A stretch of 64,000 bases of DNA from Zhihengliuella flava (GTDB lineage Bacteria > Actinomycetota > Actinomycetes > Actinomycetales > Micrococcaceae): positions 1,178,001 through 1,242,000 of the forward strand of contig NZ_JADOTZ010000001.1 of NCBI RefSeq assembly GCF_015751895.1, given 5' to 3'. A model generated the notes under the pieces. The model ran no database searches. It was not told where the DNA came from and saw only the letters and a program-made list of their open reading frames with translations. Both the position numbers and the translations under genes were made by a program. Shown piece after piece: positions 1-64,000 of the stretch; position 1 is the first letter of the stretch, and the number at the start of each line of letters is the position of its first letter.

Positions 1-588
1 CTCAGACGGGGAGCCCGCTCCGAACTTTCCGTCCGCACCCGCGGTGACCTCGGAGGCGACCTGCTCGAAGTCGTCCCACGTCCACGTCGTGTCATCCGGA
101 ATCTCGACGCCGGCCTCGGCGAAGACATCGGGGTTCGCCAGGATGACCGGAGTGTTCACGCTGGTGGTAAGGCCGAAGAGGCCATCGGTGGTGCGGCCGT
201 TGTCCACAATCGACTCTTCGATCTGGGACAGGTCCACGTCCGCGAGGTCCAGCAGGGCGCCGCGATCCGCGTACTCGCGCAAGTACTGCGCGTCCATCTG
301 GATGATGTCCGGCGCATCATTGGCGGCGGTCTGCGTGGCGAGCTTGTCCCAGTAACCGTTCCAGTCGCCGTACTCCGGCTGGATGTCGATGTTCGGGTTT
401 TCGGCCTCGAACGCCGCGATGATCTCCTCGGTGATCTGGGCACGGGCGTCGGAGCCCCACCACGTAAACCGCAGGCTGACCTTGCCGTCCTCGGAGTCTC
501 CGGCGTCTCCACCGCCGCCGCAGGCGGTCAATGCCAACGCGGCGGTCGCGCCGATGGCGGCTGCCTGTGCAAGTCGTTTGAACCTCAT
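1..588 (-). CDS. Sugar ABC transporter substrate-binding lipoprotein (C-terminus outside window)
   Basis: The first 196 codons of an extracellular solute-binding protein of the family-1 (CUT1) type run off the left edge. The start ATG at 588 follows an AAGGTGG ribosome site. The N-terminus is a lipoprotein signal with lipobox LTAC at about residues 20-23, so the mature protein should be anchored outside the membrane by its cysteine. The mature part begins with a VSLRFTWWGSDAR segment and continues with NIDIQPEYGDWNGYWDKLA and a YLREYADRGALLDL block. These are nearly the same in the two other binding proteins at 903-2201 and 5150-6463. It presumably delivers an oligosaccharide to the permease pair at 22888-24745. 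Several palindromes upstream (664-774) suggest LacI-type control. The ligand is inferred from context only. Confidence 0.9.
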   Translation of the reverse strand, partial: MRFKRLAQAAAIGATAALALTACGGGGDAGDSEDGKVSLRFTWWGSDARAQITEEIIAAFEAENPNIDIQPEYGDWNGYWDKLATQTAANDAPDIIQMDAQYLREYADRGALLDLADVDLSQIEESIVDNGRTTDGLFGLTTSVNTPVILANPDVFAEAGVEIPDDTTWTWDDFEQVASEVTAGADGKFGAGSPSE

Positions 589-686
589 GGTCCCACCTTC
601 ACTGTCTCTGACTAGGAATGATGCGGGGTCAGCGTCATCGTGACCCGCTTCAACGCATCCCAGTATTGGAACGTTTCATAGAGCGA

Positions 687-700
687 GTAAGCGCTTTCCA
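687..700 (-). promoter_or_regulatory. LacI-type operator, regulon site 1
   Basis: GTAAGCGCTTTCCA matches the core GCGCTTTCC shared by the sites at 7738, 20199 and 24854. It lies about 100 bp upstream of the binding-protein start at 588. The likely ligand is the LacI-family protein encoded at 6633-7649 (inference). Confidence 0.6.
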
Positions 701-758
701 CGTCGCTTGAGCACCAGCGTAGCCGACTCCTGTGACCGCGCACACATCCCGTTACCGA

Positions 759-774
759 ATTGAAACATTTCAAT
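759..774. promoter_or_regulatory. Palindrome ATTGAAACATTTCAAT, second operator class
   Basis: Perfect 7-base arms (ATTGAAA / TTTCAAT) flank a CA centre, as in many LacI-family operators. Related sequences are TGGAACGTTTCA at 667-678 and TTGAAACGTATCACAA at 24956-24971. The regulator is unknown and may be outside the window. Confidence 0.5.
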
Positions 775-815
775 ACGGTGGTGGTGAGCGGACGGTCAGC
801 GTCACACCACGCAAA

Positions 816-857
816 GGAGCGCCACCGTTTCCCGCAAAGGGGGAACGGTGGCGCTCC
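816..857 (-). terminator. Hairpin terminator after the second binding-protein gene
   Basis: GGAGCGCCACCGTTTCCC (816-833) pairs with the inverted copy at 839-857 across a short loop. It lies 46 bp beyond the stop of the 903-2201 gene. Read on the minus strand, the stem is followed by a short TTT. Confidence 0.75.
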
Positions 858-902
858 AGAGTACCTAGTCAGCGAAGGGTTCTGACCGGTAGACGCCGGG
901 AA

Positions 903-2201
903 CTAGCCGATGGCTGAGCTCATCTCAGCGTGCGCAGCTTCCGCGGCCTCCGCCGGAGTCTGACGCTCGAAGAAAACCTCCAGCTCATAGCGGTAGATGA
1001 TGTCCTGCAGCTCAGAGAAGCCCATGGACGGGATCGGCTCCGCCGGGCCCAGCTCATCCTCGATGTCGGCGATGAACTCGGCCGAGACGGCGTCGGGGCC
1101 CTCCAGTTGGGCCACCACTGATTCACGCACCTCGGCATTGGACGGCAGGCCACGGTCCGTCAGATTGAGCTCGCCGGCCTCCTGCGAGTTGACGAAGTAG
1201 TCAATGAACGTCTTGACGGCTTCCGGGTGCTCCGTCTGGGAGTAGCCGGACATCAGCATGGAGGACTTGTACCACAGGCCCGCATCCTCCGAATTACCCG
1301 TCTGGCTCGGCATCCGCAGCGGCTCGAGGTCCACGCCAGCGGAACCGGACAGCGCGGTCAGCTGGTTGGTCCACCACATACCCATGGCCGCGTCACCCGT
1401 GCCCGTCAGGGACTGATCCGGCCCCGGGCTCTGATCTTCGGCGATGACGGAGGCCTCGGGGTAGGAGCCGTTCTCCATCAAGTCCAGGTGGTGCTGGAAG
1501 TAGCCCTCCAAGTCGGCCACATCAATGCCCAATCCGCCCTCCGGGCTGATCAGGTGCTTGTCCAACTGACGGGCCCAGATCTGCAGGCCAGCCGGCTCAT
1601 TGGGGCCAGTCGCCCCGTACTTCCCGTCCACGCCCTCGGTGATCTGCTTGGTGATCTCCGCGTAGTCATCCCACGTCCAGGTTTCGTCATCCGGCAACTC
1701 CACACCGGCCTGTTCAAACAAGTCCGGGTTCGCCATCAACACCATGGCGTTGATGCCGGTGGTAATGCCGAGCAGCCCGTCCTCCGTGGTGCCGTTGTCA
1801 ATGGTCCCCTCATCGAACTGGGAGACGTCCACGCCGTCCAGATCGAGGAGCGCGCCGCGGTCGCCGTATTCGCGCAAGTACTTGTCATCCATCTGGATGA
1901 CATCCGGCGCATCATTGGAGGCCACCTGTGTTGCGAGCTTGTCCCAGTAGCCGCCCCAGTCGCCGTACTCCGGCTGGATGTCAATGTCCGGGTGCTCAGC
2001 CTCGAAGGCCTCGATAATGTCTAGCGTCGTCTGGTGGCGGGAGTCCGAGCCCCACCAGCTGAAGCGCAGCTGTACCGGACCATCCTCCGCTGCGGCCTCT
2101 TCGCCGCCACCACTTCCGCACGCGGTCAGCGCGAGCGCCGAGACGGCCGCAACCGCCGCCGCCTGTGCCAGCCGTCGCCCCGTGCGCCGCTGATCCTTCA
2201 T
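903..2201 (-). CDS. Sugar ABC transporter substrate-binding lipoprotein
   Basis: A 432-residue family-1 solute-binding protein. The open frame extends further upstream, but the ATG at 2201 (MKDQRRTGRR) is the right start: it follows GGAGGACAAGGTG and leads straight into a lipoprotein signal with lipobox LTAC. The mature N-terminus has the family block LRFSWWGSDSR and a DIDIQPEYGDWGGYWDKL segment, almost the same as in the two neighbouring paralogues. It is transcribed alone from its own promoter (2269-2297) with a LacI-type operator just downstream, and ends in a hairpin (816-857). It probably feeds the permeases at 22888-24745. The exact sugar is not readable from sequence; rhamnogalacturonan fragments are inferred from the neighbourhood. 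Confidence 0.93.
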   Translation of the reverse strand: MKDQRRTGRRLAQAAAVAAVSALALTACGSGGGEEAAAEDGPVQLRFSWWGSDSRHQTTLDIIEAFEAEHPDIDIQPEYGDWGGYWDKLATQVASNDAPDVIQMDDKYLREYGDRGALLDLDGVDVSQFDEGTIDNGTTEDGLLGITTGINAMVLMANPDLFEQAGVELPDDETWTWDDYAEITKQITEGVDGKYGATGPNEPAGLQIWARQLDKHLISPEGGLGIDVADLEGYFQHHLDLMENGSYPEASVIAEDQSPGPDQSLTGTGDAAMGMWWTNQLTALSGSAGVDLEPLRMPSQTGNSEDAGLWYKSSMLMSGYSQTEHPEAVKTFIDYFVNSQEAGELNLTDRGLPSNAEVRESVVAQLEGPDAVSAEFIADIEDELGPAEPIPSMGFSELQDIIYRYELEVFFERQTPAEAAEAAHAEMSSAIG

Positions 2202-2251
2202 CTGGTTCACCTTGTCCTCCTCGTCGAGTGGTTCACGCCCAGCCCTGGCGG

Positions 2252-2266
2252 GTAAGCGATTTCCCA
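2252..2266 (-). promoter_or_regulatory. LacI-type operator, regulon site 2
   Basis: GTAAGCGATTTCCCA lies immediately downstream of the -10 box of the promoter for the 903-2201 gene, a position where bound repressor would block transcription. It has one central change (GCGA for GCGC) from the other sites. Confidence 0.55.
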
Positions 2267-2268
2267 CC

Positions 2269-2297
2269 AACTTAGGTGTGACCGCGGTCACGATCAA
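2269..2297 (-). promoter_or_regulatory. Promoter of binding-protein gene with CRP-like site in the spacer
   Basis: On the minus strand: -35 TTGATC (2297-2292), 17-bp spacer, -10 TAAGTT (2274-2269). The spacer contains the perfect palindrome GTGACCGCGGTCAC (2278-2291), which fits the GTGA-N6-TCAC form of CRP/GlxR sites. Confidence 0.6.
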
Positions 2298-2366
2298 GGA
2301 AAATGGCGTCACTTCCCCTTGCTACTTGGCGATCAATCCATACTTTCAGTGCATGGAAGCCGCGAT

Positions 2367-3170
2367 TCAAGGTGTTTCTTCGACATGCAGGGGATGTGGC
2401 CCGGCCCACGGCCCCTCGATCCACGCTCGCGCCGCGTCCAGGGCAGGATCCACGGGGCCGATCTGCGGGTGCCAGGCGAGCTCCCACTCCAAGGACACCC
2501 AACCGGACCAGGTCGCCAGCTCCGCGCGGAAGGCGTGCAGCGGCAGATCCCCGTGCCCCGGAATTGCCGGCACCCGCTCCTTGGCAGCGAGGTCCTTGAC
2601 CTGGAAGTACCCCAGATACTCCCCCGCCCGCTCACGCGAGACGGCCGGAGACTCCCCCGCCAGCCACGGATGGACGGCGTCCCAGAGCACCCCGACGCAG
2701 CCCGGGTCAGCGAAGGGCTCCACGAGTTCCATCACGTCCGCCACCCGTGGATGCGAATCGTGCGTCTCCACCAACAGTTGCACCCCGGCGGAGGCCAGCT
2801 CCGCCCGGACGGCAGCGATGCGCTCGATGCCACGCGCCGTGTCACCCCGTTCACCCCCCGGGAAGACGCGCACGGCGGGCGCCCCGACGTCGACCGCTAG
2901 ATCGATGAGGCGCCGCAAATCCTCCTCCACGCCCGGATCTGGGCCGCAGATCCGGGCGTAGCCGGCCAGTGCCGCGATGCGCAGCCCGGCACGAGCGACG
3001 TCGTCCTTCACCCTCCGGCGCGCGCCGGGCGAGGCCTCCAAATGCAGTTCCTCGTCCGGGTGAACCCGCAGTTCGATCCCGGTGCAGCCGTGCTCGGCAG
3101 CTCGCACCGCGGACTCGGCCACCGGACGCCCCGGCATGCCCAGCGTGCTGACGGCAAAATCCCACGTCAT
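2367..3170 (-). CDS. Sugar phosphate isomerase/epimerase family TIM-barrel protein
   Basis: A 267-residue AP-endonuclease-2-type (xylose-isomerase-like) TIM barrel. Start ATG at 3170 overlaps the stop of the DUF2264 gene by 4 bases (ATGA), so the two are translationally coupled. Likely metal and catalytic residues are the Glu in LLVETHDSHP, the Asp/His pair in LWDAVHPW, and the Glu in VSLEWELAWHP near the C-terminus. It is the last gene of the unit binding protein - DUF2264 - isomerase. Members of this fold epimerise or isomerise keto sugars, or eliminate from 3-keto-glycosides. Which of these applies is not decidable here, but pairing with Gfo/Idh oxidoreductases in the same regulon fits a keto-sugar substrate. 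Confidence 0.85.
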   Translation of the reverse strand: MTWDFAVSTLGMPGRPVAESAVRAAEHGCTGIELRVHPDEELHLEASPGARRRVKDDVARAGLRIAALAGYARICGPDPGVEEDLRRLIDLAVDVGAPAVRVFPGGERGDTARGIERIAAVRAELASAGVQLLVETHDSHPRVADVMELVEPFADPGCVGVLWDAVHPWLAGESPAVSRERAGEYLGYFQVKDLAAKERVPAIPGHGDLPLHAFRAELATWSGWVSLEWELAWHPQIGPVDPALDAARAWIEGPWAGPHPLHVEETP

Positions 3171-5035
3171 GCGTCCACCTCCCGGACCTCGCCCGCGCTG
3201 AGGTCCACCTCGAGAGCAAGCCGCGGTCCCTCCGCGGGCTCGAACGTACACCGCACCACCTCACCGGCCACCACCACGTCGCCGACCGGCGTGGGCTCGA
3301 CGTCGGGGCTACGGAGCCTCGCCACCGCCACCAGGGTGGTCGACTCATCGATCGCGGCGGAGAGTCGCGGCAGCCGTGCGTAGTCGGCGAACGCCGTGCC
3401 GGCCGGCGCCGTCACCGTCTCCGCCTTCTCCCAGCCGGCCAGCGGCTCCAGCTCGGAGATCGGTCCCCCGTCACCGACGGCCCACCCGCTGTGCTCCACC
3501 CGGACAGGAAAGAGGGGGCCCACCACGCGGTCAATCCGCACCTCGGCGTTGCCGTGCACGACGACGTAGGACTCGATCCGCAACCCCGGCATCGCCGGAG
3601 AGGAGGCCGTAAAAACGGGCCGATGCCACGACCCGGCCCACCCCCAACGTCCGTGATCGGCGCATCCTAAGGGATGAATTTGGCGGCGAACGGAGCGCCG
3701 ACCGCGCCACAGGACGCCCACGTGATTATCCGCCGGGTTGGAACCGGCCGTGGGGCCGCTCGCGGTGGAGTAGGCCAGCCGCGCATACAGCGGGTCCGAA
3801 CCGCTCACCGGGACCCCCGCCGGCGGGCGCACCTTGTCACTGCCGTGGTTGTGCAGCCGGGCCAGCCCATCCCGCGCCGTGGACTGCACCAGTAGCCCGG
3901 TGGCCGGCGTCGCCACGACCCGGTCCGCCTCCTCGACCGGCGCCGGTGACTCCGTGGCGGTCCATAGCTCGGCATCGGCCGGGGCCAACAGGCACACAAA
4001 GGCCTTGGCCGCCCACAAGGGGGAGGCCGGGCCCGAGTATCCCTGCACGCTGGCCGCATGCGGGCCGTGCCACCCCAAGCTGAGAAGCCCCTGCTCAGTG
4101 ACCGCACCGCGGTCCAGGAAGTACTTCAACGCCCCGCTCAACAGTCGGCGGGACTGCCCCGGCGTCCACGGGGTGTTTCCGGTCAGCGCGCCGAGCCCCA
4201 CCGCCGTCGCCGCGGCAAAACGGTAGGTCATGGACCGGCCCATGTAGAGCGGGGCGCCGTCGGACCCAAACCAATACCCGAAGCCGCCCAAGAAGGTCTC
4301 GAGGCGTGCCCCGTAGCCGTGTTCCGTGCCATCGAGGAGGTCGCCGAGCACCGGATACAGGTGCAGCGCCCACCCGTTGTAGTGATCGAAGGCCCGGCCG
4401 TCACCATCGGTGTACCAGCCGTCCCCGCAATACCAGTGTTCCAAGAGCAGGGATGCTCGTTTTCGGGCCGCCGACGTGGCCTCATCCGCTTCCCCAATGC
4501 TCTCGAGGAAACCCGCCACCGTGGAGGCGAAGAGGTACCAGTTGTTCGGCGCCGGGACCACGGTCAGGGCCCCGCGAAGCCAGGACACCACGTTGTGGCG
4601 CGTCTCGGGCTCGAGCGTGTCCCAGAGCCATGGGCGCGTGATCCGCAAGGACAGGGCGATCGACGCCGACTCGACGAGCGGCTGCCCCCCGTCGTCGTGA
4701 TCGCGAATCGGCGGCCACTGCTCGGGCCCTCCCGCCTGCGTGCCGGCGGCGAGGCCGCGCGCGTACCGCCGGAGCCAGCCGTGCGGGTCCTCCCCCCGCG
4801 CTCCCGCGACGCGGAATGCGGCGATCAACATGGACCGGGCGAAGCCCTCCAGCCCGTCGGACTCCGGCCCGCTTCCCGACGCTGAACCTGGCAGGTCGAG
4901 CCGAGCTGACTCGGCGGAGGCGAAGCGCCACTGGGCAGCGAGCAGTCCGTCCGCGGCGGCTTCCCAGTGCTCGCGGGTATAGCCGGTGTGAGGGCTGAGC
5001 TGCCAGTCGGGGGCGGGCAAGGGCAATGAATCCAC
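3167..5035 (-). CDS. DUF2264 domain-containing protein
   Basis: A 622-residue cytoplasmic protein with no signal peptide. It starts at GTG 5035 behind AAAGGA, 5 nt away. The N-terminal two-thirds match the DUF2264 family, with the conserved block DGWYTDGDGRAFDHYNGWALH at about residues 205-225 and a YMGRSMTYRFA segment after it. The last third is beta-rich and ends in acidic strands. DUF2264 has no biochemical function that I know of. The alpha-toroid character and repeated aromatic/acidic motifs suggest a carbohydrate-active enzyme (inference). It lies between a binding-protein gene upstream and a TIM-barrel isomerase gene that it overlaps, so it probably processes the imported sugar inside the cell. 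Confidence 0.85.
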   Translation of the reverse strand: MDSLPLPAPDWQLSPHTGYTREHWEAAADGLLAAQWRFASAESARLDLPGSASGSGPESDGLEGFARSMLIAAFRVAGARGEDPHGWLRRYARGLAAGTQAGGPEQWPPIRDHDDGGQPLVESASIALSLRITRPWLWDTLEPETRHNVVSWLRGALTVVPAPNNWYLFASTVAGFLESIGEADEATSAARKRASLLLEHWYCGDGWYTDGDGRAFDHYNGWALHLYPVLGDLLDGTEHGYGARLETFLGGFGYWFGSDGAPLYMGRSMTYRFAAATAVGLGALTGNTPWTPGQSRRLLSGALKYFLDRGAVTEQGLLSLGWHGPHAASVQGYSGPASPLWAAKAFVCLLAPADAELWTATESPAPVEEADRVVATPATGLLVQSTARDGLARLHNHGSDKVRPPAGVPVSGSDPLYARLAYSTASGPTAGSNPADNHVGVLWRGRRSVRRQIHPLGCADHGRWGWAGSWHRPVFTASSPAMPGLRIESYVVVHGNAEVRIDRVVGPLFPVRVEHSGWAVGDGGPISELEPLAGWEKAETVTAPAGTAFADYARLPRLSAAIDESTTLVAVARLRSPDVEPTPVGDVVVAGEVVRCTFEPAEGPRLALEVDLSAGEVREVDA

Positions 5036-5078
5036 GGTGTTCCTTTGGAGGGTCTCGGCTAAGTGGTGTGAGCGGCGC

Positions 5079-5118
5079 GCGGCGCCCGGCGCGTCAAGAA
5101 GACGACGACGGGCGCCGC
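5079..5118 (-). terminator. Intercistronic hairpin after binding-protein gene
   Basis: GCGGCGCCCG (5079-5088) pairs perfectly with CGGGCGCCGC (5109-5118) across 20 nt. It lies between the 5150-6463 stop and the DUF2264 start, has no T-run, and so may protect or attenuate the message rather than end it. Such hairpins often keep binding-protein mRNA in excess. Confidence 0.5.
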
Positions 5119-5149
5119 AGCGGGCCGCGGACGGGAAAATGGCGGCGGG

Positions 5150-6463
5150 CTACTGCAGCGCCGACTCCAGTTCCGCGTAGGCGCTCGCGGCGGCCTCATC
5201 CACAGACTGCAATTCCATGTAGACCTCCGTCTCGTAGCGGTGCAGAATGTCCTGGAACTCACCGAAGCCGGCGGCCGGGACAGGCTCGGGCGCCTGGACC
5301 TCATCCTCGATGTCCTGCAGGAACTCGGCGGCGTCCAGCTCGGTGCCCTCCAGCGTGTCGATGACCGCGTCCCGCACATCGGAATTGGCGGGCAGCCCGC
5401 GGTCCGTCAGGTTCTCCAGACCCGCCTCTTCGGAATTGACAAAGTAGTCAATGAATCGCTGGGCCTCCTCCGGATGCTCGGTGGTCGTACTCGCCGAGAG
5501 GAACATGGAGACACGCTGCCAGAGGCCGTTGTCCTCAGCCGAGCCCGTCATGCTCGGCAGGCGCAAGGGCACCAGCTCCACGCCGGCGGCGTCCGAGGCC
5601 GCGGGCAAGAGGTTGCTCCACCCGTTGAGCACGCCCATCTTGCCTTGGGCCAACAGCGAGCGCTCCGTCCCGGCGGCCCGGTCCTCTTCGATGATGGTCG
5701 GCTCCGGGTAGCTGCCCCGCTCGACGAACTCCTTCTGGAACTGGAAGTACTCCCGCAGGTCTGCCTCGTCGAACCCGATGCTGCCATCCTCGTTGATGAG
5801 GTGGAGGCCCTCCTGACGCAGCCAGATCATGATGCCGCCGACCGGCTCGAAGGGGGACGTGGACCCGTAGCCGCCATCGACCTGCTGGCTGATCTGCTCG
5901 GTGACTTGACCAAAGTCCTCCCACGTCCAGGACTCGTCATCCGGCAGCTCGAGCCCAGCCTGTTCAAACACCTCGGGGTTGGCCATCATGGCGATCGACG
6001 CAAAGCCCGTGGGGATGCCGAACTGCCCCTCGTCCGTGCGTCCCTGCACCAGCAGGTCCTCGCTGATCTTGGAGGTGTCCACGTCGGGCAGATCCCGCAG
6101 CACGCCGCGGTCCGCGTACTCGCGGAAGTAGGCGAGGTCCATCTGCATGATGTCCGGGGTGTCCCGCGCCGCGGCCTGGGTGGCCAGCTTGTCCCAGTAC
6201 CCGGTGAAGCTATTTGGCTCTGGCAGGATGTCGATGTCCGGGTTCTCGGCCTCAAACGCTTCGATGATGGCCATGGTGTTCTGGGAGCGCGCGTCCGATC
6301 CCCACCAGGAAAAGCGCAGCGAGACCTGCTCGCCTGATTCCCCGGCCGATTCCGTCGATCCGCCGCAGGCTGTCAGGGCCAGCGCAGCGACCGCCGCCAC
6401 CGATACCGCACGTGCCGTCGTGCCCCGTTGGGTGCGACGCTTCCTCGTTGACTGTACTTCCAC
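5150..6463 (-). CDS. Sugar ABC transporter substrate-binding lipoprotein
   Basis: A 437-residue family-1 solute-binding protein starting at GTG 6463, 7 nt after GGAGGAG. A long basic n-region (RKRRTQRG) precedes a lipoprotein signal with lipobox LTAC. The mature protein opens with VSLRFSWWGSDARSQ and shares the DIDI...GYWDKLATQ and FREYADRGVL blocks with its two paralogues, but is more diverged (SFTGYWDKL in place of GDWGGYWDKL). It is the first gene of a unit with the DUF2264 and TIM-barrel genes. It differs from the other regulon members in its operators: twin GAACGTTC palindromes at 6504-6527 instead of the GCGCTTTCC type. A separate ligand or inducer is therefore possible. Confidence 0.93.
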   Translation of the reverse strand: MEVQSTRKRRTQRGTTARAVSVAAVAALALTACGGSTESAGESGEQVSLRFSWWGSDARSQNTMAIIEAFEAENPDIDILPEPNSFTGYWDKLATQAAARDTPDIMQMDLAYFREYADRGVLRDLPDVDTSKISEDLLVQGRTDEGQFGIPTGFASIAMMANPEVFEQAGLELPDDESWTWEDFGQVTEQISQQVDGGYGSTSPFEPVGGIMIWLRQEGLHLINEDGSIGFDEADLREYFQFQKEFVERGSYPEPTIIEEDRAAGTERSLLAQGKMGVLNGWSNLLPAASDAAGVELVPLRLPSMTGSAEDNGLWQRVSMFLSASTTTEHPEEAQRFIDYFVNSEEAGLENLTDRGLPANSDVRDAVIDTLEGTELDAAEFLQDIEDEVQAPEPVPAAGFGEFQDILHRYETEVYMELQSVDEAAASAYAELESALQ

Positions 6464-6503
6464 CCTTGTCTCCTCCTCGTTGTCTCGACCGGGCCCCCTA
6501 TGA

Positions 6504-6527
6504 GTGAACGTTCACCCGAACGTTCAC
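6504..6527 (-). promoter_or_regulatory. Tandem GAACGTTCAC palindromes (operator)
   Basis: GTGAACGTTCAC (6504-6515) is a perfect 12-bp palindrome, followed two bases later by GAACGTTCAC (6518-6527). They lie 41-64 bp upstream of the GTG start at 6463, between it and the promoter at 6567-6595. The form is typical for LacI-family repressors, but the core (AACGTT) differs from the AAGCGC core of the other sites here. Confidence 0.65.
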
Positions 6528-6566
6528 TTTATGCGGCATGGCATAAAATTGGGGTGTTGGCACGGG

Positions 6567-6595
6567 ATCCTACGTGTGATCCACCTCACCGTCAA
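6567..6595 (-). promoter_or_regulatory. Promoter of the binding protein-DUF2264 unit
   Basis: On the minus strand: -35 TTGACG (6595-6590), 17-bp spacer, -10 TAGGAT (6572-6567). The spacer holds GTGAGGTGGATCAC, again GTGA-N6-TCAC (CRP-like, extended site 6575-6590). Confidence 0.6.
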
Positions 6596-6632
6596 GGGGT
6601 GCCGCCCGCGAATCTTCAGCCGGCCATGGCCC

Positions 6633-7649
6633 CTAGCTCCGCACCGCCGTACTCTCCCGGAGGACCGGCTCGCCCCGCACGCTTTCCCGGTACGTCTCAT
6701 CCACCTCGGAGAGGACAAAATCGGCGGCCTGCCGGCCGATCTCCTCCAGCGGCAGACGCACGGTGGTCACGCTGGGCACCATGTCCCCCAGGGTGGGAAT
6801 GTCGTCGAACCCCGCGACGGCGACGTCGCTGGGGACGGCGAGCCCGTGCTCGCGGATCGCGGTCATCGCGCCCAACGCCATGACGTCATTCGCGCAGAAG
6901 ACGCACACTTGCCCGGAGTCGAGGTCTAGAGCCCCCGCCTCCAACAACCGGGACATGTCATCGTGCCCGCCGTCGCGGGTGAAGACGCCCTCGCTGACCA
7001 ACAGCGGCTCGATACCCTCCTCCGCCAAGCGCTCGACGAATCCAGCCACGCGCTCAGCGGCGGTGATCAGCGCGGGATCGCCCGCGAGCACCGCGAACCG
7101 GCGGTGCCCTGCGGCGAGCAGTTCGGCAGCGAGGGCCGCGGCGGCGCCGCGATTGTCCAGGTGAATGCCGCCCGCCAGATCCAGCGGCTGGCCGATCATG
7201 ACGACGCGCCCGCCCGAGCCTTGGTACCGCTCCAGCGCGACCACCAGCTCCTCGTCATCGCTGAGTCCGCGGGAGCCGGCCAGAAGGATGGCGTCCGTGC
7301 GGTGGGACATGAAGGAACGCACCGCCTCCAGCTCCAGCGCCGAATCGCGGCCCGTGCTCGCCAGCATCACCTGAATCCCGCTACCGGACAGCCGCTCCTG
7401 AACGCCGCGGGCGATCGTGGAAAAGTACGGGTCGGCAATGTCATGAACGATGAGTCCCACCAGGGAGGCGGAGCTCCTCGCCAGCGCCTGGGCTTGAGCA
7501 TTGGGGTAGTACCCCAAGCGCTCGGCCGCCGCGCGCACGCGCTCGGCGATCTCCTCCGCCGGGCGGCGGCTCGAACCATTCAACACGCGCGACGCCGTCG
7601 CCGCCGAAACCCCTGCTTCCGCCGCCACCTCGGCCAGCCGAACCGCCAT
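6633..7649 (-). CDS. LacI-family transcriptional regulator
   Basis: A 338-residue repressor. The N-terminal helix-turn-helix (about residues 2-50) shows LAEVAAEAGVSAATASRVLNG, followed by a hinge and a periplasmic-binding-protein-like sugar-sensing domain (VGLIVHDIADPYF onward). The open frame extends upstream, but ATG 7649 sits right at the family's usual N-terminus, after CGAGGA. It is divergent from the oxidoreductase operon at 7822. The shared intergenic region carries a promoter and one GCGCTTTCC operator, so it is the best candidate repressor for the five-site regulon. The inducer is presumably a rhamnogalacturonan-derived sugar (inference). Confidence 0.92.
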   Translation of the reverse strand: MAVRLAEVAAEAGVSAATASRVLNGSSRRPAEEIAERVRAAAERLGYYPNAQAQALARSSASLVGLIVHDIADPYFSTIARGVQERLSGSGIQVMLASTGRDSALELEAVRSFMSHRTDAILLAGSRGLSDDEELVVALERYQGSGGRVVMIGQPLDLAGGIHLDNRGAAAALAAELLAAGHRRFAVLAGDPALITAAERVAGFVERLAEEGIEPLLVSEGVFTRDGGHDDMSRLLEAGALDLDSGQVCVFCANDVMALGAMTAIREHGLAVPSDVAVAGFDDIPTLGDMVPSVTTVRLPLEEIGRQAADFVLSEVDETYRESVRGEPVLRESTAVRS

Positions 7650-7709
7650 GATTCCTCGTTTCTCTTCGCTCTGAACGCTCAACACTAACCCTGCCATGAC
7701 CTGTGATGG

Positions 7710-7739
7710 TTGACACACGCTCAATCTTCGCACTAGCTT
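7710..7739 (+). promoter_or_regulatory. Promoter of the 7822 operon
   Basis: -35 TTGACA (7710-7715), 18-bp spacer, -10 TAGCTT (7734-7739), about 83 bp before the ATG at 7822. A CRP-like TGTGA-N6-ACACA (7702-7717) covers the -35 box. Confidence 0.6.
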
Positions 7740-7755
7740 GGAAAGCGCATTCCCA
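7738..7755 (+). promoter_or_regulatory. LacI-type operator, regulon site 3
   Basis: TTGGAAAGCGCATTCCCA overlaps the end of the -10 box and the expected transcription start of the 7822 operon. It is the reverse complement of the site at 24854-24870. Confidence 0.7.
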
Positions 7756-7821
7756 CTGAGTCGGAGACCATCAGAAGTCAGACGCCCCCTCCGGCTCCCA
7801 CACACTTTTCAGGAGTCACTC

Positions 7822-8988
7822 ATGACGCAGACCCGCGTTCTTCGCATCGCCATGAACGGCATTACCGGCCGTATGGGCTACCGCCAGCACCTGCTGCGCT
7901 CCATCCTCCCGATCCGCGATCAGGGCGGCATCACCCTGGCCGACGGCTCCAAGGTCACCGTTGAACCCATCCTGATCGGCCGCAATGAAGCCAAGATCGC
8001 GGAGCTGGCCGCCCTGCACAACGTGGAGCACTACACCACGGACCTCGAGGGCGCGATCAACGATCCGTCGATCGACATCGTCTTCGACGCCTCGATGACC
8101 TCCCTGCGCTACAACACGCTGTCCAAGGCCATCGCCAACGGCAAGCACGTCTTCACCGAGAAGCCGACCGCCGAGACCTTGGAAGAGGCCGTGGATCTGG
8201 CCCGCCAGGCCAAGTCGGCGGGCATCACGGCCGGCGTCGTTCACGACAAGCTGTACCTGCCGGGCCTCGTCAAGCTCCGCCGCCTCGTGGACGAAGGCTT
8301 CTTCGGCCGCATCCTCTCGATGCGCGGCGAGTTCGGCTACTGGGTCTTCGAGGGCGAGATCCAGGAAGCCCAGCGCCCGTCCTGGAACTACCGCCTAGCC
8401 GACGGCGGCTCCATGACCACGGACATGTACTGCCACTGGAACTACGTCATGGAGGGCATCGTCGGCAAGGTCAAGTCCGTCAACTCCAAGACAGCCACGC
8501 ACATCCCGCAGCGTTGGGACGAGAACGGCGAAGCGTACGAGGCCACCGCGGATGACGCCGCCTACGGAATCTTCGAGCTCGAAACGCCGGGCGGGGACGA
8601 CGTCGTCGCTCAGATCAACTCCTCGTGGGCCGTGCGCGTCTACCGCGACGAACTGGTGGAATTCCAGATCGACGGCACGCACGGTTCCGCCGTCGCAGGC
8701 CTCAACAAGTGCGTCGCGCAGCAGCGCGCCCACACCCCGAAGCCGGTCTGGAACCCGGACCTTCCGGTCACCGAGTCCTTCCGCGACCAGTGGCTCGAGG
8801 TCCCCGCGAACGCCGAACTGGACAACGGCTTCAAGCTGCAGTGGGAAGAGTTCCTCGCCGACGTCGTCGCCGGGCGAGAGCACCGCTTCGGCCTGCTCTC
8901 CGCCGCCCGCGGCGTGCAGCTGGCCGAGCTGGGCCTGCGCTCGGCCGAGGAGCGCCGCACCATCGACATCCCGGAGATTGAGCTGTGA
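7822..8988 (+). CDS. Gfo/Idh/MocA family oxidoreductase
   Basis: A 388-residue NAD(P)-dependent oxidoreductase. ATG 7822 follows AGGAG (7811-7815) and is preferred over an upstream in-frame ATG at 7738, which lies in the operator. The N-terminal Rossmann motif is an unusual GITGRMGYRQH; the family's catalytic Lys is in FTEKPTAETLEEA at about residues 110-122. The C-terminal half is the alpha/beta substrate domain (GGSMTTDMYCHWNYV). It is the first gene of an operon with the DUF993 and TIM-barrel genes, each overlapping the next by 4 bases. Oxidation of a sugar or glycoside hydroxyl to a ketone is the expected chemistry. The substrate is unknown. Confidence 0.9.
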   Translation: MTQTRVLRIAMNGITGRMGYRQHLLRSILPIRDQGGITLADGSKVTVEPILIGRNEAKIAELAALHNVEHYTTDLEGAINDPSIDIVFDASMTSLRYNTLSKAIANGKHVFTEKPTAETLEEAVDLARQAKSAGITAGVVHDKLYLPGLVKLRRLVDEGFFGRILSMRGEFGYWVFEGEIQEAQRPSWNYRLADGGSMTTDMYCHWNYVMEGIVGKVKSVNSKTATHIPQRWDENGEAYEATADDAAYGIFELETPGGDDVVAQINSSWAVRVYRDELVEFQIDGTHGSAVAGLNKCVAQQRAHTPKPVWNPDLPVTESFRDQWLEVPANAELDNGFKLQWEEFLADVVAGREHRFGLLSAARGVQLAELGLRSAEERRTIDIPEIEL

Positions 8989-10259
8989 GCGGCGCGACGA
9001 ACACCATGACCCTGCCCACGCTCGCCCTGCCGTCCCCGTACGGCACGGTCAGCGAGTACACCATGACCGGCCCGGGCGAGTTCACGCGCCCGGGGGCGCC
9101 GATCGCCTCTCGCAAGGTCTACGCCGCCGCCCACGTGGTGCCGCAGATGACCGCGGACAACACCCCGGGCGCGCCCGCTGAGCTGGATTGGGATGCCACG
9201 CTGGCCTACCGCCACGAGCTGTGGTCCTACGGCTTGGGCGTCGCGGACGCGATGGATACCGCCCAGCGCGGCATGGGCCTGGACTATGCCGCCACGTGTG
9301 AGCTGATCCGCCGCTCCGCCGCGGAGGCGGCCGACGTCGTCGCCTCCGGGCGCTACCCGGCCCTCGCCGGCCGGACCGTGCGGGACCTCGTGGCCTGCGG
9401 CGCGGGCACCGATCAGGTGGACCCCGCCACGGTGGAGCCGGGCGCCGACGGCCTCGCCACCGTGACGGCGGCGTATCTGGAGATGCTCGACGTCGTCGAG
9501 TCCTCTGGCGCGAAGGCGATCGTCATGTGCTCGCGCGCCCTGGCCAAGGTGGCCACCAGCGCCGAGGACTACTTGGACGTGTACGCGAAGGTCTTCGAGC
9601 GGGCGTCCCAGCCCGTGATCGTGCACTGGCTCGGGACGATGTTTGACCCGGCGCTGGCCGGGTACTGGGGAAGCGAGGACATCCCCACGGCGACGGCGAC
9701 GTTCAACCGGCTGCTGGCGCAGCACGCGGACAAGATCGACGGCGTGAAAGTCTCCCTGCTGGACGCGGAGCACGAGAAGCAGCTGCGCGCCCGCCTGCCC
9801 GAGGGCGTGCGCCTCTACACCGGCGATGATTTCAACTACCCGGAGCTGATCGACGGCGACGGCGAGCTGTACTCGGACGCCCTGCTCGGCATTTTCGCCG
9901 CCATCTACCCGGCGGCCTCCACGGCCCTGCAGGCGTACGACGCCGGCGACGCGGCGCGCGGCCGCGCCATCCTGGATTCCACGCGGGAACTGGGCAAGCA
10001 CATCTTCGCTGCGCCGACGTTCTACTACAAGACGGGCATCGCGTTTCTGTCCTGGCTCAATGGGCATCAGGACGGATTCCAGATGGTCGGCGGCCTGCAC
10101 TCGGGCCGCTCGATCGCGCACCTGGCGCACACCTTCGTCCTCGCCGACAAGGCGGGCCTCCTGCTCAAGCCCGAGCTCGCGGCCGAGCGCATGCGGGAGT
10201 TGCTGGCCGTTTACGGGATCCCTCAGGACGGCTCCGCGCCCCCGGAGGCCCACGCATGA
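8985..10259 (+). CDS. DUF993 family protein (dihydrodipicolinate-synthase-like)
   Basis: A 424-residue protein of the DUF993 family, related to the DHDPS/N-acetylneuraminate-lyase class-I aldolase barrels. It starts at GTG 8985, overlapping the previous stop (GTGA), so it is translationally coupled. Recognisable blocks are ELWSYGLGVADAMDTAQRG, an IVHWLGTMFDPALAGYWG segment and GDDFNYPELIDGDGELYSDA. A plausible Schiff-base Lys is in FYYKTGIAFLSWLNGHQ at about residue 347. The family has no assigned reaction that I know of. Position after an oxidoreductase and before a TIM-barrel isomerase suggests aldol or retro-aldol cleavage of a keto sugar (inference). Confidence 0.88.
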   Translation: MSGATNTMTLPTLALPSPYGTVSEYTMTGPGEFTRPGAPIASRKVYAAAHVVPQMTADNTPGAPAELDWDATLAYRHELWSYGLGVADAMDTAQRGMGLDYAATCELIRRSAAEAADVVASGRYPALAGRTVRDLVACGAGTDQVDPATVEPGADGLATVTAAYLEMLDVVESSGAKAIVMCSRALAKVATSAEDYLDVYAKVFERASQPVIVHWLGTMFDPALAGYWGSEDIPTATATFNRLLAQHADKIDGVKVSLLDAEHEKQLRARLPEGVRLYTGDDFNYPELIDGDGELYSDALLGIFAAIYPAASTALQAYDAGDAARGRAILDSTRELGKHIFAAPTFYYKTGIAFLSWLNGHQDGFQMVGGLHSGRSIAHLAHTFVLADKAGLLLKPELAAERMRELLAVYGIPQDGSAPPEAHA

Positions 10260-11137
10260 GCGCCGCAGACTACCCGCTGGCGCTCAATACGGGCACGACG
10301 CCGACTCTGGATTTGCGAACGGCGTGCGAGGCCACGGCAGCGGCAGGATTGACGCACATTGGGCCGTGGCGTCACCTTCTGGACGGCGCCGGCGGCGCGG
10401 ACGCGGCGGCGAAGATCATCGCCGAGTCCGGCCTGAAGGCCTCCACGCTCTGCCGTGGCGGCTTCCTCACGGCGGCCGAGCCCTCGGCGCAGGCCGCGGC
10501 GCTCGAATCCAACCGGGCCGCCATCGTCGAGGCCGCCACCCTCGGCACAGACAGCCTCATCATGGTGGTCGGTGGCCTGCCGGCCGCGGCCCACGTGCTG
10601 GGTGGCGATGGTGATCGCACGGACAAGGACATCGCCGCCGCCCGTCACCGCGTCGCGGACCGGCTCGCCGAGCTGGTCCCGTTCGCTCAGGAACACGGGG
10701 TCAAGCTGGTCCTCGAGCCGCTGCACCCGATGTACGCGGTGGACCGGGCCGTGCTATCGACGCTCGGCCAAGCGCTCGACCTTGCCGCGCCGCACCCCAC
10801 CGATGCGGTCGCCGTCGTCGTCGATACCTTCCACGTGTTCTGGGACCCCGCGGTCCTCGAACAGATCGCCCGCGCCGGACGCGAAGGCCGGATCGCCAGC
10901 TACCAAGTGTGCGATTTCAATCTGCCGATCGCTCAGGATGCCCTCAAGTCACGCGGCATGATGGGTGACGGTTATGTGGACTTCGCCTCGTTGTCGGCCG
11001 CGGTCGCCCAGGCCGGCTACACAGGCCCGGTGGAGGTTGAAATCTTCAATGAGGAGATCAACGCTCAGGACGCGGCGCTCACGCTTGAGACGATGAAGCA
11101 GCGCTACACGGACCTGGTACTCCCGCATCTGGCCTAA
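10256..11137 (+). CDS. Sugar phosphate isomerase/epimerase family TIM-barrel protein
   Basis: A 293-residue xylose-isomerase-like barrel. ATG 10256 overlaps the DUF993 stop by 4 bases. Likely metal ligands are the Glu in LVLEPLHPMYA, Asp and His in VVVDTFHVFWDP, and the Glu in VEVEIFNEEIN. It completes the three-gene unit oxidoreductase - DUF993 - isomerase. A strong hairpin with a T-rich tail follows the stop (11148-11187), so the transcript probably ends or is attenuated here before the next gene. The two other TIM barrels of this general type at 2367 and 40424 are only distantly alike. Confidence 0.9.
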   Translation: MSAADYPLALNTGTTPTLDLRTACEATAAAGLTHIGPWRHLLDGAGGADAAAKIIAESGLKASTLCRGGFLTAAEPSAQAAALESNRAAIVEAATLGTDSLIMVVGGLPAAAHVLGGDGDRTDKDIAAARHRVADRLAELVPFAQEHGVKLVLEPLHPMYAVDRAVLSTLGQALDLAAPHPTDAVAVVVDTFHVFWDPAVLEQIARAGREGRIASYQVCDFNLPIAQDALKSRGMMGDGYVDFASLSAAVAQAGYTGPVEVEIFNEEINAQDAALTLETMKQRYTDLVLPHLA

Positions 11138-11147
11138 GTGGCACACC

Positions 11148-11187
11148 GGTCCGGCGAGCGCTGCCACGCTCGCCGGACCTTTCCCTT
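11148..11187 (+). terminator. Rho-independent terminator or attenuator
   Basis: GGTCCGGCGAGCG (11148-11160) pairs perfectly with the copy at 11167-11179 over a 6-nt loop, then TTTCCCTT. It separates the 7822-11137 unit from the gene at 11223, which starts 35 bp later with a strong ribosome site. Confidence 0.8.
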
Positions 11188-11222
11188 TGACCGGCACCCG
11201 AACTTCGACTGAAGGAGATCTG

Positions 11223-13334
11223 ATGTCCGCACGTGACGGCGTCGTCCTCATCGGCCTCAACGGCTTTGGCCGCCAGCACCTGATCAACATCGAGCGGCTG
11301 GTCGCCGCGGGCAAAATGGAGCTGCTCGCCGGCGTCGATTTTTCCGATCCCGGCCCCGACGTGCGCGGCGCGCAGACCCCCGTCTTCTCCTCGCTCGCGG
11401 AGGTCGCCGCGGCCGGCATCCGCCCGGACATCGTGATCGTCTCCACCCCCATCAGCACGCACCACCCGATCGCCCTCGAGGCGCTCGAGCTCGGCGCGGA
11501 CCTGTACTTGGAGAAGCCGCCCACCGCCACGCTGGCCCAATACCACGAGCTCTTGGCCGCCGCAGAGGCCGCCGGCGCGCGGGTGCAGGTGGGCTTCCAG
11601 TCCATTGGCTCCCACGCCCTGCCCCATATCGCCGACCTGCTCTCCCCGACCGACGGCAGCGGCCCCCTCGGCACCCTCCGCGCCGTCGGCGCCTCCGGCA
11701 CGTGGGTGCGCACGCGCGGGTACTACCAGCGAGCCCCGTGGGCCGGGCACCGGGTCTTGAACGGGGTCGAGGTGGTCGACGGCGTCGCCACCAATCCGCT
11801 CGCTCACGCCGTGCAAACGGCCCTGCACATCGGCGGCGCGACCGGCAGCGAGGACGTGGTGCGCCTCGACACCGAGCTGCACCACGCGCACCCCATCGAG
11901 GCGGATGACACCACCACCCTCTCCATCGGCACCGCGGCCGGCCTCGACATCACGTGTGCGCTCACCGTCTGCGCGGGCGAATCCGCGGACCCGTGGATCA
12001 CCATCTACGGCACCGAGGGTCAAGCGGTGTTCTACTACACGCGGGACGAGCTGGTCATCACCCCGAACGCCGACTCCCCGTCCGCCGGTGCGGGCGAACA
12101 GCGGCAGTCCTTCGGCCGCACCAACCTGCTGGAGAACCTCATCGACGTGCGCGCCGGCGCCGCGACCGAGCTGTTGTCCCCGCTGTCCTCCGCTGGCGGA
12201 TTCATGCGCGTGCTGGAGGCGATCCGGACCGCCGATGACCCGGCGCAGATCCCGCGCGAGCACGTCTTCTGGGAGGGCGAGGGCGATGACGAACACCCCG
12301 TCATTCCGCACATCGAGGATCTCATCGACCGCGCCGTGAAGGGCGGAACGACGTTCTCCTCGCTGCGCGCCCCGTGGGCGAAGCGCCCCGAGACCTCGGG
12401 AGAACTCACGGTATGCGGCACGGCCCGGCCCGTGACCGTCGCCGAGTTGCGCACCGGCGCCGACATCTCCCCGACCAACGGGCCGCGCCCCTTCCTCGAC
12501 CAGGTGCGCACGCTCTCCGGCGTGGTGCTGACCGATCAGCAGCCGTTGGATCACCCGTGGCACCTCGGGGTCTCCGTGGCCGTGCAGGACGTGGACGGCA
12601 TCAACTTCTGGGGCGGGCGCACGTACACGCGGGACGCCGGACGCTACGTGTGGCGCGCCGATCACGGCCGGATCGTCACCACCTCCCAGTCCGTTGTCAC
12701 GGACGCGCACGACGACGGCACCTCGGGTCAGCGCTGGCGGGCCGCTCTGGACTGGGTGGGCCCGGACGGCTCCGTGGCCCTGCAGGAGCGGCGCCAAGTG
12801 AGCACCCGGCACCGCGGCGACGGATGGGAGCTGGATATCGAGTTCGAGCTGAGCCCGGCCGGCGAGTCCGACGTGGTCCTCGGCAGCCCCGGTTCCAACG
12901 GGCGCGCCGGCGGCGGATACGGCGGCTACTTCTGGCGCCTGCCAGAACTGAAGAACGCCCGGGTGTTTACCGCGGAGGCCGAGGGCGAGGACGCCGTGCA
13001 CGGCACCGTGTCCGAATGGCTGGCCGTCACCGCGGACTTTAGTTCCACGGCTGGGCACCCGCTCACCGGCACCACTGCGGAACCGGCCACCGGGTCGGGC
13101 CGCGGACCGTCGACGCTCATCTTCATCAGCGCGGACGACGACCCCTGGTTCGTCCGGCAATCCGGCTACCCGGGCATTGGCGCCTCCCTCGCGTGGGATG
13201 CCCCGGTGACGGCTAGCGCGGAGGCGCCCGTCCGCCGTCGGATCCGGACGTTGATTCTCGACGGGGTGCTGCCGCCCGCGGAAATCGCCGAGCGCGTCGC
13301 CGCGCTCAGCGGTGCCCCCGTCTCCACGCACTAG
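11223..13334 (+). CDS. Gfo/Idh/MocA oxidoreductase fused to a PmoA-like (DUF6807) domain
   Basis: A 703-residue two-domain protein. ATG 11223 follows AAGGAG with ideal spacing. Residues 1 to about 380 are a complete Gfo/Idh/MocA oxidoreductase: Rossmann start VVLIGLNGFGRQHL, catalytic LYLEKPPTATLAQY. Residues about 400-700 match the PmoA-like family, with GPRPFLDQVRTLSGVVLTD, the block DHPWHLGVSVAVQDVDGINF and a C-terminal DDDPWFVRQSGYPGIGASLAW. Despite the PmoA name this domain is not methane mono-oxygenase, and its conserved DHPWH motif suggests a metal or sugar site. No linker break or frameshift is visible, so the fusion is real. It precedes the M24-like gene by 23 bp. Substrate unknown. 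Confidence 0.88.
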   Translation: MSARDGVVLIGLNGFGRQHLINIERLVAAGKMELLAGVDFSDPGPDVRGAQTPVFSSLAEVAAAGIRPDIVIVSTPISTHHPIALEALELGADLYLEKPPTATLAQYHELLAAAEAAGARVQVGFQSIGSHALPHIADLLSPTDGSGPLGTLRAVGASGTWVRTRGYYQRAPWAGHRVLNGVEVVDGVATNPLAHAVQTALHIGGATGSEDVVRLDTELHHAHPIEADDTTTLSIGTAAGLDITCALTVCAGESADPWITIYGTEGQAVFYYTRDELVITPNADSPSAGAGEQRQSFGRTNLLENLIDVRAGAATELLSPLSSAGGFMRVLEAIRTADDPAQIPREHVFWEGEGDDEHPVIPHIEDLIDRAVKGGTTFSSLRAPWAKRPETSGELTVCGTARPVTVAELRTGADISPTNGPRPFLDQVRTLSGVVLTDQQPLDHPWHLGVSVAVQDVDGINFWGGRTYTRDAGRYVWRADHGRIVTTSQSVVTDAHDDGTSGQRWRAALDWVGPDGSVALQERRQVSTRHRGDGWELDIEFELSPAGESDVVLGSPGSNGRAGGGYGGYFWRLPELKNARVFTAEAEGEDAVHGTVSEWLAVTADFSSTAGHPLTGTTAEPATGSGRGPSTLIFISADDDPWFVRQSGYPGIGASLAWDAPVTASAEAPVRRRIRTLILDGVLPPAEIAERVAALSGAPVSTH

Positions 13335-13357
13335 CGCGATCCCACCGAGAGGAAGCT

Positions 13358-14494
13358 ATGCACCCCACTACTGCCGCCACGGCCACCGCGGACGCGCTCA
13401 TTACGGAGCAGGCCACCAAACATCAGCGGCTCGTCGCGCTCTTAGAGGAACGCGGTGCGGACTCGCTCCTGCTGACCTCCGCCGGGGCGCTGTCCTGGTA
13501 CCTGGGCGGCGCGCGCGTCCACGTGTCCCTCGCCGGCGGCCCGATTGCGGCCGTTCTGGTGCACCGGGGCGGCGCCGAGCTCGGGCTGTTCACGAACGAG
13601 GCGGCGAGGTTGCGCGCCGAGGAGCTCGGCGGCAGCGAGGGCGTCACCGTCCACGAAGTGCCGTGGCACGGGAATCTGCACGACGTCGCCGCTTGGTATC
13701 CGGAGGCGTCCGCGTGGTCCATCCTCGGCGAGGAGGAGGTGGCCGCCGGGTTGCGGGCGGCGCGGGCCAGCCTGTTGCCGGCCGAGCTTCAGCGCTACCG
13801 CACGCTATGCCGCGATGCGGCCGCGGCGCTGACGGACGTGCTGACCGCGGCCACCGGCGAGATGACCGAACGGCAGGTCGCCGCCGAGCTGGCCCGCGCC
13901 GTGGTGACCTTCGGGGCGGACCCCGTGGTGGTTCTGGTCTCCGGCGACTCGCGGGCCCAGCACCGGCATCCGCTGCCCACCGACGCACCACTGGGCCGCC
14001 GCGCCATGGCCGTGGTGTGCGCACGGAAGTACGGCCTCATTGCCAATGTCACCCGATGGGTCACCTTCGGTGAGTTGCTCGACGGAGAAGAGGAGCTGGA
14101 CCGCCGCATCCTCGAGGTCGAGGCCGAAATCTTGGGCCAGCTGCGTCCCGGGGCGGCGATGGATGAGCTACTTCCGGTCATTCAGGAGGCCTACCCCCGG
14201 CACGGTTTCGCCGAGGACGAGTGGACAAAGCATCACCAGGGCGGCGCCGCCGGGTACAACGGGCGCGACCCGCGGCTGGCCCCCGGCGTGGCGGACACGC
14301 TGGTGACCGGCCAGGCGTTCGCGTGGAACCCCACCGCGGCGGACCCGCTGACCGGGCTGGTGGCCAAGGTGGAGGACACCATCCTGCTCACCGAGCGCGA
14401 GGGAGCGCCCGTGCTTGAGGTGCTCAGCGTCGACGAGCGCTGGCCGAGCGTCGAGGTGGCTGGCCGGCAGCGCCCGGCTGTGTTGCGGCGCTAA
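13358..14494 (+). CDS. M24 (creatinase/prolidase-fold) family protein, probably not a peptidase
   Basis: A 378-residue protein with an N-terminal creatinase-like domain (residues about 15-145) and a pita-bread M24 domain after it. ATG 13358 follows GAGGAAG. Three of the five usual metal ligands look replaced. The first Asp position reads VVCARKYG, the second reads IANVTRW where SDxTRT is expected, and the Glu of the EPG motif reads AWNPT. The His region (KHHQGG) and the last Glu (VEDTILLT) remain. It may bind a ligand or one metal and act on a non-peptide substrate. It is co-directional with the oxidoreductase-PmoA fusion 23 bp upstream, so a role in the same sugar pathway is likely. Confidence 0.85.
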   Translation: MHPTTAATATADALITEQATKHQRLVALLEERGADSLLLTSAGALSWYLGGARVHVSLAGGPIAAVLVHRGGAELGLFTNEAARLRAEELGGSEGVTVHEVPWHGNLHDVAAWYPEASAWSILGEEEVAAGLRAARASLLPAELQRYRTLCRDAAAALTDVLTAATGEMTERQVAAELARAVVTFGADPVVVLVSGDSRAQHRHPLPTDAPLGRRAMAVVCARKYGLIANVTRWVTFGELLDGEEELDRRILEVEAEILGQLRPGAAMDELLPVIQEAYPRHGFAEDEWTKHHQGGAAGYNGRDPRLAPGVADTLVTGQAFAWNPTAADPLTGLVAKVEDTILLTEREGAPVLEVLSVDERWPSVEVAGRQRPAVLRR

Positions 14495-14495
14495 C

Positions 14496-14604
14496 GTACC
14501 GGCCAGCCCACTCTCCCGGCGGCGGGGCCGAGCCGCATCCCGCTGACAACGGGTTTTGCGAACTCGGACCGCACCGGGCAGGCCGAAAGTGGGCTGGCCG
14601 GTAC
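14496..14604. repeat. 109-bp repeat with 17-bp inverted ends, copy 1
   Basis: The element begins GTACCGGCCAGCCCACT and ends with its exact inverted copy AGTGGGCTGGCCGGTAC. A second copy at 20331-20439 differs at only two of 109 bases and lies in the same orientation. It starts one base after the stop codon of the M24-like gene and carries no coding frame. No target-site duplication is visible. It resembles a MITE or REP-type element. Confidence 0.85.
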
Positions 14605-14611
14605 ACCACGT

Positions 14612-14643
14612 GTGAGGGCCCGGCCACGTGGCCGGACCCTCAC
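14612..14643. terminator. Palindromic hairpin downstream of the lyase gene
   Basis: GTGAGGGCCCGGCCAC is followed directly by its near-perfect inverted copy (one mismatch). It lies 15 bp after the lyase stop on the minus strand, between convergent genes. No T-run follows. Confidence 0.6.
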
Positions 14644-14658
14644 GCGTTCCGGGCTCCG

Positions 14659-17600
14659 CTAGCGGATGGTCACCTCCCGCTGCTCAGAGGCCGTCTGCCC
14701 GTGCTGATTCTCGGCGATGACCTGCACCGTGTGGCGGCCGGCGGTCGCCTGGTCCCACTGCAGTTTCACCTCCTGCTCGCGCCCGGTCTCGTCCACCACT
14801 GCGGCGGAGGCCACCGTGTCGCCGTCCACCACAAGGTGGAAGGTGTGGGCGTTGTTCTCTCCCTCGGCGATGCTCGCCTCCACGCGCAGCTTGTCCACCT
14901 CCGCATCATCGATCGCGAAACTCACCGCGCCAGGAACGTCCGCTGCCGGCCCGGGCACGCGCTCGGGCGCCGGCGCCTCGGCCGTATACGCCAGCGACGG
15001 GGCGTCCGGGGCGCTCATGCCCTCGCCGATGAAGTACGAGGTGTGTGGCGGCTGGTTGTAACCGGTATTCTGCCACGCCACCGCTAGGCGGTACTGCGAG
15101 TCAGACATCAGCGTGTAGAAACGCTCCTCAGTCGGGATGACGGTCGTCGCAATCCGCAGTGCCGAAGAATCCTCGGTGCGGGTGACGATTTCCTCGCGCC
15201 AATCCCCCATGAGGTCAGCCTGCAGGGAGAAGTTGCCCTTCGTGCCGTTGTTGCTCAGGGTGCCCTCCGCACGGTAGAGCTCCTCGGCGGACTCGGTCTC
15301 CCAGTTCCACTTAGAGATGGTCGGCACGCCCGCCCCCTGGTCAGCGTCGTACTCATGATCGCCGATCTCACGTAGGAGGTCCCCATCCCAGAAGGTCAGG
15401 AAATTCGCCGCCGGAATGTTCTCCGCAATCAGCTCGCCGGAGGCGGACGTCAACTGGCCCACGGGCGAGTTCCACGCCGCGTCTCCGCCGACGGCCCAGC
15501 CCTCCGCGCCGTCGTAGCGGGGGTCGATGTCCCCCATCGCCGCACGTCCGGTATCCACCTCGGCGGGGATGTCCCACAGGATCTCGCCCGTGGCCGCGTC
15601 GCGCAGGGTGGCCCCGCGCTGGCCGGAAGCGCCGATGTCCTCGTGAGCGGAGAAGACCTCCAGCCCCGGGCGGCTCGGGTCGAAATCGGAGACGTGCTGA
15701 GCGTCACCGTGGCCGAGCCCGGTGTTGTAGGCCACCGTGCCGTCGTCGTCCAACGTCAGGGAGCCATAGACGATTTCGTCCTTCTGGTCCCCATCCACGT
15801 CGTTGATGGACAGCGAGTGGTTGCCCTGACCGGCGAACTCCTTCCCGTCCACGTCCGAGTCAAACACCCAACGCTGGCTCAGCTGCTCGCCATCAAAGTC
15901 GAAGGCGGCCACCACGGTGCGGGTGTAGTAACCGCGGGCGAACAACGCGCTCGGCGTCTCCCCGTTGAGGTAGGCGGTGCCAGCCAGGAACCGGTCCACC
16001 CGGTTGCCGTAGCCGTCGCCCCATGAACCCACGTCACCGCGAGCCGGCACGTAGTCGATCGTGTCGATCGCGGCACCCGTGGCGCCGTCGAAGACCGTCA
16101 AGTACTCGGGGCCGGTCAGCACGCGCCCCGCGGAGTTGCGGTAGTCGGCGCGGGCCTCCCCGATTACCGTGCCCTCACCGTCCACCGTTCCATCGGCAGT
16201 CTTCATCATCACCTCGGCGCGGGAATCGCCGTCGTAATCGAACACCTGGAACTGCGTGTAGTGGGCACCGGCACGGATGTTGTGGCCGAGGTCAATCCGC
16301 CACAGCTGAGTGCCATCGAGCTCGTAGGCGTCCAGATAAACATTGCCGGTGTAGCCCTCGCGGGAGTTGTCCTGCGAGTTGGTCGGATCCCACTTGACGA
16401 TGTATTCGTACGCGCCGTCCCCGTCCACGTCGCCGACCGAGACGTCGTTGGCGCGGTAGGAGTACGGCTGCCCGTCCTTGGAGTAGGCGTCTTCCGGTGT
16501 GTTCAGGTCGATGTCCAGCGTCTGCGCTTGCTGGACCCCGAACTCGACGCTGGCCCAGTGCTCGATCTCGCCAGCCGCGGCCGGCCGGCCCTTGCCGCGG
16601 CCCTTGCCGCCGGGCTGCTCGGCGGGTGCGACGGCGGTGCTCAGCCGGTAGGTCGACGCGGCCGTTCCGTTCTCGTCGACCCAGTTGGTGCTCGCAGTGA
16701 TCGGCTCGTCGGTGACGCGCTCGCCATCGCGGTACACGTGGAACGCGGTCTCTTGGTCATCGCTGCCGAGGAGCCGCCATCCGAGGAACACACCGTCGCC
16801 CGTGTCGACGGCCACCGGGGATCGATCCAAGCGTTCCGCCTGGCGCTCCAGCTGCGTGACGGCCTCGGAGACGGCGGGCTCGGACGGCTCGGACGCACCG
16901 CCAGCGTTCACCGCGGCCACCGTGTAGGTGTATTCGACGGTCGTCAGGACGTCGGTATCGGTGTAGCTGGCGGTGTCCGCGCGGCCCACGAGCGCGGGTT
17001 CGCCACCCGGTTCGGCGCGATAGACGTGATAGAAGAGCGCCTCCTCCGAGCCGTCCCACGTCAGCTCCACGGAGTTCTTGCCGATCTCGCCAACACGGAG
17101 TTGGGTCGGGACGGGGGCGGTGGGCACGGACTCGTCGATGGTCACCACGTCCACCGCGTTGGAGGCGACCGATTCCGCGCCGGCCGCGCTGACGGCCACC
17201 ACGGTGTAGGTGTACTCGACGCCGACGTCCGCGGTGGTATCCGCGAACTCGGTCGCTTCCGTTTCCGTCAGTTGTTCTGGCTCGGCGGCGCCTTGGGCCT
17301 GCCGGTAGACCCGATAGGCCGCAGCGTCTTGGGTCCCCTGCCAGGTCAGCGGCACGCTCACGCTGGAGCCGTCGATGACGACCTCCCCGGCGGTCAGGCC
17401 CGCCGGCGTGTACATCAGCGGCGTGATCTCCAGACCGTTGAGCCACCCGGAGGCCTCCACGGTGAGCTGGCCGTCCTCGACGATCACGGGCTGCAAGACC
17501 TTACTGGTGGTGGTGCCACGGCCGGCGTTCGAGGTCCCGAAGTCCTGGCCCTCGAGGCTGACGCCCAGACGCGCCGTACCGATCATGTCGCCCCACGTCA

Positions 17601-20163
17601 CCTCGACGGCGTAGCTGCCATTGGGGAGGTCGACGGCGATCGGCGTGTCGCCGCTCGGCAGCACGAAGTCCCGCTGCAGGTCATTAGGCGCTGGGTCGAA
17701 GTTCGTCCCGCGGTCCCGTCCGTCCGGCATTCCATCCGTGAACCCGTAGCCGAGCTCCTCGGTATACGCGGTGGTGTTATCCAGGGCCGTGTACCCTTCC
17801 TGGGTCACGTGGCCCTCCAGCTGCAGGTCAAACTTGTGCAACGGCGCCTTCGTGGTGACCTCCACGGTGGCAGAGGCGTCGGACGGGCCCCGTCCGTTCA
17901 CGGCCACCACGTGCAGTTGGTAGTCAGTTCCCTCCTCAAGCCCCACGACGTGGGCCATCGGCAGGGTGGCGGTGGCCAGCAGCCGGTCCTCCTCGGCTCC
18001 GGCTTCCCGGCCGTACACGCGGTACATGTCCGCGCCCTCCACCTCAGTCCACGTCAGCGTCGCGCCGGAGGCGGAGACGTCCGAGGTGACGACGCCGGCC
18101 GGTGCGGCCGGCACGTCCGCCGGCGGTTCGACGTCGTGCACCTCGTCCGCCAACGGGATCTCCAATTCGGCCACGTCCTGGGCCACGAGGCGCGCCATTT
18201 GAATGGCGCCGTACTCCTGGAAGTGCGTGTCATCCTCCGTGCCGTTGGGGCGGTTTGGGTACACGCCGGCCGGAACCCACAGGAAGACGGACTTGGCTTC
18301 CTCGGGGCCGATCTCGTTGAGGTAGGCGCGGCTCGAGGCGGACAGATCAACGAGCGGGGTACCGGTTTCTGCGGCCAGCTCGCTCGCGTGGCGCACATAG
18401 TCGGGGAAGGAGACGTTGAACTCGCCCGTCGACTCATCGAAGGAACGGCGTGAGACCGGGGTGACGAGGATCGGCGTGGCGCCGCGCTGCTGGGCCCCCT
18501 CGACGAAGGTCCGCAGGTAATTGCGGTAATCGGCGGGAGCGGCGAAGCGGTCGTCGACCCCGTAAGAATTGTCATTGTGGCCGAACTGAACGAACAGGTA
18601 GTCACCCGGCCGGATCTGCCGCAGGACCGTGTCGAGGCGGCCCTGGCTGATGAAGTTCTTCGACGAGCGCCCGCCGATCGCGTGATTGTCCACCGCGACG
18701 TCGTCCGACACGTAGCGCTGCAGCATCTGCCCCCAACCGGCCTGCGGTGCGTAGTCGTCCGTGTACGTCTGCACGGTGGAATCGCCCGTCACGAACGCCG
18801 TCGGCTGCGCCGCGGCCTCGCGGTCCGGGTGGCGCGTCAGCGTCAGCGCGGAGATATTCGCCGCATCTCCGGTGAACTCGAGGTTCAGCTGCCCGTCGAC
18901 GAGGGCGAGGTCGAACTCCATTTCATGAAATTCGCCCGCGTTCTTCTGTACCGCGGCAACCTTGTCCATCTGCTCGGCGGTGATGGCTAGGTCCGTCGGG
19001 CCCTCGGCGTCGCCGGCGATGACGCCGACCGTGTAGTCGCCGTTCGGCAGGTCTGCGACGAACTCGGTGTCCCCAACAGTCACAAAGTCCGCGCGGACCG
19101 CGTCGTCGCCGCCGCGGTCCGTGCCGGCGACGGCGGCCGGATCCACGAAGCCGAGGCGAGTGGCGGCGTCGTACTGCGTTTCCGCCGTGACCTGCTGGTA
19201 CTCGCCGGCGACAGCCCCGGGACCGAAATCGAGGCGAAGGGTCCCGGACGCGGGAAGGGCGGGTGCGTCCCCCGTCAGGAGCGCAACGGCGGACGCGGAG
19301 GGACCCGACGTGCCGGACTCAGTCAGCGCGTGCACGCGGTAGTAGTTCACCGCGGCCGTATCCGCATCGGCGTGCGTGGCAAACACTTCCCGGGCTCCGG
19401 TCCGGGCCACCTCGGTGTACTCGCCGTTGAGCTCGGTGGAGTGGGTCAGCAGGTACCCGGTGGCCTCCGGCACCTCGTCCCAGCGCATGGTCACCGACCC
19501 CTCGGCAACGTGCGCTGTGCGCAAGGACTCGGGGGCCACGCCGGAGCTGGCTGGCGGATCGGTGGGCTCCGGATCGGTGGGGACGGTACCGACGTCGCCC
19601 GTGCGGGTGATGGAGATGCCGTTGACGTAGCCGTTGCCGGAGCCGGTGACGTCAATCGTGAGCTGGCCATCGGTGACGGCGGTGCTGAACACCTCGCTGG
19701 CTACGGTTTCCGGGTCCGGGCGCACGTGGCCCGCCTCCGCCCCTTCGAGAGCGATGGTGGTGCGGACACTGCTGGTTCCGGCCAGCGGATCGCCAGCAAA
19801 GACCTCGACGTCGTATTGCCCGTCCGGCAAGTCCACGGCGAACGTCCACTCGGCGCCGAGGACGAAGTCTCCGCCCAGCGGGTCAGCGTCTGAGGACCGG
19901 TCCCGCGAGGCAAGCCCGGGGTTGTCCAGAATGCCAAAGCCGGCCTCGGCCGAGTACGTGTTGGTGTGGTCGATGGCTGTGTAGCCCTCGGCGACGGCGC
20001 TGCTGGCGGTGCCGAAGTCGAAGGCGAAGTCCGCAGCGCCGGCCGTGGTGGTACTCAGCCCCAGGGGGCTGGCTAACGCGGGGCCGGCCGCGCCGGCAAC
20101 CACCGCGGAGGCGGTGACCACGGCGAGGCTGAGCCGCAGGGGTTTGGTGAAACGATTCATCAT
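14659..20163 (-). CDS. Secreted multidomain rhamnogalacturonan acetylesterase / PL11 rhamnogalacturonan lyase
   Basis: A 1,834-residue secreted enzyme; start ATG 20163 (or the next ATG, 20160) follows AGGAAG. Approximate layout: signal peptide 1-32; malectin-like 42-190; FN3 210-300; malectin-like 305-450; SGNH acetylesterase (CE12 type) 455-670; FN3 680-770; malectin-like 775-915; two FN3 920-1105; family-11 rhamnogalacturonan lyase 1110-1735; C-terminal Ig-like domain to the end. Esterase residues visible are Ser462 in GDST, Asn530 in GHND, and Asp644/His647 in DDTH. The lyase shows the family blocks SYRANDVSVGDVDGDG and IDLGHNIRAGAHYTQFQVFD with repeated DxDGD calcium-loop motifs. It should deacetylate and cut the rhamnose-galacturonate backbone of pectin RG-I outside the cell. 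No anchor motif is visible, and 109-bp repeats flank the gene. Confidence 0.92.
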   Translation of the reverse strand: MMNRFTKPLRLSLAVVTASAVVAGAAGPALASPLGLSTTTAGAADFAFDFGTASSAVAEGYTAIDHTNTYSAEAGFGILDNPGLASRDRSSDADPLGGDFVLGAEWTFAVDLPDGQYDVEVFAGDPLAGTSSVRTTIALEGAEAGHVRPDPETVASEVFSTAVTDGQLTIDVTGSGNGYVNGISITRTGDVGTVPTDPEPTDPPASSGVAPESLRTAHVAEGSVTMRWDEVPEATGYLLTHSTELNGEYTEVARTGAREVFATHADADTAAVNYYRVHALTESGTSGPSASAVALLTGDAPALPASGTLRLDFGPGAVAGEYQQVTAETQYDAATRLGFVDPAAVAGTDRGGDDAVRADFVTVGDTEFVADLPNGDYTVGVIAGDAEGPTDLAITAEQMDKVAAVQKNAGEFHEMEFDLALVDGQLNLEFTGDAANISALTLTRHPDREAAAQPTAFVTGDSTVQTYTDDYAPQAGWGQMLQRYVSDDVAVDNHAIGGRSSKNFISQGRLDTVLRQIRPGDYLFVQFGHNDNSYGVDDRFAAPADYRNYLRTFVEGAQQRGATPILVTPVSRRSFDESTGEFNVSFPDYVRHASELAAETGTPLVDLSASSRAYLNEIGPEEAKSVFLWVPAGVYPNRPNGTEDDTHFQEYGAIQMARLVAQDVAELEIPLADEVHDVEPPADVPAAPAGVVTSDVSASGATLTWTEVEGADMYRVYGREAGAEEDRLLATATLPMAHVVGLEEGTDYQLHVVAVNGRGPSDASATVEVTTKAPLHKFDLQLEGHVTQEGYTALDNTTAYTEELGYGFTDGMPDGRDRGTNFDPAPNDLQRDFVLPSGDTPIAVDLPNGSYAVEVTWGDMIGTARLGVSLEGQDFGTSNAGRGTTTSKVLQPVIVEDGQLTVEASGWLNGLEITPLMYTPAGLTAGEVVIDGSSVSVPLTWQGTQDAAAYRVYRQAQGAAEPEQLTETEATEFADTTADVGVEYTYTVVAVSAAGAESVASNAVDVVTIDESVPTAPVPTQLRVGEIGKNSVELTWDGSEEALFYHVYRAEPGGEPALVGRADTASYTDTDVLTTVEYTYTVAAVNAGGASEPSEPAVSEAVTQLERQAERLDRSPVAVDTGDGVFLGWRLLGSDDQETAFHVYRDGERVTDEPITASTNWVDENGTAASTYRLSTAVAPAEQPGGKGRGKGRPAAAGEIEHWASVEFGVQQAQTLDIDLNTPEDAYSKDGQPYSYRANDVSVGDVDGDGAYEYIVKWDPTNSQDNSREGYTGNVYLDAYELDGTQLWRIDLGHNIRAGAHYTQFQVFDYDGDSRAEVMMKTADGTVDGEGTVIGEARADYRNSAGRVLTGPEYLTVFDGATGAAIDTIDYVPARGDVGSWGDGYGNRVDRFLAGTAYLNGETPSALFARGYYTRTVVAAFDFDGEQLSQRWVFDSDVDGKEFAGQGNHSLSINDVDGDQKDEIVYGSLTLDDDGTVAYNTGLGHGDAQHVSDFDPSRPGLEVFSAHEDIGASGQRGATLRDAATGEILWDIPAEVDTGRAAMGDIDPRYDGAEGWAVGGDAAWNSPVGQLTSASGELIAENIPAANFLTFWDGDLLREIGDHEYDADQGAGVPTISKWNWETESAEELYRAEGTLSNNGTKGNFSLQADLMGDWREEIVTRTEDSSALRIATTVIPTEERFYTLMSDSQYRLAVAWQNTGYNQPPHTSYFIGEGMSAPDAPSLAYTAEAPAPERVPGPAADVPGAVSFAIDDAEVDKLRVEASIAEGENNAHTFHLVVDGDTVASAAVVDETGREQEVKLQWDQATAGRHTVQVIAENQHGQTASEQREVTIR

Positions 20164-20198
20164 TGAGTCGCGCTCTTCCTGGGTTGGGGACGGGAAAT

Positions 20199-20214
20199 GG
20201 ATTGCGCTTTCCAA
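20199..20214 (-). promoter_or_regulatory. LacI-type operator, regulon site 4
   Basis: GGATTGCGCTTTCCAA lies 5 bp downstream of the -10 box of the lyase promoter and shares the GCGCTTTCCAA half with the 24854 site. Confidence 0.65.
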
Positions 20215-20219
20215 CGATG

Positions 20220-20248
20220 AACGTAATGTGGATCACATAGACGGTCAA
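20220..20248 (-). promoter_or_regulatory. Lyase promoter with CRP-like site in the spacer
   Basis: On the minus strand: -35 TTGACC (20248-20243), 17-bp spacer, -10 TACGTT (20225-20220). Spacer and -10 contain TGTGATCCACATTACG (20237-20222), a degenerate TGTGA-N6-TCACA. Confidence 0.6.
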
Positions 20249-20330
20249 GGGTTTCTTGTATGCAGTCTGAGCATCACCCGTGCAGTAGGTGTGCGTTACC
20301 TGCGAGTAACCGCGACGGCGTGCGGCACAA

Positions 20331-20439
20331 GTACCGGCCAGCCCACTCTCCCGGCGGCGGGGCCGAGCCGCATCCCGCTGACAAGGGGTTTTGCGAACTC
20401 GGACCGCGCCGGGCAGGCCGAAAGTGGGCTGGCCGGTAC
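20331..20439. repeat. 109-bp repeat with 17-bp inverted ends, copy 2
   Basis: This copy matches 14496-14604 in 107 of 109 bases, same orientation, ends GTACCGGCCAGCCCACT and its inverted copy. It begins 46 bp beyond the stop of the SDR gene, so both copies lie just downstream of a stop codon. Such placement suits a hairpin that also ends transcripts. Confidence 0.85.
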
Positions 20440-20485
20440 GGCAAGGCGGCCAGCTCGGTGCGTCCAGTTAGTCAGCTCGCAGCGT

Positions 20486-21394
20486 TTAGCCGGCCAGCTC
20501 GGTGCGCCAGCTGCGCTTCGGCTCCCAGCCGAGTACGCGCCGAGCCTTGTCGATGCTGAACGCCGGGGCGGAGCCTGTGAGGCCCTCAGCCAGATGCGCC
20601 AGTTCCGGATAGATCTCCGGAATGACCTCGCGCAGCGGACGGCGGGCCATGGCGTCGGCAGCACCAACGAAGAAGACGTCGCCGTTCTCGATCACGTGCA
20701 TGCGTTCCAGGAGGAGCAGCAGAAAATCCGTGACGTCCCGCGCGTCCACGTAATTGAACAGGGCCGGCGCGGAGAGGGCCGGGTCATCCAGCCGCTCCGT
20801 CACCGTGTGGCCCTGCTGGGTGGGGGCGCCCTGCCACTCCTCCGGCGCGATGACGTAGCACGGGCGGAAGGACGCGAACTTCACGCCTCGCTCCCCGTCG
20901 CCGGGTCCGTGCTTGGCCGCGAACATCGCCGCCACCTGCTCGGCCACGTGCTTCGAGAGCCCGTAGGCATGCCAGGGCCGCGGCGTGACGTCCTCGTCGA
21001 GCGGCAACCGCGGAGGGACCCAACCGGCGGGTGAGCCGTAGCCCATGATGGATGGGCTGGAGGCGACAATCACCTTCCGCGCGCCGGCTTCCACCGCGGC
21101 GTCGGTCACGTTGTGCGCAATCGCGGAGTTCGTGGTGAGAATGACGTCTTCCGGGGCGCTGAAGGGCACGGCGATCGCGGCGAGGGAGACCACGGCCTCG
21201 GGAGCCCGCTCGGCGAACAGCTGGCGCGTCGCCGCGGCATCCAACAAATCAACCTCGGCATAGTCCGCTCCCGTCACGGGATCCGCGGGGGTTTGCCGGT
21301 CCACGCTCACCACGCGATGACCGGCGGCCACAAACCCCTCGACGACGCTGCGGCCCAGCCGCCCGGACCCGCCTGTAATGAGGACGCTCGCCAT
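20486..21394 (-). CDS. NAD(P)-dependent epimerase/dehydratase-type SDR oxidoreductase
   Basis: A 302-residue extended short-chain dehydrogenase. The N-terminal Rossmann motif is VLITGGSGRLGRSV, the catalytic Ser/Tyr/Lys set is in ASSPSIMGYG and YGLSKHVAEQ (YxxxK at about residue 151). ATG 21394 lies 3 bp after the upstream oxidoreductase stop, so both are on one transcript. Candidate roles are sugar-nucleotide epimerase, or oxidation of an aldose or uronate. A uronate dehydrogenase acting on galacturonate released from RG-I would fit the locus (inference). A 21-bp copy of its 3' end occurs just beyond the stop. Confidence 0.85.
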   Translation of the reverse strand: MASVLITGGSGRLGRSVVEGFVAAGHRVVSVDRQTPADPVTGADYAEVDLLDAAATRQLFAERAPEAVVSLAAIAVPFSAPEDVILTTNSAIAHNVTDAAVEAGARKVIVASSPSIMGYGSPAGWVPPRLPLDEDVTPRPWHAYGLSKHVAEQVAAMFAAKHGPGDGERGVKFASFRPCYVIAPEEWQGAPTQQGHTVTERLDDPALSAPALFNYVDARDVTDFLLLLLERMHVIENGDVFFVGAADAMARRPLREVIPEIYPELAHLAEGLTGSAPAFSIDKARRVLGWEPKRSWRTELAG

Positions 21395-21397
21395 GGG

Positions 21398-22753
21398 CTA
21401 GCTCCCCTGAGCCGCGTGCGCCGCGTCATCAAGGCCCAGCGGCACATCTGCCACGTGGACCACTTGACCGCGGGCCAGGGATTCATTGCCGCAGATGCCG
21501 ACGGCGATCGCCTGGATGCCGTCGACGAGCCCGGCGGGGCGCTGGTAGGGGTCTTCGCCCACGCCACGGAAGATGTCCGCCAGCAGGAGCTTGTCGCCAC
21601 CGCCATGGGCGCCCTCCCCGTTGATGATTTCTAGCTCCCGGGCTTCTTCCCAATGCCGCTGTAGCACCAGCCGCTCCCCCGCGGCGCGCAGGGCATTATC
21701 CTGACTGTCCTCCGTGACGGACGGGTCCACGGGCGAGCCGCCCTCGGCGGGCAGCACGGCGGCGCGTTCGACGACGTCGAGCTCCAGCCGCCCCTCGGTG
21801 CCGTTGACGGCCACGCGATACCCCTCCCACGGGCTGTGCGCATTGAGGGAATAGTTCAGGACCGGCCCGCGCGCGTAGTCCACGGTCAAGGAAAGGTTGT
21901 CCTCGATGGTGATGCCGGGGGCGAACACGTCCTGGTCGCGCCGGTAGCCGTCGTGGTCCTCGTTCTTCAGGTAGAGAGATTCGAGCCGCTCATCGGTGCG
22001 CAGGTCCAAGGCGAAGGGGTCCGCGGCGCTGTCCTCGCGCGTGCCGCGTTCGTGCACGGCCACGCCGCGCTTTTCCGCGTTCTCGGCGCCGTAGAACTTC
22101 AAACCACCCGAGGCATAGACGCGCCGGGGGACGTCAGCGAGCCACCAGTTGACGAGGTCGAAGTGGTGGGAGGACTTGTGCACCAGCAGGCCGCCGGAGT
22201 TCTCCTTGATGCGGTGCCAGCGGCGGAAGTAGTCCGCGCCGTGCACGGTATCTAGGACCCACGAGAAGTCGATCGAGGTCACCTCGCCGATGAGTCCGTC
22301 CGCAATGGCGGCCTTGAGCGCGGTGTTGCGCGGCGAGTACCGGTAGTTAAAGGTGACGATCACCTGCCGGCCGGTGGCCGCCACGGTCTGCGCGATGCGG
22401 GCGGAGGCGGCCGCGTTGACGGTGAGGGGCTTCTCCACCACGACGTCGGCGCCGGCCTCGAGCGCCTCGCACACCAGGTCGGCGTGCGTGAAGTCCGGGC
22501 TGGTAATGATGACGCGGTCGATCTTCTCCGTCTGAATGAAGTCCGTCAGCGCCTGGGGGTCGAAGGCCTCCACCTGCGCGCCGAACGTTTGCTCGATCAC
22601 GTCCTGGTAGTAGGCAGCCCGGCCGGGATTGGAGTCGGCTAGGGCCACCAGCTCGGCGACGTCGGCGTGATCGCCGAGGATCGCGTTGATGTACATTTCG
22701 CACCGGTTGCCGGTGCCGATGATGACGTAGCGGGTGCGCGGGGATTCGCTCAC
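21398..22753 (-). CDS. Gfo/Idh/MocA family oxidoreductase
   Basis: A 451-residue oxidoreductase. GTG 22753 is chosen because AGGAG lies 9 nt before it and the Rossmann motif YVIIGTGNRCEMYI follows directly; the open frame upstream is a run-on through a hairpin. The catalytic Lys is in VVEKPLTVNAAASA (about residue 103), the substrate domain carries GGLLVHKSSHHFDLVNWW (H-x5-W type active-site region). It lies downstream of the permease pair, separated by 134 bp with a hairpin, and just ahead of the SDR gene. It probably oxidises an intracellular glycoside or sugar of the imported oligosaccharide. Confidence 0.88.
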   Translation of the reverse strand: MSESPRTRYVIIGTGNRCEMYINAILGDHADVAELVALADSNPGRAAYYQDVIEQTFGAQVEAFDPQALTDFIQTEKIDRVIITSPDFTHADLVCEALEAGADVVVEKPLTVNAAASARIAQTVAATGRQVIVTFNYRYSPRNTALKAAIADGLIGEVTSIDFSWVLDTVHGADYFRRWHRIKENSGGLLVHKSSHHFDLVNWWLADVPRRVYASGGLKFYGAENAEKRGVAVHERGTREDSAADPFALDLRTDERLESLYLKNEDHDGYRRDQDVFAPGITIEDNLSLTVDYARGPVLNYSLNAHSPWEGYRVAVNGTEGRLELDVVERAAVLPAEGGSPVDPSVTEDSQDNALRAAGERLVLQRHWEEARELEIINGEGAHGGGDKLLLADIFRGVGEDPYQRPAGLVDGIQAIAVGICGNESLARGQVVHVADVPLGLDDAAHAAQGS

Positions 22754-22815
22754 GGGACGTGACTCCTGAAGTGATGGATGCTGCTCGAGGCCCGCCGGGG
22801 CGGGCGTTCTGACCT

Positions 22816-22873
22816 GAGGACGACGACGGCGCGCGCCGCGTGTGTGCGGCGCACCCCGCCGTCGTCCTCGTTT
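22816..22873 (-). terminator. Extended hairpin between permease and oxidoreductase genes
   Basis: The outer arms GAGGACGAC.. (from 22816) and CGCCGTCGTCCTC (22861-region) and an inner stem GCGCCGC/GCGGCGC form a long GC-rich hairpin after the permease stop. There is no T-run, so attenuation or mRNA processing is as likely as termination. Confidence 0.45.
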
Positions 22874-22887
22874 GATGCGTGTTGCGT

Positions 22888-23826
22888 TTACTTGATGCCG
22901 GTGGTCGCGATGCCCTTGACCAGGAACTTCTGGCCGATCAGGAACGCGATGAACACGGGCAGCAGGGTGACGATCGACATGGCGAACAGGGCACCCCAGT
23001 TGGATTCGCCGGTGGCGTCGATGAACGCGCGCAGGGCGACCGGGACCGTGTACATCTCCGGGTCCGTCAGGTAGATCAGCGAGGTGAAGAAGTCGCTCCA
23101 CGTCCAGATGAACGTGAAGATCGCCGTCGTCGCCAGGGCCGGGACCATAAGCGGCAGGATGACCTGCAGGAAGATGCGGGCGTGGCCGGCGCCATCGATG
23201 CGGGCGGCCTCATCCATGTCCTTCGGGATGCCGCGAATGAACTGCACCATGAGGAAGATGAAGAACGCGTCCGTGGCCAGGAGCTTCGGCACGATGATCG
23301 GCAGGAACGTGTTCACCCAGCCGACCTGAGAGAACATGATGTACTGCGGCACGATGATCACGTGGATCGGCAGCATGATGGTCATCAGCATGAGGCCGAA
23401 CATGATCTTCTTGAACTTGAAGTCCAGCCGGGCGAACGCATAGGCGGCCATCGAGCAGGAGATCAGATTGCCGAGGATACAGCCGAGGACCACCACGGCC
23501 GAGTTCATCAGGAAGTGACTGAACGGGTGGGACAGGGCGTTCCAACCCTCGGAGTAGTTGGACCATTCGAAGGTGGTCAAGAACAGGCCCGGCTCGCGGA
23601 AGATCACGTCCGTGGGCCGCAGCGAGCTGACCAGCATCCACAGCAACGGGTAGATCATGATCAGCGCGGCCGCCACCAGAATGACGTGCTTGATCACGGA
23701 GCGGGCGATGGCCCGCGGACCCGGCTTATACGTGTTGGCGGGAGCCGGCTTCTTGGGAGCCGCGTGGCGCTTCTCCGGCTTTTGCTCGGTGGGCTGCGCC
23801 GTCATGGTGGTTGCTGAATCAGTCAT
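22888..23826 (-). CDS. Carbohydrate ABC transporter permease (MalG-like)
   Basis: A 312-residue inner-membrane permease with six predicted membrane segments. ATG 23826 overlaps the stop of the partner permease by 8 bases. A long polar N-terminus rich in Lys and Pro precedes the first helix (IKHVILVAAALIMIYPLLWM). The cytoplasmic EAA loop that contacts the ATPase reads EAARIDGAGHARIF, about 90 residues from the C-terminus, as in MalG-type subunits. It pairs with the 23819-24745 product. No ATPase gene is in the window, so a shared MsiK-type ATPase is likely. Confidence 0.94.
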   Translation of the reverse strand: MTDSATTMTAQPTEQKPEKRHAAPKKPAPANTYKPGPRAIARSVIKHVILVAAALIMIYPLLWMLVSSLRPTDVIFREPGLFLTTFEWSNYSEGWNALSHPFSHFLMNSAVVVLGCILGNLISCSMAAYAFARLDFKFKKIMFGLMLMTIMLPIHVIIVPQYIMFSQVGWVNTFLPIIVPKLLATDAFFIFLMVQFIRGIPKDMDEAARIDGAGHARIFLQVILPLMVPALATTAIFTFIWTWSDFFTSLIYLTDPEMYTVPVALRAFIDATGESNWGALFAMSIVTLLPVFIAFLIGQKFLVKGIATTGIK

Positions 23827-24745
23827 CGTAGAACACCCAATACTTGGAGGCAATGAAGTTGATGGCCGTGAAGGCGCCAACAATGAGCACCAGCAGCCAG
23901 GCCATCGCTGACGCGTAGCCCATGTCGAAGTTCTTGAAACCCTGCTGGTAGAGGTACAGCGTGAAGAACATCGTCGAGTCCGCCGGACCACCCGTGCCGT
24001 TAGAGACGATGAACGCCTGCGTGAAGTTCTGGAAGGCTCCGATGATCTGCAGCACGAGGTTGAAGAAGATGATCGGGCTCAGCAGCGGCAGCGTGATGGA
24101 GAAGAACTGGCGGACCTTGGTGGCGCCGTCGATCGACGCGGCCTCGTAGTACATGTGCGGGATCTGGCGCAGGCCGGCAAGGAAGATCACCATCGGCGAG
24201 CCGAACGTCCAGATGTGCAGCAGGATCAGCGTGCTCAGCGCCGTGTCCGGGTTGGAGATCCAGCCCATGCCCTCGATGCCGAACATCGCCAACACCTGGT
24301 TCACGAGGCCGGTGGTGCCGAAGAGCTGCTTCCACAGCACGGCGATGGCCACGGAGGAACCGAGCATGGACGGCAGGTAGAACACCGAGCGGTAGAACGC
24401 CAGGCCGCGCATGCCCCGGTCGAGGATCAGCGCGATGAACAGCGCGACGATCAGCTGCAGCGGAACGCCGACCAGCACGTACGTCATGGTGACGACCAGC
24501 GAGTTGTGCAGGCGGTCATCGGAGAACATCCGCACGATGTTGTCGAACCCGATCCACTCGGGGGCCTGCAGCAGGTTGTAGTCCGTGAAGGAGAGGTACA
24601 GGGACATCGCCATCGGACCGATGGTGATGGCGAAGAGCCCGATGGTCCACGGCAGCAGGAACAGGTGGCCGGCCTTGTTGTCCTTATACGGACGCTTGCC
24701 GCCCTTCACCTTTGAAAGGTTCTGGAATTCAGCGGCGACGCTCAT
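23819..24745 (-). CDS. Carbohydrate ABC transporter permease (MalF-like)
   Basis: A 308-residue permease with six predicted helices. The open frame runs further upstream, but ATG 24745 (MSVAAEFQNL) follows AAGGGGG and matches the family's length. The EAA loop is EAASIDGATKVRQFF. It is the first gene of the unit permease - permease - oxidoreductase - SDR, whose promoter (24884-24913) and LacI-type operator (24854-24870) lie upstream. Together with the three lipoprotein binding proteins it should import rhamnogalacturonan-derived oligosaccharides; the substrate is inferred from context. Confidence 0.94.
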   Translation of the reverse strand: MSVAAEFQNLSKVKGGKRPYKDNKAGHLFLLPWTIGLFAITIGPMAMSLYLSFTDYNLLQAPEWIGFDNIVRMFSDDRLHNSLVVTMTYVLVGVPLQLIVALFIALILDRGMRGLAFYRSVFYLPSMLGSSVAIAVLWKQLFGTTGLVNQVLAMFGIEGMGWISNPDTALSTLILLHIWTFGSPMVIFLAGLRQIPHMYYEAASIDGATKVRQFFSITLPLLSPIIFFNLVLQIIGAFQNFTQAFIVSNGTGGPADSTMFFTLYLYQQGFKNFDMGYASAMAWLLVLIVGAFTAINFIASKYWVFYDD

Positions 24746-24853
24746 GGCTTCGCCCCCTTCATCGTGCCAGCGGTGCATCGCCGGCGGGTTGTGTGGAACA
24801 GCATGGCTGGCTCCTCGTCTCGGGCCCGAGCGGTGCGTCATCGCTACACCATC

Positions 24854-24870
24854 GGGAATGCGCTTTCCAA
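24854..24870 (-). promoter_or_regulatory. LacI-type operator, regulon site 5
   Basis: GGGAATGCGCTTTCCAA, the best match to the regulon consensus, lies 13 bp downstream of the -10 box of the permease promoter. Confidence 0.7.
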
Positions 24871-24883
24871 CTTGTCTCTACTC

Positions 24884-24913
24884 AAGGTAGGCTAATTTCA
24901 CCTGTGAGGTCAA
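24884..24913 (-). promoter_or_regulatory. Promoter of the permease operon
   Basis: On the minus strand: -35 TTGACC (24913-24908), 18-bp spacer, -10 TACCTT (24889-24884). A CRP-like TGTGG-N6-TCACA (24918-24903) covers the -35 box. Confidence 0.55.
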
Positions 24914-24955
24914 CCACACCACCTGGTGATGCGCACCTCGCTGAGAAGGAATGGA

Positions 24956-24971
24956 TTGAAACGTATCACAA
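24956..24971 (+). promoter_or_regulatory. Operator-like palindrome upstream of the enolase-superfamily gene
   Basis: TTGAAACGTATCACAA is a 16-bp imperfect palindrome (TGAAACGTATCA core), 44 bp before the ATG at 25015. It resembles the second operator class at 759-774. Confidence 0.45.
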
Positions 24972-25014
24972 TGCGGGTGTGGCCGGGAGGCGTGCATCAC
25001 ATTCGGAGGGCTTC

Positions 25015-26232
25015 ATGGCTATCACTGCAACTCAGAGCACGGTTACGAGGATCGAGCTCACCCTCATCTCCCTCCCGTTCGACGCCGGCCGACGCGATAC
25101 CGCGGCGGACGCAAACGAGTCAATTGATACCTACAACGCATCATCAAGAACCTTTACGGAGATGCAATCCCTCCTCGTCTCCGTCCACACCAGCGACGGC
25201 CTCACCGGCTGGGGCGAGGCCTTCGGCCACAAAACCAACCCCGCCACCTGGGCGGCGCTGCAGGACGTCGTCGCCCCCTTCTTCGTGGGCCGTGCCGCCG
25301 ATCCGGTGGCCGTCCGGCACGACGCGGAGTACGCCTTTCACGCCTTCGGCCGCACCGGCCCCGTGCACTACGCGCTCTCCGCGATCGATACCGCGCTCTG
25401 GGACCTCGCCGCCCAGCGCGCCGGCCAGCCCCTGCGGCACCTGCTCGCCGAGCACCTCGGCACGGGCGGTCCGGATCACCCGGTGCGCGAGGCCATCAGC
25501 TCCTACGCATCGCTGGTCCACTACGGGGAAGACCCCGTCGAGGTCGACTTCCACGTTCGCCGCGCGGCCGCTGCAGGCTTCGCGGCCTTTAAGCTGCATG
25601 AATCCACGCGCGAGGCCATCGCCGCCGCCCGTCAGGCCGCTGGCGGCCACCCGCTCATGGTGGACGTCAACTGCCACTGGGACCTAGAGGGCGCCCACCG
25701 GGCGGCGGACGCGTTCACGGACCTGGACCTGCACTGGCTCGAGGAGCCCATTTTCCCGCCCGACGACGCCGGCGCCCTGGCCGCGCTCAACGCCCGGCAC
25801 GGCTACGTGGCGGCCGGCGAGAACGCCTCCGGGGCGCAGGGGCTGATCGATCAGATGGCCGCCGGGGCCGTCGCCGTGGCCCAGCCGAGCGTGGGAAAGA
25901 TCGGCGGCATCACGGACATGCTGGAGGTCTATGCGGCGGGCGCTCGCCTCGGCGTGGCCGTGGTGCCGCACAACTTCTACTACGGGCCCGCGCTCGTCGC
26001 CACGGCGCAGCTGATCGCCGCCGCGCCGCGCCAACGGGCGGCCGACGGCACCGCCCACCCCGAGCTGGAGGTCCCCTTCCTCTCGTGGCCGCGCCGGCTC
26101 CACCCGCTGCACGCCGCGCACCACGACGCGGCCAGCGCCGACGTCGTCCTGCCCGAGGCCCCGGGCCTCGGGTTTGCCCCGGACCCGGAGGTGCTCGCCG
26201 CGGCCACCCTCCGCACCGCCACCGTGGCCTAG
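25015..26232 (+). CDS. Mandelate racemase/muconate lactonizing (enolase superfamily) enzyme
   Basis: A 405-residue enzyme. ATG 25015 follows GGAGGG; the longer open frame upstream spans the permease promoter and is rejected. The barrel shows Lys193-x-His195 (KLH) at the end of strand 2, metal ligands Asp217/Asn219 (DVN), Glu243 (EEP) and Glu269 (GEN), and His319 in VPHNFYYGP. This is the normal set for abstraction of a proton next to a carboxylate, so an acid-sugar dehydratase or a lactone cycloisomerase is expected. It is divergent from the permeases and followed 42 bp later by glycerate kinase, which fits breakdown of a sugar acid to glycerate. The specific substrate is not determined. Confidence 0.88.
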   Translation: MAITATQSTVTRIELTLISLPFDAGRRDTAADANESIDTYNASSRTFTEMQSLLVSVHTSDGLTGWGEAFGHKTNPATWAALQDVVAPFFVGRAADPVAVRHDAEYAFHAFGRTGPVHYALSAIDTALWDLAAQRAGQPLRHLLAEHLGTGGPDHPVREAISSYASLVHYGEDPVEVDFHVRRAAAAGFAAFKLHESTREAIAAARQAAGGHPLMVDVNCHWDLEGAHRAADAFTDLDLHWLEEPIFPPDDAGALAALNARHGYVAAGENASGAQGLIDQMAAGAVAVAQPSVGKIGGITDMLEVYAAGARLGVAVVPHNFYYGPALVATAQLIAAAPRQRAADGTAHPELEVPFLSWPRRLHPLHAAHHDAASADVVLPEAPGLGFAPDPEVLAAATLRTATVA

Positions 26233-26274
26233 CCGCCCGGCCCACCGCACTCCCCCACCCCAGAGGTTGACGTG

Positions 26275-27444
26275 ATGAAGCTGAAGAAAATCGTGTGTGT
26301 CCCGGACTCCTTCAAGGGTTCCGCCTCGGCGCAACAGGTCGCGGCCGCGTTGGCCGCCGGCGCCGCTCAGGTAGCGCCGGCGGCCGAGATCCTCCAGATC
26401 CCCTTTGCCGACGGCGGCGAGGGCACGCTGGACGCGCTGCTGGCCGCGTGGGGCCAGGAAGCCAGCACCGTCGAGACCGTCGACGCGCTCCGCCGACCGC
26501 GCACCGCCCGGTACGGCCTGTCCGCCGATGGCCGGACGGCCATCATCGAGGCGGCCGAGGGCAACGGCCTGCCGACCGTCTCCGACGTCCCCCTGCGCCC
26601 GCTCGACGCCGACACCCATGGCGTCGGGCTCATCGCCCGCCGCGCGCTGGAGGCGGGCGCCACGGAAATCCTGCTGTGCATCGGCGGTTCCGCCACCACG
26701 GACGGCGGGCTCGGCCTTCTGGCGGCCCTCGGCGCGCGCATTGAGTACGAGGACGCGCCGCACGAGGATGCGGCGGGGTTCGGCGGCCGCCGCCTCGGCA
26801 CCGTGCGGGGCATCGACCTGACGGACCTCCTGCCGGCCGCCCGCCGCGCGCGCTGGCGGATCGCCGTGGACGTGGACAACCCCCTGACCGGCGAGCGCGG
26901 AGCCGCCGCCGTGTTTGGCCCGCAAAAGGGTGCCACCGAGCCGGAGGTGGCGCTGCTGGACGCCGGGCTGGCGCATCTGGCCGGCGTTATCGCGGACCAC
27001 CCCGAGCGGCACGCGGCGGCGCCCTCCACTGAGGAGGCCCTCCGCGGGGCCGCCGGGTTCGGAGCCGCGGGCGGGATCCCCGTCAGCCTGGTGGGCCTGC
27101 TCGGTGCCGACACCGTTCCGGGCGCCCAGCTGGTCGCCGAGGCGGTGGGGCTCGACGCCGCGCTGGCCGGCGCCGACCTGGTGCTCACGGGCGAGGGGGC
27201 GCTCGATGCGCAGTCGCTCGGCGGCAAGGTGGTGGACGCGGTCCGCACCCGCGCACCGCAGGGCGCCGCCGTCGTCGTCGTTGCCGGCACGGTGAAGCTC
27301 ACCGCGGCGGAGGTCCGCGCCGCGGGCCTGACGGCCGCGTTCTCCATCGCTCCCGGGGCGGCCCCGCTGGCCGAACTGCTCGAGCGCGCCCCAGCCCTCA
27401 TTGAGGACACGGCCGCGCAGGCCTGCGCCCTCGCCGCCCGCTAG
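26275..27444 (+). CDS. Glycerate kinase
   Basis: A 389-residue glycerate kinase of the GlxK/GarK family (full family length). ATG 26275 lies 8 nt after GAGG; an in-frame GTG precedes it by one codon. Diagnostic blocks are VPDSFKGSASAQQVAAALAAG at the N-terminus, ADGGEGTLDALLAAW, and the glycine-rich GGSATTDGGLGLLAALGA. The C-terminal GEGALDAQSLGGKV loop is also typical. It phosphorylates glycerate with ATP, feeding 2- or 3-phosphoglycerate into glycolysis. Being directly downstream of the enolase-superfamily gene, it is probably the last step of a sugar-acid route that releases glycerate. Confidence 0.93.
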   Translation: MKLKKIVCVPDSFKGSASAQQVAAALAAGAAQVAPAAEILQIPFADGGEGTLDALLAAWGQEASTVETVDALRRPRTARYGLSADGRTAIIEAAEGNGLPTVSDVPLRPLDADTHGVGLIARRALEAGATEILLCIGGSATTDGGLGLLAALGARIEYEDAPHEDAAGFGGRRLGTVRGIDLTDLLPAARRARWRIAVDVDNPLTGERGAAAVFGPQKGATEPEVALLDAGLAHLAGVIADHPERHAAAPSTEEALRGAAGFGAAGGIPVSLVGLLGADTVPGAQLVAEAVGLDAALAGADLVLTGEGALDAQSLGGKVVDAVRTRAPQGAAVVVVAGTVKLTAAEVRAAGLTAAFSIAPGAAPLAELLERAPALIEDTAAQACALAAR

Positions 27445-27449
27445 CGGCT

Positions 27450-27473
27450 GTGGGCCCCGCCGCTGGGGCCCAC
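27450..27473. terminator. Bidirectional terminator hairpin
   Basis: GTGGGCCCC (27450-27458) pairs with GGGGCCCAC (27465-27473) over a 6-nt loop, between convergent glycerate kinase and amidohydrolase genes. Confidence 0.7.
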
Positions 27474-27481
27474 ACCGCCGG

Positions 27482-28807
27482 TTAGGCCGCCTCGCGCACC
27501 AGCACGCCCTGGGCAACGACCGCCGAGACCGCCTCGAGGGCCGCGGCATCGGCCAACGGGTCCCGGTCCAGGAGCACGACGTCGGCCTGGGCCCCACGCA
27601 CGAGCCGCCCGACGCTCCGCTCCACTCCCAGCAGCCGTGCGGGCGCCGTCGTCACCGAGCGCAGGGCCTGCAGCGGGCTGAGCCCCGCCTCGGCCAGCCA
27701 GCGGGCCTCCGTGCCGATCGGGGTGACGTCCGTGCCGAAGGAATCGGTTCCGGCCACCACGGTGACGCCGGCCTCCGCCGCGGCGCGGATCGCCTCCTGC
27801 AGCACCGGGGTGTATTCGCGACCGCGTTCGGCGAGCACCGGATCGGTGGAGTCGGCCATCGAGGCGATGCCGGACAGGGTCGGCGTGAAGGCGGTTCCGC
27901 GCTTGGCCATCTCAGCCAGCGTGGCCTCGCTGACAAAGACGCCGTGCTCAATGCTGCGCACGCCAGCGCGCACGGCGCCGTCGATGCCCTCGGCGCTGTA
28001 GGCGTGGCAGAGGACGCCGGCCTTCTTGGACGCGGCGACGATCGCGGAGATCTGCTCCTGCCCGTAGACCAGTTCCAGCGGGTCCTGTTCCGCCAGTCCG
28101 GCCCGCGGGTTGGCCCGAGTCTTGATGACCGTGGCCCCGCGCTTGACGTTGTTCCGGGTCAGGTAGGCCAGGTCCGAGGCCTCGCGCACGCCGTCGGACA
28201 ACGCGGCCAGCGGGGCCAGCGCGGGGTCCGCCAACACCGAGTCGCCCAGTTCCGGGGAGACGAAGAGACCGGCCGCGTGCATCCGCGGGGAGAGCCCGGG
28301 CGCCCACCGCGGGAGGGCCGCCAGCGCCACGTCCTGATAGAAGCTCGAGGAGCCGCTGCGCACCGTGGTGGCGCCGTGGGACAGGATCAGCCGGGCATCC
28401 TCCAGAGCGTTGGCGTGCACGTGTGCGTCCACGAGCCCCGGCAGGACAAACCGGCCGGTGGCGTCCACCACGGTGGCGCGGTCAGCAACGGAGGCCACGG
28501 CCCGGCGGGTGGACTGGCGGTCCCCGGCCGCGGCCACGCGCCCGTCCACCAGCACGACGACGGCGTCTTCGACCGCGTCCCCGGTGTCCGGGTCCACCAA
28601 CGTGCCGCCCTCAATGATCATCGGAGCCGGGGACTGCGGCTGGCCCTTGTAATGCGCCGATTCGGGCGCGCGCGAGCGCGAGTCAGCGGCGGCGGCCGAG
28701 GCGGGCAGGAGTCCGATCCCGGCGAGCGCCGCGGCTCCGGCGATCACACTGCGGCGGGCCAGCGCGGCGTCGGGGGCGGGCAGGGCGTCGTGATCATGGG
28801 TGCACAT
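27482..28807 (-). CDS. Amidohydrolase family protein, probably exported
   Basis: A 441-residue metal-dependent hydrolase of the imidazolonepropionase/prolidase-like amidohydrolase group. ATG 28807 follows AAGGA. The N-terminus ARRSVIAGAAALAGIGLLPASAAAA looks like a Tat signal with a minimal twin-arginine. Metal residues are the HxH in VDAHVHAN, a likely bridging Lys in VIKTRANP, His in CHAYSAEG and SIEHGVF, and Asp in AGTDSFG. Such enzymes often hydrolyse cyclic amides or Xaa-Pro dipeptides; the substrate is unknown. It is convergent with glycerate kinase and is not obviously part of the sugar regulon. Confidence 0.85.
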   Translation of the reverse strand: MCTHDHDALPAPDAALARRSVIAGAAALAGIGLLPASAAAADSRSRAPESAHYKGQPQSPAPMIIEGGTLVDPDTGDAVEDAVVVLVDGRVAAAGDRQSTRRAVASVADRATVVDATGRFVLPGLVDAHVHANALEDARLILSHGATTVRSGSSSFYQDVALAALPRWAPGLSPRMHAAGLFVSPELGDSVLADPALAPLAALSDGVREASDLAYLTRNNVKRGATVIKTRANPRAGLAEQDPLELVYGQEQISAIVAASKKAGVLCHAYSAEGIDGAVRAGVRSIEHGVFVSEATLAEMAKRGTAFTPTLSGIASMADSTDPVLAERGREYTPVLQEAIRAAAEAGVTVVAGTDSFGTDVTPIGTEARWLAEAGLSPLQALRSVTTAPARLLGVERSVGRLVRGAQADVVLLDRDPLADAAALEAVSAVVAQGVLVREAA

Positions 28808-28926
28808 AGGGGTGTCCTTGTTCTCGGGGCAGTGAAGTGTCCCGTCAACGTAGCACCGATCACACCATTTTGGTATCCCATATTTCGTGGCTCGTCATGT
28901 GCCGCGCACCACTAGAATGGTGCGCC

Positions 28927-29298
28927 ATGAGCGAGCAGGTTCGAATCGACGCATGGCTGTGGGCCGTGCGCCTCTACAAGACGCGGTCGGCCGCCACCGC
29001 GGCCTGCCGGGCTGGCCACATCCGGCGCAACGGTGACCCGGTCAAGGCCTCCCAACCCGTGGTCCCCGGGGACACGATCCGGGTCCGCCAGCACGGGTTT
29101 GACCGCATTCTCGAGGTCACCCGCACCCTCGCCAAGCGAGTCGGGGCGCCCGTGGCCCACACCTGCTACATCGATCACACGCCCGCCCGGCCACGGGAGG
29201 TGGTCCCGCAGGTGCCGGTACGGGATCGCGGCACGGGCCGGCCCACAAAAAAGGACCGCCGCGAGATGGAGAAGCTCAAGAAGAACTTCAACCTCTAG
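28927..29298 (+). CDS. S4-domain RNA-binding protein (Hsp15-like)
   Basis: A 123-residue basic protein with an S4 RNA-binding domain (IDAWLWAVRLYKTRSAA through VRQHGFDRI) and a Lys/Arg-rich tail ending KKDRREMEKLKKNFNL. It is like Hsp15/HslR, which binds stalled 50S subunits carrying nascent chains. ATG 28927 is chosen over an upstream in-frame start because MSEQVRIDAWLW aligns with the family N-terminus. It stands alone between divergent and convergent neighbours. Confidence 0.88.
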   Translation: MSEQVRIDAWLWAVRLYKTRSAATAACRAGHIRRNGDPVKASQPVVPGDTIRVRQHGFDRILEVTRTLAKRVGAPVAHTCYIDHTPARPREVVPQVPVRDRGTGRPTKKDRREMEKLKKNFNL

Positions 29299-29331
29299 CG
29301 CGGCGGCCCTCAGCGGTTCGGTCTGGGCGAC

Positions 29332-29835
29332 CTACTGATCCGCTCCGTCACGCGAGCCGAGCTCGGCGTCGAGGCGGAGCAGGCCGTTGCCGTCCTCGCC
29401 GATCAGCTTGACGCGGCCGATGATCTCCCCCACGCTCGCTTCCTCTTCCAGCTGCTCGTCGATGAACCAGTGCAGCAGCGGCACCGAGTCGATGTCCCCC
29501 ACCTCGTGCGCCAAGCGGTAGAGGCCGCGGATGGATTCGGAGACCTTTTCCTCGTGCGCCAGCGATGCCTCGAAGGCTTCGAGGACCGTGTTCGCGGTGA
29601 CCTTCGGCGCGGCGATGTCGCCGATCTGCGCCTGCGCCGAGCGATCGGACATATGGGCGATGAACTTCTCGGCGTGGACGATCTCCTCGTCCGACTGCGC
29701 GCGGAACCAGCCGGCAATGCCGGGCAGGTCCTTGGCGTCCATGGCAATCGCCAGCTGCCGGTACACCACAGAGGCCTCCAGCTCCAGCGTCACCTGTTCG
29801 TTGAATGCGGTTTCAAGCTTTCCTGTCAGTTCCAT
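29332..29835 (-). CDS. Ferritin (non-heme)
   Basis: A 167-residue ferritin-like four-helix protein. ATG 29835 (MELTGKLETAFNEQ) matches the usual N-terminus. Ferroxidase-type residues are the Glu in LELEASVVYRQLA, the Glu/His in SDEEIVHAEKF, and the Glu/Gln later in WFIDEQLEEE. It stores iron in the cytosol. The 208 bp on to the antiporter gene at 30044 contain no clear iron box that I could recognise. Confidence 0.93.
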   Translation of the reverse strand: MELTGKLETAFNEQVTLELEASVVYRQLAIAMDAKDLPGIAGWFRAQSDEEIVHAEKFIAHMSDRSAQAQIGDIAAPKVTANTVLEAFEASLAHEEKVSESIRGLYRLAHEVGDIDSVPLLHWFIDEQLEEEASVGEIIGRVKLIGEDGNGLLRLDAELGSRDGADQ

Positions 29836-30043
29836 GGTCCTAAAGTAGACCCGTTGTTTTACCTTGTCACCGCAGTTTGGCCTCACTGACCCACGGTGGC
29901 CCCAAATGTTCATGGAGACGTTTCCTTTTCCTTTTATGGCAGGCTCACCAAAGCTCGAACGGCCCACCGCATAGAGTGGGGCACAGACCACGTCGTCCCC
30001 CGCGGGGCGCGCGCGGCGCTCCTGGGACGGAACTGAAGGATCG

Positions 30044-31648
30044 GTGACACTCGTGCAAGACATCGCCGTCACGCTGCTCACGGCCGCCGGTTTGGGCTGG
30101 CTGGCCATGCTGTGCCGCGTTCCCCCGCTCGTGGGCTTCCTCGGGGCCGGGTTCCTCCTCGGTGGCCTCGGCGTTCAACCGTTTGACGGGCTGCAGTCAC
30201 TGGCGGACATCGGCGTGACCCTGCTGTTGTTCACCATCGGCCTGAAGTTCAATATCCGCTCCCTGCTGCGGCCGGAGGCCTACGGCACGGCCACCGTGCA
30301 TATGGCCCTGACCACGCTGCTCGGCATGGGGGTCGTCGGCCTGCTGGGGGTGCTCGGTTTCGTCGTCTTGGGAGACGATTGGCAGTCGCTCGCGCTCATC
30401 GGCTTCGCGCTCTCCTTCTCGTCCACGGTGCTGGCCGTTAAGGTCCTCGAGGAGCGCTCGGACGACGGCTCGTTCTACGGACAAACGGCGATCGCCATCT
30501 TGGTGGTCCAGGACATCGCCGCCGTCGTCTTCATCACGGCATCCAATGGCACCATGCCCAGCCCGTGGGCCGTGGCGCTGTTCCTGCTCCTGCCCGCCAT
30601 GTGGCTGCTGCGCAAGGTGCTGGACCGGGTAGGACACGGCGAACTCCTCGTCCTCTTCGGGGTGGCCATGGCCCTCGGACCGGGTTACTTCCTCTTCGAT
30701 GCCGTCGGCATCAAGGGCGACTTGGGCGCGCTGGCCATCGGCATGCTGTTCGCCTCCCATCCGCGGTCCACGGAACTGGCCAAATCCCTCTTCAGCGTCA
30801 AGGAGCTCTTCCTCGTGGGCTTCTTCCTGACCATCGGACTGGGCGATACGCCGACGTGGGGCGATGTGGCTCTGGCCGTGGTGTTGTGCACCGCGATCCT
30901 GCCGTTCAAGGTGATCGGCTTCCTCCTCTTGGGTCGCCTGTTCGGACTACGCAACCGCACCGCCGCCCGCAAGGCACTGGTGCTCAGCAACTTCTCCGAG
31001 TTCTCCATCATCGTGGCCGCCGTCGGCGTCTCGGCCGGCCTGATGACCGAAGACCTGCTGACCCTCATCGCCGTCGCGGTGGCCCTGAGCATGGTCGGGT
31101 CCTCACTGCTGAATGACCGGGCCCACCACCTGCCCAGCAAGATCGCCGCGCGGCTCAAGGAACAAAACGTCGCGCGGCTCCGCCCGGAGGACCGCCCGAT
31201 CGATACGTCGGACGCCGACGTCGTCATCCTCGGTATGGGCCGGGTTGGACGCAGTGCGTACGAGAGAATTCACCACGATTCCCGGCTCCGCGTGCTGGGC
31301 ATCGACAACGATCACGCGGTGGTGCAGCGCCTGCGCGAACGCGGCTTCAAGGTCATGGAAGGCGACGCGACGGACCTCGAGTTCTGGCATCGGCTGTGCT
31401 CGGGCGGGTTCGTCCAAACGGTCCTGCTCGCCATGCCGATCCATGACTCCAATACGTTCGCCCTCGACCAGCTCCGCGAGGCCGGATTTACGGGACGGAT
31501 CACGGCCATGGCCCAGCATCAGGATCAGGTGGAGCACCTCAAGGCCGAGGGCGTGGAGCGCGTCTTCAACCTCTACGAGGGCGCGGGGCTAGCCCTCGCC
31601 GACCTCGCCCTCGCACCGGCCAAGCCGCCGCGGCCGCCCCGCGACTGA
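30044..31648 (+). CDS. Cation:proton antiporter (CPA2/KefB-like) with RCK domain
   Basis: A 534-residue membrane protein. GTG 30044 follows GAAGGA. About 12 predicted helices (residues 1-375) carry the CPA2 signatures LLFTIGLKFNIRSL and FSSTVLAVKVLEER. A cytoplasmic TrkA-N/RCK domain follows (about 395-510) with the NAD-binding motif VVILGMGRVGRSAYERI. It resembles YbaL/KefB-type potassium or sodium:proton antiporters gated by nucleotide. It converges on the tex gene, with 31 bp between the stops. Confidence 0.92.
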   Translation: MTLVQDIAVTLLTAAGLGWLAMLCRVPPLVGFLGAGFLLGGLGVQPFDGLQSLADIGVTLLLFTIGLKFNIRSLLRPEAYGTATVHMALTTLLGMGVVGLLGVLGFVVLGDDWQSLALIGFALSFSSTVLAVKVLEERSDDGSFYGQTAIAILVVQDIAAVVFITASNGTMPSPWAVALFLLLPAMWLLRKVLDRVGHGELLVLFGVAMALGPGYFLFDAVGIKGDLGALAIGMLFASHPRSTELAKSLFSVKELFLVGFFLTIGLGDTPTWGDVALAVVLCTAILPFKVIGFLLLGRLFGLRNRTAARKALVLSNFSEFSIIVAAVGVSAGLMTEDLLTLIAVAVALSMVGSSLLNDRAHHLPSKIAARLKEQNVARLRPEDRPIDTSDADVVILGMGRVGRSAYERIHHDSRLRVLGIDNDHAVVQRLRERGFKVMEGDATDLEFWHRLCSGGFVQTVLLAMPIHDSNTFALDQLREAGFTGRITAMAQHQDQVEHLKAEGVERVFNLYEGAGLALADLALAPAKPPRPPRD

Positions 31649-31679
31649 GCCGTTCGCCGGGCGAGCCCCTGGCGACGCT

Positions 31680-34220
31680 CTAGCCGAGGCCCGCCTGGCG
31701 GAGGGCTTCGGCCATCGCGGTGTCCGCGCCCGAGCTCTGCTTGGTGTTCTGCTGACCGCCGCGGCGCTGCCCGCCCTGCGAGCCACGACCCTTCTGGCCG
31801 CCGCCCTGCTGACCACCACGCCCACGGCCACCACGCTGGCCACCGCGGCCCCGCCCGCCACCGGAGGCGCCGGCGTCCTTCTGGTGCCCCTGGGCTGGGG
31901 CTGCGTCGCCGGGCAACGGATCGTCGAGGCGCAGGGAGAGTGCAATTCGCTTGCGGGACGTGTCCACCTCGAGGACCTTGACCTTGACCACCTGGCCGGA
32001 GGTCACCACCTCCCGCGGATCGGACACAAAGCGCTCGCTCATCGCGGAAACGTGGACCAACCCGTCCTGGTGGACGCCGAGGTCCACGAATGCGCCGAAC
32101 GCCGCCACGTTGGAGACCGTGCCCTCGAGGATCATGCCGGGCGTGAGGTCGTTGATGGTTTCGACGCCGTCGGCGAGCGCGGCCGTGACGAACTCGCCGC
32201 GCGGGTCCCGGCCGGGGCGGGTCAGCTCCGCCATGACGTCGCGGACGGTGGGCAGGCCGAACGTGTCGTCGACGAACTGCGCCGGGTCGAGGCGGGCGAC
32301 GGCGGCGGCACCCGGGCCGACGTCGTTCCGGGTGAGGCCGGCCGCGGCGAGGATGCGCTCGGCGAGGCCGTAAGCCTCCGGGTGCACGGCGGAGGCGTCC
32401 AGCGGATGGGAGCCCGTCACACGGAGGAACCCGGCGCATTGTTCGAACGCCTTGTCGCCGAGGCGCGGCACCTTCTTCAGTGCGGCCCGGGAGCGGAACG
32501 CCCCGTTGGCGTCGCGGTGGGCCACGATGTTCTTGCCGAGGGTCGGGCCGACGCCGGCCACGCGGGAGAGCAACGCGGGTGAGGCCGTGTTGACGTCCAC
32601 GCCGACGGCGTTCACCGCGTCTTCGACGACGGCGTCGAGCGCGCGGTCCAGCTTCGTGGCCGTCAGGTCGTGCTGGTACTGGCCAACGCCGATCGACTTC
32701 GGCTCGATCTTCACCAGCTCCGCCAGCGGGTCCTGCAGCCGGCGGGCGATGGACACGGCACCGCGCAGCGAGACGTCGAGGTCCGGCAGCTCGGCCGCAG
32801 CCAGCGCGGACGCCGAGTACACGGAGGCCCCGGCCTCGGAGGTGATGACCTTGGCCGGCTTCGGCCCGCCGTCGGTCGCCGCCGCGTAGGCCGGGTTGGT
32901 GGCCAGGCGCGCCAGCAGGTCCGCGGCCAGCCGGTCCGTCTCCCGGCTGGCGGTGCCGTTGCCGATGGCGATCAGCGTGGTGCCGTGCTTGGCGGCGAGC
33001 TCCTCCAAGGTGGCCAGCGAGCTCTCCCACGCGCTGGAGGACTTGCCGGCGGCGTGCGGGTAGATGGTGGCGGTGTCCACCACGCGGCCGGTCCCGTTGA
33101 CGACGGCGACCTTCACGCCCGTGCGCAGGCCCGGGTCCAGCCCCAGCACGGCACGGTTCCCGGCCGGCGCGGCCAGCAGCACGTCCCGCAGGTTCGCGGC
33201 GAAGACGCCGATCGCCTGCTCCTCCGCCGCATCGAACAGGCGCGAACGCACGTCCGTCTCGAGGCGCGTGAGCAGGCGGGACTTCCAGGCGAGCCGCACG
33301 GTCCGCCGCTGCCAGTCCGCCGCCGGCGAACCGGCGGGCGCGTTCGCCCCGATGGCGTGCGCGACAGCGGCTTCATACCCCGCCCGCGCCTCTGCGAGCG
33401 CGTCCTTGTCCCCCGGGTCCGCCTCGCCGAGCGTCAGCGTCAGCGCACCCTCCCGCTCGCCGCGCAGCAAGGCCAGCACGCGGTGGCCGGGCAGCTTGGC
33501 CACGGGCTCGGCGAAGTCGGCGTAGTCGGCAAACTTCGCCGCCGCCTCGCCGGATGCCGCGGCCGCGGAGCGGATGACACCGCCGCGCCACAGCCGCTCG
33601 CGAAGCGCGCCCACCAGCTCGACGTCTTGGCCGGCGCGCTCGATCACGATCGCCCGCGCGCCCGTCAGGGCGTCGTCCGCCGTGGGGACCGCCGTGTCCC
33701 CTTCCACGTCCGCGCGGACGTACGCTTCCGCCGTCGTGAGCGGGTCCACTGTGGGGTCGGCGAGCAGCGCGTCGGCGAGCGGTTCCAGCCCGGCTTCGCG
33801 GGCGATCTGCGCGCGGGTGCGCCGCTTGGTCTTGTAGGGCGCGTAGAGGTCCTCGAGCTCGGTTTTGGTGGTGGCCGCGGCGAGCGCTGCGCCGAGCTGA
33901 TCGGTGAGCTTGCCCTGTTCGCTGATGGAGGCCGTCACGGTGGCGCGGCGGTCCTCCAGTTCCCGCAGATAATGCAACCGTTCCTCGAGTGTACGCAGCT
34001 GGGTGTCATCCAGCGTTCCGGTGACTTCCTTGCGGTAGCGGGCGACGAACGGGACGGTGGAGCCGCCATCCAGCAGCTCGATCGCGGCGCTGACCTGCCA
34101 GGGTTTGACGCCCAGCTCGGCGGCGATGAGGCGCGCCAGGCGGTCCGTCAGCTCGGCAGGGCTGGACGCGGTCTGCGGTGTGGCGGCGTGCTGGTCGGTC
34201 GGTGCGGGGCTGGAATTCAT
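31680..34220 (-). CDS. tex: Tex-family RNA-binding transcription accessory protein
   Basis: An 846-residue Tex protein. ATG 34220 (MNSSPAPTDQ) is chosen over a longer open frame that would overlap the lipoprotein gene. Domains in order: Tex N-terminal helices (about 25-200), YqgF-like fold with LGLDPGLRTGVKVAVVNGTG, helix-hairpin-helix repeats (SRVAGVGPTLGKNIVAHRD), and a C-terminal S1 domain (LEGTVSNVAAFGAFVDLGVH). After S1 comes an unusual tail of about 80 residues rich in Gly, Arg and Gln (RGRGGQRGGRGRGGQ pattern), then a short helical end. Tex binds structured nucleic acids and affects transcription. The tail is expected to add RNA binding. Confidence 0.95.
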   Translation of the reverse strand: MNSSPAPTDQHAATPQTASSPAELTDRLARLIAAELGVKPWQVSAAIELLDGGSTVPFVARYRKEVTGTLDDTQLRTLEERLHYLRELEDRRATVTASISEQGKLTDQLGAALAAATTKTELEDLYAPYKTKRRTRAQIAREAGLEPLADALLADPTVDPLTTAEAYVRADVEGDTAVPTADDALTGARAIVIERAGQDVELVGALRERLWRGGVIRSAAAASGEAAAKFADYADFAEPVAKLPGHRVLALLRGEREGALTLTLGEADPGDKDALAEARAGYEAAVAHAIGANAPAGSPAADWQRRTVRLAWKSRLLTRLETDVRSRLFDAAEEQAIGVFAANLRDVLLAAPAGNRAVLGLDPGLRTGVKVAVVNGTGRVVDTATIYPHAAGKSSSAWESSLATLEELAAKHGTTLIAIGNGTASRETDRLAADLLARLATNPAYAAATDGGPKPAKVITSEAGASVYSASALAAAELPDLDVSLRGAVSIARRLQDPLAELVKIEPKSIGVGQYQHDLTATKLDRALDAVVEDAVNAVGVDVNTASPALLSRVAGVGPTLGKNIVAHRDANGAFRSRAALKKVPRLGDKAFEQCAGFLRVTGSHPLDASAVHPEAYGLAERILAAAGLTRNDVGPGAAAVARLDPAQFVDDTFGLPTVRDVMAELTRPGRDPRGEFVTAALADGVETINDLTPGMILEGTVSNVAAFGAFVDLGVHQDGLVHVSAMSERFVSDPREVVTSGQVVKVKVLEVDTSRKRIALSLRLDDPLPGDAAPAQGHQKDAGASGGGRGRGGQRGGRGRGGQQGGGQKGRGSQGGQRRGGQQNTKQSSGADTAMAEALRQAGLG

Positions 34221-34286
34221 CACCGAACCATCTTGCCCTACTCGCCGGCATCCGGCCGGCACAGCAACCCCCAGTATCCTTGAGAT

Positions 34287-34634
34287 ATGCGCCGATTGAC
34301 TGCCCTGGCCCTCACCGCTGCCGCCGCCCTCAGCCTGACCGCGTGCGCGCAGGTGCAGCAGGCCGCCGAAGACGCCGCGAATTCCGCCGCCTCCACGCTC
34401 ACCGACGCCGCCAAGCGGGAGGCCCTCACCCGCGCCTGCGCTCCCATCACGGACGGAACGCTGAACGCGGACGACGTCGCCGTCCTGACGTCCCTGTTGG
34501 AGCCCGCCGAGGCCGCGGGGGTCCCGGCGGACCTGCTGTCCCCGCTGCGCGAGCTGGCCGACGCCGGCGATGCGGCCCCGCAGGCCGCGATTGACCGTGC
34601 CGCCGAGGCCTGCGAGACCGCGCTGGCCGAGTAG
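34287..34634 (+). CDS. Small putative lipoprotein
   Basis: A 115-residue protein with a lipoprotein signal and lipobox LTAC at about residues 17-20. The mature part is alanine-rich and mostly helical, with two further cysteines (RACAPI and EACETA) that could form a disulfide. It is divergent from tex. I do not recognise the family. Codon use and third-position GC match the neighbours, so it is probably a real gene. Confidence 0.75.
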   Translation: MRRLTALALTAAAALSLTACAQVQQAAEDAANSAASTLTDAAKREALTRACAPITDGTLNADDVAVLTSLLEPAEAAGVPADLLSPLRELADAGDAAPQAAIDRAAEACETALAE

Positions 34635-34682
34635 CGGACCAGCAGCCGGTGCGCCGCACCCCAGCCGGAGAAGACGAGACCC

Positions 34683-35687
34683 ATGACTGAGCCCAAACGC
34701 GCCACGATTTACGACGTCGCCCGCACCGCCGGCGTGTCCAAGTCCTTGGTGTCGTTGGTCCTGCGCAACTCGCCCAACGTCTCGCCGGCGCGCCGGCAAG
34801 CGGTGCTGGAGGCCATCGAGCAGCTGAACTACCGGCCCAGCCACGCCGCGGCCTCCCTGGCCGGCGGATCCAGCCGGACGGTCGGCGTCGTCATCGACGA
34901 TTACACCAACCTGTGGTTCGTTGAACTCCTGCGCGGGCTGCAGGATGGCCTCAGCGCGGCGGGCCTACGCATCGCGGTCTCTGACCGCACGCTCAATGCG
35001 CACATCGCCTCCGATCCCTTGGACGGCTTCCTCAGCACCCGGGTCGAGGCCCTCGTGCTGGCCACCGAACCCACCGAGTCCATGCGTATCCCGGCGAACA
35101 TGCCCGTGGTGGTCGCGGGCAATCGCGCGATGAAGATCCCGGGGGCCGACGTCGTCGCCAGCGACGACCGGGCGGGCGCCCGGCAGGCCACGGAACACCT
35201 GCTGAGCCTGGGGCACCGGCGCATTGGCCACCTCACCGGTGGCGGCGGCGCATCGCAGCAGCGGCGCGAGGGCTACGAGCAGGCCATGCGCGCGGCGGGG
35301 CTCGAGGCGCTGGTCATCGCGCCGGGCTCGGCGACCACTGAGGAGACCGGCTACCGCGGCACGCAGGAGCTACTGACGCGGTTTCCGAACACCACGGCGA
35401 TCCTGGCGGGCAATGACTCCATGGCCATGGGCGCGCTCGCCGCGGCCCGCGAGCGCGATCTGCAGGTGCCGGGCGAGCTCTCCGTGGTGGGCTACGACGC
35501 CTCCCCACTCGCGGCCACGCACCTGCTGCAACTGACCACCGTGGACAGCCTGAACAGCGAGATCGGCGCCGAGGTGGCCGCCGCCCTGCTCAGCCGATTG
35601 GCCGATCCGGCCCGCGAACCGGTCTCCGTCCGGCTCGCCCCGCGTCTCATTCAACGGCGCACGACGGCGGCGCCGGGCCGGCGCTAG
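34683..35687 (+). CDS. LacI-family transcriptional regulator
   Basis: A 334-residue LacI-type regulator. The N-terminal helix-turn-helix IYDVARTAGVSKSLVSLVL is followed by a hinge (YRPSHAAASLAGG) and a sugar-sensing domain starting VGVVIDDYTNLWFVELL. It converges on the hydroxypyruvate-isomerase-like gene with the stop codons overlapping in opposite strands. It is the nearest candidate to bind the TGGAGCGCTCCA-type sites at 39075-39090 and 39166-39177, which control the flanking inositol-like genes (inference). The recognition helix differs from the regulator at 6633, in line with the different operators. Confidence 0.92.
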   Translation: MTEPKRATIYDVARTAGVSKSLVSLVLRNSPNVSPARRQAVLEAIEQLNYRPSHAAASLAGGSSRTVGVVIDDYTNLWFVELLRGLQDGLSAAGLRIAVSDRTLNAHIASDPLDGFLSTRVEALVLATEPTESMRIPANMPVVVAGNRAMKIPGADVVASDDRAGARQATEHLLSLGHRRIGHLTGGGGASQQRREGYEQAMRAAGLEALVIAPGSATTEETGYRGTQELLTRFPNTTAILAGNDSMAMGALAAARERDLQVPGELSVVGYDASPLAATHLLQLTTVDSLNSEIGAEVAAALLSRLADPAREPVSVRLAPRLIQRRTTAAPGRR

Positions 35688-36457
35688 GCGAAGGCCTCCC
35701 GGAACGCCTCCAAGGCCTGCTCGGGGTCCCCGCTGGCGAAGCCTTCCAGCCCGATCACCCCGGTGTAGCCGTGGCGGGCCAGGGCCGCGGCGATGGCCGG
35801 GTACCTGATTTCGCCCGTGCCGGGCTCGCAGCGCCCGGGGACGTCCGCGATTTGAAACTCGCCGACCCACGGCAGCGCCCGATCCACGAGGCTCAGCAGA
35901 TTCCCCTCGCCAATTTGGGCGTGATAGAGGTCCAGGTTGAGCCGCACGCCGGGGTGGTCGACGGCGCTGATCAGCTCCAGCGTGTCCGCGGCCCGGGCGA
36001 AGGGGGTGCCCGGGTGATCCACGGCGCGGTTGAGGTTCTCCAGCATGAACGTGCGCCCGGCGTCGAGGGCCAGGTCGCCGAGGCGGCGCAGGGTGTCCGC
36101 GGCCCGGATCCAGTCGCCGCCGCTGACGCGCTCGCCCGGCGTGACCGGTAGCCCGTCGGGCCCGAGGCCGGTGCCGTGCAGGTTCAGGCGCGGCACGTCC
36201 AGCACCTCGGCCGCCGCGAGCGAGTCCCGCGCCGTCGCGATCAGCTCCGCCTGCCCGCGTTCGGTGATCAGATCCCCGCGCAGGTATCCCGTCATCGAGG
36301 AGAACGTGGCGCCCGTGGCGGCGAGCGCCGGGAGGTCCTTGCCGCTCCAGTCCCAGATCTCCACCTCGAAGCCGCGCTCGTCGAGCGCGCGGACCCGGTC
36401 CACGATGGGCCGATCCAGGAAGAGCATTTCCGCGCAGGCGGCGAGCCGGTAGCTCAT
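35684..36457 (-). CDS. Hydroxypyruvate isomerase-like TIM-barrel protein
   Basis: A 257-residue xylose-isomerase-fold protein of the Hyi/OtnI group. The block FQIADVPGRCEPGTGEI is characteristic. Likely metal ligands are the Glu in FMLENLNRA, Asp/His in LNLDLYHAQIG and the final Glu in VIGLEGFASGD. ATG 36457 overlaps the IolG-like stop by 4 bases, so it is the third gene of an MFS porter - dehydrogenase - isomerase operon. The Hyi family interconverts hydroxypyruvate and tartronate semialdehyde, or 2-oxo-tetronates. In this cluster a keto-inositol or keto-sugar substrate is also possible. Confidence 0.85.
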   Translation of the reverse strand: MSYRLAACAEMLFLDRPIVDRVRALDERGFEVEIWDWSGKDLPALAATGATFSSMTGYLRGDLITERGQAELIATARDSLAAAEVLDVPRLNLHGTGLGPDGLPVTPGERVSGGDWIRAADTLRRLGDLALDAGRTFMLENLNRAVDHPGTPFARAADTLELISAVDHPGVRLNLDLYHAQIGEGNLLSLVDRALPWVGEFQIADVPGRCEPGTGEIRYPAIAAALARHGYTGVIGLEGFASGDPEQALEAFREAFA

Positions 36458-37488
36458 GAGACCCCCGAGCCGACGCCAGCGCGCAGGTCCACAGGCACCG
36501 CGATTCCTTCCCTGGCCGATCGCTGAGCGGCGTCGGCCAAGAGGAGGGCCGCCCGGCCGTCGGTATAGCTCGGGCTGGCCGACTCCTCACCGCGTACCCG
36601 ACAGATGAAGGCAGCGATCTCCGCCGCATACGCCTCGGCGTAGCGCTCCAGGAAGAACTCCTGATACGGCGGGCGGGCCTCCACCACGGAGGCGGTGGAG
36701 AGGGAGACCAGGCTGGTCGGCGCGTTGGCGACCTGCAACATCCCGCGGGCGCCGAAGGCCTCCAAGCGCTGGTCGTATCCCACGGCGCTGTGCCGGGAGT
36801 TGGTAATGGACACGAGGGCGCCGGAGCTGGCGCGCAACGTGATCACGGCGGTGTCGAAGTCCCCGTGCTGGCGCGCCCCGGCGTCGAACATCTGCGAGCC
36901 CGTGGCGCTGACCTCCACGATGTCCGGCAGGAAGAACCGGGCCATATCCAGATCGTGAATGCTCATGTCGCGGAAGATCCCACCGGAGACCCCCACGTAC
37001 TCCGCCGGCGGCGCCGAGGGGTCCCGGCTGACGATGCTCAACTGCTCCAGCTCGCCGATTTCGCCGGCGGCCACGCGGGCCTGCACGGACGCGAATGCCG
37101 GATCGAAGCGCCGGTTGAAGCCGAGCGCCACCGGGACGCCGGCCGCCTGCACCTGGGGCCACAGGGCGTCCACGCGGGCCAGATCCAGATCAATCGGCTT
37201 CTCGCACAAAACGGGGACCGACGCCTCGACCGCCGCCTCGATGAGGTCCACGTGGGTGGGCGTAGGCGAGGCGATGACGACGGCGTCGACGTCGCCGCTG
37301 CGGATCAACTCGACGGGGTCCGCGGTGGCCCGGCCACCGTAGCGCTGCGCCGTCGCCCGCGCGGCGTCCACCATGACGTCGGCGACGCCGGTGAGCTCGG
37401 CATCGGGGTTGGCGGCGATCGTGGCGGCGTGGACTTGGCCGATGCGGCCGGTGCCGATGAGTCCAAAGCGCACAGGTGAGGTGTTCAT
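36454..37488 (-). CDS. Inositol 2-dehydrogenase-like Gfo/Idh/MocA oxidoreductase
   Basis: A 344-residue oxidoreductase close in character to IolG. ATG 37488 follows AGGAG; the open frame upstream is run-on from the opposite strand of the porter gene. Rossmann motif FGLIGTGRIGQVHA; catalytic Lys in VLCEKPIDLDLA; Asp/His pair in FRDMSIHDLDMARFF, as in inositol dehydrogenases; and the typical SRHSAVGYDQRLEAFGARG segment. It should oxidise myo-, scyllo- or another inositol, or a related pyranose, with NAD. None of iolB, iolC or iolD is nearby, so the later steps must be different or elsewhere. Confidence 0.87.
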   Translation of the reverse strand: MNTSPVRFGLIGTGRIGQVHAATIAANPDAELTGVADVMVDAARATAQRYGGRATADPVELIRSGDVDAVVIASPTPTHVDLIEAAVEASVPVLCEKPIDLDLARVDALWPQVQAAGVPVALGFNRRFDPAFASVQARVAAGEIGELEQLSIVSRDPSAPPAEYVGVSGGIFRDMSIHDLDMARFFLPDIVEVSATGSQMFDAGARQHGDFDTAVITLRASSGALVSITNSRHSAVGYDQRLEAFGARGMLQVANAPTSLVSLSTASVVEARPPYQEFFLERYAEAYAAEIAAFICRVRGEESASPSYTDGRAALLLADAAQRSAREGIAVPVDLRAGVGSGVS

Positions 37489-37517
37489 GAGGGTGCTCCT
37501 AGCGGTGGGGGGAGAGT

Positions 37518-39023
37518 TTAGTGGACGGACTTGACGTCTTCGGGCGCCACCACATAGATGGCTCCGGTGGTGACGTCCTCTTCGAGGGCCTCCAGCGAGC
37601 GCCCGCGGGTTTCGGGGACCTGCGTGTAGACGAAGAGCAGGGCCACCGCGCCGATCGCGGCGAAGATGAAGAAGGAGCCGGTGATGCCGACCCCGCTGAC
37701 GAGCGATGGGAAGTACAGGGCCAGCAGGCCATTGGTGGCCCACCCGAAGAACACGGAAATACCGATGCCCAGACCGCGCATGTGCAGCGGGAAGATCTCC
37801 GCGAGCCACACCCACACGGCGATGTTGAGGAACGTCTGCATGGAGAAGACGAAGGCGACGACGAGGATCAGGATGACCACCGGGCGCAGCGGGTGCCCGG
37901 CCGGGAGGACCATGGAGGCGACGCCGACGAGGCAGTGGCACAGCGTGGTCAACGAGAGGCCGATCAGGAAGGTCTTGCGCCGGTCGAGGCGGTCCATGTT
38001 GCGCAGGGCGATGAGTCCGCCGATCACGGCGACGACGCCGAAGGCAATGTTCGCCAGCACCGCCTGCTGGGCGCTCATCCCGGACTCCTCGAGCACGCGG
38101 GTGCCGTAGTACATGATCGAGTTGATGCCGGTCAGTTGCTGCGTCATGCTCACGCCGATGCCGACGAGCACGATCCGCAGGAGCCACTTGTTGCTCACGA
38201 TGGCGCGCCAGCCGGCGACGTCCTGCGTGGCTTCTTCCGCGGTCAGCCGCTCGACCTCGCGCAGTTCGGCATCGGCTCGCTCCGGGTTGCGGACGGTGCG
38301 CAGGACGGCCGCCGCCTCCTCATAGCGCCCCTTCTCCACCAGCCAGCGCGGCGACTCGGGCATGCGCAGCATGCCGATGAACAGGGCAACGGCCGGCAGC
38401 GCGCAGACGGCGAACATCAGCCGCCAGACGCCATCCATCTGCCCGCCGAGGAGCGAGGCCAGGATCGCGTTGACCACGAACGCCGCCAACTGTCCGCTGA
38501 CGATGGCCAGCTCGTTGCGGCCCGTGATCGAACCGCGGATTTCGTAGGGCGCCAACTCGGCCAGGTAGACGGGAACCACGGTTGAGGCTCCTCCGACGGC
38601 GAGCCCCAGCAGGACGCGCCCGGCGACCAGGATCGAGAACCCGGCGGTCGTGTGCGTGCCGGGTTCCGGGCCGCCGGGCGAGGCGACGACGAACACGGTG
38701 CCGACGAAGAACAGCACGGCGAGGAGCAGGATCGTCCGTCGTCGTCCGATCGCGTCGGACAGCCGTCCGCAGACCAGCGCGCCGACGGCCGCGGCAAAGA
38801 CGAGCGAGCTGATGACCACGCCCAATTGCAGCAGGTTGAGGCCCAGCTGCTGCGCCATGGGGCCCTCGGCGCCATTGGCGACGCCGGTGTCATACCCGAA
38901 GAGCAGGCCGCCCAAGCAGGCGATCGTGGAGATCAGCCCGAGCCGGCGGCGGTGCGGGCCTCCGGTCAGCGGCGGTAGGTCGGGTGTGGTGGCGGAGTTC
39001 CCCGCCTCTTTGCGGCTCGGCAT
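37518..39023 (-). CDS. MFS sugar porter (inositol/sugar:proton symporter type)
   Basis: A 501-residue, 12-helix sugar-porter family protein like IolT/XylE. ATG 39023 follows AAGGAG. Family signatures are GGLLFGYDTGVANGA in helix 1, GRLSDAIGRRR (motif A), PESPRWLVEKGR in the central loop, VGIGVSMTQQLTGINSIMYY (QQxxGxN) and PETRGRSLEALE at the C-terminus. It is first in the operon with the IolG-like and Hyi-like genes. Its promoter (39074-39102) is covered by an operator. It should import inositol or a hexose by proton symport. Confidence 0.93.
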   Translation of the reverse strand: MPSRKEAGNSATTPDLPPLTGGPHRRRLGLISTIACLGGLLFGYDTGVANGAEGPMAQQLGLNLLQLGVVISSLVFAAAVGALVCGRLSDAIGRRRTILLLAVLFFVGTVFVVASPGGPEPGTHTTAGFSILVAGRVLLGLAVGGASTVVPVYLAELAPYEIRGSITGRNELAIVSGQLAAFVVNAILASLLGGQMDGVWRLMFAVCALPAVALFIGMLRMPESPRWLVEKGRYEEAAAVLRTVRNPERADAELREVERLTAEEATQDVAGWRAIVSNKWLLRIVLVGIGVSMTQQLTGINSIMYYGTRVLEESGMSAQQAVLANIAFGVVAVIGGLIALRNMDRLDRRKTFLIGLSLTTLCHCLVGVASMVLPAGHPLRPVVILILVVAFVFSMQTFLNIAVWVWLAEIFPLHMRGLGIGISVFFGWATNGLLALYFPSLVSGVGITGSFFIFAAIGAVALLFVYTQVPETRGRSLEALEEDVTTGAIYVVAPEDVKSVH

Positions 39024-39073
39024 GTCCAGCTCCTTGGATGCTCGATGGTTTCACCGTGATGTGTCCTGCTTCA

Positions 39074-39102
39074 CATTGTGGAGCGCTACAATTGTCTTGT
39101 CA
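39074..39102 (-). promoter_or_regulatory. Promoter and operator of the MFS-porter operon
   Basis: On the minus strand: -35 TTGACA (39102-39097), 17-bp spacer, -10 CACAAT (39079-39074). The near-palindrome TTGTGGAGCGCTACAA (39075-39090) covers the -10 and part of the spacer. Confidence 0.65.
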
Positions 39103-39132
39103 ATCTGTCATGCGAACTTCCTGACGAAGCGC

Positions 39133-39177
39133 TTGACCGACCCGCGGCCGCCGCTTACTCTCGTTTGGAGCGCTCCA
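39133..39177 (+). promoter_or_regulatory. Promoter and operator of the 39255 operon
   Basis: -35 TTGACC (39133-39138), 17-bp spacer, -10 TACTCT (39156-39161). The perfect 12-bp palindrome TGGAGCGCTCCA (39166-39177) lies at the expected start site. A CRP-like AGTGA-N6-TCACG follows at 39179-39194. Confidence 0.65.
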
Positions 39178-39254
39178 TAGTGATCCGCCTCACGAGGTCA
39201 CCACAGCGCCTGACCATCGTCACGATCCACGCGACTACAGCCCGAGGAGGGCTC

Positions 39255-40427
39255 ATGAACAACACCATCGGGATCGCCGTCATCGGCGCCGGCATGGCCG
39301 GACTGTCCCACATTGCCGGCTACCGCACGGCGCCGACCCTCTATGCCCCTGACCTACCGCCCCTGCGCTACGTGGCCGTGGCGGACGTCAATCGCGAGCT
39401 GGCCGCGCACGTGGCCGCGCGCTACGGGTACGAAAAGGCGCTCGGTTCATGGCAGGAGGTCGCCGCCGATCCGGACATCGACGTCGTGTCCGTGGTCATC
39501 GCCAACCGATTCCACCGCGAGGCCGTCGAAGGCCTCCTCGCCGCGGGAAAGCATGTCCTGTGCGAAAAGCCGCTGGCCGACACCCTCGAGGACGCCGAGG
39601 CCATGGCGGCCGCGGCGCGTCAGGCCGACTCGATCGCCCGGATCGGCCTGACGTTCCGCCGCACCCCCAGCATCGCCGCCATCCGCGACCTGATCGAGGA
39701 CGGCACGCTCGGGAACGTCCTGCATTTCTCCGGGCGCTACTGGACGGACTACGGGCATAGCCCGCAGGCTCCCATGAGCTGGCGCTATCAGGGCGGCCCC
39801 GGCAGCGGCGCCCTCGCCGACGTCGGCAGCCACCTGTCCTACGTCGCCGAGTTCCTCGCCGGGGAGATCGTCTCCGTCAGCGGGGGCCGCTTGGCCACCG
39901 CCATCACCCAGCGCCACCTGCCCGCCGGAGCCGTGACGGGACACGATCACGGCCAGCTCCTCGAGGACACCGCACCCGTCGAGAACGATGATTACGCGAC
40001 GTGTAGCGTCGAGTTCCCCGGCGCCACCGGCAGCCTCGAGGTCTCCCGGGTCGCGGCAGGGCACCCCAACACGTTGACCTTCGAGGTCTTCTGCGAACGC
40101 GGTGCCGCGCGCTTCAATCAGCTCACTCCCACGCAGATCGAGGTGCTCATCGCCGACGGACCGGGGGCCACCAACGGCTACCGCACCATCAACCTGGGGC
40201 CTCAGCACGCGTACGTGGCGGGCGGCCTCCCGATGGACGCCCCCGGCGTCGGGTTCGGCCAGAACGACGCGTTCAGCTACCAGGCCCGCGCCTTCCTTGA
40301 CGAGGTGGCGGGGCTGGAAACGGCCCTGCCACCGAACGCCACCTTCGACGACGGCGTCCACAACATGCGCATCCTCGACGCCGTGGTCCAGTCGGCACAC
40401 AGCAACGGAAAGAAGATCTCCCTATGA
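39255..40427 (+). CDS. Gfo/Idh/MocA family oxidoreductase
   Basis: A 390-residue oxidoreductase. ATG 39255 follows GAGGAGG; the open frame upstream spans the promoter and operator. Rossmann motif IAVIGAGMAGLSHIAGYR; catalytic Lys in VLCEKPLADTLEDAE; active-site Gly-Ser-His in LADVGSHLSYVAEFLAG. A central DYATCSVEFPGATGSLE strand set is typical of glycoside- or sugar-oxidising members. It overlaps the TIM-barrel gene by 4 bases. The oxidoreductase/TIM-barrel pair resembles systems that oxidise a sugar ring to a 3-ketone and then eliminate or isomerise it (inference). Confidence 0.88.
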   Translation: MNNTIGIAVIGAGMAGLSHIAGYRTAPTLYAPDLPPLRYVAVADVNRELAAHVAARYGYEKALGSWQEVAADPDIDVVSVVIANRFHREAVEGLLAAGKHVLCEKPLADTLEDAEAMAAAARQADSIARIGLTFRRTPSIAAIRDLIEDGTLGNVLHFSGRYWTDYGHSPQAPMSWRYQGGPGSGALADVGSHLSYVAEFLAGEIVSVSGGRLATAITQRHLPAGAVTGHDHGQLLEDTAPVENDDYATCSVEFPGATGSLEVSRVAAGHPNTLTFEVFCERGAARFNQLTPTQIEVLIADGPGATNGYRTINLGPQHAYVAGGLPMDAPGVGFGQNDAFSYQARAFLDEVAGLETALPPNATFDDGVHNMRILDAVVQSAHSNGKKISL

Positions 40428-41419
40428 AGTACGGCGTCTACAACGCGATCCTGCACGACCGCTCGCTGCCCGAGGCTCTGCAGGTCATCAGCGACCTCGG
40501 CCTCACCGGGCTCGAGCTTAATACCGGCGGTTTCCTGCCGCCGACCCACGTGCCCAATATCGACGAGATCCTCACCAGCGACGCGGCCCGGGACGATTTC
40601 CTCGGCCACTTCGAGGGCACGAACGTCAGCCTCGCGGGGCTGAACTGCAACGGCAACCCCCTGCACCCCAACCCGCGGACCGGCCCCGTGCACGCCGAGG
40701 ATGTGCGCCGGTCCGTGCGGCTGGCGGGCCGCCTCGGCCAGAGCCGGGTGGTCACGATGTCCGGGCTGCCCGCGGGAGAGCCGGGCGGCACCCGGCCCAA
40801 CTGGGCGGTCAACGCGTGGAGCTCGGCCACCCTGGACCAGCTGGATCACCAGTGGGGCGTCGCCGCGGACTTTTGGGCGGAGATTGACGCCCTCGCCGGC
40901 GAGCACGGGGTCAAGGTGGCCTTGGAGCTGCACCCGCAAAACCTCGTCTTCAACCCGGCCAGCTTCCGCGAGCTGATCGAGCGAGCGGGCACCACCAACA
41001 TCGGCGTGGAGCTGGATGCCTCGCACCTGTTCTGGCAGCAGATGGACCCGGTGGCCGTGGTGCAGGACCTGGGCCGCTGGGTGTTCCACGCGGCGGCCAA
41101 GGACGTGCGCATCAATCCGCACGCCGCGGTGCAAGGCGTCTTGGACAACAGCTTTCGCCGCCTGAGTGCGGACGAGCCGCGCACCCAGATCGGTGACCAC
41201 GAGTGGGTCAACGAGTGGCCACAGCGCTCCGCGTGGGACTTCGTGGCCCTTGGCAAGGGGCACGACGTCGACTTCTGGGCCCGTTTCCTACAGGCCCTGC
41301 AGGAGGTGGACCCGGAGATGATGGTCAACATCGAACACGAGGACACCGAGCTCGGCCGCATTGAGGGGCTCGAGGTGGCCGCGAAGGTTCTGCACCAGGC
41401 CGCCGCGTCGCTCACCTAG
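40424..41419 (+). CDS. Sugar phosphate isomerase/epimerase family TIM-barrel protein
   Basis: A 331-residue xylose-isomerase-like barrel with ATG 40424 in an ATGA overlap. Likely metal ligands are Glu in VALELHPQNLVFNP, Asp/His in VELDASHLFWQQMDP, His in FHAAAKDVRINP, and Glu in VNIEHEDTELG. The HAAAKDVRINP and WQQMDP blocks place it in a branch often paired with Gfo/Idh oxidoreductases. It could act as a keto-sugar isomerase or as a keto-glycoside lyase. Substrate unknown. Convergent with the TetR gene 24 bp downstream. Confidence 0.88.
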   Translation: MKYGVYNAILHDRSLPEALQVISDLGLTGLELNTGGFLPPTHVPNIDEILTSDAARDDFLGHFEGTNVSLAGLNCNGNPLHPNPRTGPVHAEDVRRSVRLAGRLGQSRVVTMSGLPAGEPGGTRPNWAVNAWSSATLDQLDHQWGVAADFWAEIDALAGEHGVKVALELHPQNLVFNPASFRELIERAGTTNIGVELDASHLFWQQMDPVAVVQDLGRWVFHAAAKDVRINPHAAVQGVLDNSFRRLSADEPRTQIGDHEWVNEWPQRSAWDFVALGKGHDVDFWARFLQALQEVDPEMMVNIEHEDTELGRIEGLEVAAKVLHQAAASLT

Positions 41420-41443
41420 AGCGGGGCTGCCTCCGGGCCACGG

Positions 41444-42019
41444 TCAGCGCTGGCGCGCGGCCGCGGCCCGGAGGACCTCCACCTGCTCCAGCACGTGTTC
41501 CACGCGGGAGCGGAAGTGACTGGCGGTGGACGCGGCGTCGCCCGCTCCGGGCAGGGCCGCGTGGTAGTACAGGCCGTCGCCGATCAGCATGATGGCCTCG
41601 GCCACCGCCTCGTCCCCCACCTCGTCGCGGATCAGCGCCAGCCACTCGTTATGAATCGCGGCGAGGGCATCCGTGGCCCCGGGATGCTGCGCCGTCGCCA
41701 GCCGCAGCACCGCGTTGAAGTAGGTGTCCACGTCCGACGTGGCCTCGAGCGAGCCGCGCACAAAGTAGCGTGCCGGCCCCTCGGGAGCCGCGGCCATGAG
41801 CTCCCGGTCCGCCGCCGCCGTCTCATGCAGCCCCTCGATCACGGCGTCCGCCAGCGCGTCTTTGCTCTTGAAGTGATACAGCAGCCCGCCCTTGGAGACT
41901 CCGGCGCGCTCCGCCACCGCGTCGAGGGTTGCGGCGCGCTCGCCCTCCCCGGCGACGATCTCACAGTATGCGGCAAGCAATTTCTCACGGGCGGCTGGGG
42001 GTCGGGGCATACGTGCCAC
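41444..42019 (-). CDS. TetR-family transcriptional regulator
   Basis: A 191-residue regulator. GTG 42019 lies 8 nt after AGGGAAG; ATG 42010 is an alternative three codons later. The N-terminal helix-turn-helix is AATLDAVAERAGVSKGGLLYHFKSKDALADAV. The ligand-binding C-terminal domain is alpha-helical. It is divergent from an efflux MFS gene and their shared 104 bp holds an ACCGTC-CA-GACGGT operator (42047-42060). It is most likely a local repressor of that pump and of itself. Confidence 0.92.
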   Translation of the reverse strand: MARMPRPPAAREKLLAAYCEIVAGEGERAATLDAVAERAGVSKGGLLYHFKSKDALADAVIEGLHETAAADRELMAAAPEGPARYFVRGSLEATSDVDTYFNAVLRLATAQHPGATDALAAIHNEWLALIRDEVGDEAVAEAIMLIGDGLYYHAALPGAGDAASTASHFRSRVEHVLEQVEVLRAAAARQR

Positions 42020-42046
42020 TCTAGCGACTTCCCTCGCTTGCGTTAA

Positions 42047-42060
42047 ACCGTCCAGACGGT
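42047..42060. promoter_or_regulatory. TetR operator between regulator and efflux pump
   Basis: ACCGTCCAGACGGT, a palindrome with perfect 6-bp arms, lies between the divergent starts 42019 and 42124. The ACCG...CGGT form is common for QacR-type regulators of drug pumps. Confidence 0.7.
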
Positions 42061-42123
42061 ACAGTTAAGGTCGAGCCGCCCCGCGGCTTCCTCCGTGACC
42101 CCACTGCATCGCCAGGAGCCCGC

Positions 42124-43674
42124 ATGACTGAGCGCCTCGACACCGCCCCAGAGACCACCAGCACCCGCCGGTGGCTCGCCCTGGCCGTGCTCATGTTCCC
42201 CGTGCTCTTGGTCTCCGTCGACAACACGGTGCTCACCTTCGCGGTGCCGGCCATCACCCGCGCGCTCACCCCAGACGCTGACCAAGTGCTCTGGATGATT
42301 GACATCTACCCGCTGGTCCTCGCCGGGCTCCTGGTCCCGATGGGCAGCCTCGGGGACCGGATCGGCCGGCGCGCCCTGCTGCTCGTCGGCTGCGCTGGGT
42401 TCGGGATGGTCTCCGTTTTGGCGGCCTTTGCCCCGGACGCCTCGATGCTGATCGCCGCCCGCGCCCTGCTCGGGTTCTTCGGCGCCATGCTTATGCCGGC
42501 CACGCTCTCCCTCATCCGCAACATCTTCACCGATGACCACGAACGCCGCCGCGCGATCGCCATCTGGGCCACCGGCTTCTCCGGCGGTGCGGTCCTCGGC
42601 CCCGTCCTGGGAGGCTGGCTGCTGGAGCACTTCTGGTGGGGTTCCGTCTTCCTCCTCGCGGTGCCGATGCTGCTGCCCCTCCTCGCCGCCGGCCCCGTGC
42701 TGGTCCCCGAATCCAAGGACCCGTCACCGGGCCCGATCGATCCCGTCAGCATCCTGCTGGCCATCGGTACCCTGACTCCGCTGGTCTTCGGCATCAAGGC
42801 CGCGGCCAAGGGGCAGGAGCCGCTGATTGCCGTCGGCGCCGTCGCCCTCGGCCTCGCGTGTGGCTGGTGGTTTGTCCGCCGCCAGCTGGCGCGCGCCGCG
42901 AAGCCGGGGCTGAGCCCCATGCTGGACGTGCGCCTCTTCCGCAATCCCGTGTTTTCCGGCGCGCTCACGGTCAACCTGCTCAGCGTGTTTTCCATGGTGG
43001 GCTTCATCTACTTCCTGTCCCAGCACCTCCAGCTGGTGGCCGGCCGGTCTCCGCTGGACGCTGGCCTGTTCATGATCCCCGGCCTGGTCATCTCTATCGT
43101 GTCCGGCCTCGCCGCCGCCCAGCTGGCCCGCCGCTTCGCGGTGCGGGACCTCATGGTGGTGGGGCTGCTGCTCAATGCCGCGGCCTACGCGATCGTCGCC
43201 ACGGTGGGGGCCACGGGGTCGGACGCGCTGCTGCTGCTCGGGTTCTGCCTGCTGGGCGCCGGCGTCGGCCTCGCCGAGACCCTCTCCAACGACTTGGCGC
43301 TCTCCGCCGTGCCGCCGTCCAAGGCGGGCGCCGCGTCAGCCATCTCGGAAACGGCGTACGAGGGCGGTTCCGTGCTCGGGACCGCGGTGCTCGGCAGCCT
43401 ACTCAACGCGGCCTACGCCCGCGGATTGAGCACGACGGCGCCGCTCACCGAAGCGCAGGAAGTCGCCGCGGCCAAGACGCTGGGTGGCGCGCACGAGGTC
43501 GCGGAATCCCTCCCGGACGCCCAGGCCGCCACGCTGCTGGCGGATGCGGCCCACGCGTTCGATGCGGGCGTGGTGCTCACGGCCGGGATTGGCGCGGCGC
43601 TGGCGGTGGCGGCCGCCGTCGTCATCCACCGGGCGCTGCGCCCTGTTGCGGCGCCTGTTCCTGCGGCAGACTGA
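42124..43674 (+). CDS. MFS drug efflux transporter (DHA2, 14-helix type)
   Basis: A 516-residue membrane protein with about 14 predicted helices. ATG 42124 follows AGGAG. Signatures: SVDNTVLTFAVPAI in helix 1, GSLGDRIGRRALLLVG (motif A), and GFSGGAVLGPVLGGWLLEHF (antiporter motif C, drug:proton exchange). It resembles EmrB/QacA and SmvA-type pumps for lipophilic cations and dyes. Expression is probably set by the divergent TetR protein. Confidence 0.93.
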   Translation: MTERLDTAPETTSTRRWLALAVLMFPVLLVSVDNTVLTFAVPAITRALTPDADQVLWMIDIYPLVLAGLLVPMGSLGDRIGRRALLLVGCAGFGMVSVLAAFAPDASMLIAARALLGFFGAMLMPATLSLIRNIFTDDHERRRAIAIWATGFSGGAVLGPVLGGWLLEHFWWGSVFLLAVPMLLPLLAAGPVLVPESKDPSPGPIDPVSILLAIGTLTPLVFGIKAAAKGQEPLIAVGAVALGLACGWWFVRRQLARAAKPGLSPMLDVRLFRNPVFSGALTVNLLSVFSMVGFIYFLSQHLQLVAGRSPLDAGLFMIPGLVISIVSGLAAAQLARRFAVRDLMVVGLLLNAAAYAIVATVGATGSDALLLLGFCLLGAGVGLAETLSNDLALSAVPPSKAGAASAISETAYEGGSVLGTAVLGSLLNAAYARGLSTTAPLTEAQEVAAAKTLGGAHEVAESLPDAQAATLLADAAHAFDAGVVLTAGIGAALAVAAAVVIHRALRPVAAPVPAAD

Positions 43675-43678
43675 GCGC

Positions 43679-44206
43679 ATGACGGAATTCGTGGCGTTTC
43701 TGCGGGGAATCAACGTCGGCGGGCGGCGTCCGGCCATGGCGGACCTAGCCGACTGCGTGCGCGCAGCCGGGATGACGGATGTGCACACCATCCTCGCCAC
43801 CGGCAACATTCGCTTCGCCTCGGACGAGCCGGGCGAGGCCGTCGCCACCCGGCTTGAGGCCGCCATCAGCGAGCGCTTCGGCTTCGCCGCGCGCCTCTTC
43901 GTCAAGACCCTTCCGGAGCTGGCCGCCGTGCGTGAGGCCTGCCCTTTCGGGCCGACCGAGGTGCATGACGGCGTGGCTCACCACACGTACGTCACGTTCA
44001 CCGCGGACGCGCAGACGGTGGCAGAGATCCTCGGTCAGGTGCCGGCGGGTCAGCGCCTCGCGGAGCACGGCGACGTGCTGTTCTGGCAGACGCCGAAGGG
44101 CAGCTCGCTGGATCACCCGGTGGCCAAGGTCATGAACCGCGCCCGGATCAAGGAGCGCACCACGACGCGCAACGTCAACACGCTGGACAAGATCTTGGCG
44201 CGCTAA
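43679..44206 (+). CDS. DUF1697 domain-containing protein
   Basis: A 175-residue protein matching the full length of DUF1697 (MTEFVAFLRGINVGG at the N-terminus, VHTILATGNIRFAS, and the C-terminal KERTTTRNVNTLDKIL). ATG 43679 lies 4 bp after the MFS stop, so it may be co-transcribed. The family is common in soil bacteria and has no established function that I know of. Confidence 0.9.
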   Translation: MTEFVAFLRGINVGGRRPAMADLADCVRAAGMTDVHTILATGNIRFASDEPGEAVATRLEAAISERFGFAARLFVKTLPELAAVREACPFGPTEVHDGVAHHTYVTFTADAQTVAEILGQVPAGQRLAEHGDVLFWQTPKGSSLDHPVAKVMNRARIKERTTTRNVNTLDKILAR

Positions 44207-44296
44207 GTCCTCGCCATGGAGCCGCGTCCCGGCCCTGACGCAGTCTTAACCATCAGCGCCGGATCGGTGGCTGCGAGGCCATGACGCGCCGACGTG

Positions 44297-45412
44297 CTAG
44301 ACGTTCAGCCGGTATCCGCGCTTGATGACGGTGGCGACCAGCTGGGGCTCGGGCAAGGCTTGGCGCAGCCGGGACACCGCCATGTCAAGGGCGTGATCGC
44401 CCTGGCCCTCCGGAAGAATGGCGATCAGATCCGCCCGGGACAGCACGGCTCCCCGGGCCTCGGCCAGCGCGCGGAAGAGCACCAGCTGGGACGGGCCCAG
44501 CTCCACCGTCCGCTCGGCGAGCGTGACGCGGTTGCCCCGGAGCGTCAGCGGGCCCACCGCCGTCGTCAGCCGCTGCGTCCCGGCGGCGGAAAGATGTTCC
44601 ACCACCTGGCGGATCATCGCGCCCATGCGGAACCGCTCCGGGATCAGCGGCTCGATCCCCACGGACTGCAGCGGATGAGCGGTCACCGGCCCCACGGTGG
44701 CGGCCGTGACGCTGGTCTGGAAGGCCCGGATCAGCTCCCAATACCGCCCCTGCTCGTGCGCGGCGGACCACAGGGCGTCCACGGCCGGCGCGGCGGTAAA
44801 CGTCACCACGTCCAGCCCGCCGGCGATGATCGCGTCGATCAGTTTCTTGACCTGCTCCGCACTGCCCTCCGGTACCACCCAGCGGTAGGGGGAGACCGTG
44901 ATGACGCGGGCTCCGGCGGTCTCGAGCCGCCGCAGGTCGTCCAGGTCGGCATGGCCATGCATCTGGATCGCCACCGTTTTGCCCGCGACCCCGCGCTCCA
45001 GCACGGAGTCCACCAGCGTGGAGGTGCGTTCGTCGTGGCTAATGCCGTCGTCATCAAAACCAGCCGCGCGCACCGCACCGCGCGCCTTGGGGCCACGGAC
45101 GTGGATCGACGCGTGCTCCAGCGCCTCGGCCAGCGCATCGCCCTGCCCGTGCGCGTCCGCGGAGTCGATCCAACGGCGCATTCCATACGCCGTGGTGACC
45201 AGCACGTAGTCGGGGCGGGCGGCGATCAGCGCGTCCGTTTCTGCGAAGAGTTCGGCATCCTCCGCGATGGGGGCGATCTTCAGCACCGGCGCATGCAGAA
45301 CCTCAGCGCCGCGGCGCTGCAGCGCCTCGATCAAGTCCGCGGATCGCCGATCGCTGGTCACCCCGATGCGGAAACCGGTCAGCGTGCCATCCGGTGGGCT
45401 CTGATCATTCAC
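44297..45412 (-). CDS. nnaR: Bifunctional uroporphyrinogen-III synthase / winged-helix regulator (NnaR-like)
   Basis: A 371-residue protein. GTG 45412 overlaps the SUMT stop by 4 bases. Residues 1 to about 270 are a HemD-type domain (FRIGVTSDRRSADLIEALQRRGAEV, YVLVTTAYGMRRWID, TVGPVTAHPLQSVGIEP). Residues about 285-371 are an OmpR-type winged helix (LTLRGNRVTLAERTVELGP...VSRLRQALPEPQLVATVIKRGYRLNV). This is the layout of NnaR in Streptomyces and mycobacteria, which activates nitrate/nitrite assimilation genes together with GlnR. Its position downstream of nirB supports the same job here. Whether the HemD part still makes uroporphyrinogen III is not visible. Confidence 0.87.
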   Translation of the reverse strand: MNDQSPPDGTLTGFRIGVTSDRRSADLIEALQRRGAEVLHAPVLKIAPIAEDAELFAETDALIAARPDYVLVTTAYGMRRWIDSADAHGQGDALAEALEHASIHVRGPKARGAVRAAGFDDDGISHDERTSTLVDSVLERGVAGKTVAIQMHGHADLDDLRRLETAGARVITVSPYRWVVPEGSAEQVKKLIDAIIAGGLDVVTFTAAPAVDALWSAAHEQGRYWELIRAFQTSVTAATVGPVTAHPLQSVGIEPLIPERFRMGAMIRQVVEHLSAAGTQRLTTAVGPLTLRGNRVTLAERTVELGPSQLVLFRALAEARGAVLSRADLIAILPEGQGDHALDMAVSRLRQALPEPQLVATVIKRGYRLNV

Positions 45413-46464
45413 GCGTGCACGTCCTCCAGTGACCTGGCCGCTCCCCCAAACTCCGCGGTCAAGTGCTTCCAGTCGTTTCCCACGGCGACCACGTCGCCGA
45501 TCACAATCACGGCCGGTGAGGCGCATTTGGCCTCGGCCGCCGCGAGGGCCAGCTTATCCAACCGGGCCACCGTGGAGCGCTGCTCCGCGCTGTACCCGCG
45601 CTCGACGACGGCGGCCGGCGTCGCCGGATCCATCCCGTGACGCCGCAGCCCGGCGATGGTTTGGGCCAGCGTGCCCACGCCCATGAGGATCACCAGCGTG
45701 CCACCGAGCCCGGCCAGATGCTCTAACTCGTCGTCGCTGAACGGCACGTGCCCGGAGGCGACGGTGAACATCTTGGAGACCCCGCGGTGGGTCACCGGGA
45801 TGCCCACCGTGCCGGGCACGGCGACGGAGCTGCTGATCCCGGGGATGGTGGTCACGGGCACCTCGGCGGCCAGGCAGGCGGCCACCTCCTCGCCGCCGCG
45901 GCCGAACACAAACGGGTCCCCGCCCTTGAGCCGGACCACGGCGTGGCCGGCGAGCGCCGACTCCACCATCATCGCTTGGATCGTCTCCTGCGGCACCTTG
46001 TGGTGCCCGGGCGTCTTGCCCACGTCGATCAGTTCCGCCCCGGGGGCGAGGTCGGCCACCACACGGCCGGGGCCGAGGCGGTCGTAATAGACGACGTCGG
46101 CCGCGGCCAGAGCCCTGCGGCCGGCGACGGTGAGCAGGTCCGCCTCGCCCGGTCCGCCGCCGACGAGGGTGACGTGTCCGTGCTCAGCGGCGGGCTCCTC
46201 CGTGAGCAGCAGCGTGCGCTGTTCCCGGGCCACCGCGGGCAAGACGTCCCACCCGGGGTCGCCGTCGTCCACGCCCACCACCAAGCTGGCACGGCGCAGC
46301 GAGGGTCCCAGCAGGGCTAGTTCTGAGGGCACGACGGCGGTCAGCACGTCCGCGCCCGCGCTGCGGTAGCGCGCCACGGCGCGTCGGGCGGCGCCGGCCC
46401 GGCCGCACACGATGACGGTGTGGCCGCGCAGGTGGGCCGAGCCGAAGGCAGCAACGCCGTGCAT
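45409..46464 (-). CDS. cobA: Uroporphyrinogen-III C-methyltransferase (SUMT) with degenerate N-terminal domain
   Basis: A 351-residue protein. Residues about 97-340 are a complete SUMT: VTLVGGGPGEADLLTVAGRRAL, LIDVGKTPGHHKVPQE, VVRLKGGDPFVFGRGGEEV, and IPGISSSVAVPGTVGIPVTHRG. It methylates uroporphyrinogen III twice to precorrin-2. The first 95 residues (HTVIVCGRAGAARRAVARYRS) look like a shortened Rossmann domain related to the CysG/Met8 dehydrogenase. ATG 46464 shares one base with the nirB stop. With the chelatase at 49908 it supplies siroheme for NirB. Confidence 0.9.
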   Translation of the reverse strand: MHGVAAFGSAHLRGHTVIVCGRAGAARRAVARYRSAGADVLTAVVPSELALLGPSLRRASLVVGVDDGDPGWDVLPAVAREQRTLLLTEEPAAEHGHVTLVGGGPGEADLLTVAGRRALAAADVVYYDRLGPGRVVADLAPGAELIDVGKTPGHHKVPQETIQAMMVESALAGHAVVRLKGGDPFVFGRGGEEVAACLAAEVPVTTIPGISSSVAVPGTVGIPVTHRGVSKMFTVASGHVPFSDDELEHLAGLGGTLVILMGVGTLAQTIAGLRRHGMDPATPAAVVERGYSAEQRSTVARLDKLALAAAEAKCASPAVIVIGDVVAVGNDWKHLTAEFGGAARSLEDVHA

Positions 46465-49169
46465 CAGAGCTCACCGCCTGCCGGTGCACCGGCGCGGGCC
46501 GCGCCGACGGGAATGGAGGCGCCGAGGCTCACGGGGCCGGCGGGGCGCCGCTGGCCGCGCTCCTCGACATAGGAGAGGTCCTGGTCCTTTTGGTGTGGGG
46601 CGTTAACGAAGGAGCGGAAGCGGCGTAGGCGCTCGGGGTCCTTCAGCGTGGCGGCCCACTCGTCCTCGTAGCTCTCCACGTGGCGTGTCATGGCAGCCTC
46701 CAGTTCCTCGCCGAGGCCGAGGGAGTCCTCGACGACGACCGAGTGCACGTGGTCAATCCCGCCATCCAAGTCATTCATCCAGTGTGCCGTGCGCTGCAGG
46801 CGATCGGCGGTGCGGATGTAATACATGAAGAAACGATCGATGTACTTGATCAATGTTTCGTCATCCAAGTCCTTGGCGAGCAACACAGCGTGCGCCGGAT
46901 TTGCGCCGCCGTTGCCACCGACGTACAAGTTCCAGCCGGCCTCCGTGGCGATGACGCCGACGTCCTTGGCTTTGGCCTCCGCGCACTCGCGCGCGCACCC
47001 GGAGACGCCCATCTTGAGCTTGTGCGGCGAGCGCAGTCCGCGGTACCGCAGCTCAAGGTCGATGGCCATCTTCACCGAGTCCTGCACCCCGTAGCGGCAC
47101 CACGAGGAGCCGACGCAGCCCTTCACCGTCCGCAGGGACTTGCCGTAGGCCTGCCCGGATTCGAAGCCCGCCTCCACCAGTTCCTTCCAGATCTCCGGCA
47201 GCTGCTCGAGGCGGGCGCCGAACATGTCGATCCGGAGCCCACCGGTGAGCTTGGTGTAGAGGCCGTAGCGCTGAGCCACGTCCGCGATGACCGCGAGCTT
47301 CTCCGGGGTGATCTCCCCGCCCGGGATCCGCGGGACCACCGAGTAGGTCCCGTCCTTCTGCATGTTGGCCAGGGCGCGGTCGTTGGTGTCCTGCAGGCCG
47401 CCGAGATCCCCGTCCAGCGGGTGGGCATTCTGCTGGGAGGCCAGGATGTTAGCGATGGCGGGCTTGCAGAGGTCGCAGCCATGGCCGGTGCCGAAGCGCT
47501 CCATGACCGCCTCAAACGAGTGCAGATCCGCAAGGCGGATGGCCTCAAACAGCTCGGCGCGGGAGAATTCGATGTGCTCGCAGAGGGCCTTGGAGACCTC
47601 GACGCCGGAGGCGACCAGCTCGGTCTCGATGAGCTTCTTGAGCATCGGCACGCAGGATCCGCAACTGGTGCCCGCCTTGGTACACGCCTTGACCCCGGTG
47701 ACGTCCTGCACCGGGTCCTGGCCCTCGCACGTGCCGCAGCCGCCGACCGTGTCCCGGATGGTGCCCGCGGTGACGTTATTGCAGGAGCACAGCACGGCGT
47801 CGTCGGGCAGCTCCGAGTCGGGCGCCTCACCGCCGGCGGCGGAGAGGTAGGCGCCGGGCTCCGCCGGCAGCTCGCGGCCCAGCAGCGGGCGCAGGGCCGT
47901 GTAGGGCGCCGCGTCGCCGACGAAGATGCCGCCGAGCAGCGTCTTGGCGTCGTCGGAGACCACCAGCTTTTGGTACACCCCGCGCGCCGGGTCCGCGTAG
48001 ACCACCTCCAGCGCGCCGTCGGCCCGGGCGAAGGCGTCGCCGAAGCTGGCAACGTCGACGCCGGAGAGCTTGAGCTTGGTCGCCGTGTCGAACCCATCGA
48101 AGGCTGCCTCCCCGCCCGCCAGCCGGTCCGCGACGATCTCCGCCATGGTGTTGGCCGGGGCTACGAGGCCGATGCAGAATCCGCCAAAGTTCGCGACCTC
48201 GCCGACGGCCCAGACGTGCGGGACGTCCGTGGCACAGGCCTCGTCGATCACGACGCCGCCGCGCGGGCCCATGCGGAAGACGGGCGCGTAGTCGGCGGCC
48301 GGTTCCTGATCGGTCCCCACGAGTTCCTCGACGCTAGTGCCGGCGGCGGCCGCCGCGGCCTCGCGGGCGCGGCCATTGATGGCGCGGATGAGCTCATCGC
48401 GGGGCCGAACGCCGATGGAAACGATCACCAGGTCCGCGTCGATCACGCGACCATCGGCCATTTCCACACCGACGACGCGGTCCTCGCCGTCGACCTCCTC
48501 GGTCAGAACGGCCTGGGGGAACACGCCGCTGTGCACGGTGAACCCCTTGTTCTTGATGAGGCGACCCATGGCCTCACCCGCGCCCTCGTCCAACTGGGTG
48601 CCCATGAGCCACTGGCCGCCGTCGATGACGATGGGGTTGGCACCGAGGGATTCGACGCCGGCCGCAGCCTCGAGGCCGAGCAGGCCACCGCCGATCGTGA
48701 CCGCGTTGATCCGGCGCCCGTACTTCGCGGTGAGCTCCTGGATCTGCTGATTAATGCCCCACACGTCCTCGAGGTACCGGTACACGTGCGTGTGTTCGTT
48801 GCCCGGGATCGGCAGGGTCGCGGCGTTGGACCCGGTGGCGAGGACCAGCTCGTCGTACGGGAACCGGCGCCCGTCCGCCGTCACGGCCTCTTGGGCGGCG
48901 AGGTCAAGGTCCACGACTCTGGCCTGGCGCTCCAGCCGGATGCCGTCCCGTTGCCACAGGCCGGCATCGAACGTCAGGTCCACGTCCGTCTGCGTCAGCG
49001 CCTTGGACAGGGCCACGCGATCGTACGGGACGTGGGCCTCCTCCGTGAGGACCGTGACCTGGGCGCCGTCGAGCCCGCGAGCGCTCATCGCGTCGGTGAA
49101 GCGGTGGGCGGCCGGGCCGCCGCCGACGACGACGATGCGGCGTGGGCCGGAGGTGGTGGGGGTGCTCAT
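46464..49169 (-). CDS. nirB: Nitrite reductase (NADH) large subunit
   Basis: A 901-residue assimilatory nitrite reductase. Domains in order: FAD/NADH oxidoreductase (IVVVGGGPAAHRF at the start; second Rossmann near 150-180), a bacterioferritin-ferredoxin-like [2Fe-2S] domain (VLCSCNNVTAGTIRDTVGGC about 455-475, then CGSCVPM), a nitrite/sulfite reductase ferredoxin-like half-domain, and the siroheme/[4Fe-4S] domain with CVGSSWC (about 688-694) and SGCARECAEA (about 725-735) supplying four Cys ligands. It reduces nitrite to ammonium with NADH. nirB leads an operon with SUMT and nnaR. Its usual partner nirD is on the other strand, 370 bp away. Confidence 0.96.
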   Translation of the reverse strand: MSTPTTSGPRRIVVVGGGPAAHRFTDAMSARGLDGAQVTVLTEEAHVPYDRVALSKALTQTDVDLTFDAGLWQRDGIRLERQARVVDLDLAAQEAVTADGRRFPYDELVLATGSNAATLPIPGNEHTHVYRYLEDVWGINQQIQELTAKYGRRINAVTIGGGLLGLEAAAGVESLGANPIVIDGGQWLMGTQLDEGAGEAMGRLIKNKGFTVHSGVFPQAVLTEEVDGEDRVVGVEMADGRVIDADLVIVSIGVRPRDELIRAINGRAREAAAAAAGTSVEELVGTDQEPAADYAPVFRMGPRGGVVIDEACATDVPHVWAVGEVANFGGFCIGLVAPANTMAEIVADRLAGGEAAFDGFDTATKLKLSGVDVASFGDAFARADGALEVVYADPARGVYQKLVVSDDAKTLLGGIFVGDAAPYTALRPLLGRELPAEPGAYLSAAGGEAPDSELPDDAVLCSCNNVTAGTIRDTVGGCGTCEGQDPVQDVTGVKACTKAGTSCGSCVPMLKKLIETELVASGVEVSKALCEHIEFSRAELFEAIRLADLHSFEAVMERFGTGHGCDLCKPAIANILASQQNAHPLDGDLGGLQDTNDRALANMQKDGTYSVVPRIPGGEITPEKLAVIADVAQRYGLYTKLTGGLRIDMFGARLEQLPEIWKELVEAGFESGQAYGKSLRTVKGCVGSSWCRYGVQDSVKMAIDLELRYRGLRSPHKLKMGVSGCARECAEAKAKDVGVIATEAGWNLYVGGNGGANPAHAVLLAKDLDDETLIKYIDRFFMYYIRTADRLQRTAHWMNDLDGGIDHVHSVVVEDSLGLGEELEAAMTRHVESYEDEWAATLKDPERLRRFRSFVNAPHQKDQDLSYVEERGQRRPAGPVSLGASIPVGAARAGAPAGGEL

Positions 49170-49539
49170 GGTGACCTCGCTTGGATCGCTGGTAGTGCGT
49201 GGTGTCAGGTGTGGGCGCCGCCGGAATCCCGCCGCGTCCGAACCGTGGGATCCACCCTAGGAACCGCGATTTGCCCGGCAGTGTCCGCGGTGTCACGCCG
49301 CAGCAACATCTTTGTGGCGGCGCGCGGGGCCCCGGGTGAGAACCCAGAAATACGCACGAAACACCCCGCTGTGGCCGCCGACGGGAGGCCGGGAACGGCC
49401 TCACGGGAGGATCGCTCACGCCGTGAGATGCGATTTACGCGGCCGAGACCTCGGCGGCGTCCTCGGCGTAACACGGCCTGCCTAGGCTCGTTGTCATCCC
49501 ATCCCGAGCTGCCGAACGCACCGGCGGAAGGAGCCAGAC
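49170..49539. promoter_or_regulatory. Divergent nirB-nirD control region
   Basis: A 370-base gap with no convincing gene. It contains the 13-bp palindrome CTCACGCCGTGAG (49415-49427) and a second TCACGCCG at 49293-49300. I could not identify firm -35/-10 pairs. NnaR or GlnR would be expected to bind here, but no site can be assigned by eye. Confidence 0.45.
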
Positions 49540-49908
49540 ATGACTGTTCTGATCAACGAGGACGTGAGCGTGACGACGTGGGCCCAGGCCTGCTGGTTGG
49601 ACGATCTGAAGCCCGGCTGGGGAGAGGCCGCGTGGATTAACGGCCAGCAGATCGCCCTGCTGCGCTTCGCCGACGGGTCCCTGTTCGCGGTCACGCAGAA
49701 GTGCCCGAGGACCGGAGCCAATGTCATGGCGCGGGGCATCATGGGCAGCCGCAATATTAACGGCGAGCTGGTGCACACGATCGCCAGTCCGCTACACAAG
49801 GAGGTGTACCGGCTGGATACGGGCGAATGCCTGAATGCCGCTGATGTTGACCTGCTGGTCTACCCGGTGCGGGTGGTCGACGCCCGCGTCCTCGTCGGCC
49901 TGGAGTAA
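49540..49908 (+). CDS. nirD: Nitrite reductase (NADH) small subunit
   Basis: A 122-residue Rieske-fold protein of the NirD family. ATG 49540 lies 8 nt after GGAAGGAG. It lacks the Cys/His cluster ligands of true Rieske proteins: the first region reads KCPRTGANVMARGIMGS and the second SPLHKEVYRLDTGEC, as is normal for NirD. It forms the complex with NirB. It shares one base with the chelatase start downstream. Confidence 0.93.
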   Translation: MTVLINEDVSVTTWAQACWLDDLKPGWGEAAWINGQQIALLRFADGSLFAVTQKCPRTGANVMARGIMGSRNINGELVHTIASPLHKEVYRLDTGECLNAADVDLLVYPVRVVDARVLVGLE

Positions 49909-50705
49909 TGATGGGAGCCCTCACCATGCCGCGGACCGACGCCACCCACCGCCCCGCCACCAACGACGCGTGGACGGGCTGGATCCCGCCCGTGGTCGCC
50001 GGGACCCTCGTCGCCGCCTCACACGGCACGGGCAGCCCGGCCGGCCAGCGAGCCATCCGCGGCCTCGTCGACGCCGTGCGCGCGGCCCGCCCCGAGCTGC
50101 GCGTCGAGGAGGCCTTCGTGGACGTGCAGACCCCCTCCGTGCCCACCGTGTTGTCCGGGGCCGGCCCGCTGCCGCGCGTCGTCCCGCTCTTGCTCTCCAC
50201 GGGGTACCACACGCGCCATGACCTGGCGGAGGCCGCCCGGGAGGTGGAGGGCACCACGGTCACCCGAGCGCTCGGACCGGATCCTCGCCTCGCCGCGGTG
50301 CTGGCCCGCCGTCTTGAGGAGGCTGGGCTGCGGGCCGAAGATCAGGTCATCCTGGCCTGCGCCGGCTCCACCGACGCGCAGGGGGTGGCCGACTGCCACA
50401 CGATGGCCTCGCTGCTCGGCGCCCACATCGGCCGGAAGGTGGAGCCGGCGTTCGTCTCGGCCGCGGAACCGACCGTGAACGACGCCGTTGCCACGGCTGC
50501 CGAGCGGGCGCGGCGGGGATTCTTCTCGCGTCGAGCGCGTCGCGGCCGCGTCGTCGTCGCCACGTACCTCATGGCGCCGGGACACTTCGCGGCCCGCGTG
50601 GCCGGCTGCGAGGCCGACGTCGTGTCCCAACCGCTCCTGCTCCCCGGGGCGGCCGTGCCGCCCGAACTGGTGGAGCTGGTGCTGGAGCGTTACGACCAGC
50701 CGTAG
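49908..50705 (+). CDS. Sirohydrochlorin chelatase (CbiX/SirB type)
   Basis: A 265-residue two-half chelatase. ATG 49908 overlaps nirD (TAATG); the second ATG or a later one (MPRTDA, six codons on) could also serve. Motifs are VAASHGTGSPAGQRAI with a metal-binding His, PLLLSTGYHTRHDL with two more His, and a C-terminal half ATYLMAPGHFAARVAG. It inserts iron into sirohydrochlorin to give siroheme, the cofactor of NirB, which explains its coupling to nirD. Confidence 0.88.
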   Translation: MMGALTMPRTDATHRPATNDAWTGWIPPVVAGTLVAASHGTGSPAGQRAIRGLVDAVRAARPELRVEEAFVDVQTPSVPTVLSGAGPLPRVVPLLLSTGYHTRHDLAEAAREVEGTTVTRALGPDPRLAAVLARRLEEAGLRAEDQVILACAGSTDAQGVADCHTMASLLGAHIGRKVEPAFVSAAEPTVNDAVATAAERARRGFFSRRARRGRVVVATYLMAPGHFAARVAGCEADVVSQPLLLPGAAVPPELVELVLERYDQP

Positions 50706-50976
50706 TCAGGCCAGTCACCTGCTGTTCGCTCCCCGCTATAAAAGGGAACGAATTAATGGGCAGGGGTATTTTCTTCGAGTTTTTTCGCGTACTGTTGCAG
50801 CTGTAGTAGTCGTAGTTTTTCACGCAGTATTTGCAGTGCCATGTCCTAGACGGGCTTGACCGTTGTAATCCGCGGTGAACTTCCCGCAGCTACGCGTAGG
50901 CCGCGAACCTTGCGGCCGTACAACCCGCGCACCAGCGTGCTTTGTCTCGCGTGCACCGTCTTGAAAGGACACAATC
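50706..50976 (+). promoter_or_regulatory. Long AT-rich leader/promoter region of the cold-shock gene
   Basis: These 271 bases lie between the chelatase stop and cspA. An AT-rich stretch at about 50737-50835 (TATAAAAGG, TTTTCTTCGAGTTTTTTCG) stands out from the GC-rich surroundings. A long 5' untranslated leader acting as an RNA thermosensor is known for cold-shock genes and is plausible here. No promoter can be fixed by eye. Confidence 0.5.
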
Positions 50977-51180
50977 ATGGCAACAGGTACCGTCAAGTGG
51001 TTCAACCCGGAAAAGGGCTTCGGCTTCATCGCTCCGGAGGATGGCTCCGCAGACGTCTTCGCCCACTACTCCGCTATCCAGTCCAACGGCTTCCGTTCGC
51101 TGGATGAGGGTCAGCGCGTCGAGTTCGACGTGACCCAGGGTCAGAAGGGCCTGCAGGCGGAGAACATCCGCCCGCTCTAA
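50977..51180 (+). CDS. Cold-shock protein, CspA family
   Basis: A 67-residue single cold-shock domain. ATG 50977 follows AAAGGA with 6-nt spacing. RNA-binding motifs RNP1 (KGFGFI) and RNP2 (VFAHYS) are intact. It binds single-stranded RNA and prevents misfolding at low temperature; actinobacterial homologues are often abundant at all temperatures. A strong terminator (51243-51284) follows, so it forms its own transcript. Confidence 0.97.
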
Positions 51181-51242
51181 GTGAACGGCGCTACGCCCAA
51201 CATTTAGCTTCCGCCTCCCGCTGAGCCCGCTCGGCTGAGGCA

Positions 51243-51284
51243 CCACGGGCGCCCCACCATCACGGTGGGGCGCCCGTGGCGTTT
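51243..51284 (+). terminator. Strong rho-independent terminator of the cold-shock gene
   Basis: CCACGGGCGCCCCACC (51243-51258) pairs perfectly with its copy at 51264-51279 over a 5-nt loop, then CGTTT. Confidence 0.85.
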
Positions 51285-51360
51285 AACGCGTCCGGGCAGT
51301 TGATCGGGTTGCGCGGGACACAGTGGGAATGAACGCGCCGGGGGCGGGGTTGGCACCGGT

Positions 51361-52359
51361 GTGAGTCTTCAGCTTTCAGTCCTCGATTTGGCCCCCATCC
51401 GCTCCTCGTCGCTGACGGAAGTGGGCGACGTCGCCGCCTCCTTCCGCGAGTCCGTCGCCCTGGCCCAGGAGGCCGAGCGCCTCGGGTTCCGGCGCGTCTG
51501 GTACGCGGAGCACCACAACATGCCCTCGATCGCCTCCAGCGCCACCAGCGTGCTGATCGGCCACGTGGCCGGCCAGACCTCCACCATTCGCCTCGGCGCC
51601 GGCGGCATCATGCTGCCCAACCACTCCCCGCTGGTGATCGCCGAGCAGTTCGGCACGCTGGCCACCCTGTACGGGGACCGGATCGACTTGGGCCTCGGCC
51701 GCGCCCCCGGCAGCGATCAGCTCACCTTCCAGGCGCTGCGGCGCGACCCGGCCTCCGCCGAGTCCTTCCCCCACGACGTGCTGGAGCTGCAGGCCTATCT
51801 GGGCACCGAGTCCCGGATTAAGGGCGTCAACGCCTATCCGGGCTACGGGACCAACGTGCCGCTCTACATTTTGGGTTCGAGCCTCTTCGGCGCGCAGTTG
51901 GCGGCCCAGCTCGGCCTGCCGTACTCGTTCGCCTCCCACTTCGCCCCGGATGCCTTGCAGCAGGCCGTGGCCGTCTATCGGGAACACTTCCAGCCGTCGC
52001 CGCAGCTGGCCGAACCGTACGTCATTGCCGGCGTCGGCGTGGTGGCCGCGGACACCAACGCGGAAGCCAACGCACTGCTGGAAGAGGTGCGGCGGGACCG
52101 GGTGCAGCGGTTCCTGGGGCGGAACCGCACCGAGCCGTTCACGGAGGAGGAGCTGGACATGGTCATGGCTTCCCCGGCCGGGGAACAGATCCTCAACATG
52201 CTCAAGTACACCGCGGTCGGCGATGCCGCGGCGGTGGGCGAGTACCTCGAGCAGTTCGCGCGCACGGCGGACGCGGACGAGCTCATCACGGTCCAGTCCC
52301 CGCTGGGCGCGGACGAACGCCTGAACTCGTTGCGCTTGACCGCCGCGGCCGTCCGGTAG
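51361..52359 (+). CDS. LLM-class flavin-dependent oxidoreductase
   Basis: A 332-residue luciferase-like monooxygenase of the MsnO8 group. Blocks: [19 protein letters not shown] at the N-terminus, [42 protein letters not shown] and [12 protein letters not shown]. It uses reduced flavin; the substrate is unknown. The GTG at 51361 has only a GGGGCGGGG upstream and may be read leaderless. It stands between the cspA terminator and the IclR gene, which converges on it. Confidence 0.9.
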
Positions 52360-52377
52360 CCGCGCGCGTGCCACTGC

Positions 52378-53199
52378 CTACCGCTGCAGGCGGAGGGCCT
52401 CCTCCACCTGCTCGGCCGCGGCACGCAGGTGCGGCAGCAGGTCCTCGACCCGCTCCGCGGGGGCCGCGCCACCCGCGCCACCGGCGGACATCGAGACGTT
52501 GACCGCGGCCACCACCCGCCCGTCGGGACCGCGGACCGGCACGGCCAGCGAGCTCAGGCCGAGCTCCAGTTCCTGATCCACGAGGGACCACCCCTGCTCG
52601 CGGACGCGCGCGAGCTCGGCGGCCAGCCGCGCCGGATCCGTCAGCGTGTGAGGCGTCAGGGCCTCGAAGGGGCCCGCGGCAGCCAGGGCCGCGGCGTCGT
52701 CGTCCCCCTCGCCGTGGGCGAGCAGCACCCGCCCCATGCTGGTGGCGTAGGCCGGGAACCGCGTGCCCACGGAAATGCCCACGCGCATGATGCGCCGGGT
52801 GTGCACGCGGGCGATGTAGACCACCCAGGCGCCATCCAGCACGGAGGCGGAGGCGGATTCGCCCACGGCGGCGGAGAGTTCCTCCAGCACGGGCTCGGCC
52901 AGCTGCGGCAGGTCGTGACTGGAGACAAACGCGTAACCGAGCCGCAGCACCCGGGCGGTGAGCTCAAAGTGCTTGCCATCCGTGCGCACGTACCCGAGGT
53001 CCGTCAGGGTCAGAAGGAACCGGCGGGCCGTGGCCCGCGTCAGCCCCGTCACCCGGGCCACGTCGGTGAGCGTCATGGAGGGGTGGTCCGCGCCGAACGC
53101 ACGGATCACCTCGAGTCCGCGCTCGAGGGATTGGACAAAGTACGACGACGGCGGCTCGGCCGCCGCGGCCGTCGGTTCGGGGGCGTCTGTGGCGGGCAT
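52378..53199 (-). CDS. pcaR: IclR-family regulator of the beta-ketoadipate pathway
   Basis: A 273-residue IclR protein. An N-terminal winged helix (TLTDVARVTGLTRATARRFLLTLTDLGYV, about 42-70) is followed by the effector domain (SASVLDGAWVVYIARVHTRRIM, VGTRFPAYATSMGRVLLA). It matches the PcaR/PobR/PcaU branch, which senses protocatechuate or beta-ketoadipate. ATG 53199 lies 16 bp after pcaJ, so it is the last gene of the pcaFIJ unit and should be co-expressed with it. Whether it activates or represses cannot be read from sequence. Confidence 0.88.
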   Translation of the reverse strand: MPATDAPEPTAAAAEPPSSYFVQSLERGLEVIRAFGADHPSMTLTDVARVTGLTRATARRFLLTLTDLGYVRTDGKHFELTARVLRLGYAFVSSHDLPQLAEPVLEELSAAVGESASASVLDGAWVVYIARVHTRRIMRVGISVGTRFPAYATSMGRVLLAHGEGDDDAAALAAAGPFEALTPHTLTDPARLAAELARVREQGWSLVDQELELGLSSLAVPVRGPDGRVVAAVNVSMSAGGAGGAAPAERVEDLLPHLRAAAEQVEEALRLQR

Positions 53200-53215
53200 G
53201 AGCGTTAGCGTACCG

Positions 53216-53869
53216 TCACGCCCGGGTGAGTTCGACCGGGATGCGGGCGGCCAGCTCCTCGAACGTGGTGCCGTGGACGGAGCGGACCGTGACGGCGCCG
53301 TCGCCGAGGAGGAACACGGCCTGCTCGGTGTAGATCCGGCTGACGCAGCCGAGGCCCGTGACCGGGTACGTGAGCGCCTCCACGAGTTTGGAGTCTCCCG
53401 CCTTGGTGAACAGGCTCATCATCACCCACGTGGCCTTGGCGCCGATGGCCAAGTCCATGGCGCCGCCGACGGCCGGGATGGCGCCCTCGGCGCCGGTGTG
53501 CCAGTTGGCGAGGTCCCCCGCGCCGGAGACCTGGAACGCGCCCAGCACGCAGACGTCGAGGTGCCCGCCGCGCATCATCGCGAACGAATCGGCGTGGTGG
53601 AAGTAGCTGGCGCCGGCCAGCTCCGTCACCGGGATCTTGCCCGCGTTGATGAGGTCGCCGTCGACCTCATCCGCGGCGGCCACGGGCCCCATGCCCAGCA
53701 TGCCGTTCTCCGTGTGGAGGGTCACGGACTGCTCGGCCGTGAGGAAGTTGGAGACGTTGGTGGGCTGGCCGATGCCCAGGTTGACGAAGGCGCCGGCGGG
53801 GATGTCCGCCGCGACCATCCGGGCCATGTCGTCGCGGCTCAGGGCCGTGTCAGTCGTACGCACAGTCAT
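53216..53869 (-). CDS. pcaJ: 3-oxoadipate CoA-transferase subunit B
   Basis: A 217-residue CoA-transferase beta subunit. The catalytic Glu is in HTENGMLGMGP (about residue 54) following VNLGIGQPTNVSNF. GGHLDVCVLGAFQVSGAGDLANW is typical of PcaJ/ScoB. With PcaI it moves CoA from succinyl-CoA to beta-ketoadipate. It lies 10 bp after pcaI and 16 bp before pcaR. Confidence 0.93.
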   Translation of the reverse strand: MTVRTTDTALSRDDMARMVAADIPAGAFVNLGIGQPTNVSNFLTAEQSVTLHTENGMLGMGPVAAADEVDGDLINAGKIPVTELAGASYFHHADSFAMMRGGHLDVCVLGAFQVSGAGDLANWHTGAEGAIPAVGGAMDLAIGAKATWVMMSLFTKAGDSKLVEALTYPVTGLGCVSRIYTEQAVFLLGDGAVTVRSVHGTTFEELAARIPVELTRA

Positions 53870-53879
53870 GACGAGTTCC

Positions 53880-54578
53880 TTACTTCTGCTTCGGCGTCAG
53901 CGCCGGGGTGGGGCCGGAGTCGATGGTCACGAGCGTGTCCACGTAGATCCCCGGGGTGACCACGTGTTCCGGGTCGATCTGGCCGACGGGGACGATCTCC
54001 TCGACCTGGACGATCGCCTGTGCCGCGGCCGTGGCCATGATGGGGCCGAAGTTCCGGGCCGTCTTGCGGTAGGTCAGGTTGCCGAACGTGTCCGCGCGTA
54101 GGGCCTTGATCAGCGCGAAGTCGGCGCGGAGGGGAGTCTCGAAGACGTACCCGACGCCGTCGATCTCCCGTGTCTCCTTGCCCTCGGCGAGCATGGTGCC
54201 GTAGCCCGTCGGGGTGAAGAAGCCGCCGATGCCGGCGCCCGCGGCGCGGATCCGCTCGGCGAGGTTGCCCTGCGGGACGAGTTCCAGCTCGATCTCCCCG
54301 GCGCGGTAGGCCTTGTCAAAGTGCCACGAGTCCGACTGCCGCGGGAAGGAGCAGATCACCTTCTTCACGCGGCGTTCCTTGATGAGCAGCGCAAGGCCCG
54401 CGTCAGCTTGCCCGGCGTTGTTGTTCACCACCGTGAGATCCCCCGCGCCGGACTCCAGCAGCGCGTCGATCAGTTCCATGGGCTGGCCGGCGTTGCCGAA
54501 CCCGCCGATGAGCACGGTGGAGCCGTCGGTGATCTGCGCGACGGCGTCCGCAGCGTGCTCTGCGATGCGAGGTGCCAT
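53880..54578 (-). CDS. pcaI: 3-oxoadipate CoA-transferase subunit A
   Basis: A 232-residue CoA-transferase alpha subunit. ATG 54578 (MAPRIAEHAADAV) fits the family start; the open frame upstream runs antisense through the thiolase. Glycine motif LIGGFGNAGQPMELIDAL is intact, and FSFPRQ-type and FFTPTGYGTMLAEGKE segments follow. It lies 8 bp after pcaF. Confidence 0.93.
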   Translation of the reverse strand: MAPRIAEHAADAVAQITDGSTVLIGGFGNAGQPMELIDALLESGAGDLTVVNNNAGQADAGLALLIKERRVKKVICSFPRQSDSWHFDKAYRAGEIELELVPQGNLAERIRAAGAGIGGFFTPTGYGTMLAEGKETREIDGVGYVFETPLRADFALIKALRADTFGNLTYRKTARNFGPIMATAAAQAIVQVEEIVPVGQIDPEHVVTPGIYVDTLVTIDSGPTPALTPKQK

Positions 54579-54586
54579 GATTACTC

Positions 54587-55822
54587 CTACTTGGCGTTGA
54601 CGTTTTCGATGACGACGGCGATGCCCTGGCCGACGCCGATGCAGAGGGAGGCGAGGCCGTACCGGCCGCCGGAGGCCTCGAGGCGGCGGGCCAGGGTGCC
54701 CAGCACGCGGAGCCCGGAGGCGCCGAGCGGGTGGCCGATCGCGATGGCGCCGCCCCACGCGTTGACGATGTCCGGGCTGCGCATCCCGGCGGCGCTCCAC
54801 TGGTCCAGGCAGGCGATGGCCTGCGCGGCGAAGGCCTCGTTGAGCTCCACGGCGTCGATATCCGCCCACGTCAGCCCGGCCCGGCGCAGGGCGAGGTGCG
54901 CGGCCTCGACCGGGGCCTCACCGAAGTACTGCGGCTCGTTGGCGAACGTGCCGCGGCCGATGATGCGCGCCAGCGGGTCCATCCCCAGCACCCCGGCGGC
55001 CGCCTCCGAACCGAGCCAAGCGGCCGAGGCGCCGTCGTTCATGGGCGAGGCGTTGCCCGCGGTGACGGTGCCGGTCTCCGCGGACCGGAACACGGTGCGC
55101 AGGCCGGAGAGGGTCTCGGCCGTCGAGTCCGCGCGGACGGTCTCGTCCCGGGTGACCTCGCTGGAGCGCCGGTCCGCCGGCGGGACGGGGACCACCAGGT
55201 TGTCGTAATGCCCGGCCTCCCACGCCGCGGCGGCGCGCTGGTGGGACCGGGCGGCAAACTCATCCTGGGCCTCGCGCGGGATGCTGTGCTTCTCGCGCAG
55301 CTGCTCCGTGGCCTCGCCGAGGGACACGGTCCACTCGGCCGGCATCTGGGGGTTGACGAGGCGCCAGCCGAGCGTGGTGTTGGCGAGCTCGAGGTTGTGC
55401 ATCGGGAACGGGCGCTCGGTCTTCGGCAGGACCCAGGGCGCGCGGGACATCGACTCGACGCCGCCGACCAGCATGAGGTCCGCCTCCCCCACCTCGATCT
55501 GGCGGGAGGCCATGAGCGCGGCGTCGAGCGAGGAGCCGCAGAGGCGGTTGACCGTGGTGCCGGGGATCGACGTCGGCAGGCCGGCCAGCAGGGTCGCCAT
55601 GCGCGCCACGTTGCGGTTCTCTTCGCCGGCACCGTTGGCGTTGCCAAAGATGACCTCGTCGATCGTGCCGTCAGCGATGGTCTGCGCGTCGGGGCCGGGG
55701 GCGCGCTCGAGCAGCGCTGCGATCACGTGGGCGGCGAGGTCATCGGGACGGTGCCGGGAGAGCGCGCCGCCGATTTTCCCGAACGGCGTGCGAACGGCGT
55801 CGTACACATAGGCGTGCGGCAT
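54587..55822 (-). CDS. pcaF: Beta-ketoadipyl-CoA thiolase (acetyl-CoA acyltransferase)
   Basis: A 411-residue thiolase. Active-site residues: Cys95 in NRLCGSSLDAAL, His in GGAIAIGHPLGASGLR and Cys in SLCIGVGQG near the C-terminus. The N-terminus AYVYDAVRTPFGKIGG is typical of PcaF. It splits beta-ketoadipyl-CoA into succinyl-CoA and acetyl-CoA, the last step of the pathway. First gene of pcaFIJR; a GCGCAC-TTAT-GTGCGC palindrome (55870-55885) lies about 48 bp upstream. Confidence 0.93.
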   Translation of the reverse strand: MPHAYVYDAVRTPFGKIGGALSRHRPDDLAAHVIAALLERAPGPDAQTIADGTIDEVIFGNANGAGEENRNVARMATLLAGLPTSIPGTTVNRLCGSSLDAALMASRQIEVGEADLMLVGGVESMSRAPWVLPKTERPFPMHNLELANTTLGWRLVNPQMPAEWTVSLGEATEQLREKHSIPREAQDEFAARSHQRAAAAWEAGHYDNLVVPVPPADRRSSEVTRDETVRADSTAETLSGLRTVFRSAETGTVTAGNASPMNDGASAAWLGSEAAAGVLGMDPLARIIGRGTFANEPQYFGEAPVEAAHLALRRAGLTWADIDAVELNEAFAAQAIACLDQWSAAGMRSPDIVNAWGGAIAIGHPLGASGLRVLGTLARRLEASGGRYGLASLCIGVGQGIAVVIENVNAK

Positions 55823-55869
55823 GAAATCTCCCTCGGCGTCCGGGGCACCACACCCCGCATGTTCGTCAT

Positions 55870-55885
55870 GCGCACTTATGTGCGC
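55870..55885 (-). promoter_or_regulatory. Palindrome upstream of pcaF, candidate IclR/PcaR site
   Basis: GCGCACTTATGTGCGC has perfect 6-bp arms around TTAT and lies between the pcaF start and the next gene. The link with the IclR regulator is inferred from position. Confidence 0.45.
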
Positions 55886-55937
55886 TCATTGAACTTTATC
55901 GCGAATCGAGGTGAGATGCCAAGGAGATCGCGCAGAC

Positions 55938-56499
55938 CTAGAGCTGCGCCAGCAGGTCCTTCCACACGGCTTTCCAGCGCTCTGCCGCGGCGGGGTGGGC
56001 CAGTTGGCCCGTGCTCGACGGAGATCTTCGCCTTGCCGGACGCCTCGGAGATGGAGATCGACGCGCGCGTGCCATCGGCAAAGTCAGCACGCCAATAGCA
56101 CCACTTGTCCGTCTCGCTCTGACGGGCCGCGCCGTCGAGCGCCACTCCCCCTAAGCCGCCGGCGGCGTCGGCCCGCGTCACGGCCTCGGCGAGCGCAGAA
56201 AGCGCCTCGCGCCGGGATCCAGCCCGGGTCTTCGACGCCGAGGCGGCGAACGTCCCGTCCGCTTTCTGCCCCGGCACGCGCCGTCCCACGTGCTGCTCGA
56301 AGGCGATGGCCACCGCTTGGGCCCACCAGCCGGGATTCTTGAGCTCCGCGGGCATCTGGGCCACGGCCAGTTCCGCGATCTGGGGGTGGGGAAGATCGCC
56401 GGCCCCGGCCGCGCTCAGGAGGCTCACCCAGTCGTCCCACGCGCGGTGCGTGGCCTTCTCGATGGCCGGTGTGTTGGATGCCTTGGTGGTGTTCGCCAT
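55938..56499 (-). pseudogene. Conserved hypothetical gene interrupted by a one-base frameshift near its 3' end
   Basis: ATG 56499 (MANTTKASNTPAIEK) begins a protein with WDDWVSLLSAAGAGDLPH, PGWWAQAVAIAFEQHVG, and RVPGQKADGTFAASASKT blocks, followed by YWRADFADGTRASISIS. After KISVEH the frame changes: the CCC run at 56008-56010 (GGG on the coding strand) holds one base too many. In the +1 frame the sequence continues GQLAHPAAAERWKAVWKDLL and stops at 55938-55940, which looks like the natural end. Without the shift the product would be about 187 residues. The unshifted frame runs on to 55876 with an unlikely Arg/Gly-rich tail. Function unknown; the type recurs in actinobacteria. A sequencing error is possible. 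Confidence 0.75.
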
Positions 56500-56548
56500 G
56501 CTCACAGCGTAGCCAGTCTCCGCGGCGCGGCCAGGGCCCTGCCGAGGA

Positions 56549-57760
56549 CTAGTTGCCGAACGTGTCCAGCAGGCGATCCTCGGCGGAGAACAATCCCAGG
56601 GAGTCGCCACCGTTGTTCAACACCGCACCACCACCGTTGTAGTAGGCGTCCGGGCTGTTGGTGCCGCCGGCGGAGTACACGCGCAGGGTAGCGCCGGGCT
56701 CCAGAACATACCCCTCGCCCACGCGCAGCACATTCGCCGCCGCGTCGCGGAGGTAGTAGCCGGAGACGTCCACCGCGGCCGGTCCCTCATTGACGAGGAC
56801 CACGTGCTCGCCGTACTCGTCCTGGGTATCGGATCCCGGAGCGTCATTGACGGAGTCCATAATGCTCACCCCGCGATGGCCGGGGAACACCGGCACGCCG
56901 TCAAGGTGACGCTCCAGCTGGATGGGGAAGTCCCCCGTGATGCGCTCCACGCCGAGCTCCAACATGTCTTCCATCGCGTCCACGGTGTTGACGGTGTACA
57001 CGCCGATCTCCAGGCCCTGGACCTGGACCCGGTCCACGCCCTCCTGATCCAACGCGCGGTAGTTGGTGCCATAGGAGTCCACGTACTCGGCCATGCGCGC
57101 GATCTCCTCCGCGGAGGGGATGGTCCCGGAGAGCTGCTGCAGGGGAATCTCCGGGGCCAGCTCGGCGAAGCGGACGTTCGAGTCCGCGTCGAAACCGATG
57201 ACCTCCACCTTCTCCGCCGCGACCAGCCGCTGCCACTGCGGCTCGGTGGCCAGCGCCTCGGCGACCACGGCCTCAATGCCGGGCGAGTTCACCGGGGACT
57301 TGATCTCGATGTAGACACCGGTCTGCGTGGTCGCGATCCGCGCGGCATCCCGCAGGTGCGGAATGGGCTCGCCGGCGAACGGCGGGCCGAAGTAGGAGCC
57401 GGCGTCCAGCTGCTGCAGCTCGGCCCACGTAAAGGACGTGATCGGATCGTTCACACGGTCGGGAAAGACCTCGGCGACGTTGGTGGTGCGCGCCGGGGTG
57501 TTGTCATGGAAAAGAAAGGGGACCCCGTCCGCGGAGAGCTGCACGTCCACCTCGAAGAAGTCCGCCCCGGAGGCGCGGCCGTCCTTGAACGCGGCCACGG
57601 TGTTCTCCGGCGCGGTCCCGGCGGCGCCGCGATGGCCAATCATCACGGGCTGCCCGGACTCCTCCGTCGGGGCGTCATCGGCGTGGACGGGTGCGGCGGT
57701 GACGGCCACGGTCGCGGCGGCGAGGACGGCGGCTATGCTGCGGGCTGAGCGGTATTTCAC
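56549..57760 (-). CDS. Secreted glycerophosphodiester phosphodiesterase with lamin-tail-like domain
   Basis: A 403-residue exported protein. GTG 57760 lies 5 nt after AAGGAG; the signal peptide VKYRSARSIAAVLAAATVAV ends near PVHA. The GDPD barrel (about 35-290) has VMIGHRGAAGTAPENT, FFEVDVQLSADGVP and a following FHDNT, giving His, Glu/Asp and His active-site residues. The last 110 residues (EYGEHVVLVNEGPAAVDVSGYY, NNGGDSLGLFSAEDRLLD) form an Ig-like lamin-tail domain. It should hydrolyse glycerophosphodiesters or teichoic-acid-like polymers outside the cell. Confidence 0.9.
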   Translation of the reverse strand: MKYRSARSIAAVLAAATVAVTAAPVHADDAPTEESGQPVMIGHRGAAGTAPENTVAAFKDGRASGADFFEVDVQLSADGVPFLFHDNTPARTTNVAEVFPDRVNDPITSFTWAELQQLDAGSYFGPPFAGEPIPHLRDAARIATTQTGVYIEIKSPVNSPGIEAVVAEALATEPQWQRLVAAEKVEVIGFDADSNVRFAELAPEIPLQQLSGTIPSAEEIARMAEYVDSYGTNYRALDQEGVDRVQVQGLEIGVYTVNTVDAMEDMLELGVERITGDFPIQLERHLDGVPVFPGHRGVSIMDSVNDAPGSDTQDEYGEHVVLVNEGPAAVDVSGYYLRDAAANVLRVGEGYVLEPGATLRVYSAGGTNSPDAYYNGGGAVLNNGGDSLGLFSAEDRLLDTFGN

Positions 57761-57913
57761 GGGTTCTCCTTGACTCACAATGATCTTCGCCCCCAACGAC
57801 TCCCCCATCCCACCGGCTCGGGGTAACGTGCAGGCAAGGGCCACATGAACGCTGGCGAACATCCTCGCCGGCCGGGCCGCCGGAGCAGGAGTCACCGCAC
57901 GTCAGGAGTTCTC

Positions 57914-58702
57914 ATGTCCGTCCCGCAGCTCGCCGCCACTCGCTGGTCCGCCCCGGATCCGTCCCGCCCCACCCTGCTGTTGGGGCCCTCGCTCGGCGGC
58001 ACGGCGGCAGCGCTGTGGCACCGCGCGGTACCCCACTGGGAGAAGGACTTCACGCTGGTCGGCTGGGACCTGCCGGGGCACGGCGAGTCGCCGGCGGCGG
58101 GAGCCGATTTCAGCCTGGCGGAGCTAGCCACGGCCGTGGCCCGGCTCGCCGAGGAGCACGCCACGGGGGACGTTCGCTACGCGGGCGTCTCGATCGGCGG
58201 CGCCGTCGGCATCCAGCTCGGCATCGATCACCCGGAAAGGTTCTCGGCCCTGACGATCATCTGCTCGGCCGCGCAGATCGGCACGCCGGAGGCCTGGCAT
58301 GAACGCGCGGCGCTGGTGCGGGAGGAGGGGACGGCCGCGCTGGAGGCCGGCTCCCGGCAACGCTGGTTCACCCGCCGCTTCCTCGCGGAGCATCCCGAGC
58401 ACGCCGAGGCGGTGCTGGGATCCCTGCGCGCCACCGACCCGGGATCCTACGCCTTCGCCTGCGAGGCGCTGGCCGGTTTCGACCAGCGCGCCCAGCTGGG
58501 TCGCATCACCGCACCGCTGCTGGCGGTGGCCGGCGAGCACGATCCCGTGTGCTCCCCCGCCGACGCCGAAGCCCTGGCGCGCGGGGCCGCCACCGGGCGC
58601 GCCGTCGTCGTCCCCGGCGTCTCCCACCTGGCGCCGCTGGAGGCGCCGGAGGCCGTCGCCTCCCTGGTGCGGGATCACGGCCGCCCCGCCGCGCGCCGGT
58701 AG
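57914..58702 (+). CDS. Alpha/beta hydrolase, 3-oxoadipate enol-lactonase-like
   Basis: A 262-residue hydrolase. ATG 57914 follows AGGAG. Catalytic triad: Ser in YAGVSIGGAVG, Asp in AGEHDPVCSP, His in VSHLAPLE. It is strikingly like the N-terminal half of PcaDC at 59856-61115 (LLLGPSLGGTAAALW, VGWDLPGHGES, IICSAAQIGTPEAWHERAALV). A second enol-lactonase, or a relative acting on another lactone, is therefore likely. It is followed 49 bp later by the hydratase-fold gene. Confidence 0.85.
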   Translation: MSVPQLAATRWSAPDPSRPTLLLGPSLGGTAAALWHRAVPHWEKDFTLVGWDLPGHGESPAAGADFSLAELATAVARLAEEHATGDVRYAGVSIGGAVGIQLGIDHPERFSALTIICSAAQIGTPEAWHERAALVREEGTAALEAGSRQRWFTRRFLAEHPEHAEAVLGSLRATDPGSYAFACEALAGFDQRAQLGRITAPLLAVAGEHDPVCSPADAEALARGAATGRAVVVPGVSHLAPLEAPEAVASLVRDHGRPAARR

Positions 58703-58751
58703 GGTGTCACGTGAACGACGCCGTCGGCGCCCCGAACGCGCAGGAGGAATC

Positions 58752-59849
58752 ATGGCCGCCCCCGCAGAGCACGTCCTCGCCCAGCTGGCCGGCCCGCTGG
58801 GCCTCATCACGCTGAACCGCCCCGACAAGCTCAACGCCCTGACCGAGGACATGGTCAACGCGCTGGGCGAGATCCTCACCGCCTGGGTGCACGACGACGC
58901 GGTGAAGGTGGTGGTGCTCGCCGGCGCCGGGGACCGCGGGTTCTGCGCGGGCGGGGACATCAAGGGGTTTTACGAGGCGATCGCCGAGGACCGGCACGCG
59001 GACTTCTTGCGGTTCCTCTCCCGCGAGTTCGAAGTGGATCAGCTGATCGCGACCTACCCCAAGCCCGTGGTGGCCTTCATGGACGGGCTGTGCATGGGCG
59101 GCGGCGTCGGGCTCGCGGGGCACGCGGGAGTGCGGATCGTGACGCCGCGCTCGCAGGTGGGGATGCCGGAAGCGAAGATCGGCTACAGCCCGGACGTGGG
59201 CGGCACGCACCTGCTCGGCCAAGCGCCCGGCCACCTCGGCGAATACCTCGCGGCCACGGGGGAGGCCATGGGCGCCGGGGACGCGATCGATGCCGGCTTC
59301 GCAGATTTTTGCATGGCCGAGGACGGCTTCGACGACCTGCTGGCCACCCTCCACGATCTGGCCGGCGAGGAGGTGGAGACCGCCGTCGGCATGGGCCCGC
59401 AGTCGGACCACATCGTCGCGGCCCTCGAGGTCCTGCTCGCCGTGCAGCCCCCCGCCGAGACCCGCCGACTCGGCGCGCAGCAGCCGTGGATCGACGCCGC
59501 GTTTAGCCGGGACACGCTGCCGGAAATCCTCGCGGTCCTCGACTCGCTCCCCTCCCCGCAGGCCACGGCCGCCGCCGAGGCCGTGCGCGCCAACTCACCG
59601 CTCTCCGTGGAGACCGGCATCGCGGCGGTCCGTGCGGCCCGGGCGGAGAACTTCCTGCCGGACGCGTTCGCCCGTGAACTGCGCATTGCCGAATTCCTCA
59701 TGAACTACCCGGACCTGCCGGAGGGCATCCGCGCCCAGATCATCGACAAGGACCGCAACCCCGCCTGGTTCGCCGCGGAACTGACGGCCGAGCACCGGCA
59801 GGCGATGGCCGACGTCGTCCACACCGAGCCGGGCACGGCCGGCCCGTAG
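58752..59849 (+). CDS. Enoyl-CoA hydratase/3-hydroxyisobutyryl-CoA hydrolase-like protein
   Basis: A 365-residue crotonase-fold protein. ATG 58752 follows AGGAGG. The oxyanion loop GFCAGGDIKGFYEAI and the segments YPKPVVAFMDGLCMGGGVGLAG and VGMPEAKIGYSPDVGGTHLLGQ are typical of HIBYL-CoA hydrolases, which are longer than simple hydratases. It probably hydrolyses 3-hydroxyisobutyryl-CoA (valine breakdown) or a related hydroxyacyl-CoA. It converges on pcaDC with 6 bp between the stops. Confidence 0.87.
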   Translation: MAAPAEHVLAQLAGPLGLITLNRPDKLNALTEDMVNALGEILTAWVHDDAVKVVVLAGAGDRGFCAGGDIKGFYEAIAEDRHADFLRFLSREFEVDQLIATYPKPVVAFMDGLCMGGGVGLAGHAGVRIVTPRSQVGMPEAKIGYSPDVGGTHLLGQAPGHLGEYLAATGEAMGAGDAIDAGFADFCMAEDGFDDLLATLHDLAGEEVETAVGMGPQSDHIVAALEVLLAVQPPAETRRLGAQQPWIDAAFSRDTLPEILAVLDSLPSPQATAAAEAVRANSPLSVETGIAAVRAARAENFLPDAFARELRIAEFLMNYPDLPEGIRAQIIDKDRNPAWFAAELTAEHRQAMADVVHTEPGTAGP

Positions 59850-59855
59850 CCGGCC

Positions 59856-61115
59856 TCAGGCCTCGCCCACGCCCGAGCCGTCCTCGCGATACTCGGCGAG
59901 CACGCGCTGGCCGATCTTGAACGCCACGTTGGCGGCCGGGACCGAGCAGTAGATCGCGGCCTGGAGGAAAATCTCCTTCAGCTGTTCCTCGGTCATGCCG
60001 TTGCGCAGGGCGGCGTGGACGTGCATTTCCAGCTCCTCCCAGTAGCTTCCGGCGATCATGGCTGTCAGCGTCACCGCGCTGCGCGTGACGCGGTCCAGCC
60101 CGCCGCGGGTCCAGATGGTGCCCCACGCGTAGCGGGTGATCATCTCCTGGAAATCCGCGGTGAACGGGTCGATGTTCGCATTCGCCCGGTCCACGTGCGC
60201 ATCGCCGAGAACCTGCCGGCGCACGCCCATCCCGGCGTCGTACGGGTCCCCCGGCAGGCGCGCCGATTCGGTGCTGGTTTCGGCGCTGACGGCACCGCTC
60301 AGGAAGAAGTCCGTGAGGAGCTCGGCGACGGCGGCGGGGTCCTCCACCGGCGCCAGATGCGCGGCGGAGGGCACGACGGCGGCGCGCCCGTTGGCCACGC
60401 CGCTCGCCAGGGTCTCGGCGTCGGCGGGCGGGCACACGGCGTCGTGCGCCCCGGCGATCGCCAGGACCGGCGCGGTGATGGACCCGAGCGAGCCGGTGAG
60501 GTCGTAGCCGGCGAGCGCGGCGCAGGCGTGCGCGTAGGCGTGGCGGTCGGCGTTCTGGAGCACGTGCAGCAGCGCGGTGCCGGCCTCCGGGTTCTGCTCG
60601 AGGAATCCGGGCACGAACCAGCGCTCGGCGGAGCCGGTGACCATGGTGGGCGTGCCGGCCGCCGCCACGAGCGCGGCCCGTTCCCGCCACGCCTCGGGCG
60701 TCCCGATCGTGGCGGCCGAGCAGATGATGGAGAGGGCGTCGAACGCGTCGGGGGCGTCGTGCCCCAGCTGCGCGCCCACCGCGCCGCCGATGGAAACGCC
60801 GGCGTAGAACAGCGGGGCCTCGCCGGCGGCGGGCACGCTCCCCTCGCCGCGCAGGCGGTCCACGAGCGCCAGCACGGCCACGGCGAGCTCTTCCATCGTG
60901 AAGTCGGCGGTGGACGGTTCCGCTCCGGCGTGCCCGGGCAAATCCCACCCGATCACGGTGAAGCGCTCCGCGAGCCGGACGGCGGTGGACTGCCACAGCG
61001 CGGCCACGCCGGTGCCCAGCGAGGGCCCCACGATGAGGGTCGGCTTTGGCGTCGCGCCGGCAGAGTCCGCGGTGGGCGCGGTGAGCAGGGTGGGGCGCAG
61101 GGCGAGGTCAATCAT
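59856..61115 (-). CDS. pcaL: Bifunctional 3-oxoadipate enol-lactonase / 4-carboxymuconolactone decarboxylase
   Basis: A 419-residue fusion (PcaDC, also called PcaL). Residues 1 to about 270 are an alpha/beta hydrolase with Ser in FYAGVSIGGAVGAQLG, Asp in AGAHDAVCPP and His in AAHLAPVED. Residues about 295-419 are a carboxymuconolactone decarboxylase (VLGDAHVDRANANIDPFT, YAWGTIWTRGGLD, MHVHAALRNGMTEEQLKE). It converts gamma-carboxymuconolactone to beta-ketoadipate in two steps. The fusion is common in actinobacteria. ATG 61115 overlaps pcaB by 8 bases. Confidence 0.94.
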   Translation of the reverse strand: MIDLALRPTLLTAPTADSAGATPKPTLIVGPSLGTGVAALWQSTAVRLAERFTVIGWDLPGHAGAEPSTADFTMEELAVAVLALVDRLRGEGSVPAAGEAPLFYAGVSIGGAVGAQLGHDAPDAFDALSIICSAATIGTPEAWRERAALVAAAGTPTMVTGSAERWFVPGFLEQNPEAGTALLHVLQNADRHAYAHACAALAGYDLTGSLGSITAPVLAIAGAHDAVCPPADAETLASGVANGRAAVVPSAAHLAPVEDPAAVAELLTDFFLSGAVSAETSTESARLPGDPYDAGMGVRRQVLGDAHVDRANANIDPFTADFQEMITRYAWGTIWTRGGLDRVTRSAVTLTAMIAGSYWEELEMHVHAALRNGMTEEQLKEIFLQAAIYCSVPAANVAFKIGQRVLAEYREDGSGVGEA

Positions 61116-62547
61116 GCAGGTTCAGCTTCCGGTAGGCGTCCAGGTGGGCGTCGATGAGGGAGTCGGCGGTGCCGAGGTAATCGGCCGGGTCCAGCAGGGC
61201 CTCGAGCTCCGCGTCGGTCACGGCCTCCCGCGGAACGGCCTCCCGCAGGAGCGCCCCGAGCGGTTGGCCGGTGGCCGCGGCCGTCTGGACCAGCTCGGTG
61301 ATGGCGGCCTTGCCGGTGACAGCCGCACGGTCGGCGTGGGTCAGGCGGGCGTGCGGAGCGAGCCGGGCCATGATCCGCTCGCTGACCACCAGCGCTCCGG
61401 AGAGCTCGAGGTTGGCGCGCATCCGCTCCGGGTGCACGCGCAGGCCGGCGGTGAGCTCGGCGAGCTGTTCGGCCGCCCCGCCGGCGGTGCGCAGCAGCGT
61501 GCGCAGCGCCGACCACTCGGCGTGCCAACCGCCGTCGGGCCGCTCGTCGTTGGCCGCCCCGACCGCGGTGTAGAGCTGGGCGAGGGACGACGGCGCCGCC
61601 AGCGCCGCCTGCTTGAGCGTCACCGCGAGGACGGGGTTCTGCTTTTGCGGCATGGCGGAGGAGCCGCCGCGCCCCGCGCCGGTCGGCTCGCCCAGCTCCC
61701 CCACCTCGGGGCGGGCGGCGAACAGGACATCGTTGGCGATTTTGCCCGCCGCGGCGGGCACGTCGGCCAGCGCGGCGCCGAGCCCGGTCACCGTCATCCG
61801 CTGGGTATGCCACGGCGCGCCCGGGTCCGCCAGCCCCAGCCGATGCGCCAGCGCGGACGTGAGCTCCGCCGTCGTGATCTGCGCCCGCTCGCGGTCCAGG
61901 TAGTCGGCGAGCGCGGCCTGCGTCCCGGCCGCACCGCCCCACTGCAGCGGCAGCGTCGCGACGGCGGCGCGCACCCGGTCGGCCGCCGTGGCGACGCCCG
62001 AGAGCCACCCGGCGGCGCGCAGGCCGAACGTGGTCGGCACCGCATGCTGGGTCAGCGACCGCGCCACGCACAGCGTGCCCCGGTGTTCCTCGGCCAGCCG
62101 GGCCAGCGCCGCGGAGGCGTCCGCCACCTGACCCACGAGTGCCCGGCCGGCGCGTTGGGCCACGAGCATCGCGGCCGTGTCCATGATGTCTTGGCTGGTG
62201 GCCCCACGGTGCACGACGGCGGCGGCGGCCTGCACTTGTTCCTCGTCAGCCCCCGCGGCCCGGGCGTGGTCCCGCGTCCGGGCGCGCAGGTCCCCGAGCA
62301 GCGGGATCAGCACGTTGGCCCCACCCCGGACGCGCTCAGCGAGGCAGACGAGGTCGTACTCCCCCACCGCGGCAGCCGCGGTCACGGCCTCCGCCGCACC
62401 CTCCGGGGCGAGGCCGGCGTCGGCGAGCGTGGCCACCCAGGCGGCCTCGACGTCGAGCAGTGCCTGCACGTACGCGGAATCCGTGGTGTGCGCCCAGGCG
62501 TCCCCGCCGGCGGCCACCGGATCGAGCAAGGAAAAATCAGCCAACAT
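61108..62547 (-). CDS. pcaB: 3-carboxy-cis,cis-muconate cycloisomerase
   Basis: A 479-residue member of the fumarase/aspartase superfamily. The signature GGSSAMPQKQNPVLAV contains the catalytic Ser. GATSQDIMDTAAMLVAQRAG is also typical of PcaB. ATG 62547 is preferred; a TTG three codons upstream is an alternative. It cyclises beta-carboxymuconate to gamma-carboxymuconolactone. It lies 18 bp after pcaG. Confidence 0.92.
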   Translation of the reverse strand: MLADFSLLDPVAAGGDAWAHTTDSAYVQALLDVEAAWVATLADAGLAPEGAAEAVTAAAAVGEYDLVCLAERVRGGANVLIPLLGDLRARTRDHARAAGADEEQVQAAAAVVHRGATSQDIMDTAAMLVAQRAGRALVGQVADASAALARLAEEHRGTLCVARSLTQHAVPTTFGLRAAGWLSGVATAADRVRAAVATLPLQWGGAAGTQAALADYLDRERAQITTAELTSALAHRLGLADPGAPWHTQRMTVTGLGAALADVPAAAGKIANDVLFAARPEVGELGEPTGAGRGGSSAMPQKQNPVLAVTLKQAALAAPSSLAQLYTAVGAANDERPDGGWHAEWSALRTLLRTAGGAAEQLAELTAGLRVHPERMRANLELSGALVVSERIMARLAPHARLTHADRAAVTGKAAITELVQTAAATGQPLGALLREAVPREAVTDAELEALLDPADYLGTADSLIDAHLDAYRKLNLHD

Positions 62548-62565
62548 GGGCTCCAACCTACGCGC

Positions 62566-63144
62566 TTAGGATTCGCGCGGGTAGGCCAGGAACACCGTCT
62601 CGCCCTCGCCCTGCAGCCGCACGTCGAAACGCAGCGCGCCGTCCGCCTCCCGCTCGGCGATGAGCGTGTCCCGGCGTTCGGCGTCGACCGCGTTCAGCAG
62701 CGGATCCGCGGCGAGCGCCTCGGTGTCCTCCGGCAGGTAGATCCGGGTGAAGAGGCGATTGGTCAGCCCGCGGGCGAAGAGGGTCAGGGCGATGAACGGC
62801 GCCTGCCCCTCTTCCGTGGGGCCGGGGTTCACGGTGGTGAACGTGAAGTGGCCGACGTTGTCGACGGCGGCGCGGCCGAACCCGGTGAAGGTGTAACCAT
62901 CCCGGCGCAGCGATCCGGTCTCCTGGGAGACGACGCCGTGTTCGTCCGGCTGCCAAATCTCCAGCAGGGCGTCCGGGATGGGGTTGCCGGCGCCGTCGGT
63001 CACGGTGCCGTGCAGGCGGATGGAGCGCGGGTGGCCGGGGGCCAGCAGCTCCGAATCCTTCTCATAGGGCAGCGCGTACCCGAAGAACGGGCCGACCGTC
63101 TGGCCGGGGGTCGGGACCAGCTTGAGGTCTGGGGCCTGAGCCAT
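62566..63144 (-). CDS. pcaG: Protocatechuate 3,4-dioxygenase alpha subunit
   Basis: A 192-residue intradiol dioxygenase subunit. LVPTPGQTVGPFFGYALPYE and PDALLEIWQPDEHG are typical of PcaG. The iron ligands are in the beta subunit; this subunit shapes the active site. ATG 63144 directly abuts the pcaH stop. Confidence 0.95.
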   Translation of the reverse strand: MAQAPDLKLVPTPGQTVGPFFGYALPYEKDSELLAPGHPRSIRLHGTVTDGAGNPIPDALLEIWQPDEHGVVSQETGSLRRDGYTFTGFGRAAVDNVGHFTFTTVNPGPTEEGQAPFIALTLFARGLTNRLFTRIYLPEDTEALAADPLLNAVDAERRDTLIAEREADGALRFDVRLQGEGETVFLAYPRES

Positions 63145-63957
63145 TTAGTGGTCCTCCTCGTCTGCGTGGGCATCGCCCAAATCCGATTCCATCCAGGTGC
63201 GGTTGCTGCCGGTCAGGACGATGTCCCAGTTGTAGCCGGTGGCCCACTCGTGGCTGGTGATCGAGTGATCGTAGGTGGCGACCAGGCGCTCGCGGGCCTT
63301 CGGGTCCACGATGGTCTGGTAGATCGGGTCCAGCGAGAACAGCGGGTCCCCGGGGAAGTACATCTGCGTGATCATGCGCTGGGTGAAATCGGTCCCGAAG
63401 AGGGAGAAGTGGATGTGCGCCGGGCGCCACGCGTTGTGGTGGTTCTTCCACGGGTAGGGGGCCGGCTTGATGGTGGTGAAGCTGTACTCGCCGTTGGGGC
63501 CGGTGATCGCGCGGCCGACGCCGGTGAAGTTCGGATCCAGCGGGGCCGGGTGCTGGTCCCGCTTGTGCATGTAGCGCCCGGCCGCGTTGGCCTGCCAGAG
63601 CTCAATGAGCTGCCCGCGGACGGGGCGGCCGTCGCCGTCGAGGACCCGCCCGGAGACGACGATCCGCTCACCGATGGGCTCGCCGTTGTGCTGGATGGTC
63701 AGGTCCGCCTCCAGCGGGTGCACGTCCCGCTCGCCGAACGCCGGCGCCCACAACTCGATGGTCTCCGGGTCCGCGAGCTGCAGGCTCTTGGTGGGGTGCC
63801 GCAGGAGGGAGGACCGGTACGGGGGAAAGTTCAGGCGCGGCTGCGTCTCCGTGGTGGATTGGGCGGCATAGTCCTCGCCGATCTGCTGAATCTCTCGGGA
63901 CAGCGTCTCTTGCGAGTCCATGGTCGCCGCCGGGTCAAGTGCGGGTTGCTGGCTCAT
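63145..63957 (-). CDS. pcaH: Protocatechuate 3,4-dioxygenase beta subunit
   Basis: A 270-residue intradiol dioxygenase. The ferric ligands expected (two Tyr, two His) fit GRYMHKRDQHPAPLDPNF, APYPWKNHHNAWRPAHIHFS: Tyr, Tyr, His and His. It cuts protocatechuate between the hydroxyls to beta-carboxymuconate. It leads the pcaHGB-pcaDC operon. Only 43 bp upstream are in the window and no regulator site is visible there. Confidence 0.95.
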   Translation of the reverse strand: MSQQPALDPAATMDSQETLSREIQQIGEDYAAQSTTETQPRLNFPPYRSSLLRHPTKSLQLADPETIELWAPAFGERDVHPLEADLTIQHNGEPIGERIVVSGRVLDGDGRPVRGQLIELWQANAAGRYMHKRDQHPAPLDPNFTGVGRAITGPNGEYSFTTIKPAPYPWKNHHNAWRPAHIHFSLFGTDFTQRMITQMYFPGDPLFSLDPIYQTIVDPKARERLVATYDHSITSHEWATGYNWDIVLTGSNRTWMESDLGDAHADEEDH

Positions 63958-64000
63958 GTGTGCTCCTCGGTGGACCGGCGGTGAGGGCCGGCGGCCTGTG

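Follow-up and report, generated by a model that had tools for sequence, protein, structure and literature searches.

Two near-identical palindromes around a rhamnogalacturonan lyase gene as probable solo elements of a REPtron-like system with a Vsr-like nuclease

Two near-identical 109-bp repeats that enclose a rhamnogalacturonan lyase gene are probably solo, non-autonomous mobile palindromes of a REPtron-like selfish system in which the cognate enzyme would be a Vsr-like nuclease and the lyase a bystander. The family is dispersed in the genome, and orthologous sites that lack a copy are found in congeners. It probably originates from the terminal palindrome of a small nuclease gene 0.6 million bases away. 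The same palindrome–nuclease architecture recurs in relatives, the arms of the solo palindromes match those of the resident nuclease species by species, and the nuclease gene is under purifying selection.

Results

The two palindromes flanking the lyase gene

The window (the whole 64,000-nucleotide stretch of DNA that was analysed) contains two 109-bp copies in the same orientation, at 14496–14604 and 20331–20439, which are identical at 107 of 109 positions, as a reading made from the sequence alone had reported. Each copy has the perfect 17-bp inverted ends described there (GTACCGGCCAGCCCACT), which can be extended to 20 bp with one mismatch; in copy 1 the extended arms lie at 14496–14515 (left) and 14585–14604 (right), neither being assigned a strand. 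When up to three mismatches are allowed the 17-mer has five matches in the window, compared with 0.32 expected from shuffles, and no shuffle reached five. The 109-bp unit has GTAC ends and forms one hairpin with a folding energy of −73.9 kcal/mol (z=−6.7 versus shuffles). The strand of an element is set by the strand that carries the apical TTGTCAG, which places both copies on the minus strand. The apical core is CGCAAAACCCGTTGTCAG in copy 1 (14543–14560, minus strand) and CGCAAAACCCCTTGTCAG in copy 2 (20378–20395, minus strand), the family consensus being CGCAWMANNCCTWGTCAG.

Copy 1 follows an M24 peptidase-like gene (13358–14494, plus strand), whose TAA stop codon lies 1 nt before the start of the element, and is adjoined by an ordinary bidirectional terminator-like hairpin (14608–14647, no strand assigned) that is separate from it. 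The resident gene between the two copies (14659–20163, minus strand) lies outside the element and encodes an 1,834-residue protein comprising GDSL esterase, FN3 and PL11 rhamnogalacturonan lyase parts. Copy 2 begins ∼170 bp upstream of where the lyase starts, its other end lying 46 bp past the 3′ end of an NAD-dependent epimerase gene (20486–21394, minus strand). The near-identity of the pair, at a distance of 5.8 kb, suggests recent short-range copying or gene conversion. A direct repeat of ∼16 bp (GGCCAGCTCGGTGCG core) is present at window positions 20446–20462 and 20490–20506, in the stretch from copy 2 to the epimerase gene end, and is possibly a small duplication beside the insertion. Elsewhere in the window, three diverged direct copies (16–482, 1611–2077 and 5861–6327; 65–79% identical over 110–300 nt) are probably three paralogous genes.

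A low-copy dispersed family

The 2.90-Mb host genome (G000) contains at least seven hairpins with the same arms (GTACNNNCCAGCCC…GGGCTGGNNNGTAC, also cited by the arm tag GTACCGGCC) together with two older relatives, and the genome-wide count that the sequence-only reading had called for is thus that of a low-copy dispersed family. A both-arm pattern with no mismatches finds seven elements of 100–120 bp on contig C1, at 1192496, 1198331, 1451337, 1457497, 1790877, 1933770 and 1972742, and has no match in 98 relatives; the reversed control pattern has none either. The arm-pattern searches demanded CCAGCCC, and the apparent conservation of those bases is thereby biased. A covariance model adds two members with different arms (1426970 and 2086889) and a further two that belong to a related genus. 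Full-length BLAST recovers only two full copies and one partial match, the arms being conserved well beyond the interior, and a BLAST search for the 109-mer in 59 relatives, plasmids and phages yielded only short chance matches. Five viral contigs containing the 17-mer were dropped, as by our estimate they are at about chance level for a collection of that size.

Copies other than the lyase pair are 54–68% identical to one another. Substitutions in the arms are compensated (CGG/CCG to ATT/AAT and others) and the terminal sequences differ completely between subfamilies while their pairing is kept; such compensation could occur without selection if palindromes are corrected by template switching. 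The copies are few (nine) and recent activity is evident from the one near-identical pair alone. A stop codon lies 1–99 bp before the element in all nine members and convergent genes are found on both sides in six of them, based on gene calls from a simple codon-usage script and not on curated annotation.

In most members the motif CGCAWMANNCCTWGTCAG is located at the apex or close to it. The CCTWGTCAG core may nevertheless be incidental, since the interiors diverge freely and the core also occurs outside hairpins. A scan with the apical core only gave many isolated matches, which are partly due to chance, and led to paired hairpins in two relatives (G012 and G077). One exact core (CGCATCATTCCTAGTCAG) is present in the window at 608–625 on the minus strand, ∼20 bp upstream of the start of a lipoprotein-like gene and with no long palindrome around it, and similar cores, isolated or in tandem, also occur in other genera, for example at C3:305865 and 305915 of G026. 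A solitary arm-like sequence (GTACAGACCAGCCCACTCTC; host C1:1695754–1695773, locus L033) is situated within the loop of a terminator-like hairpin, downstream of a gene that resembles inorganic pyrophosphatase, and is possibly a decayed copy or a chance match.

Empty sites and adjoining terminators

Empty orthologous sites show that the family copies are insertions. At the purB site the hairpin is missing in four congeners, which keep the ordinary terminator, and at the 1933 site it is missing in two. At the 2086 site the stop codon of G003 is directly followed by the terminator (GGCACATCTGAGAACG), G002 has at that point a 109-bp palindrome, GTGCC...CTCGCAC (AGCAC[...]ACCTGAGAACG), and an older-type hairpin is present in the host genome as well. 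In the comparison of G002 with the empty site of G003, GCAC adjoins the GTGC...GCAC element; palindromic GTAC ends hide any 4-bp duplication.

The sequence-only reading had also considered that the copies, which lie just after stop codons, might be terminator-like mobile repeats. The dispersed family and the empty sites bear out the mobility and the position, but the terminator-like character does not hold, as separate, ordinary terminators adjoin the copies and persist where the element is absent. It is for the same reason rather unlikely that the palindromes are host structures, that is, terminators or structured RNAs with a function of their own, and that the nuclease (DUF559) genes found beside some of them (see below) are there by coincidence or as invaders of terminator-rich sites. 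Such an origin would fit the invariable position after a stop codon, often between convergent genes, and the strong hairpins with compensated arms. However, a U-tract intrinsic terminator was called at neither window copy, the copies are lineage-specific and share their arms with the palindrome of the resident nuclease, and a search of the Rfam families gave nothing credible for the element, only two sub-threshold matches.

Two specific assignments were dropped. The short-loop G+C-rich stem with a U-tract that an intrinsic terminator would have was called at neither copy, and the hairpin at 14608–14647 is a separate structure. An integron attC site would have the outer core sites GTTRRRY and RYYYAAC, which are absent, the ends being GTAC and variable between subfamilies.

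The lyase is an older resident

The sequence-only reading had proposed that the two repeats bound a lyase cassette that recombination would delete or insert as a unit, and had held that relatives with the lyase and without the repeats would speak against this. Two congeners are such relatives. Full-length lyase orthologues are present in G001 (77% identical) and G003 (75%); the gene order peptidase–lyase–epimerase–oxidoreductase in G003 is identical to that of the host genome, and G001 has the lyase in the same cluster, which there includes one additional gene. The family hairpin is absent from the lyase sites of both congeners, and the arm pattern and covariance model found zero family members anywhere in these two genomes. 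Therefore, the proposal is contradicted by the very observation that had been named against it, and the lyase is an ordinary, older resident and a bystander to the repeats. That the repeats are boundaries of a lyase cassette is highly improbable, even though they are near-identical, direct and enclose exactly one gene, and even though other single genes (an MFS gene in L060 and a NUDIX gene in L133) are enclosed by similar hairpin pairs, because in the absence of the repeats the lyase still occupies this place in G003 and is in the corresponding cluster of G001, and the same repeats stand singly after seven other genes of the host genome. RecA-type recombination between the copies could still delete the lyase, of which no sign was seen. 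Interpreting the repeats as mobile palindromes accounts for their presence around the lyase without cassette transfer.

The two other enclosed genes were found in relatives. On contig C1 of G012, one MFS-transporter gene lies between two similar, directly oriented family hairpins (L060, 1501–1629 and 2943–3071) in parallel to the lyase arrangement, and in G077 two weakly scoring family hairpins, also direct (L133, 1518–1613 and 2516–2623), surround the NUDIX gene.

A nuclease gene that ends in the family palindrome

One family hairpin, C1:1790877–1790995, overlaps the stop codon of a gene (C1:1790925–1791791) for a 288-residue nuclease, 0.6 million bases from the lyase. The protein matches PF04480 (DUF559) above the cut-off and PF18741 (MTES_1575) below it, and contains a conserved D...ExD core and a VDFLVEGWLIVEVDG motif. 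The partner is accordingly, from its sequence, a predicted Vsr-like PD-(D/E)XK nuclease of the DUF559/MTES_1575 group. Only a 3′ palindrome is present at this gene, a search for an upstream one having found none. In G012, which belongs to another genus of the same family, two more DUF559 genes (L054 and L128) are located between paired family hairpins; PF04480 is above the cut-off also in L054, and PF18741 is above it in L054 and below it in L128. A weak AbiEi match is present at the N-terminus of one G012 protein. A profile made from nine proteins of this type matched an endonuclease-like protein in the PDB (3hrl, E=2.6e-7) and, weakly, a mobile intron protein (3r3p, E=0.0045). The nuclease gene is under purifying selection, with dN of 0.038 and dS of 0.146 between G002 and G003. 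The annotation ‘type IV toxin-antitoxin system AbiEi family antitoxin domain-containing protein’ is given to relatives of the nuclease on two plasmids of Tsukamurella tyrosinosolvens, NZ_LR134468.1 and NZ_LR134454.1, and this name may be misleading given the palindrome architecture found elsewhere.

A RAYT with matching ends, which the sequence-only reading had suggested searching for, is absent from the host genome. The Y1_Tnp domain (PF01797; RAYT/IS200) was not found there, while the same search was positive in 5 of 14 known genomes used as a control, and the matching palindrome belongs to the DUF559/MTES_1575 nuclease gene. This bears on the possibility that the elements are miniature inverted-repeat elements (MITEs) derived from a conventional DDE or HUH transposon, the full copy of which is missing or has gone unrecognised. 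They would qualify as short, non-coding and dispersed sequences with terminal inverted repeats, but besides the missing Y1_Tnp domain, the ends of the subfamilies are wholly different yet paired, unlike ends that are fixed by a transposase, and the arm matches contain neither a transposon with such ends nor a clear case of a transposon end standing alone. On these searches, which covered the Y1_Tnp domain and the arm matches, we consider a MITE origin quite improbable.

The arms of the solo palindromes follow the resident enzyme. Orthologues of the nuclease are present at the same locus in G002, G003 and G004, and absent from it in G001. The arms of the 3′ palindrome are GTACCGGCCAGCCCA in the host genome, GTGCGARTCGCCCCGTTTTCG in G002 and G003, and TTCCCCCTTTTCG in G004, with a core near CCTWGTCAG in each case (CCCAGTCAG in G004). 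Dispersed copies of the GTGCGARTCGCCCCGTTTTCG arm type are confined to G002, with three further loci, and G003, with one; those of the GTACCGGCCAGCCCA type are confined to the host genome. Solo palindromes therefore share the arms of the nuclease palindrome of their own species.

Palindrome pairs around nuclease genes in relatives

The generality of the association was assessed with 43 DUF559/MTES_1575 loci collected from the host genome and relatives, and with 111 control genes of similar size, some of which were taken from loci and genomes different from those of the DUF559 genes. Under a fixed rule, matched palindrome pairs in direct orientation flank 13 of the 43 DUF559 loci and none of the 111 controls (Fisher P=1.4e-8), and a repeat shared upstream and downstream is present at 15 of 43 loci compared with 0 of 111 (Fisher P=6e-10). 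By eye, ∼16 genes have near-identical direct palindromes, one upstream of the gene start and the other at the stop codon or immediately beyond it. The stems are up to 34 bp long, and the sequence varies between elements and matches within each. At the thresholds used, about two-thirds of the examined DUF559 loci are without a recognisable matched pair. In the Actinomyces oris plasmid NZ_CP116225.1, two 122-bp palindromes that are identical at 113 of 122 positions surround the DUF559 gene PGE45_RS11770; the record contains this palindrome at four places. The association of palindrome and nuclease is thus general.

The same arrangement could be generated in the opposite direction if the DUF559 gene were a homing-type invader of pre-existing palindromes that it duplicates on entry, with the solos as unoccupied targets that spread by other means. 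The enzyme is distantly related to the mobile-intron protein 3r3p, and flanking palindromes in direct repeat are what a target duplication would yield. Homing alone, however, leaves unexplained both the spread of the solos and the species-by-species tracking of the resident enzyme by their arms, and an element whose enzyme cuts the palindrome would itself be cut at both of its ends. We regard this alternative as unlikely.

Discussion

We propose that the window copies are solo palindromes that are mobilised in trans by a small (∼290 residues) nuclease of the DUF559/MTES_1575 group, which in some relatives has an AbiEi-like N-terminal part. The autonomous unit in relatives would be palindrome–nuclease–palindrome, as in a REPtron but with an unrelated enzyme. 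By the stem arms and possibly the conserved apical CCTWGTCAG, the nuclease would recognise its own palindrome in one of two forms, an extruded cruciform or a single-strand hairpin on the lagging strand. It would then nick the palindrome, and repair or copying would place a new palindrome just after another gene, presumably the least harmful spot. Arms and enzyme would drift together, giving each species its own arm type. That the nuclease cuts the palindrome and drives its copying is a step that we infer by analogy with TnpA-REP hairpins (PMC8266576).

More broadly, though with a little less than even confidence, we suggest that these elements represent a selfish class found across the Actinomycetota, in which a Vsr-like nuclease, often with an AbiEi-like N-terminus, lies between two long palindromes of its own and spreads solo copies in trans. 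The class would be an analogue of the REPtron that is built on a metal-dependent PD-(D/E)XK nuclease and whose arms and enzyme coevolve by lineage. If this is true, many proteins whose annotation reads ‘AbiEi family antitoxin’ or ‘DUF559 endonuclease’ are enzymes of mobile elements, and a function would be assigned to a very common actinobacterial family that is now named ‘DUF559’, ‘hypothetical’ or ‘AbiEi antitoxin’. To our knowledge, extragenic palindromes with a dedicated enzyme have so far been tied to HUH tyrosine transposases, and a second, unrelated enzyme family with the REPtron architecture would mean that this lifestyle arose more than once. No description of the palindrome–DUF559 architecture was found in the open-access literature searched, which contains few preprints. 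Several species with different arms offer ready sets of enzyme and cognate palindrome substrates for a direct in vitro test.

Comparison with known systems

Palindromic intergenic repeats of ∼100–155 bp that are thought to move in trans include the ERIC, Correia and RUP-type MITEs, which have conserved ends and are linked to known or presumed transposases. The present family has ends that differ between lineages, and its partner is a nuclease. SMR-A of Haloquadratum walsbyi is similar in its length of ∼110 bp, prominent inverted ends, non-coding nature and mobility. It shows no obvious target duplication, is numerous and homogeneous, inserts into near-terminal palindromes of IS605-type elements and has no proposed enzyme (PMC3119063). 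TIRtrons also have an enzyme gene (TIRYT) between element-specific long repeats and also form small dispersed families, although their enzyme is a tyrosine HUH transposase (PMC3733652). The EDxHD or Vsr-like homing endonucleases (3r3p; EDxHD named in PMC6083498) share a distant match of the nuclease-domain profile and the character of a small, selfish endonuclease gene. The nuclease described here differs from them in being intergenic, with palindromes at its ends, and not within an intron or intein, and it spreads or coincides with solo palindromes.

The closest resemblance is to REP sequences and REPtrons. These are extragenic palindromes near gene 3′ ends and in convergent intergenic regions, which in some cases provide the stop codon (PMC8266576, PMC3733652), and they have an enzyme gene that is mostly single-copy and flanked by palindromes of its own, dispersed solos and a repeat type specific to the resident enzyme. 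The elements described here follow a stop codon (9/9) and lie between convergent genes (6/9), and the enzyme gene is bordered by the same palindrome, on one side in the host genome and on both sides at 13 of 43 loci. The enzyme, however, is a DUF559/MTES_1575 nuclease and not a Y1 HUH transposase (RAYT/TnpA-REP). In addition, a REP is defined as a palindrome of 20–50 nt preceded by GTAG (PMC8266576), whereas these palindromes are ∼100–120 bp long, have GTAC ends and no GTAG tag, and number nine copies as opposed to hundreds. With both the HUH enzyme and the GTAG tag missing, the system is by definition not a REPtron, which leaves its proposed REPtron-like way of working unaffected.
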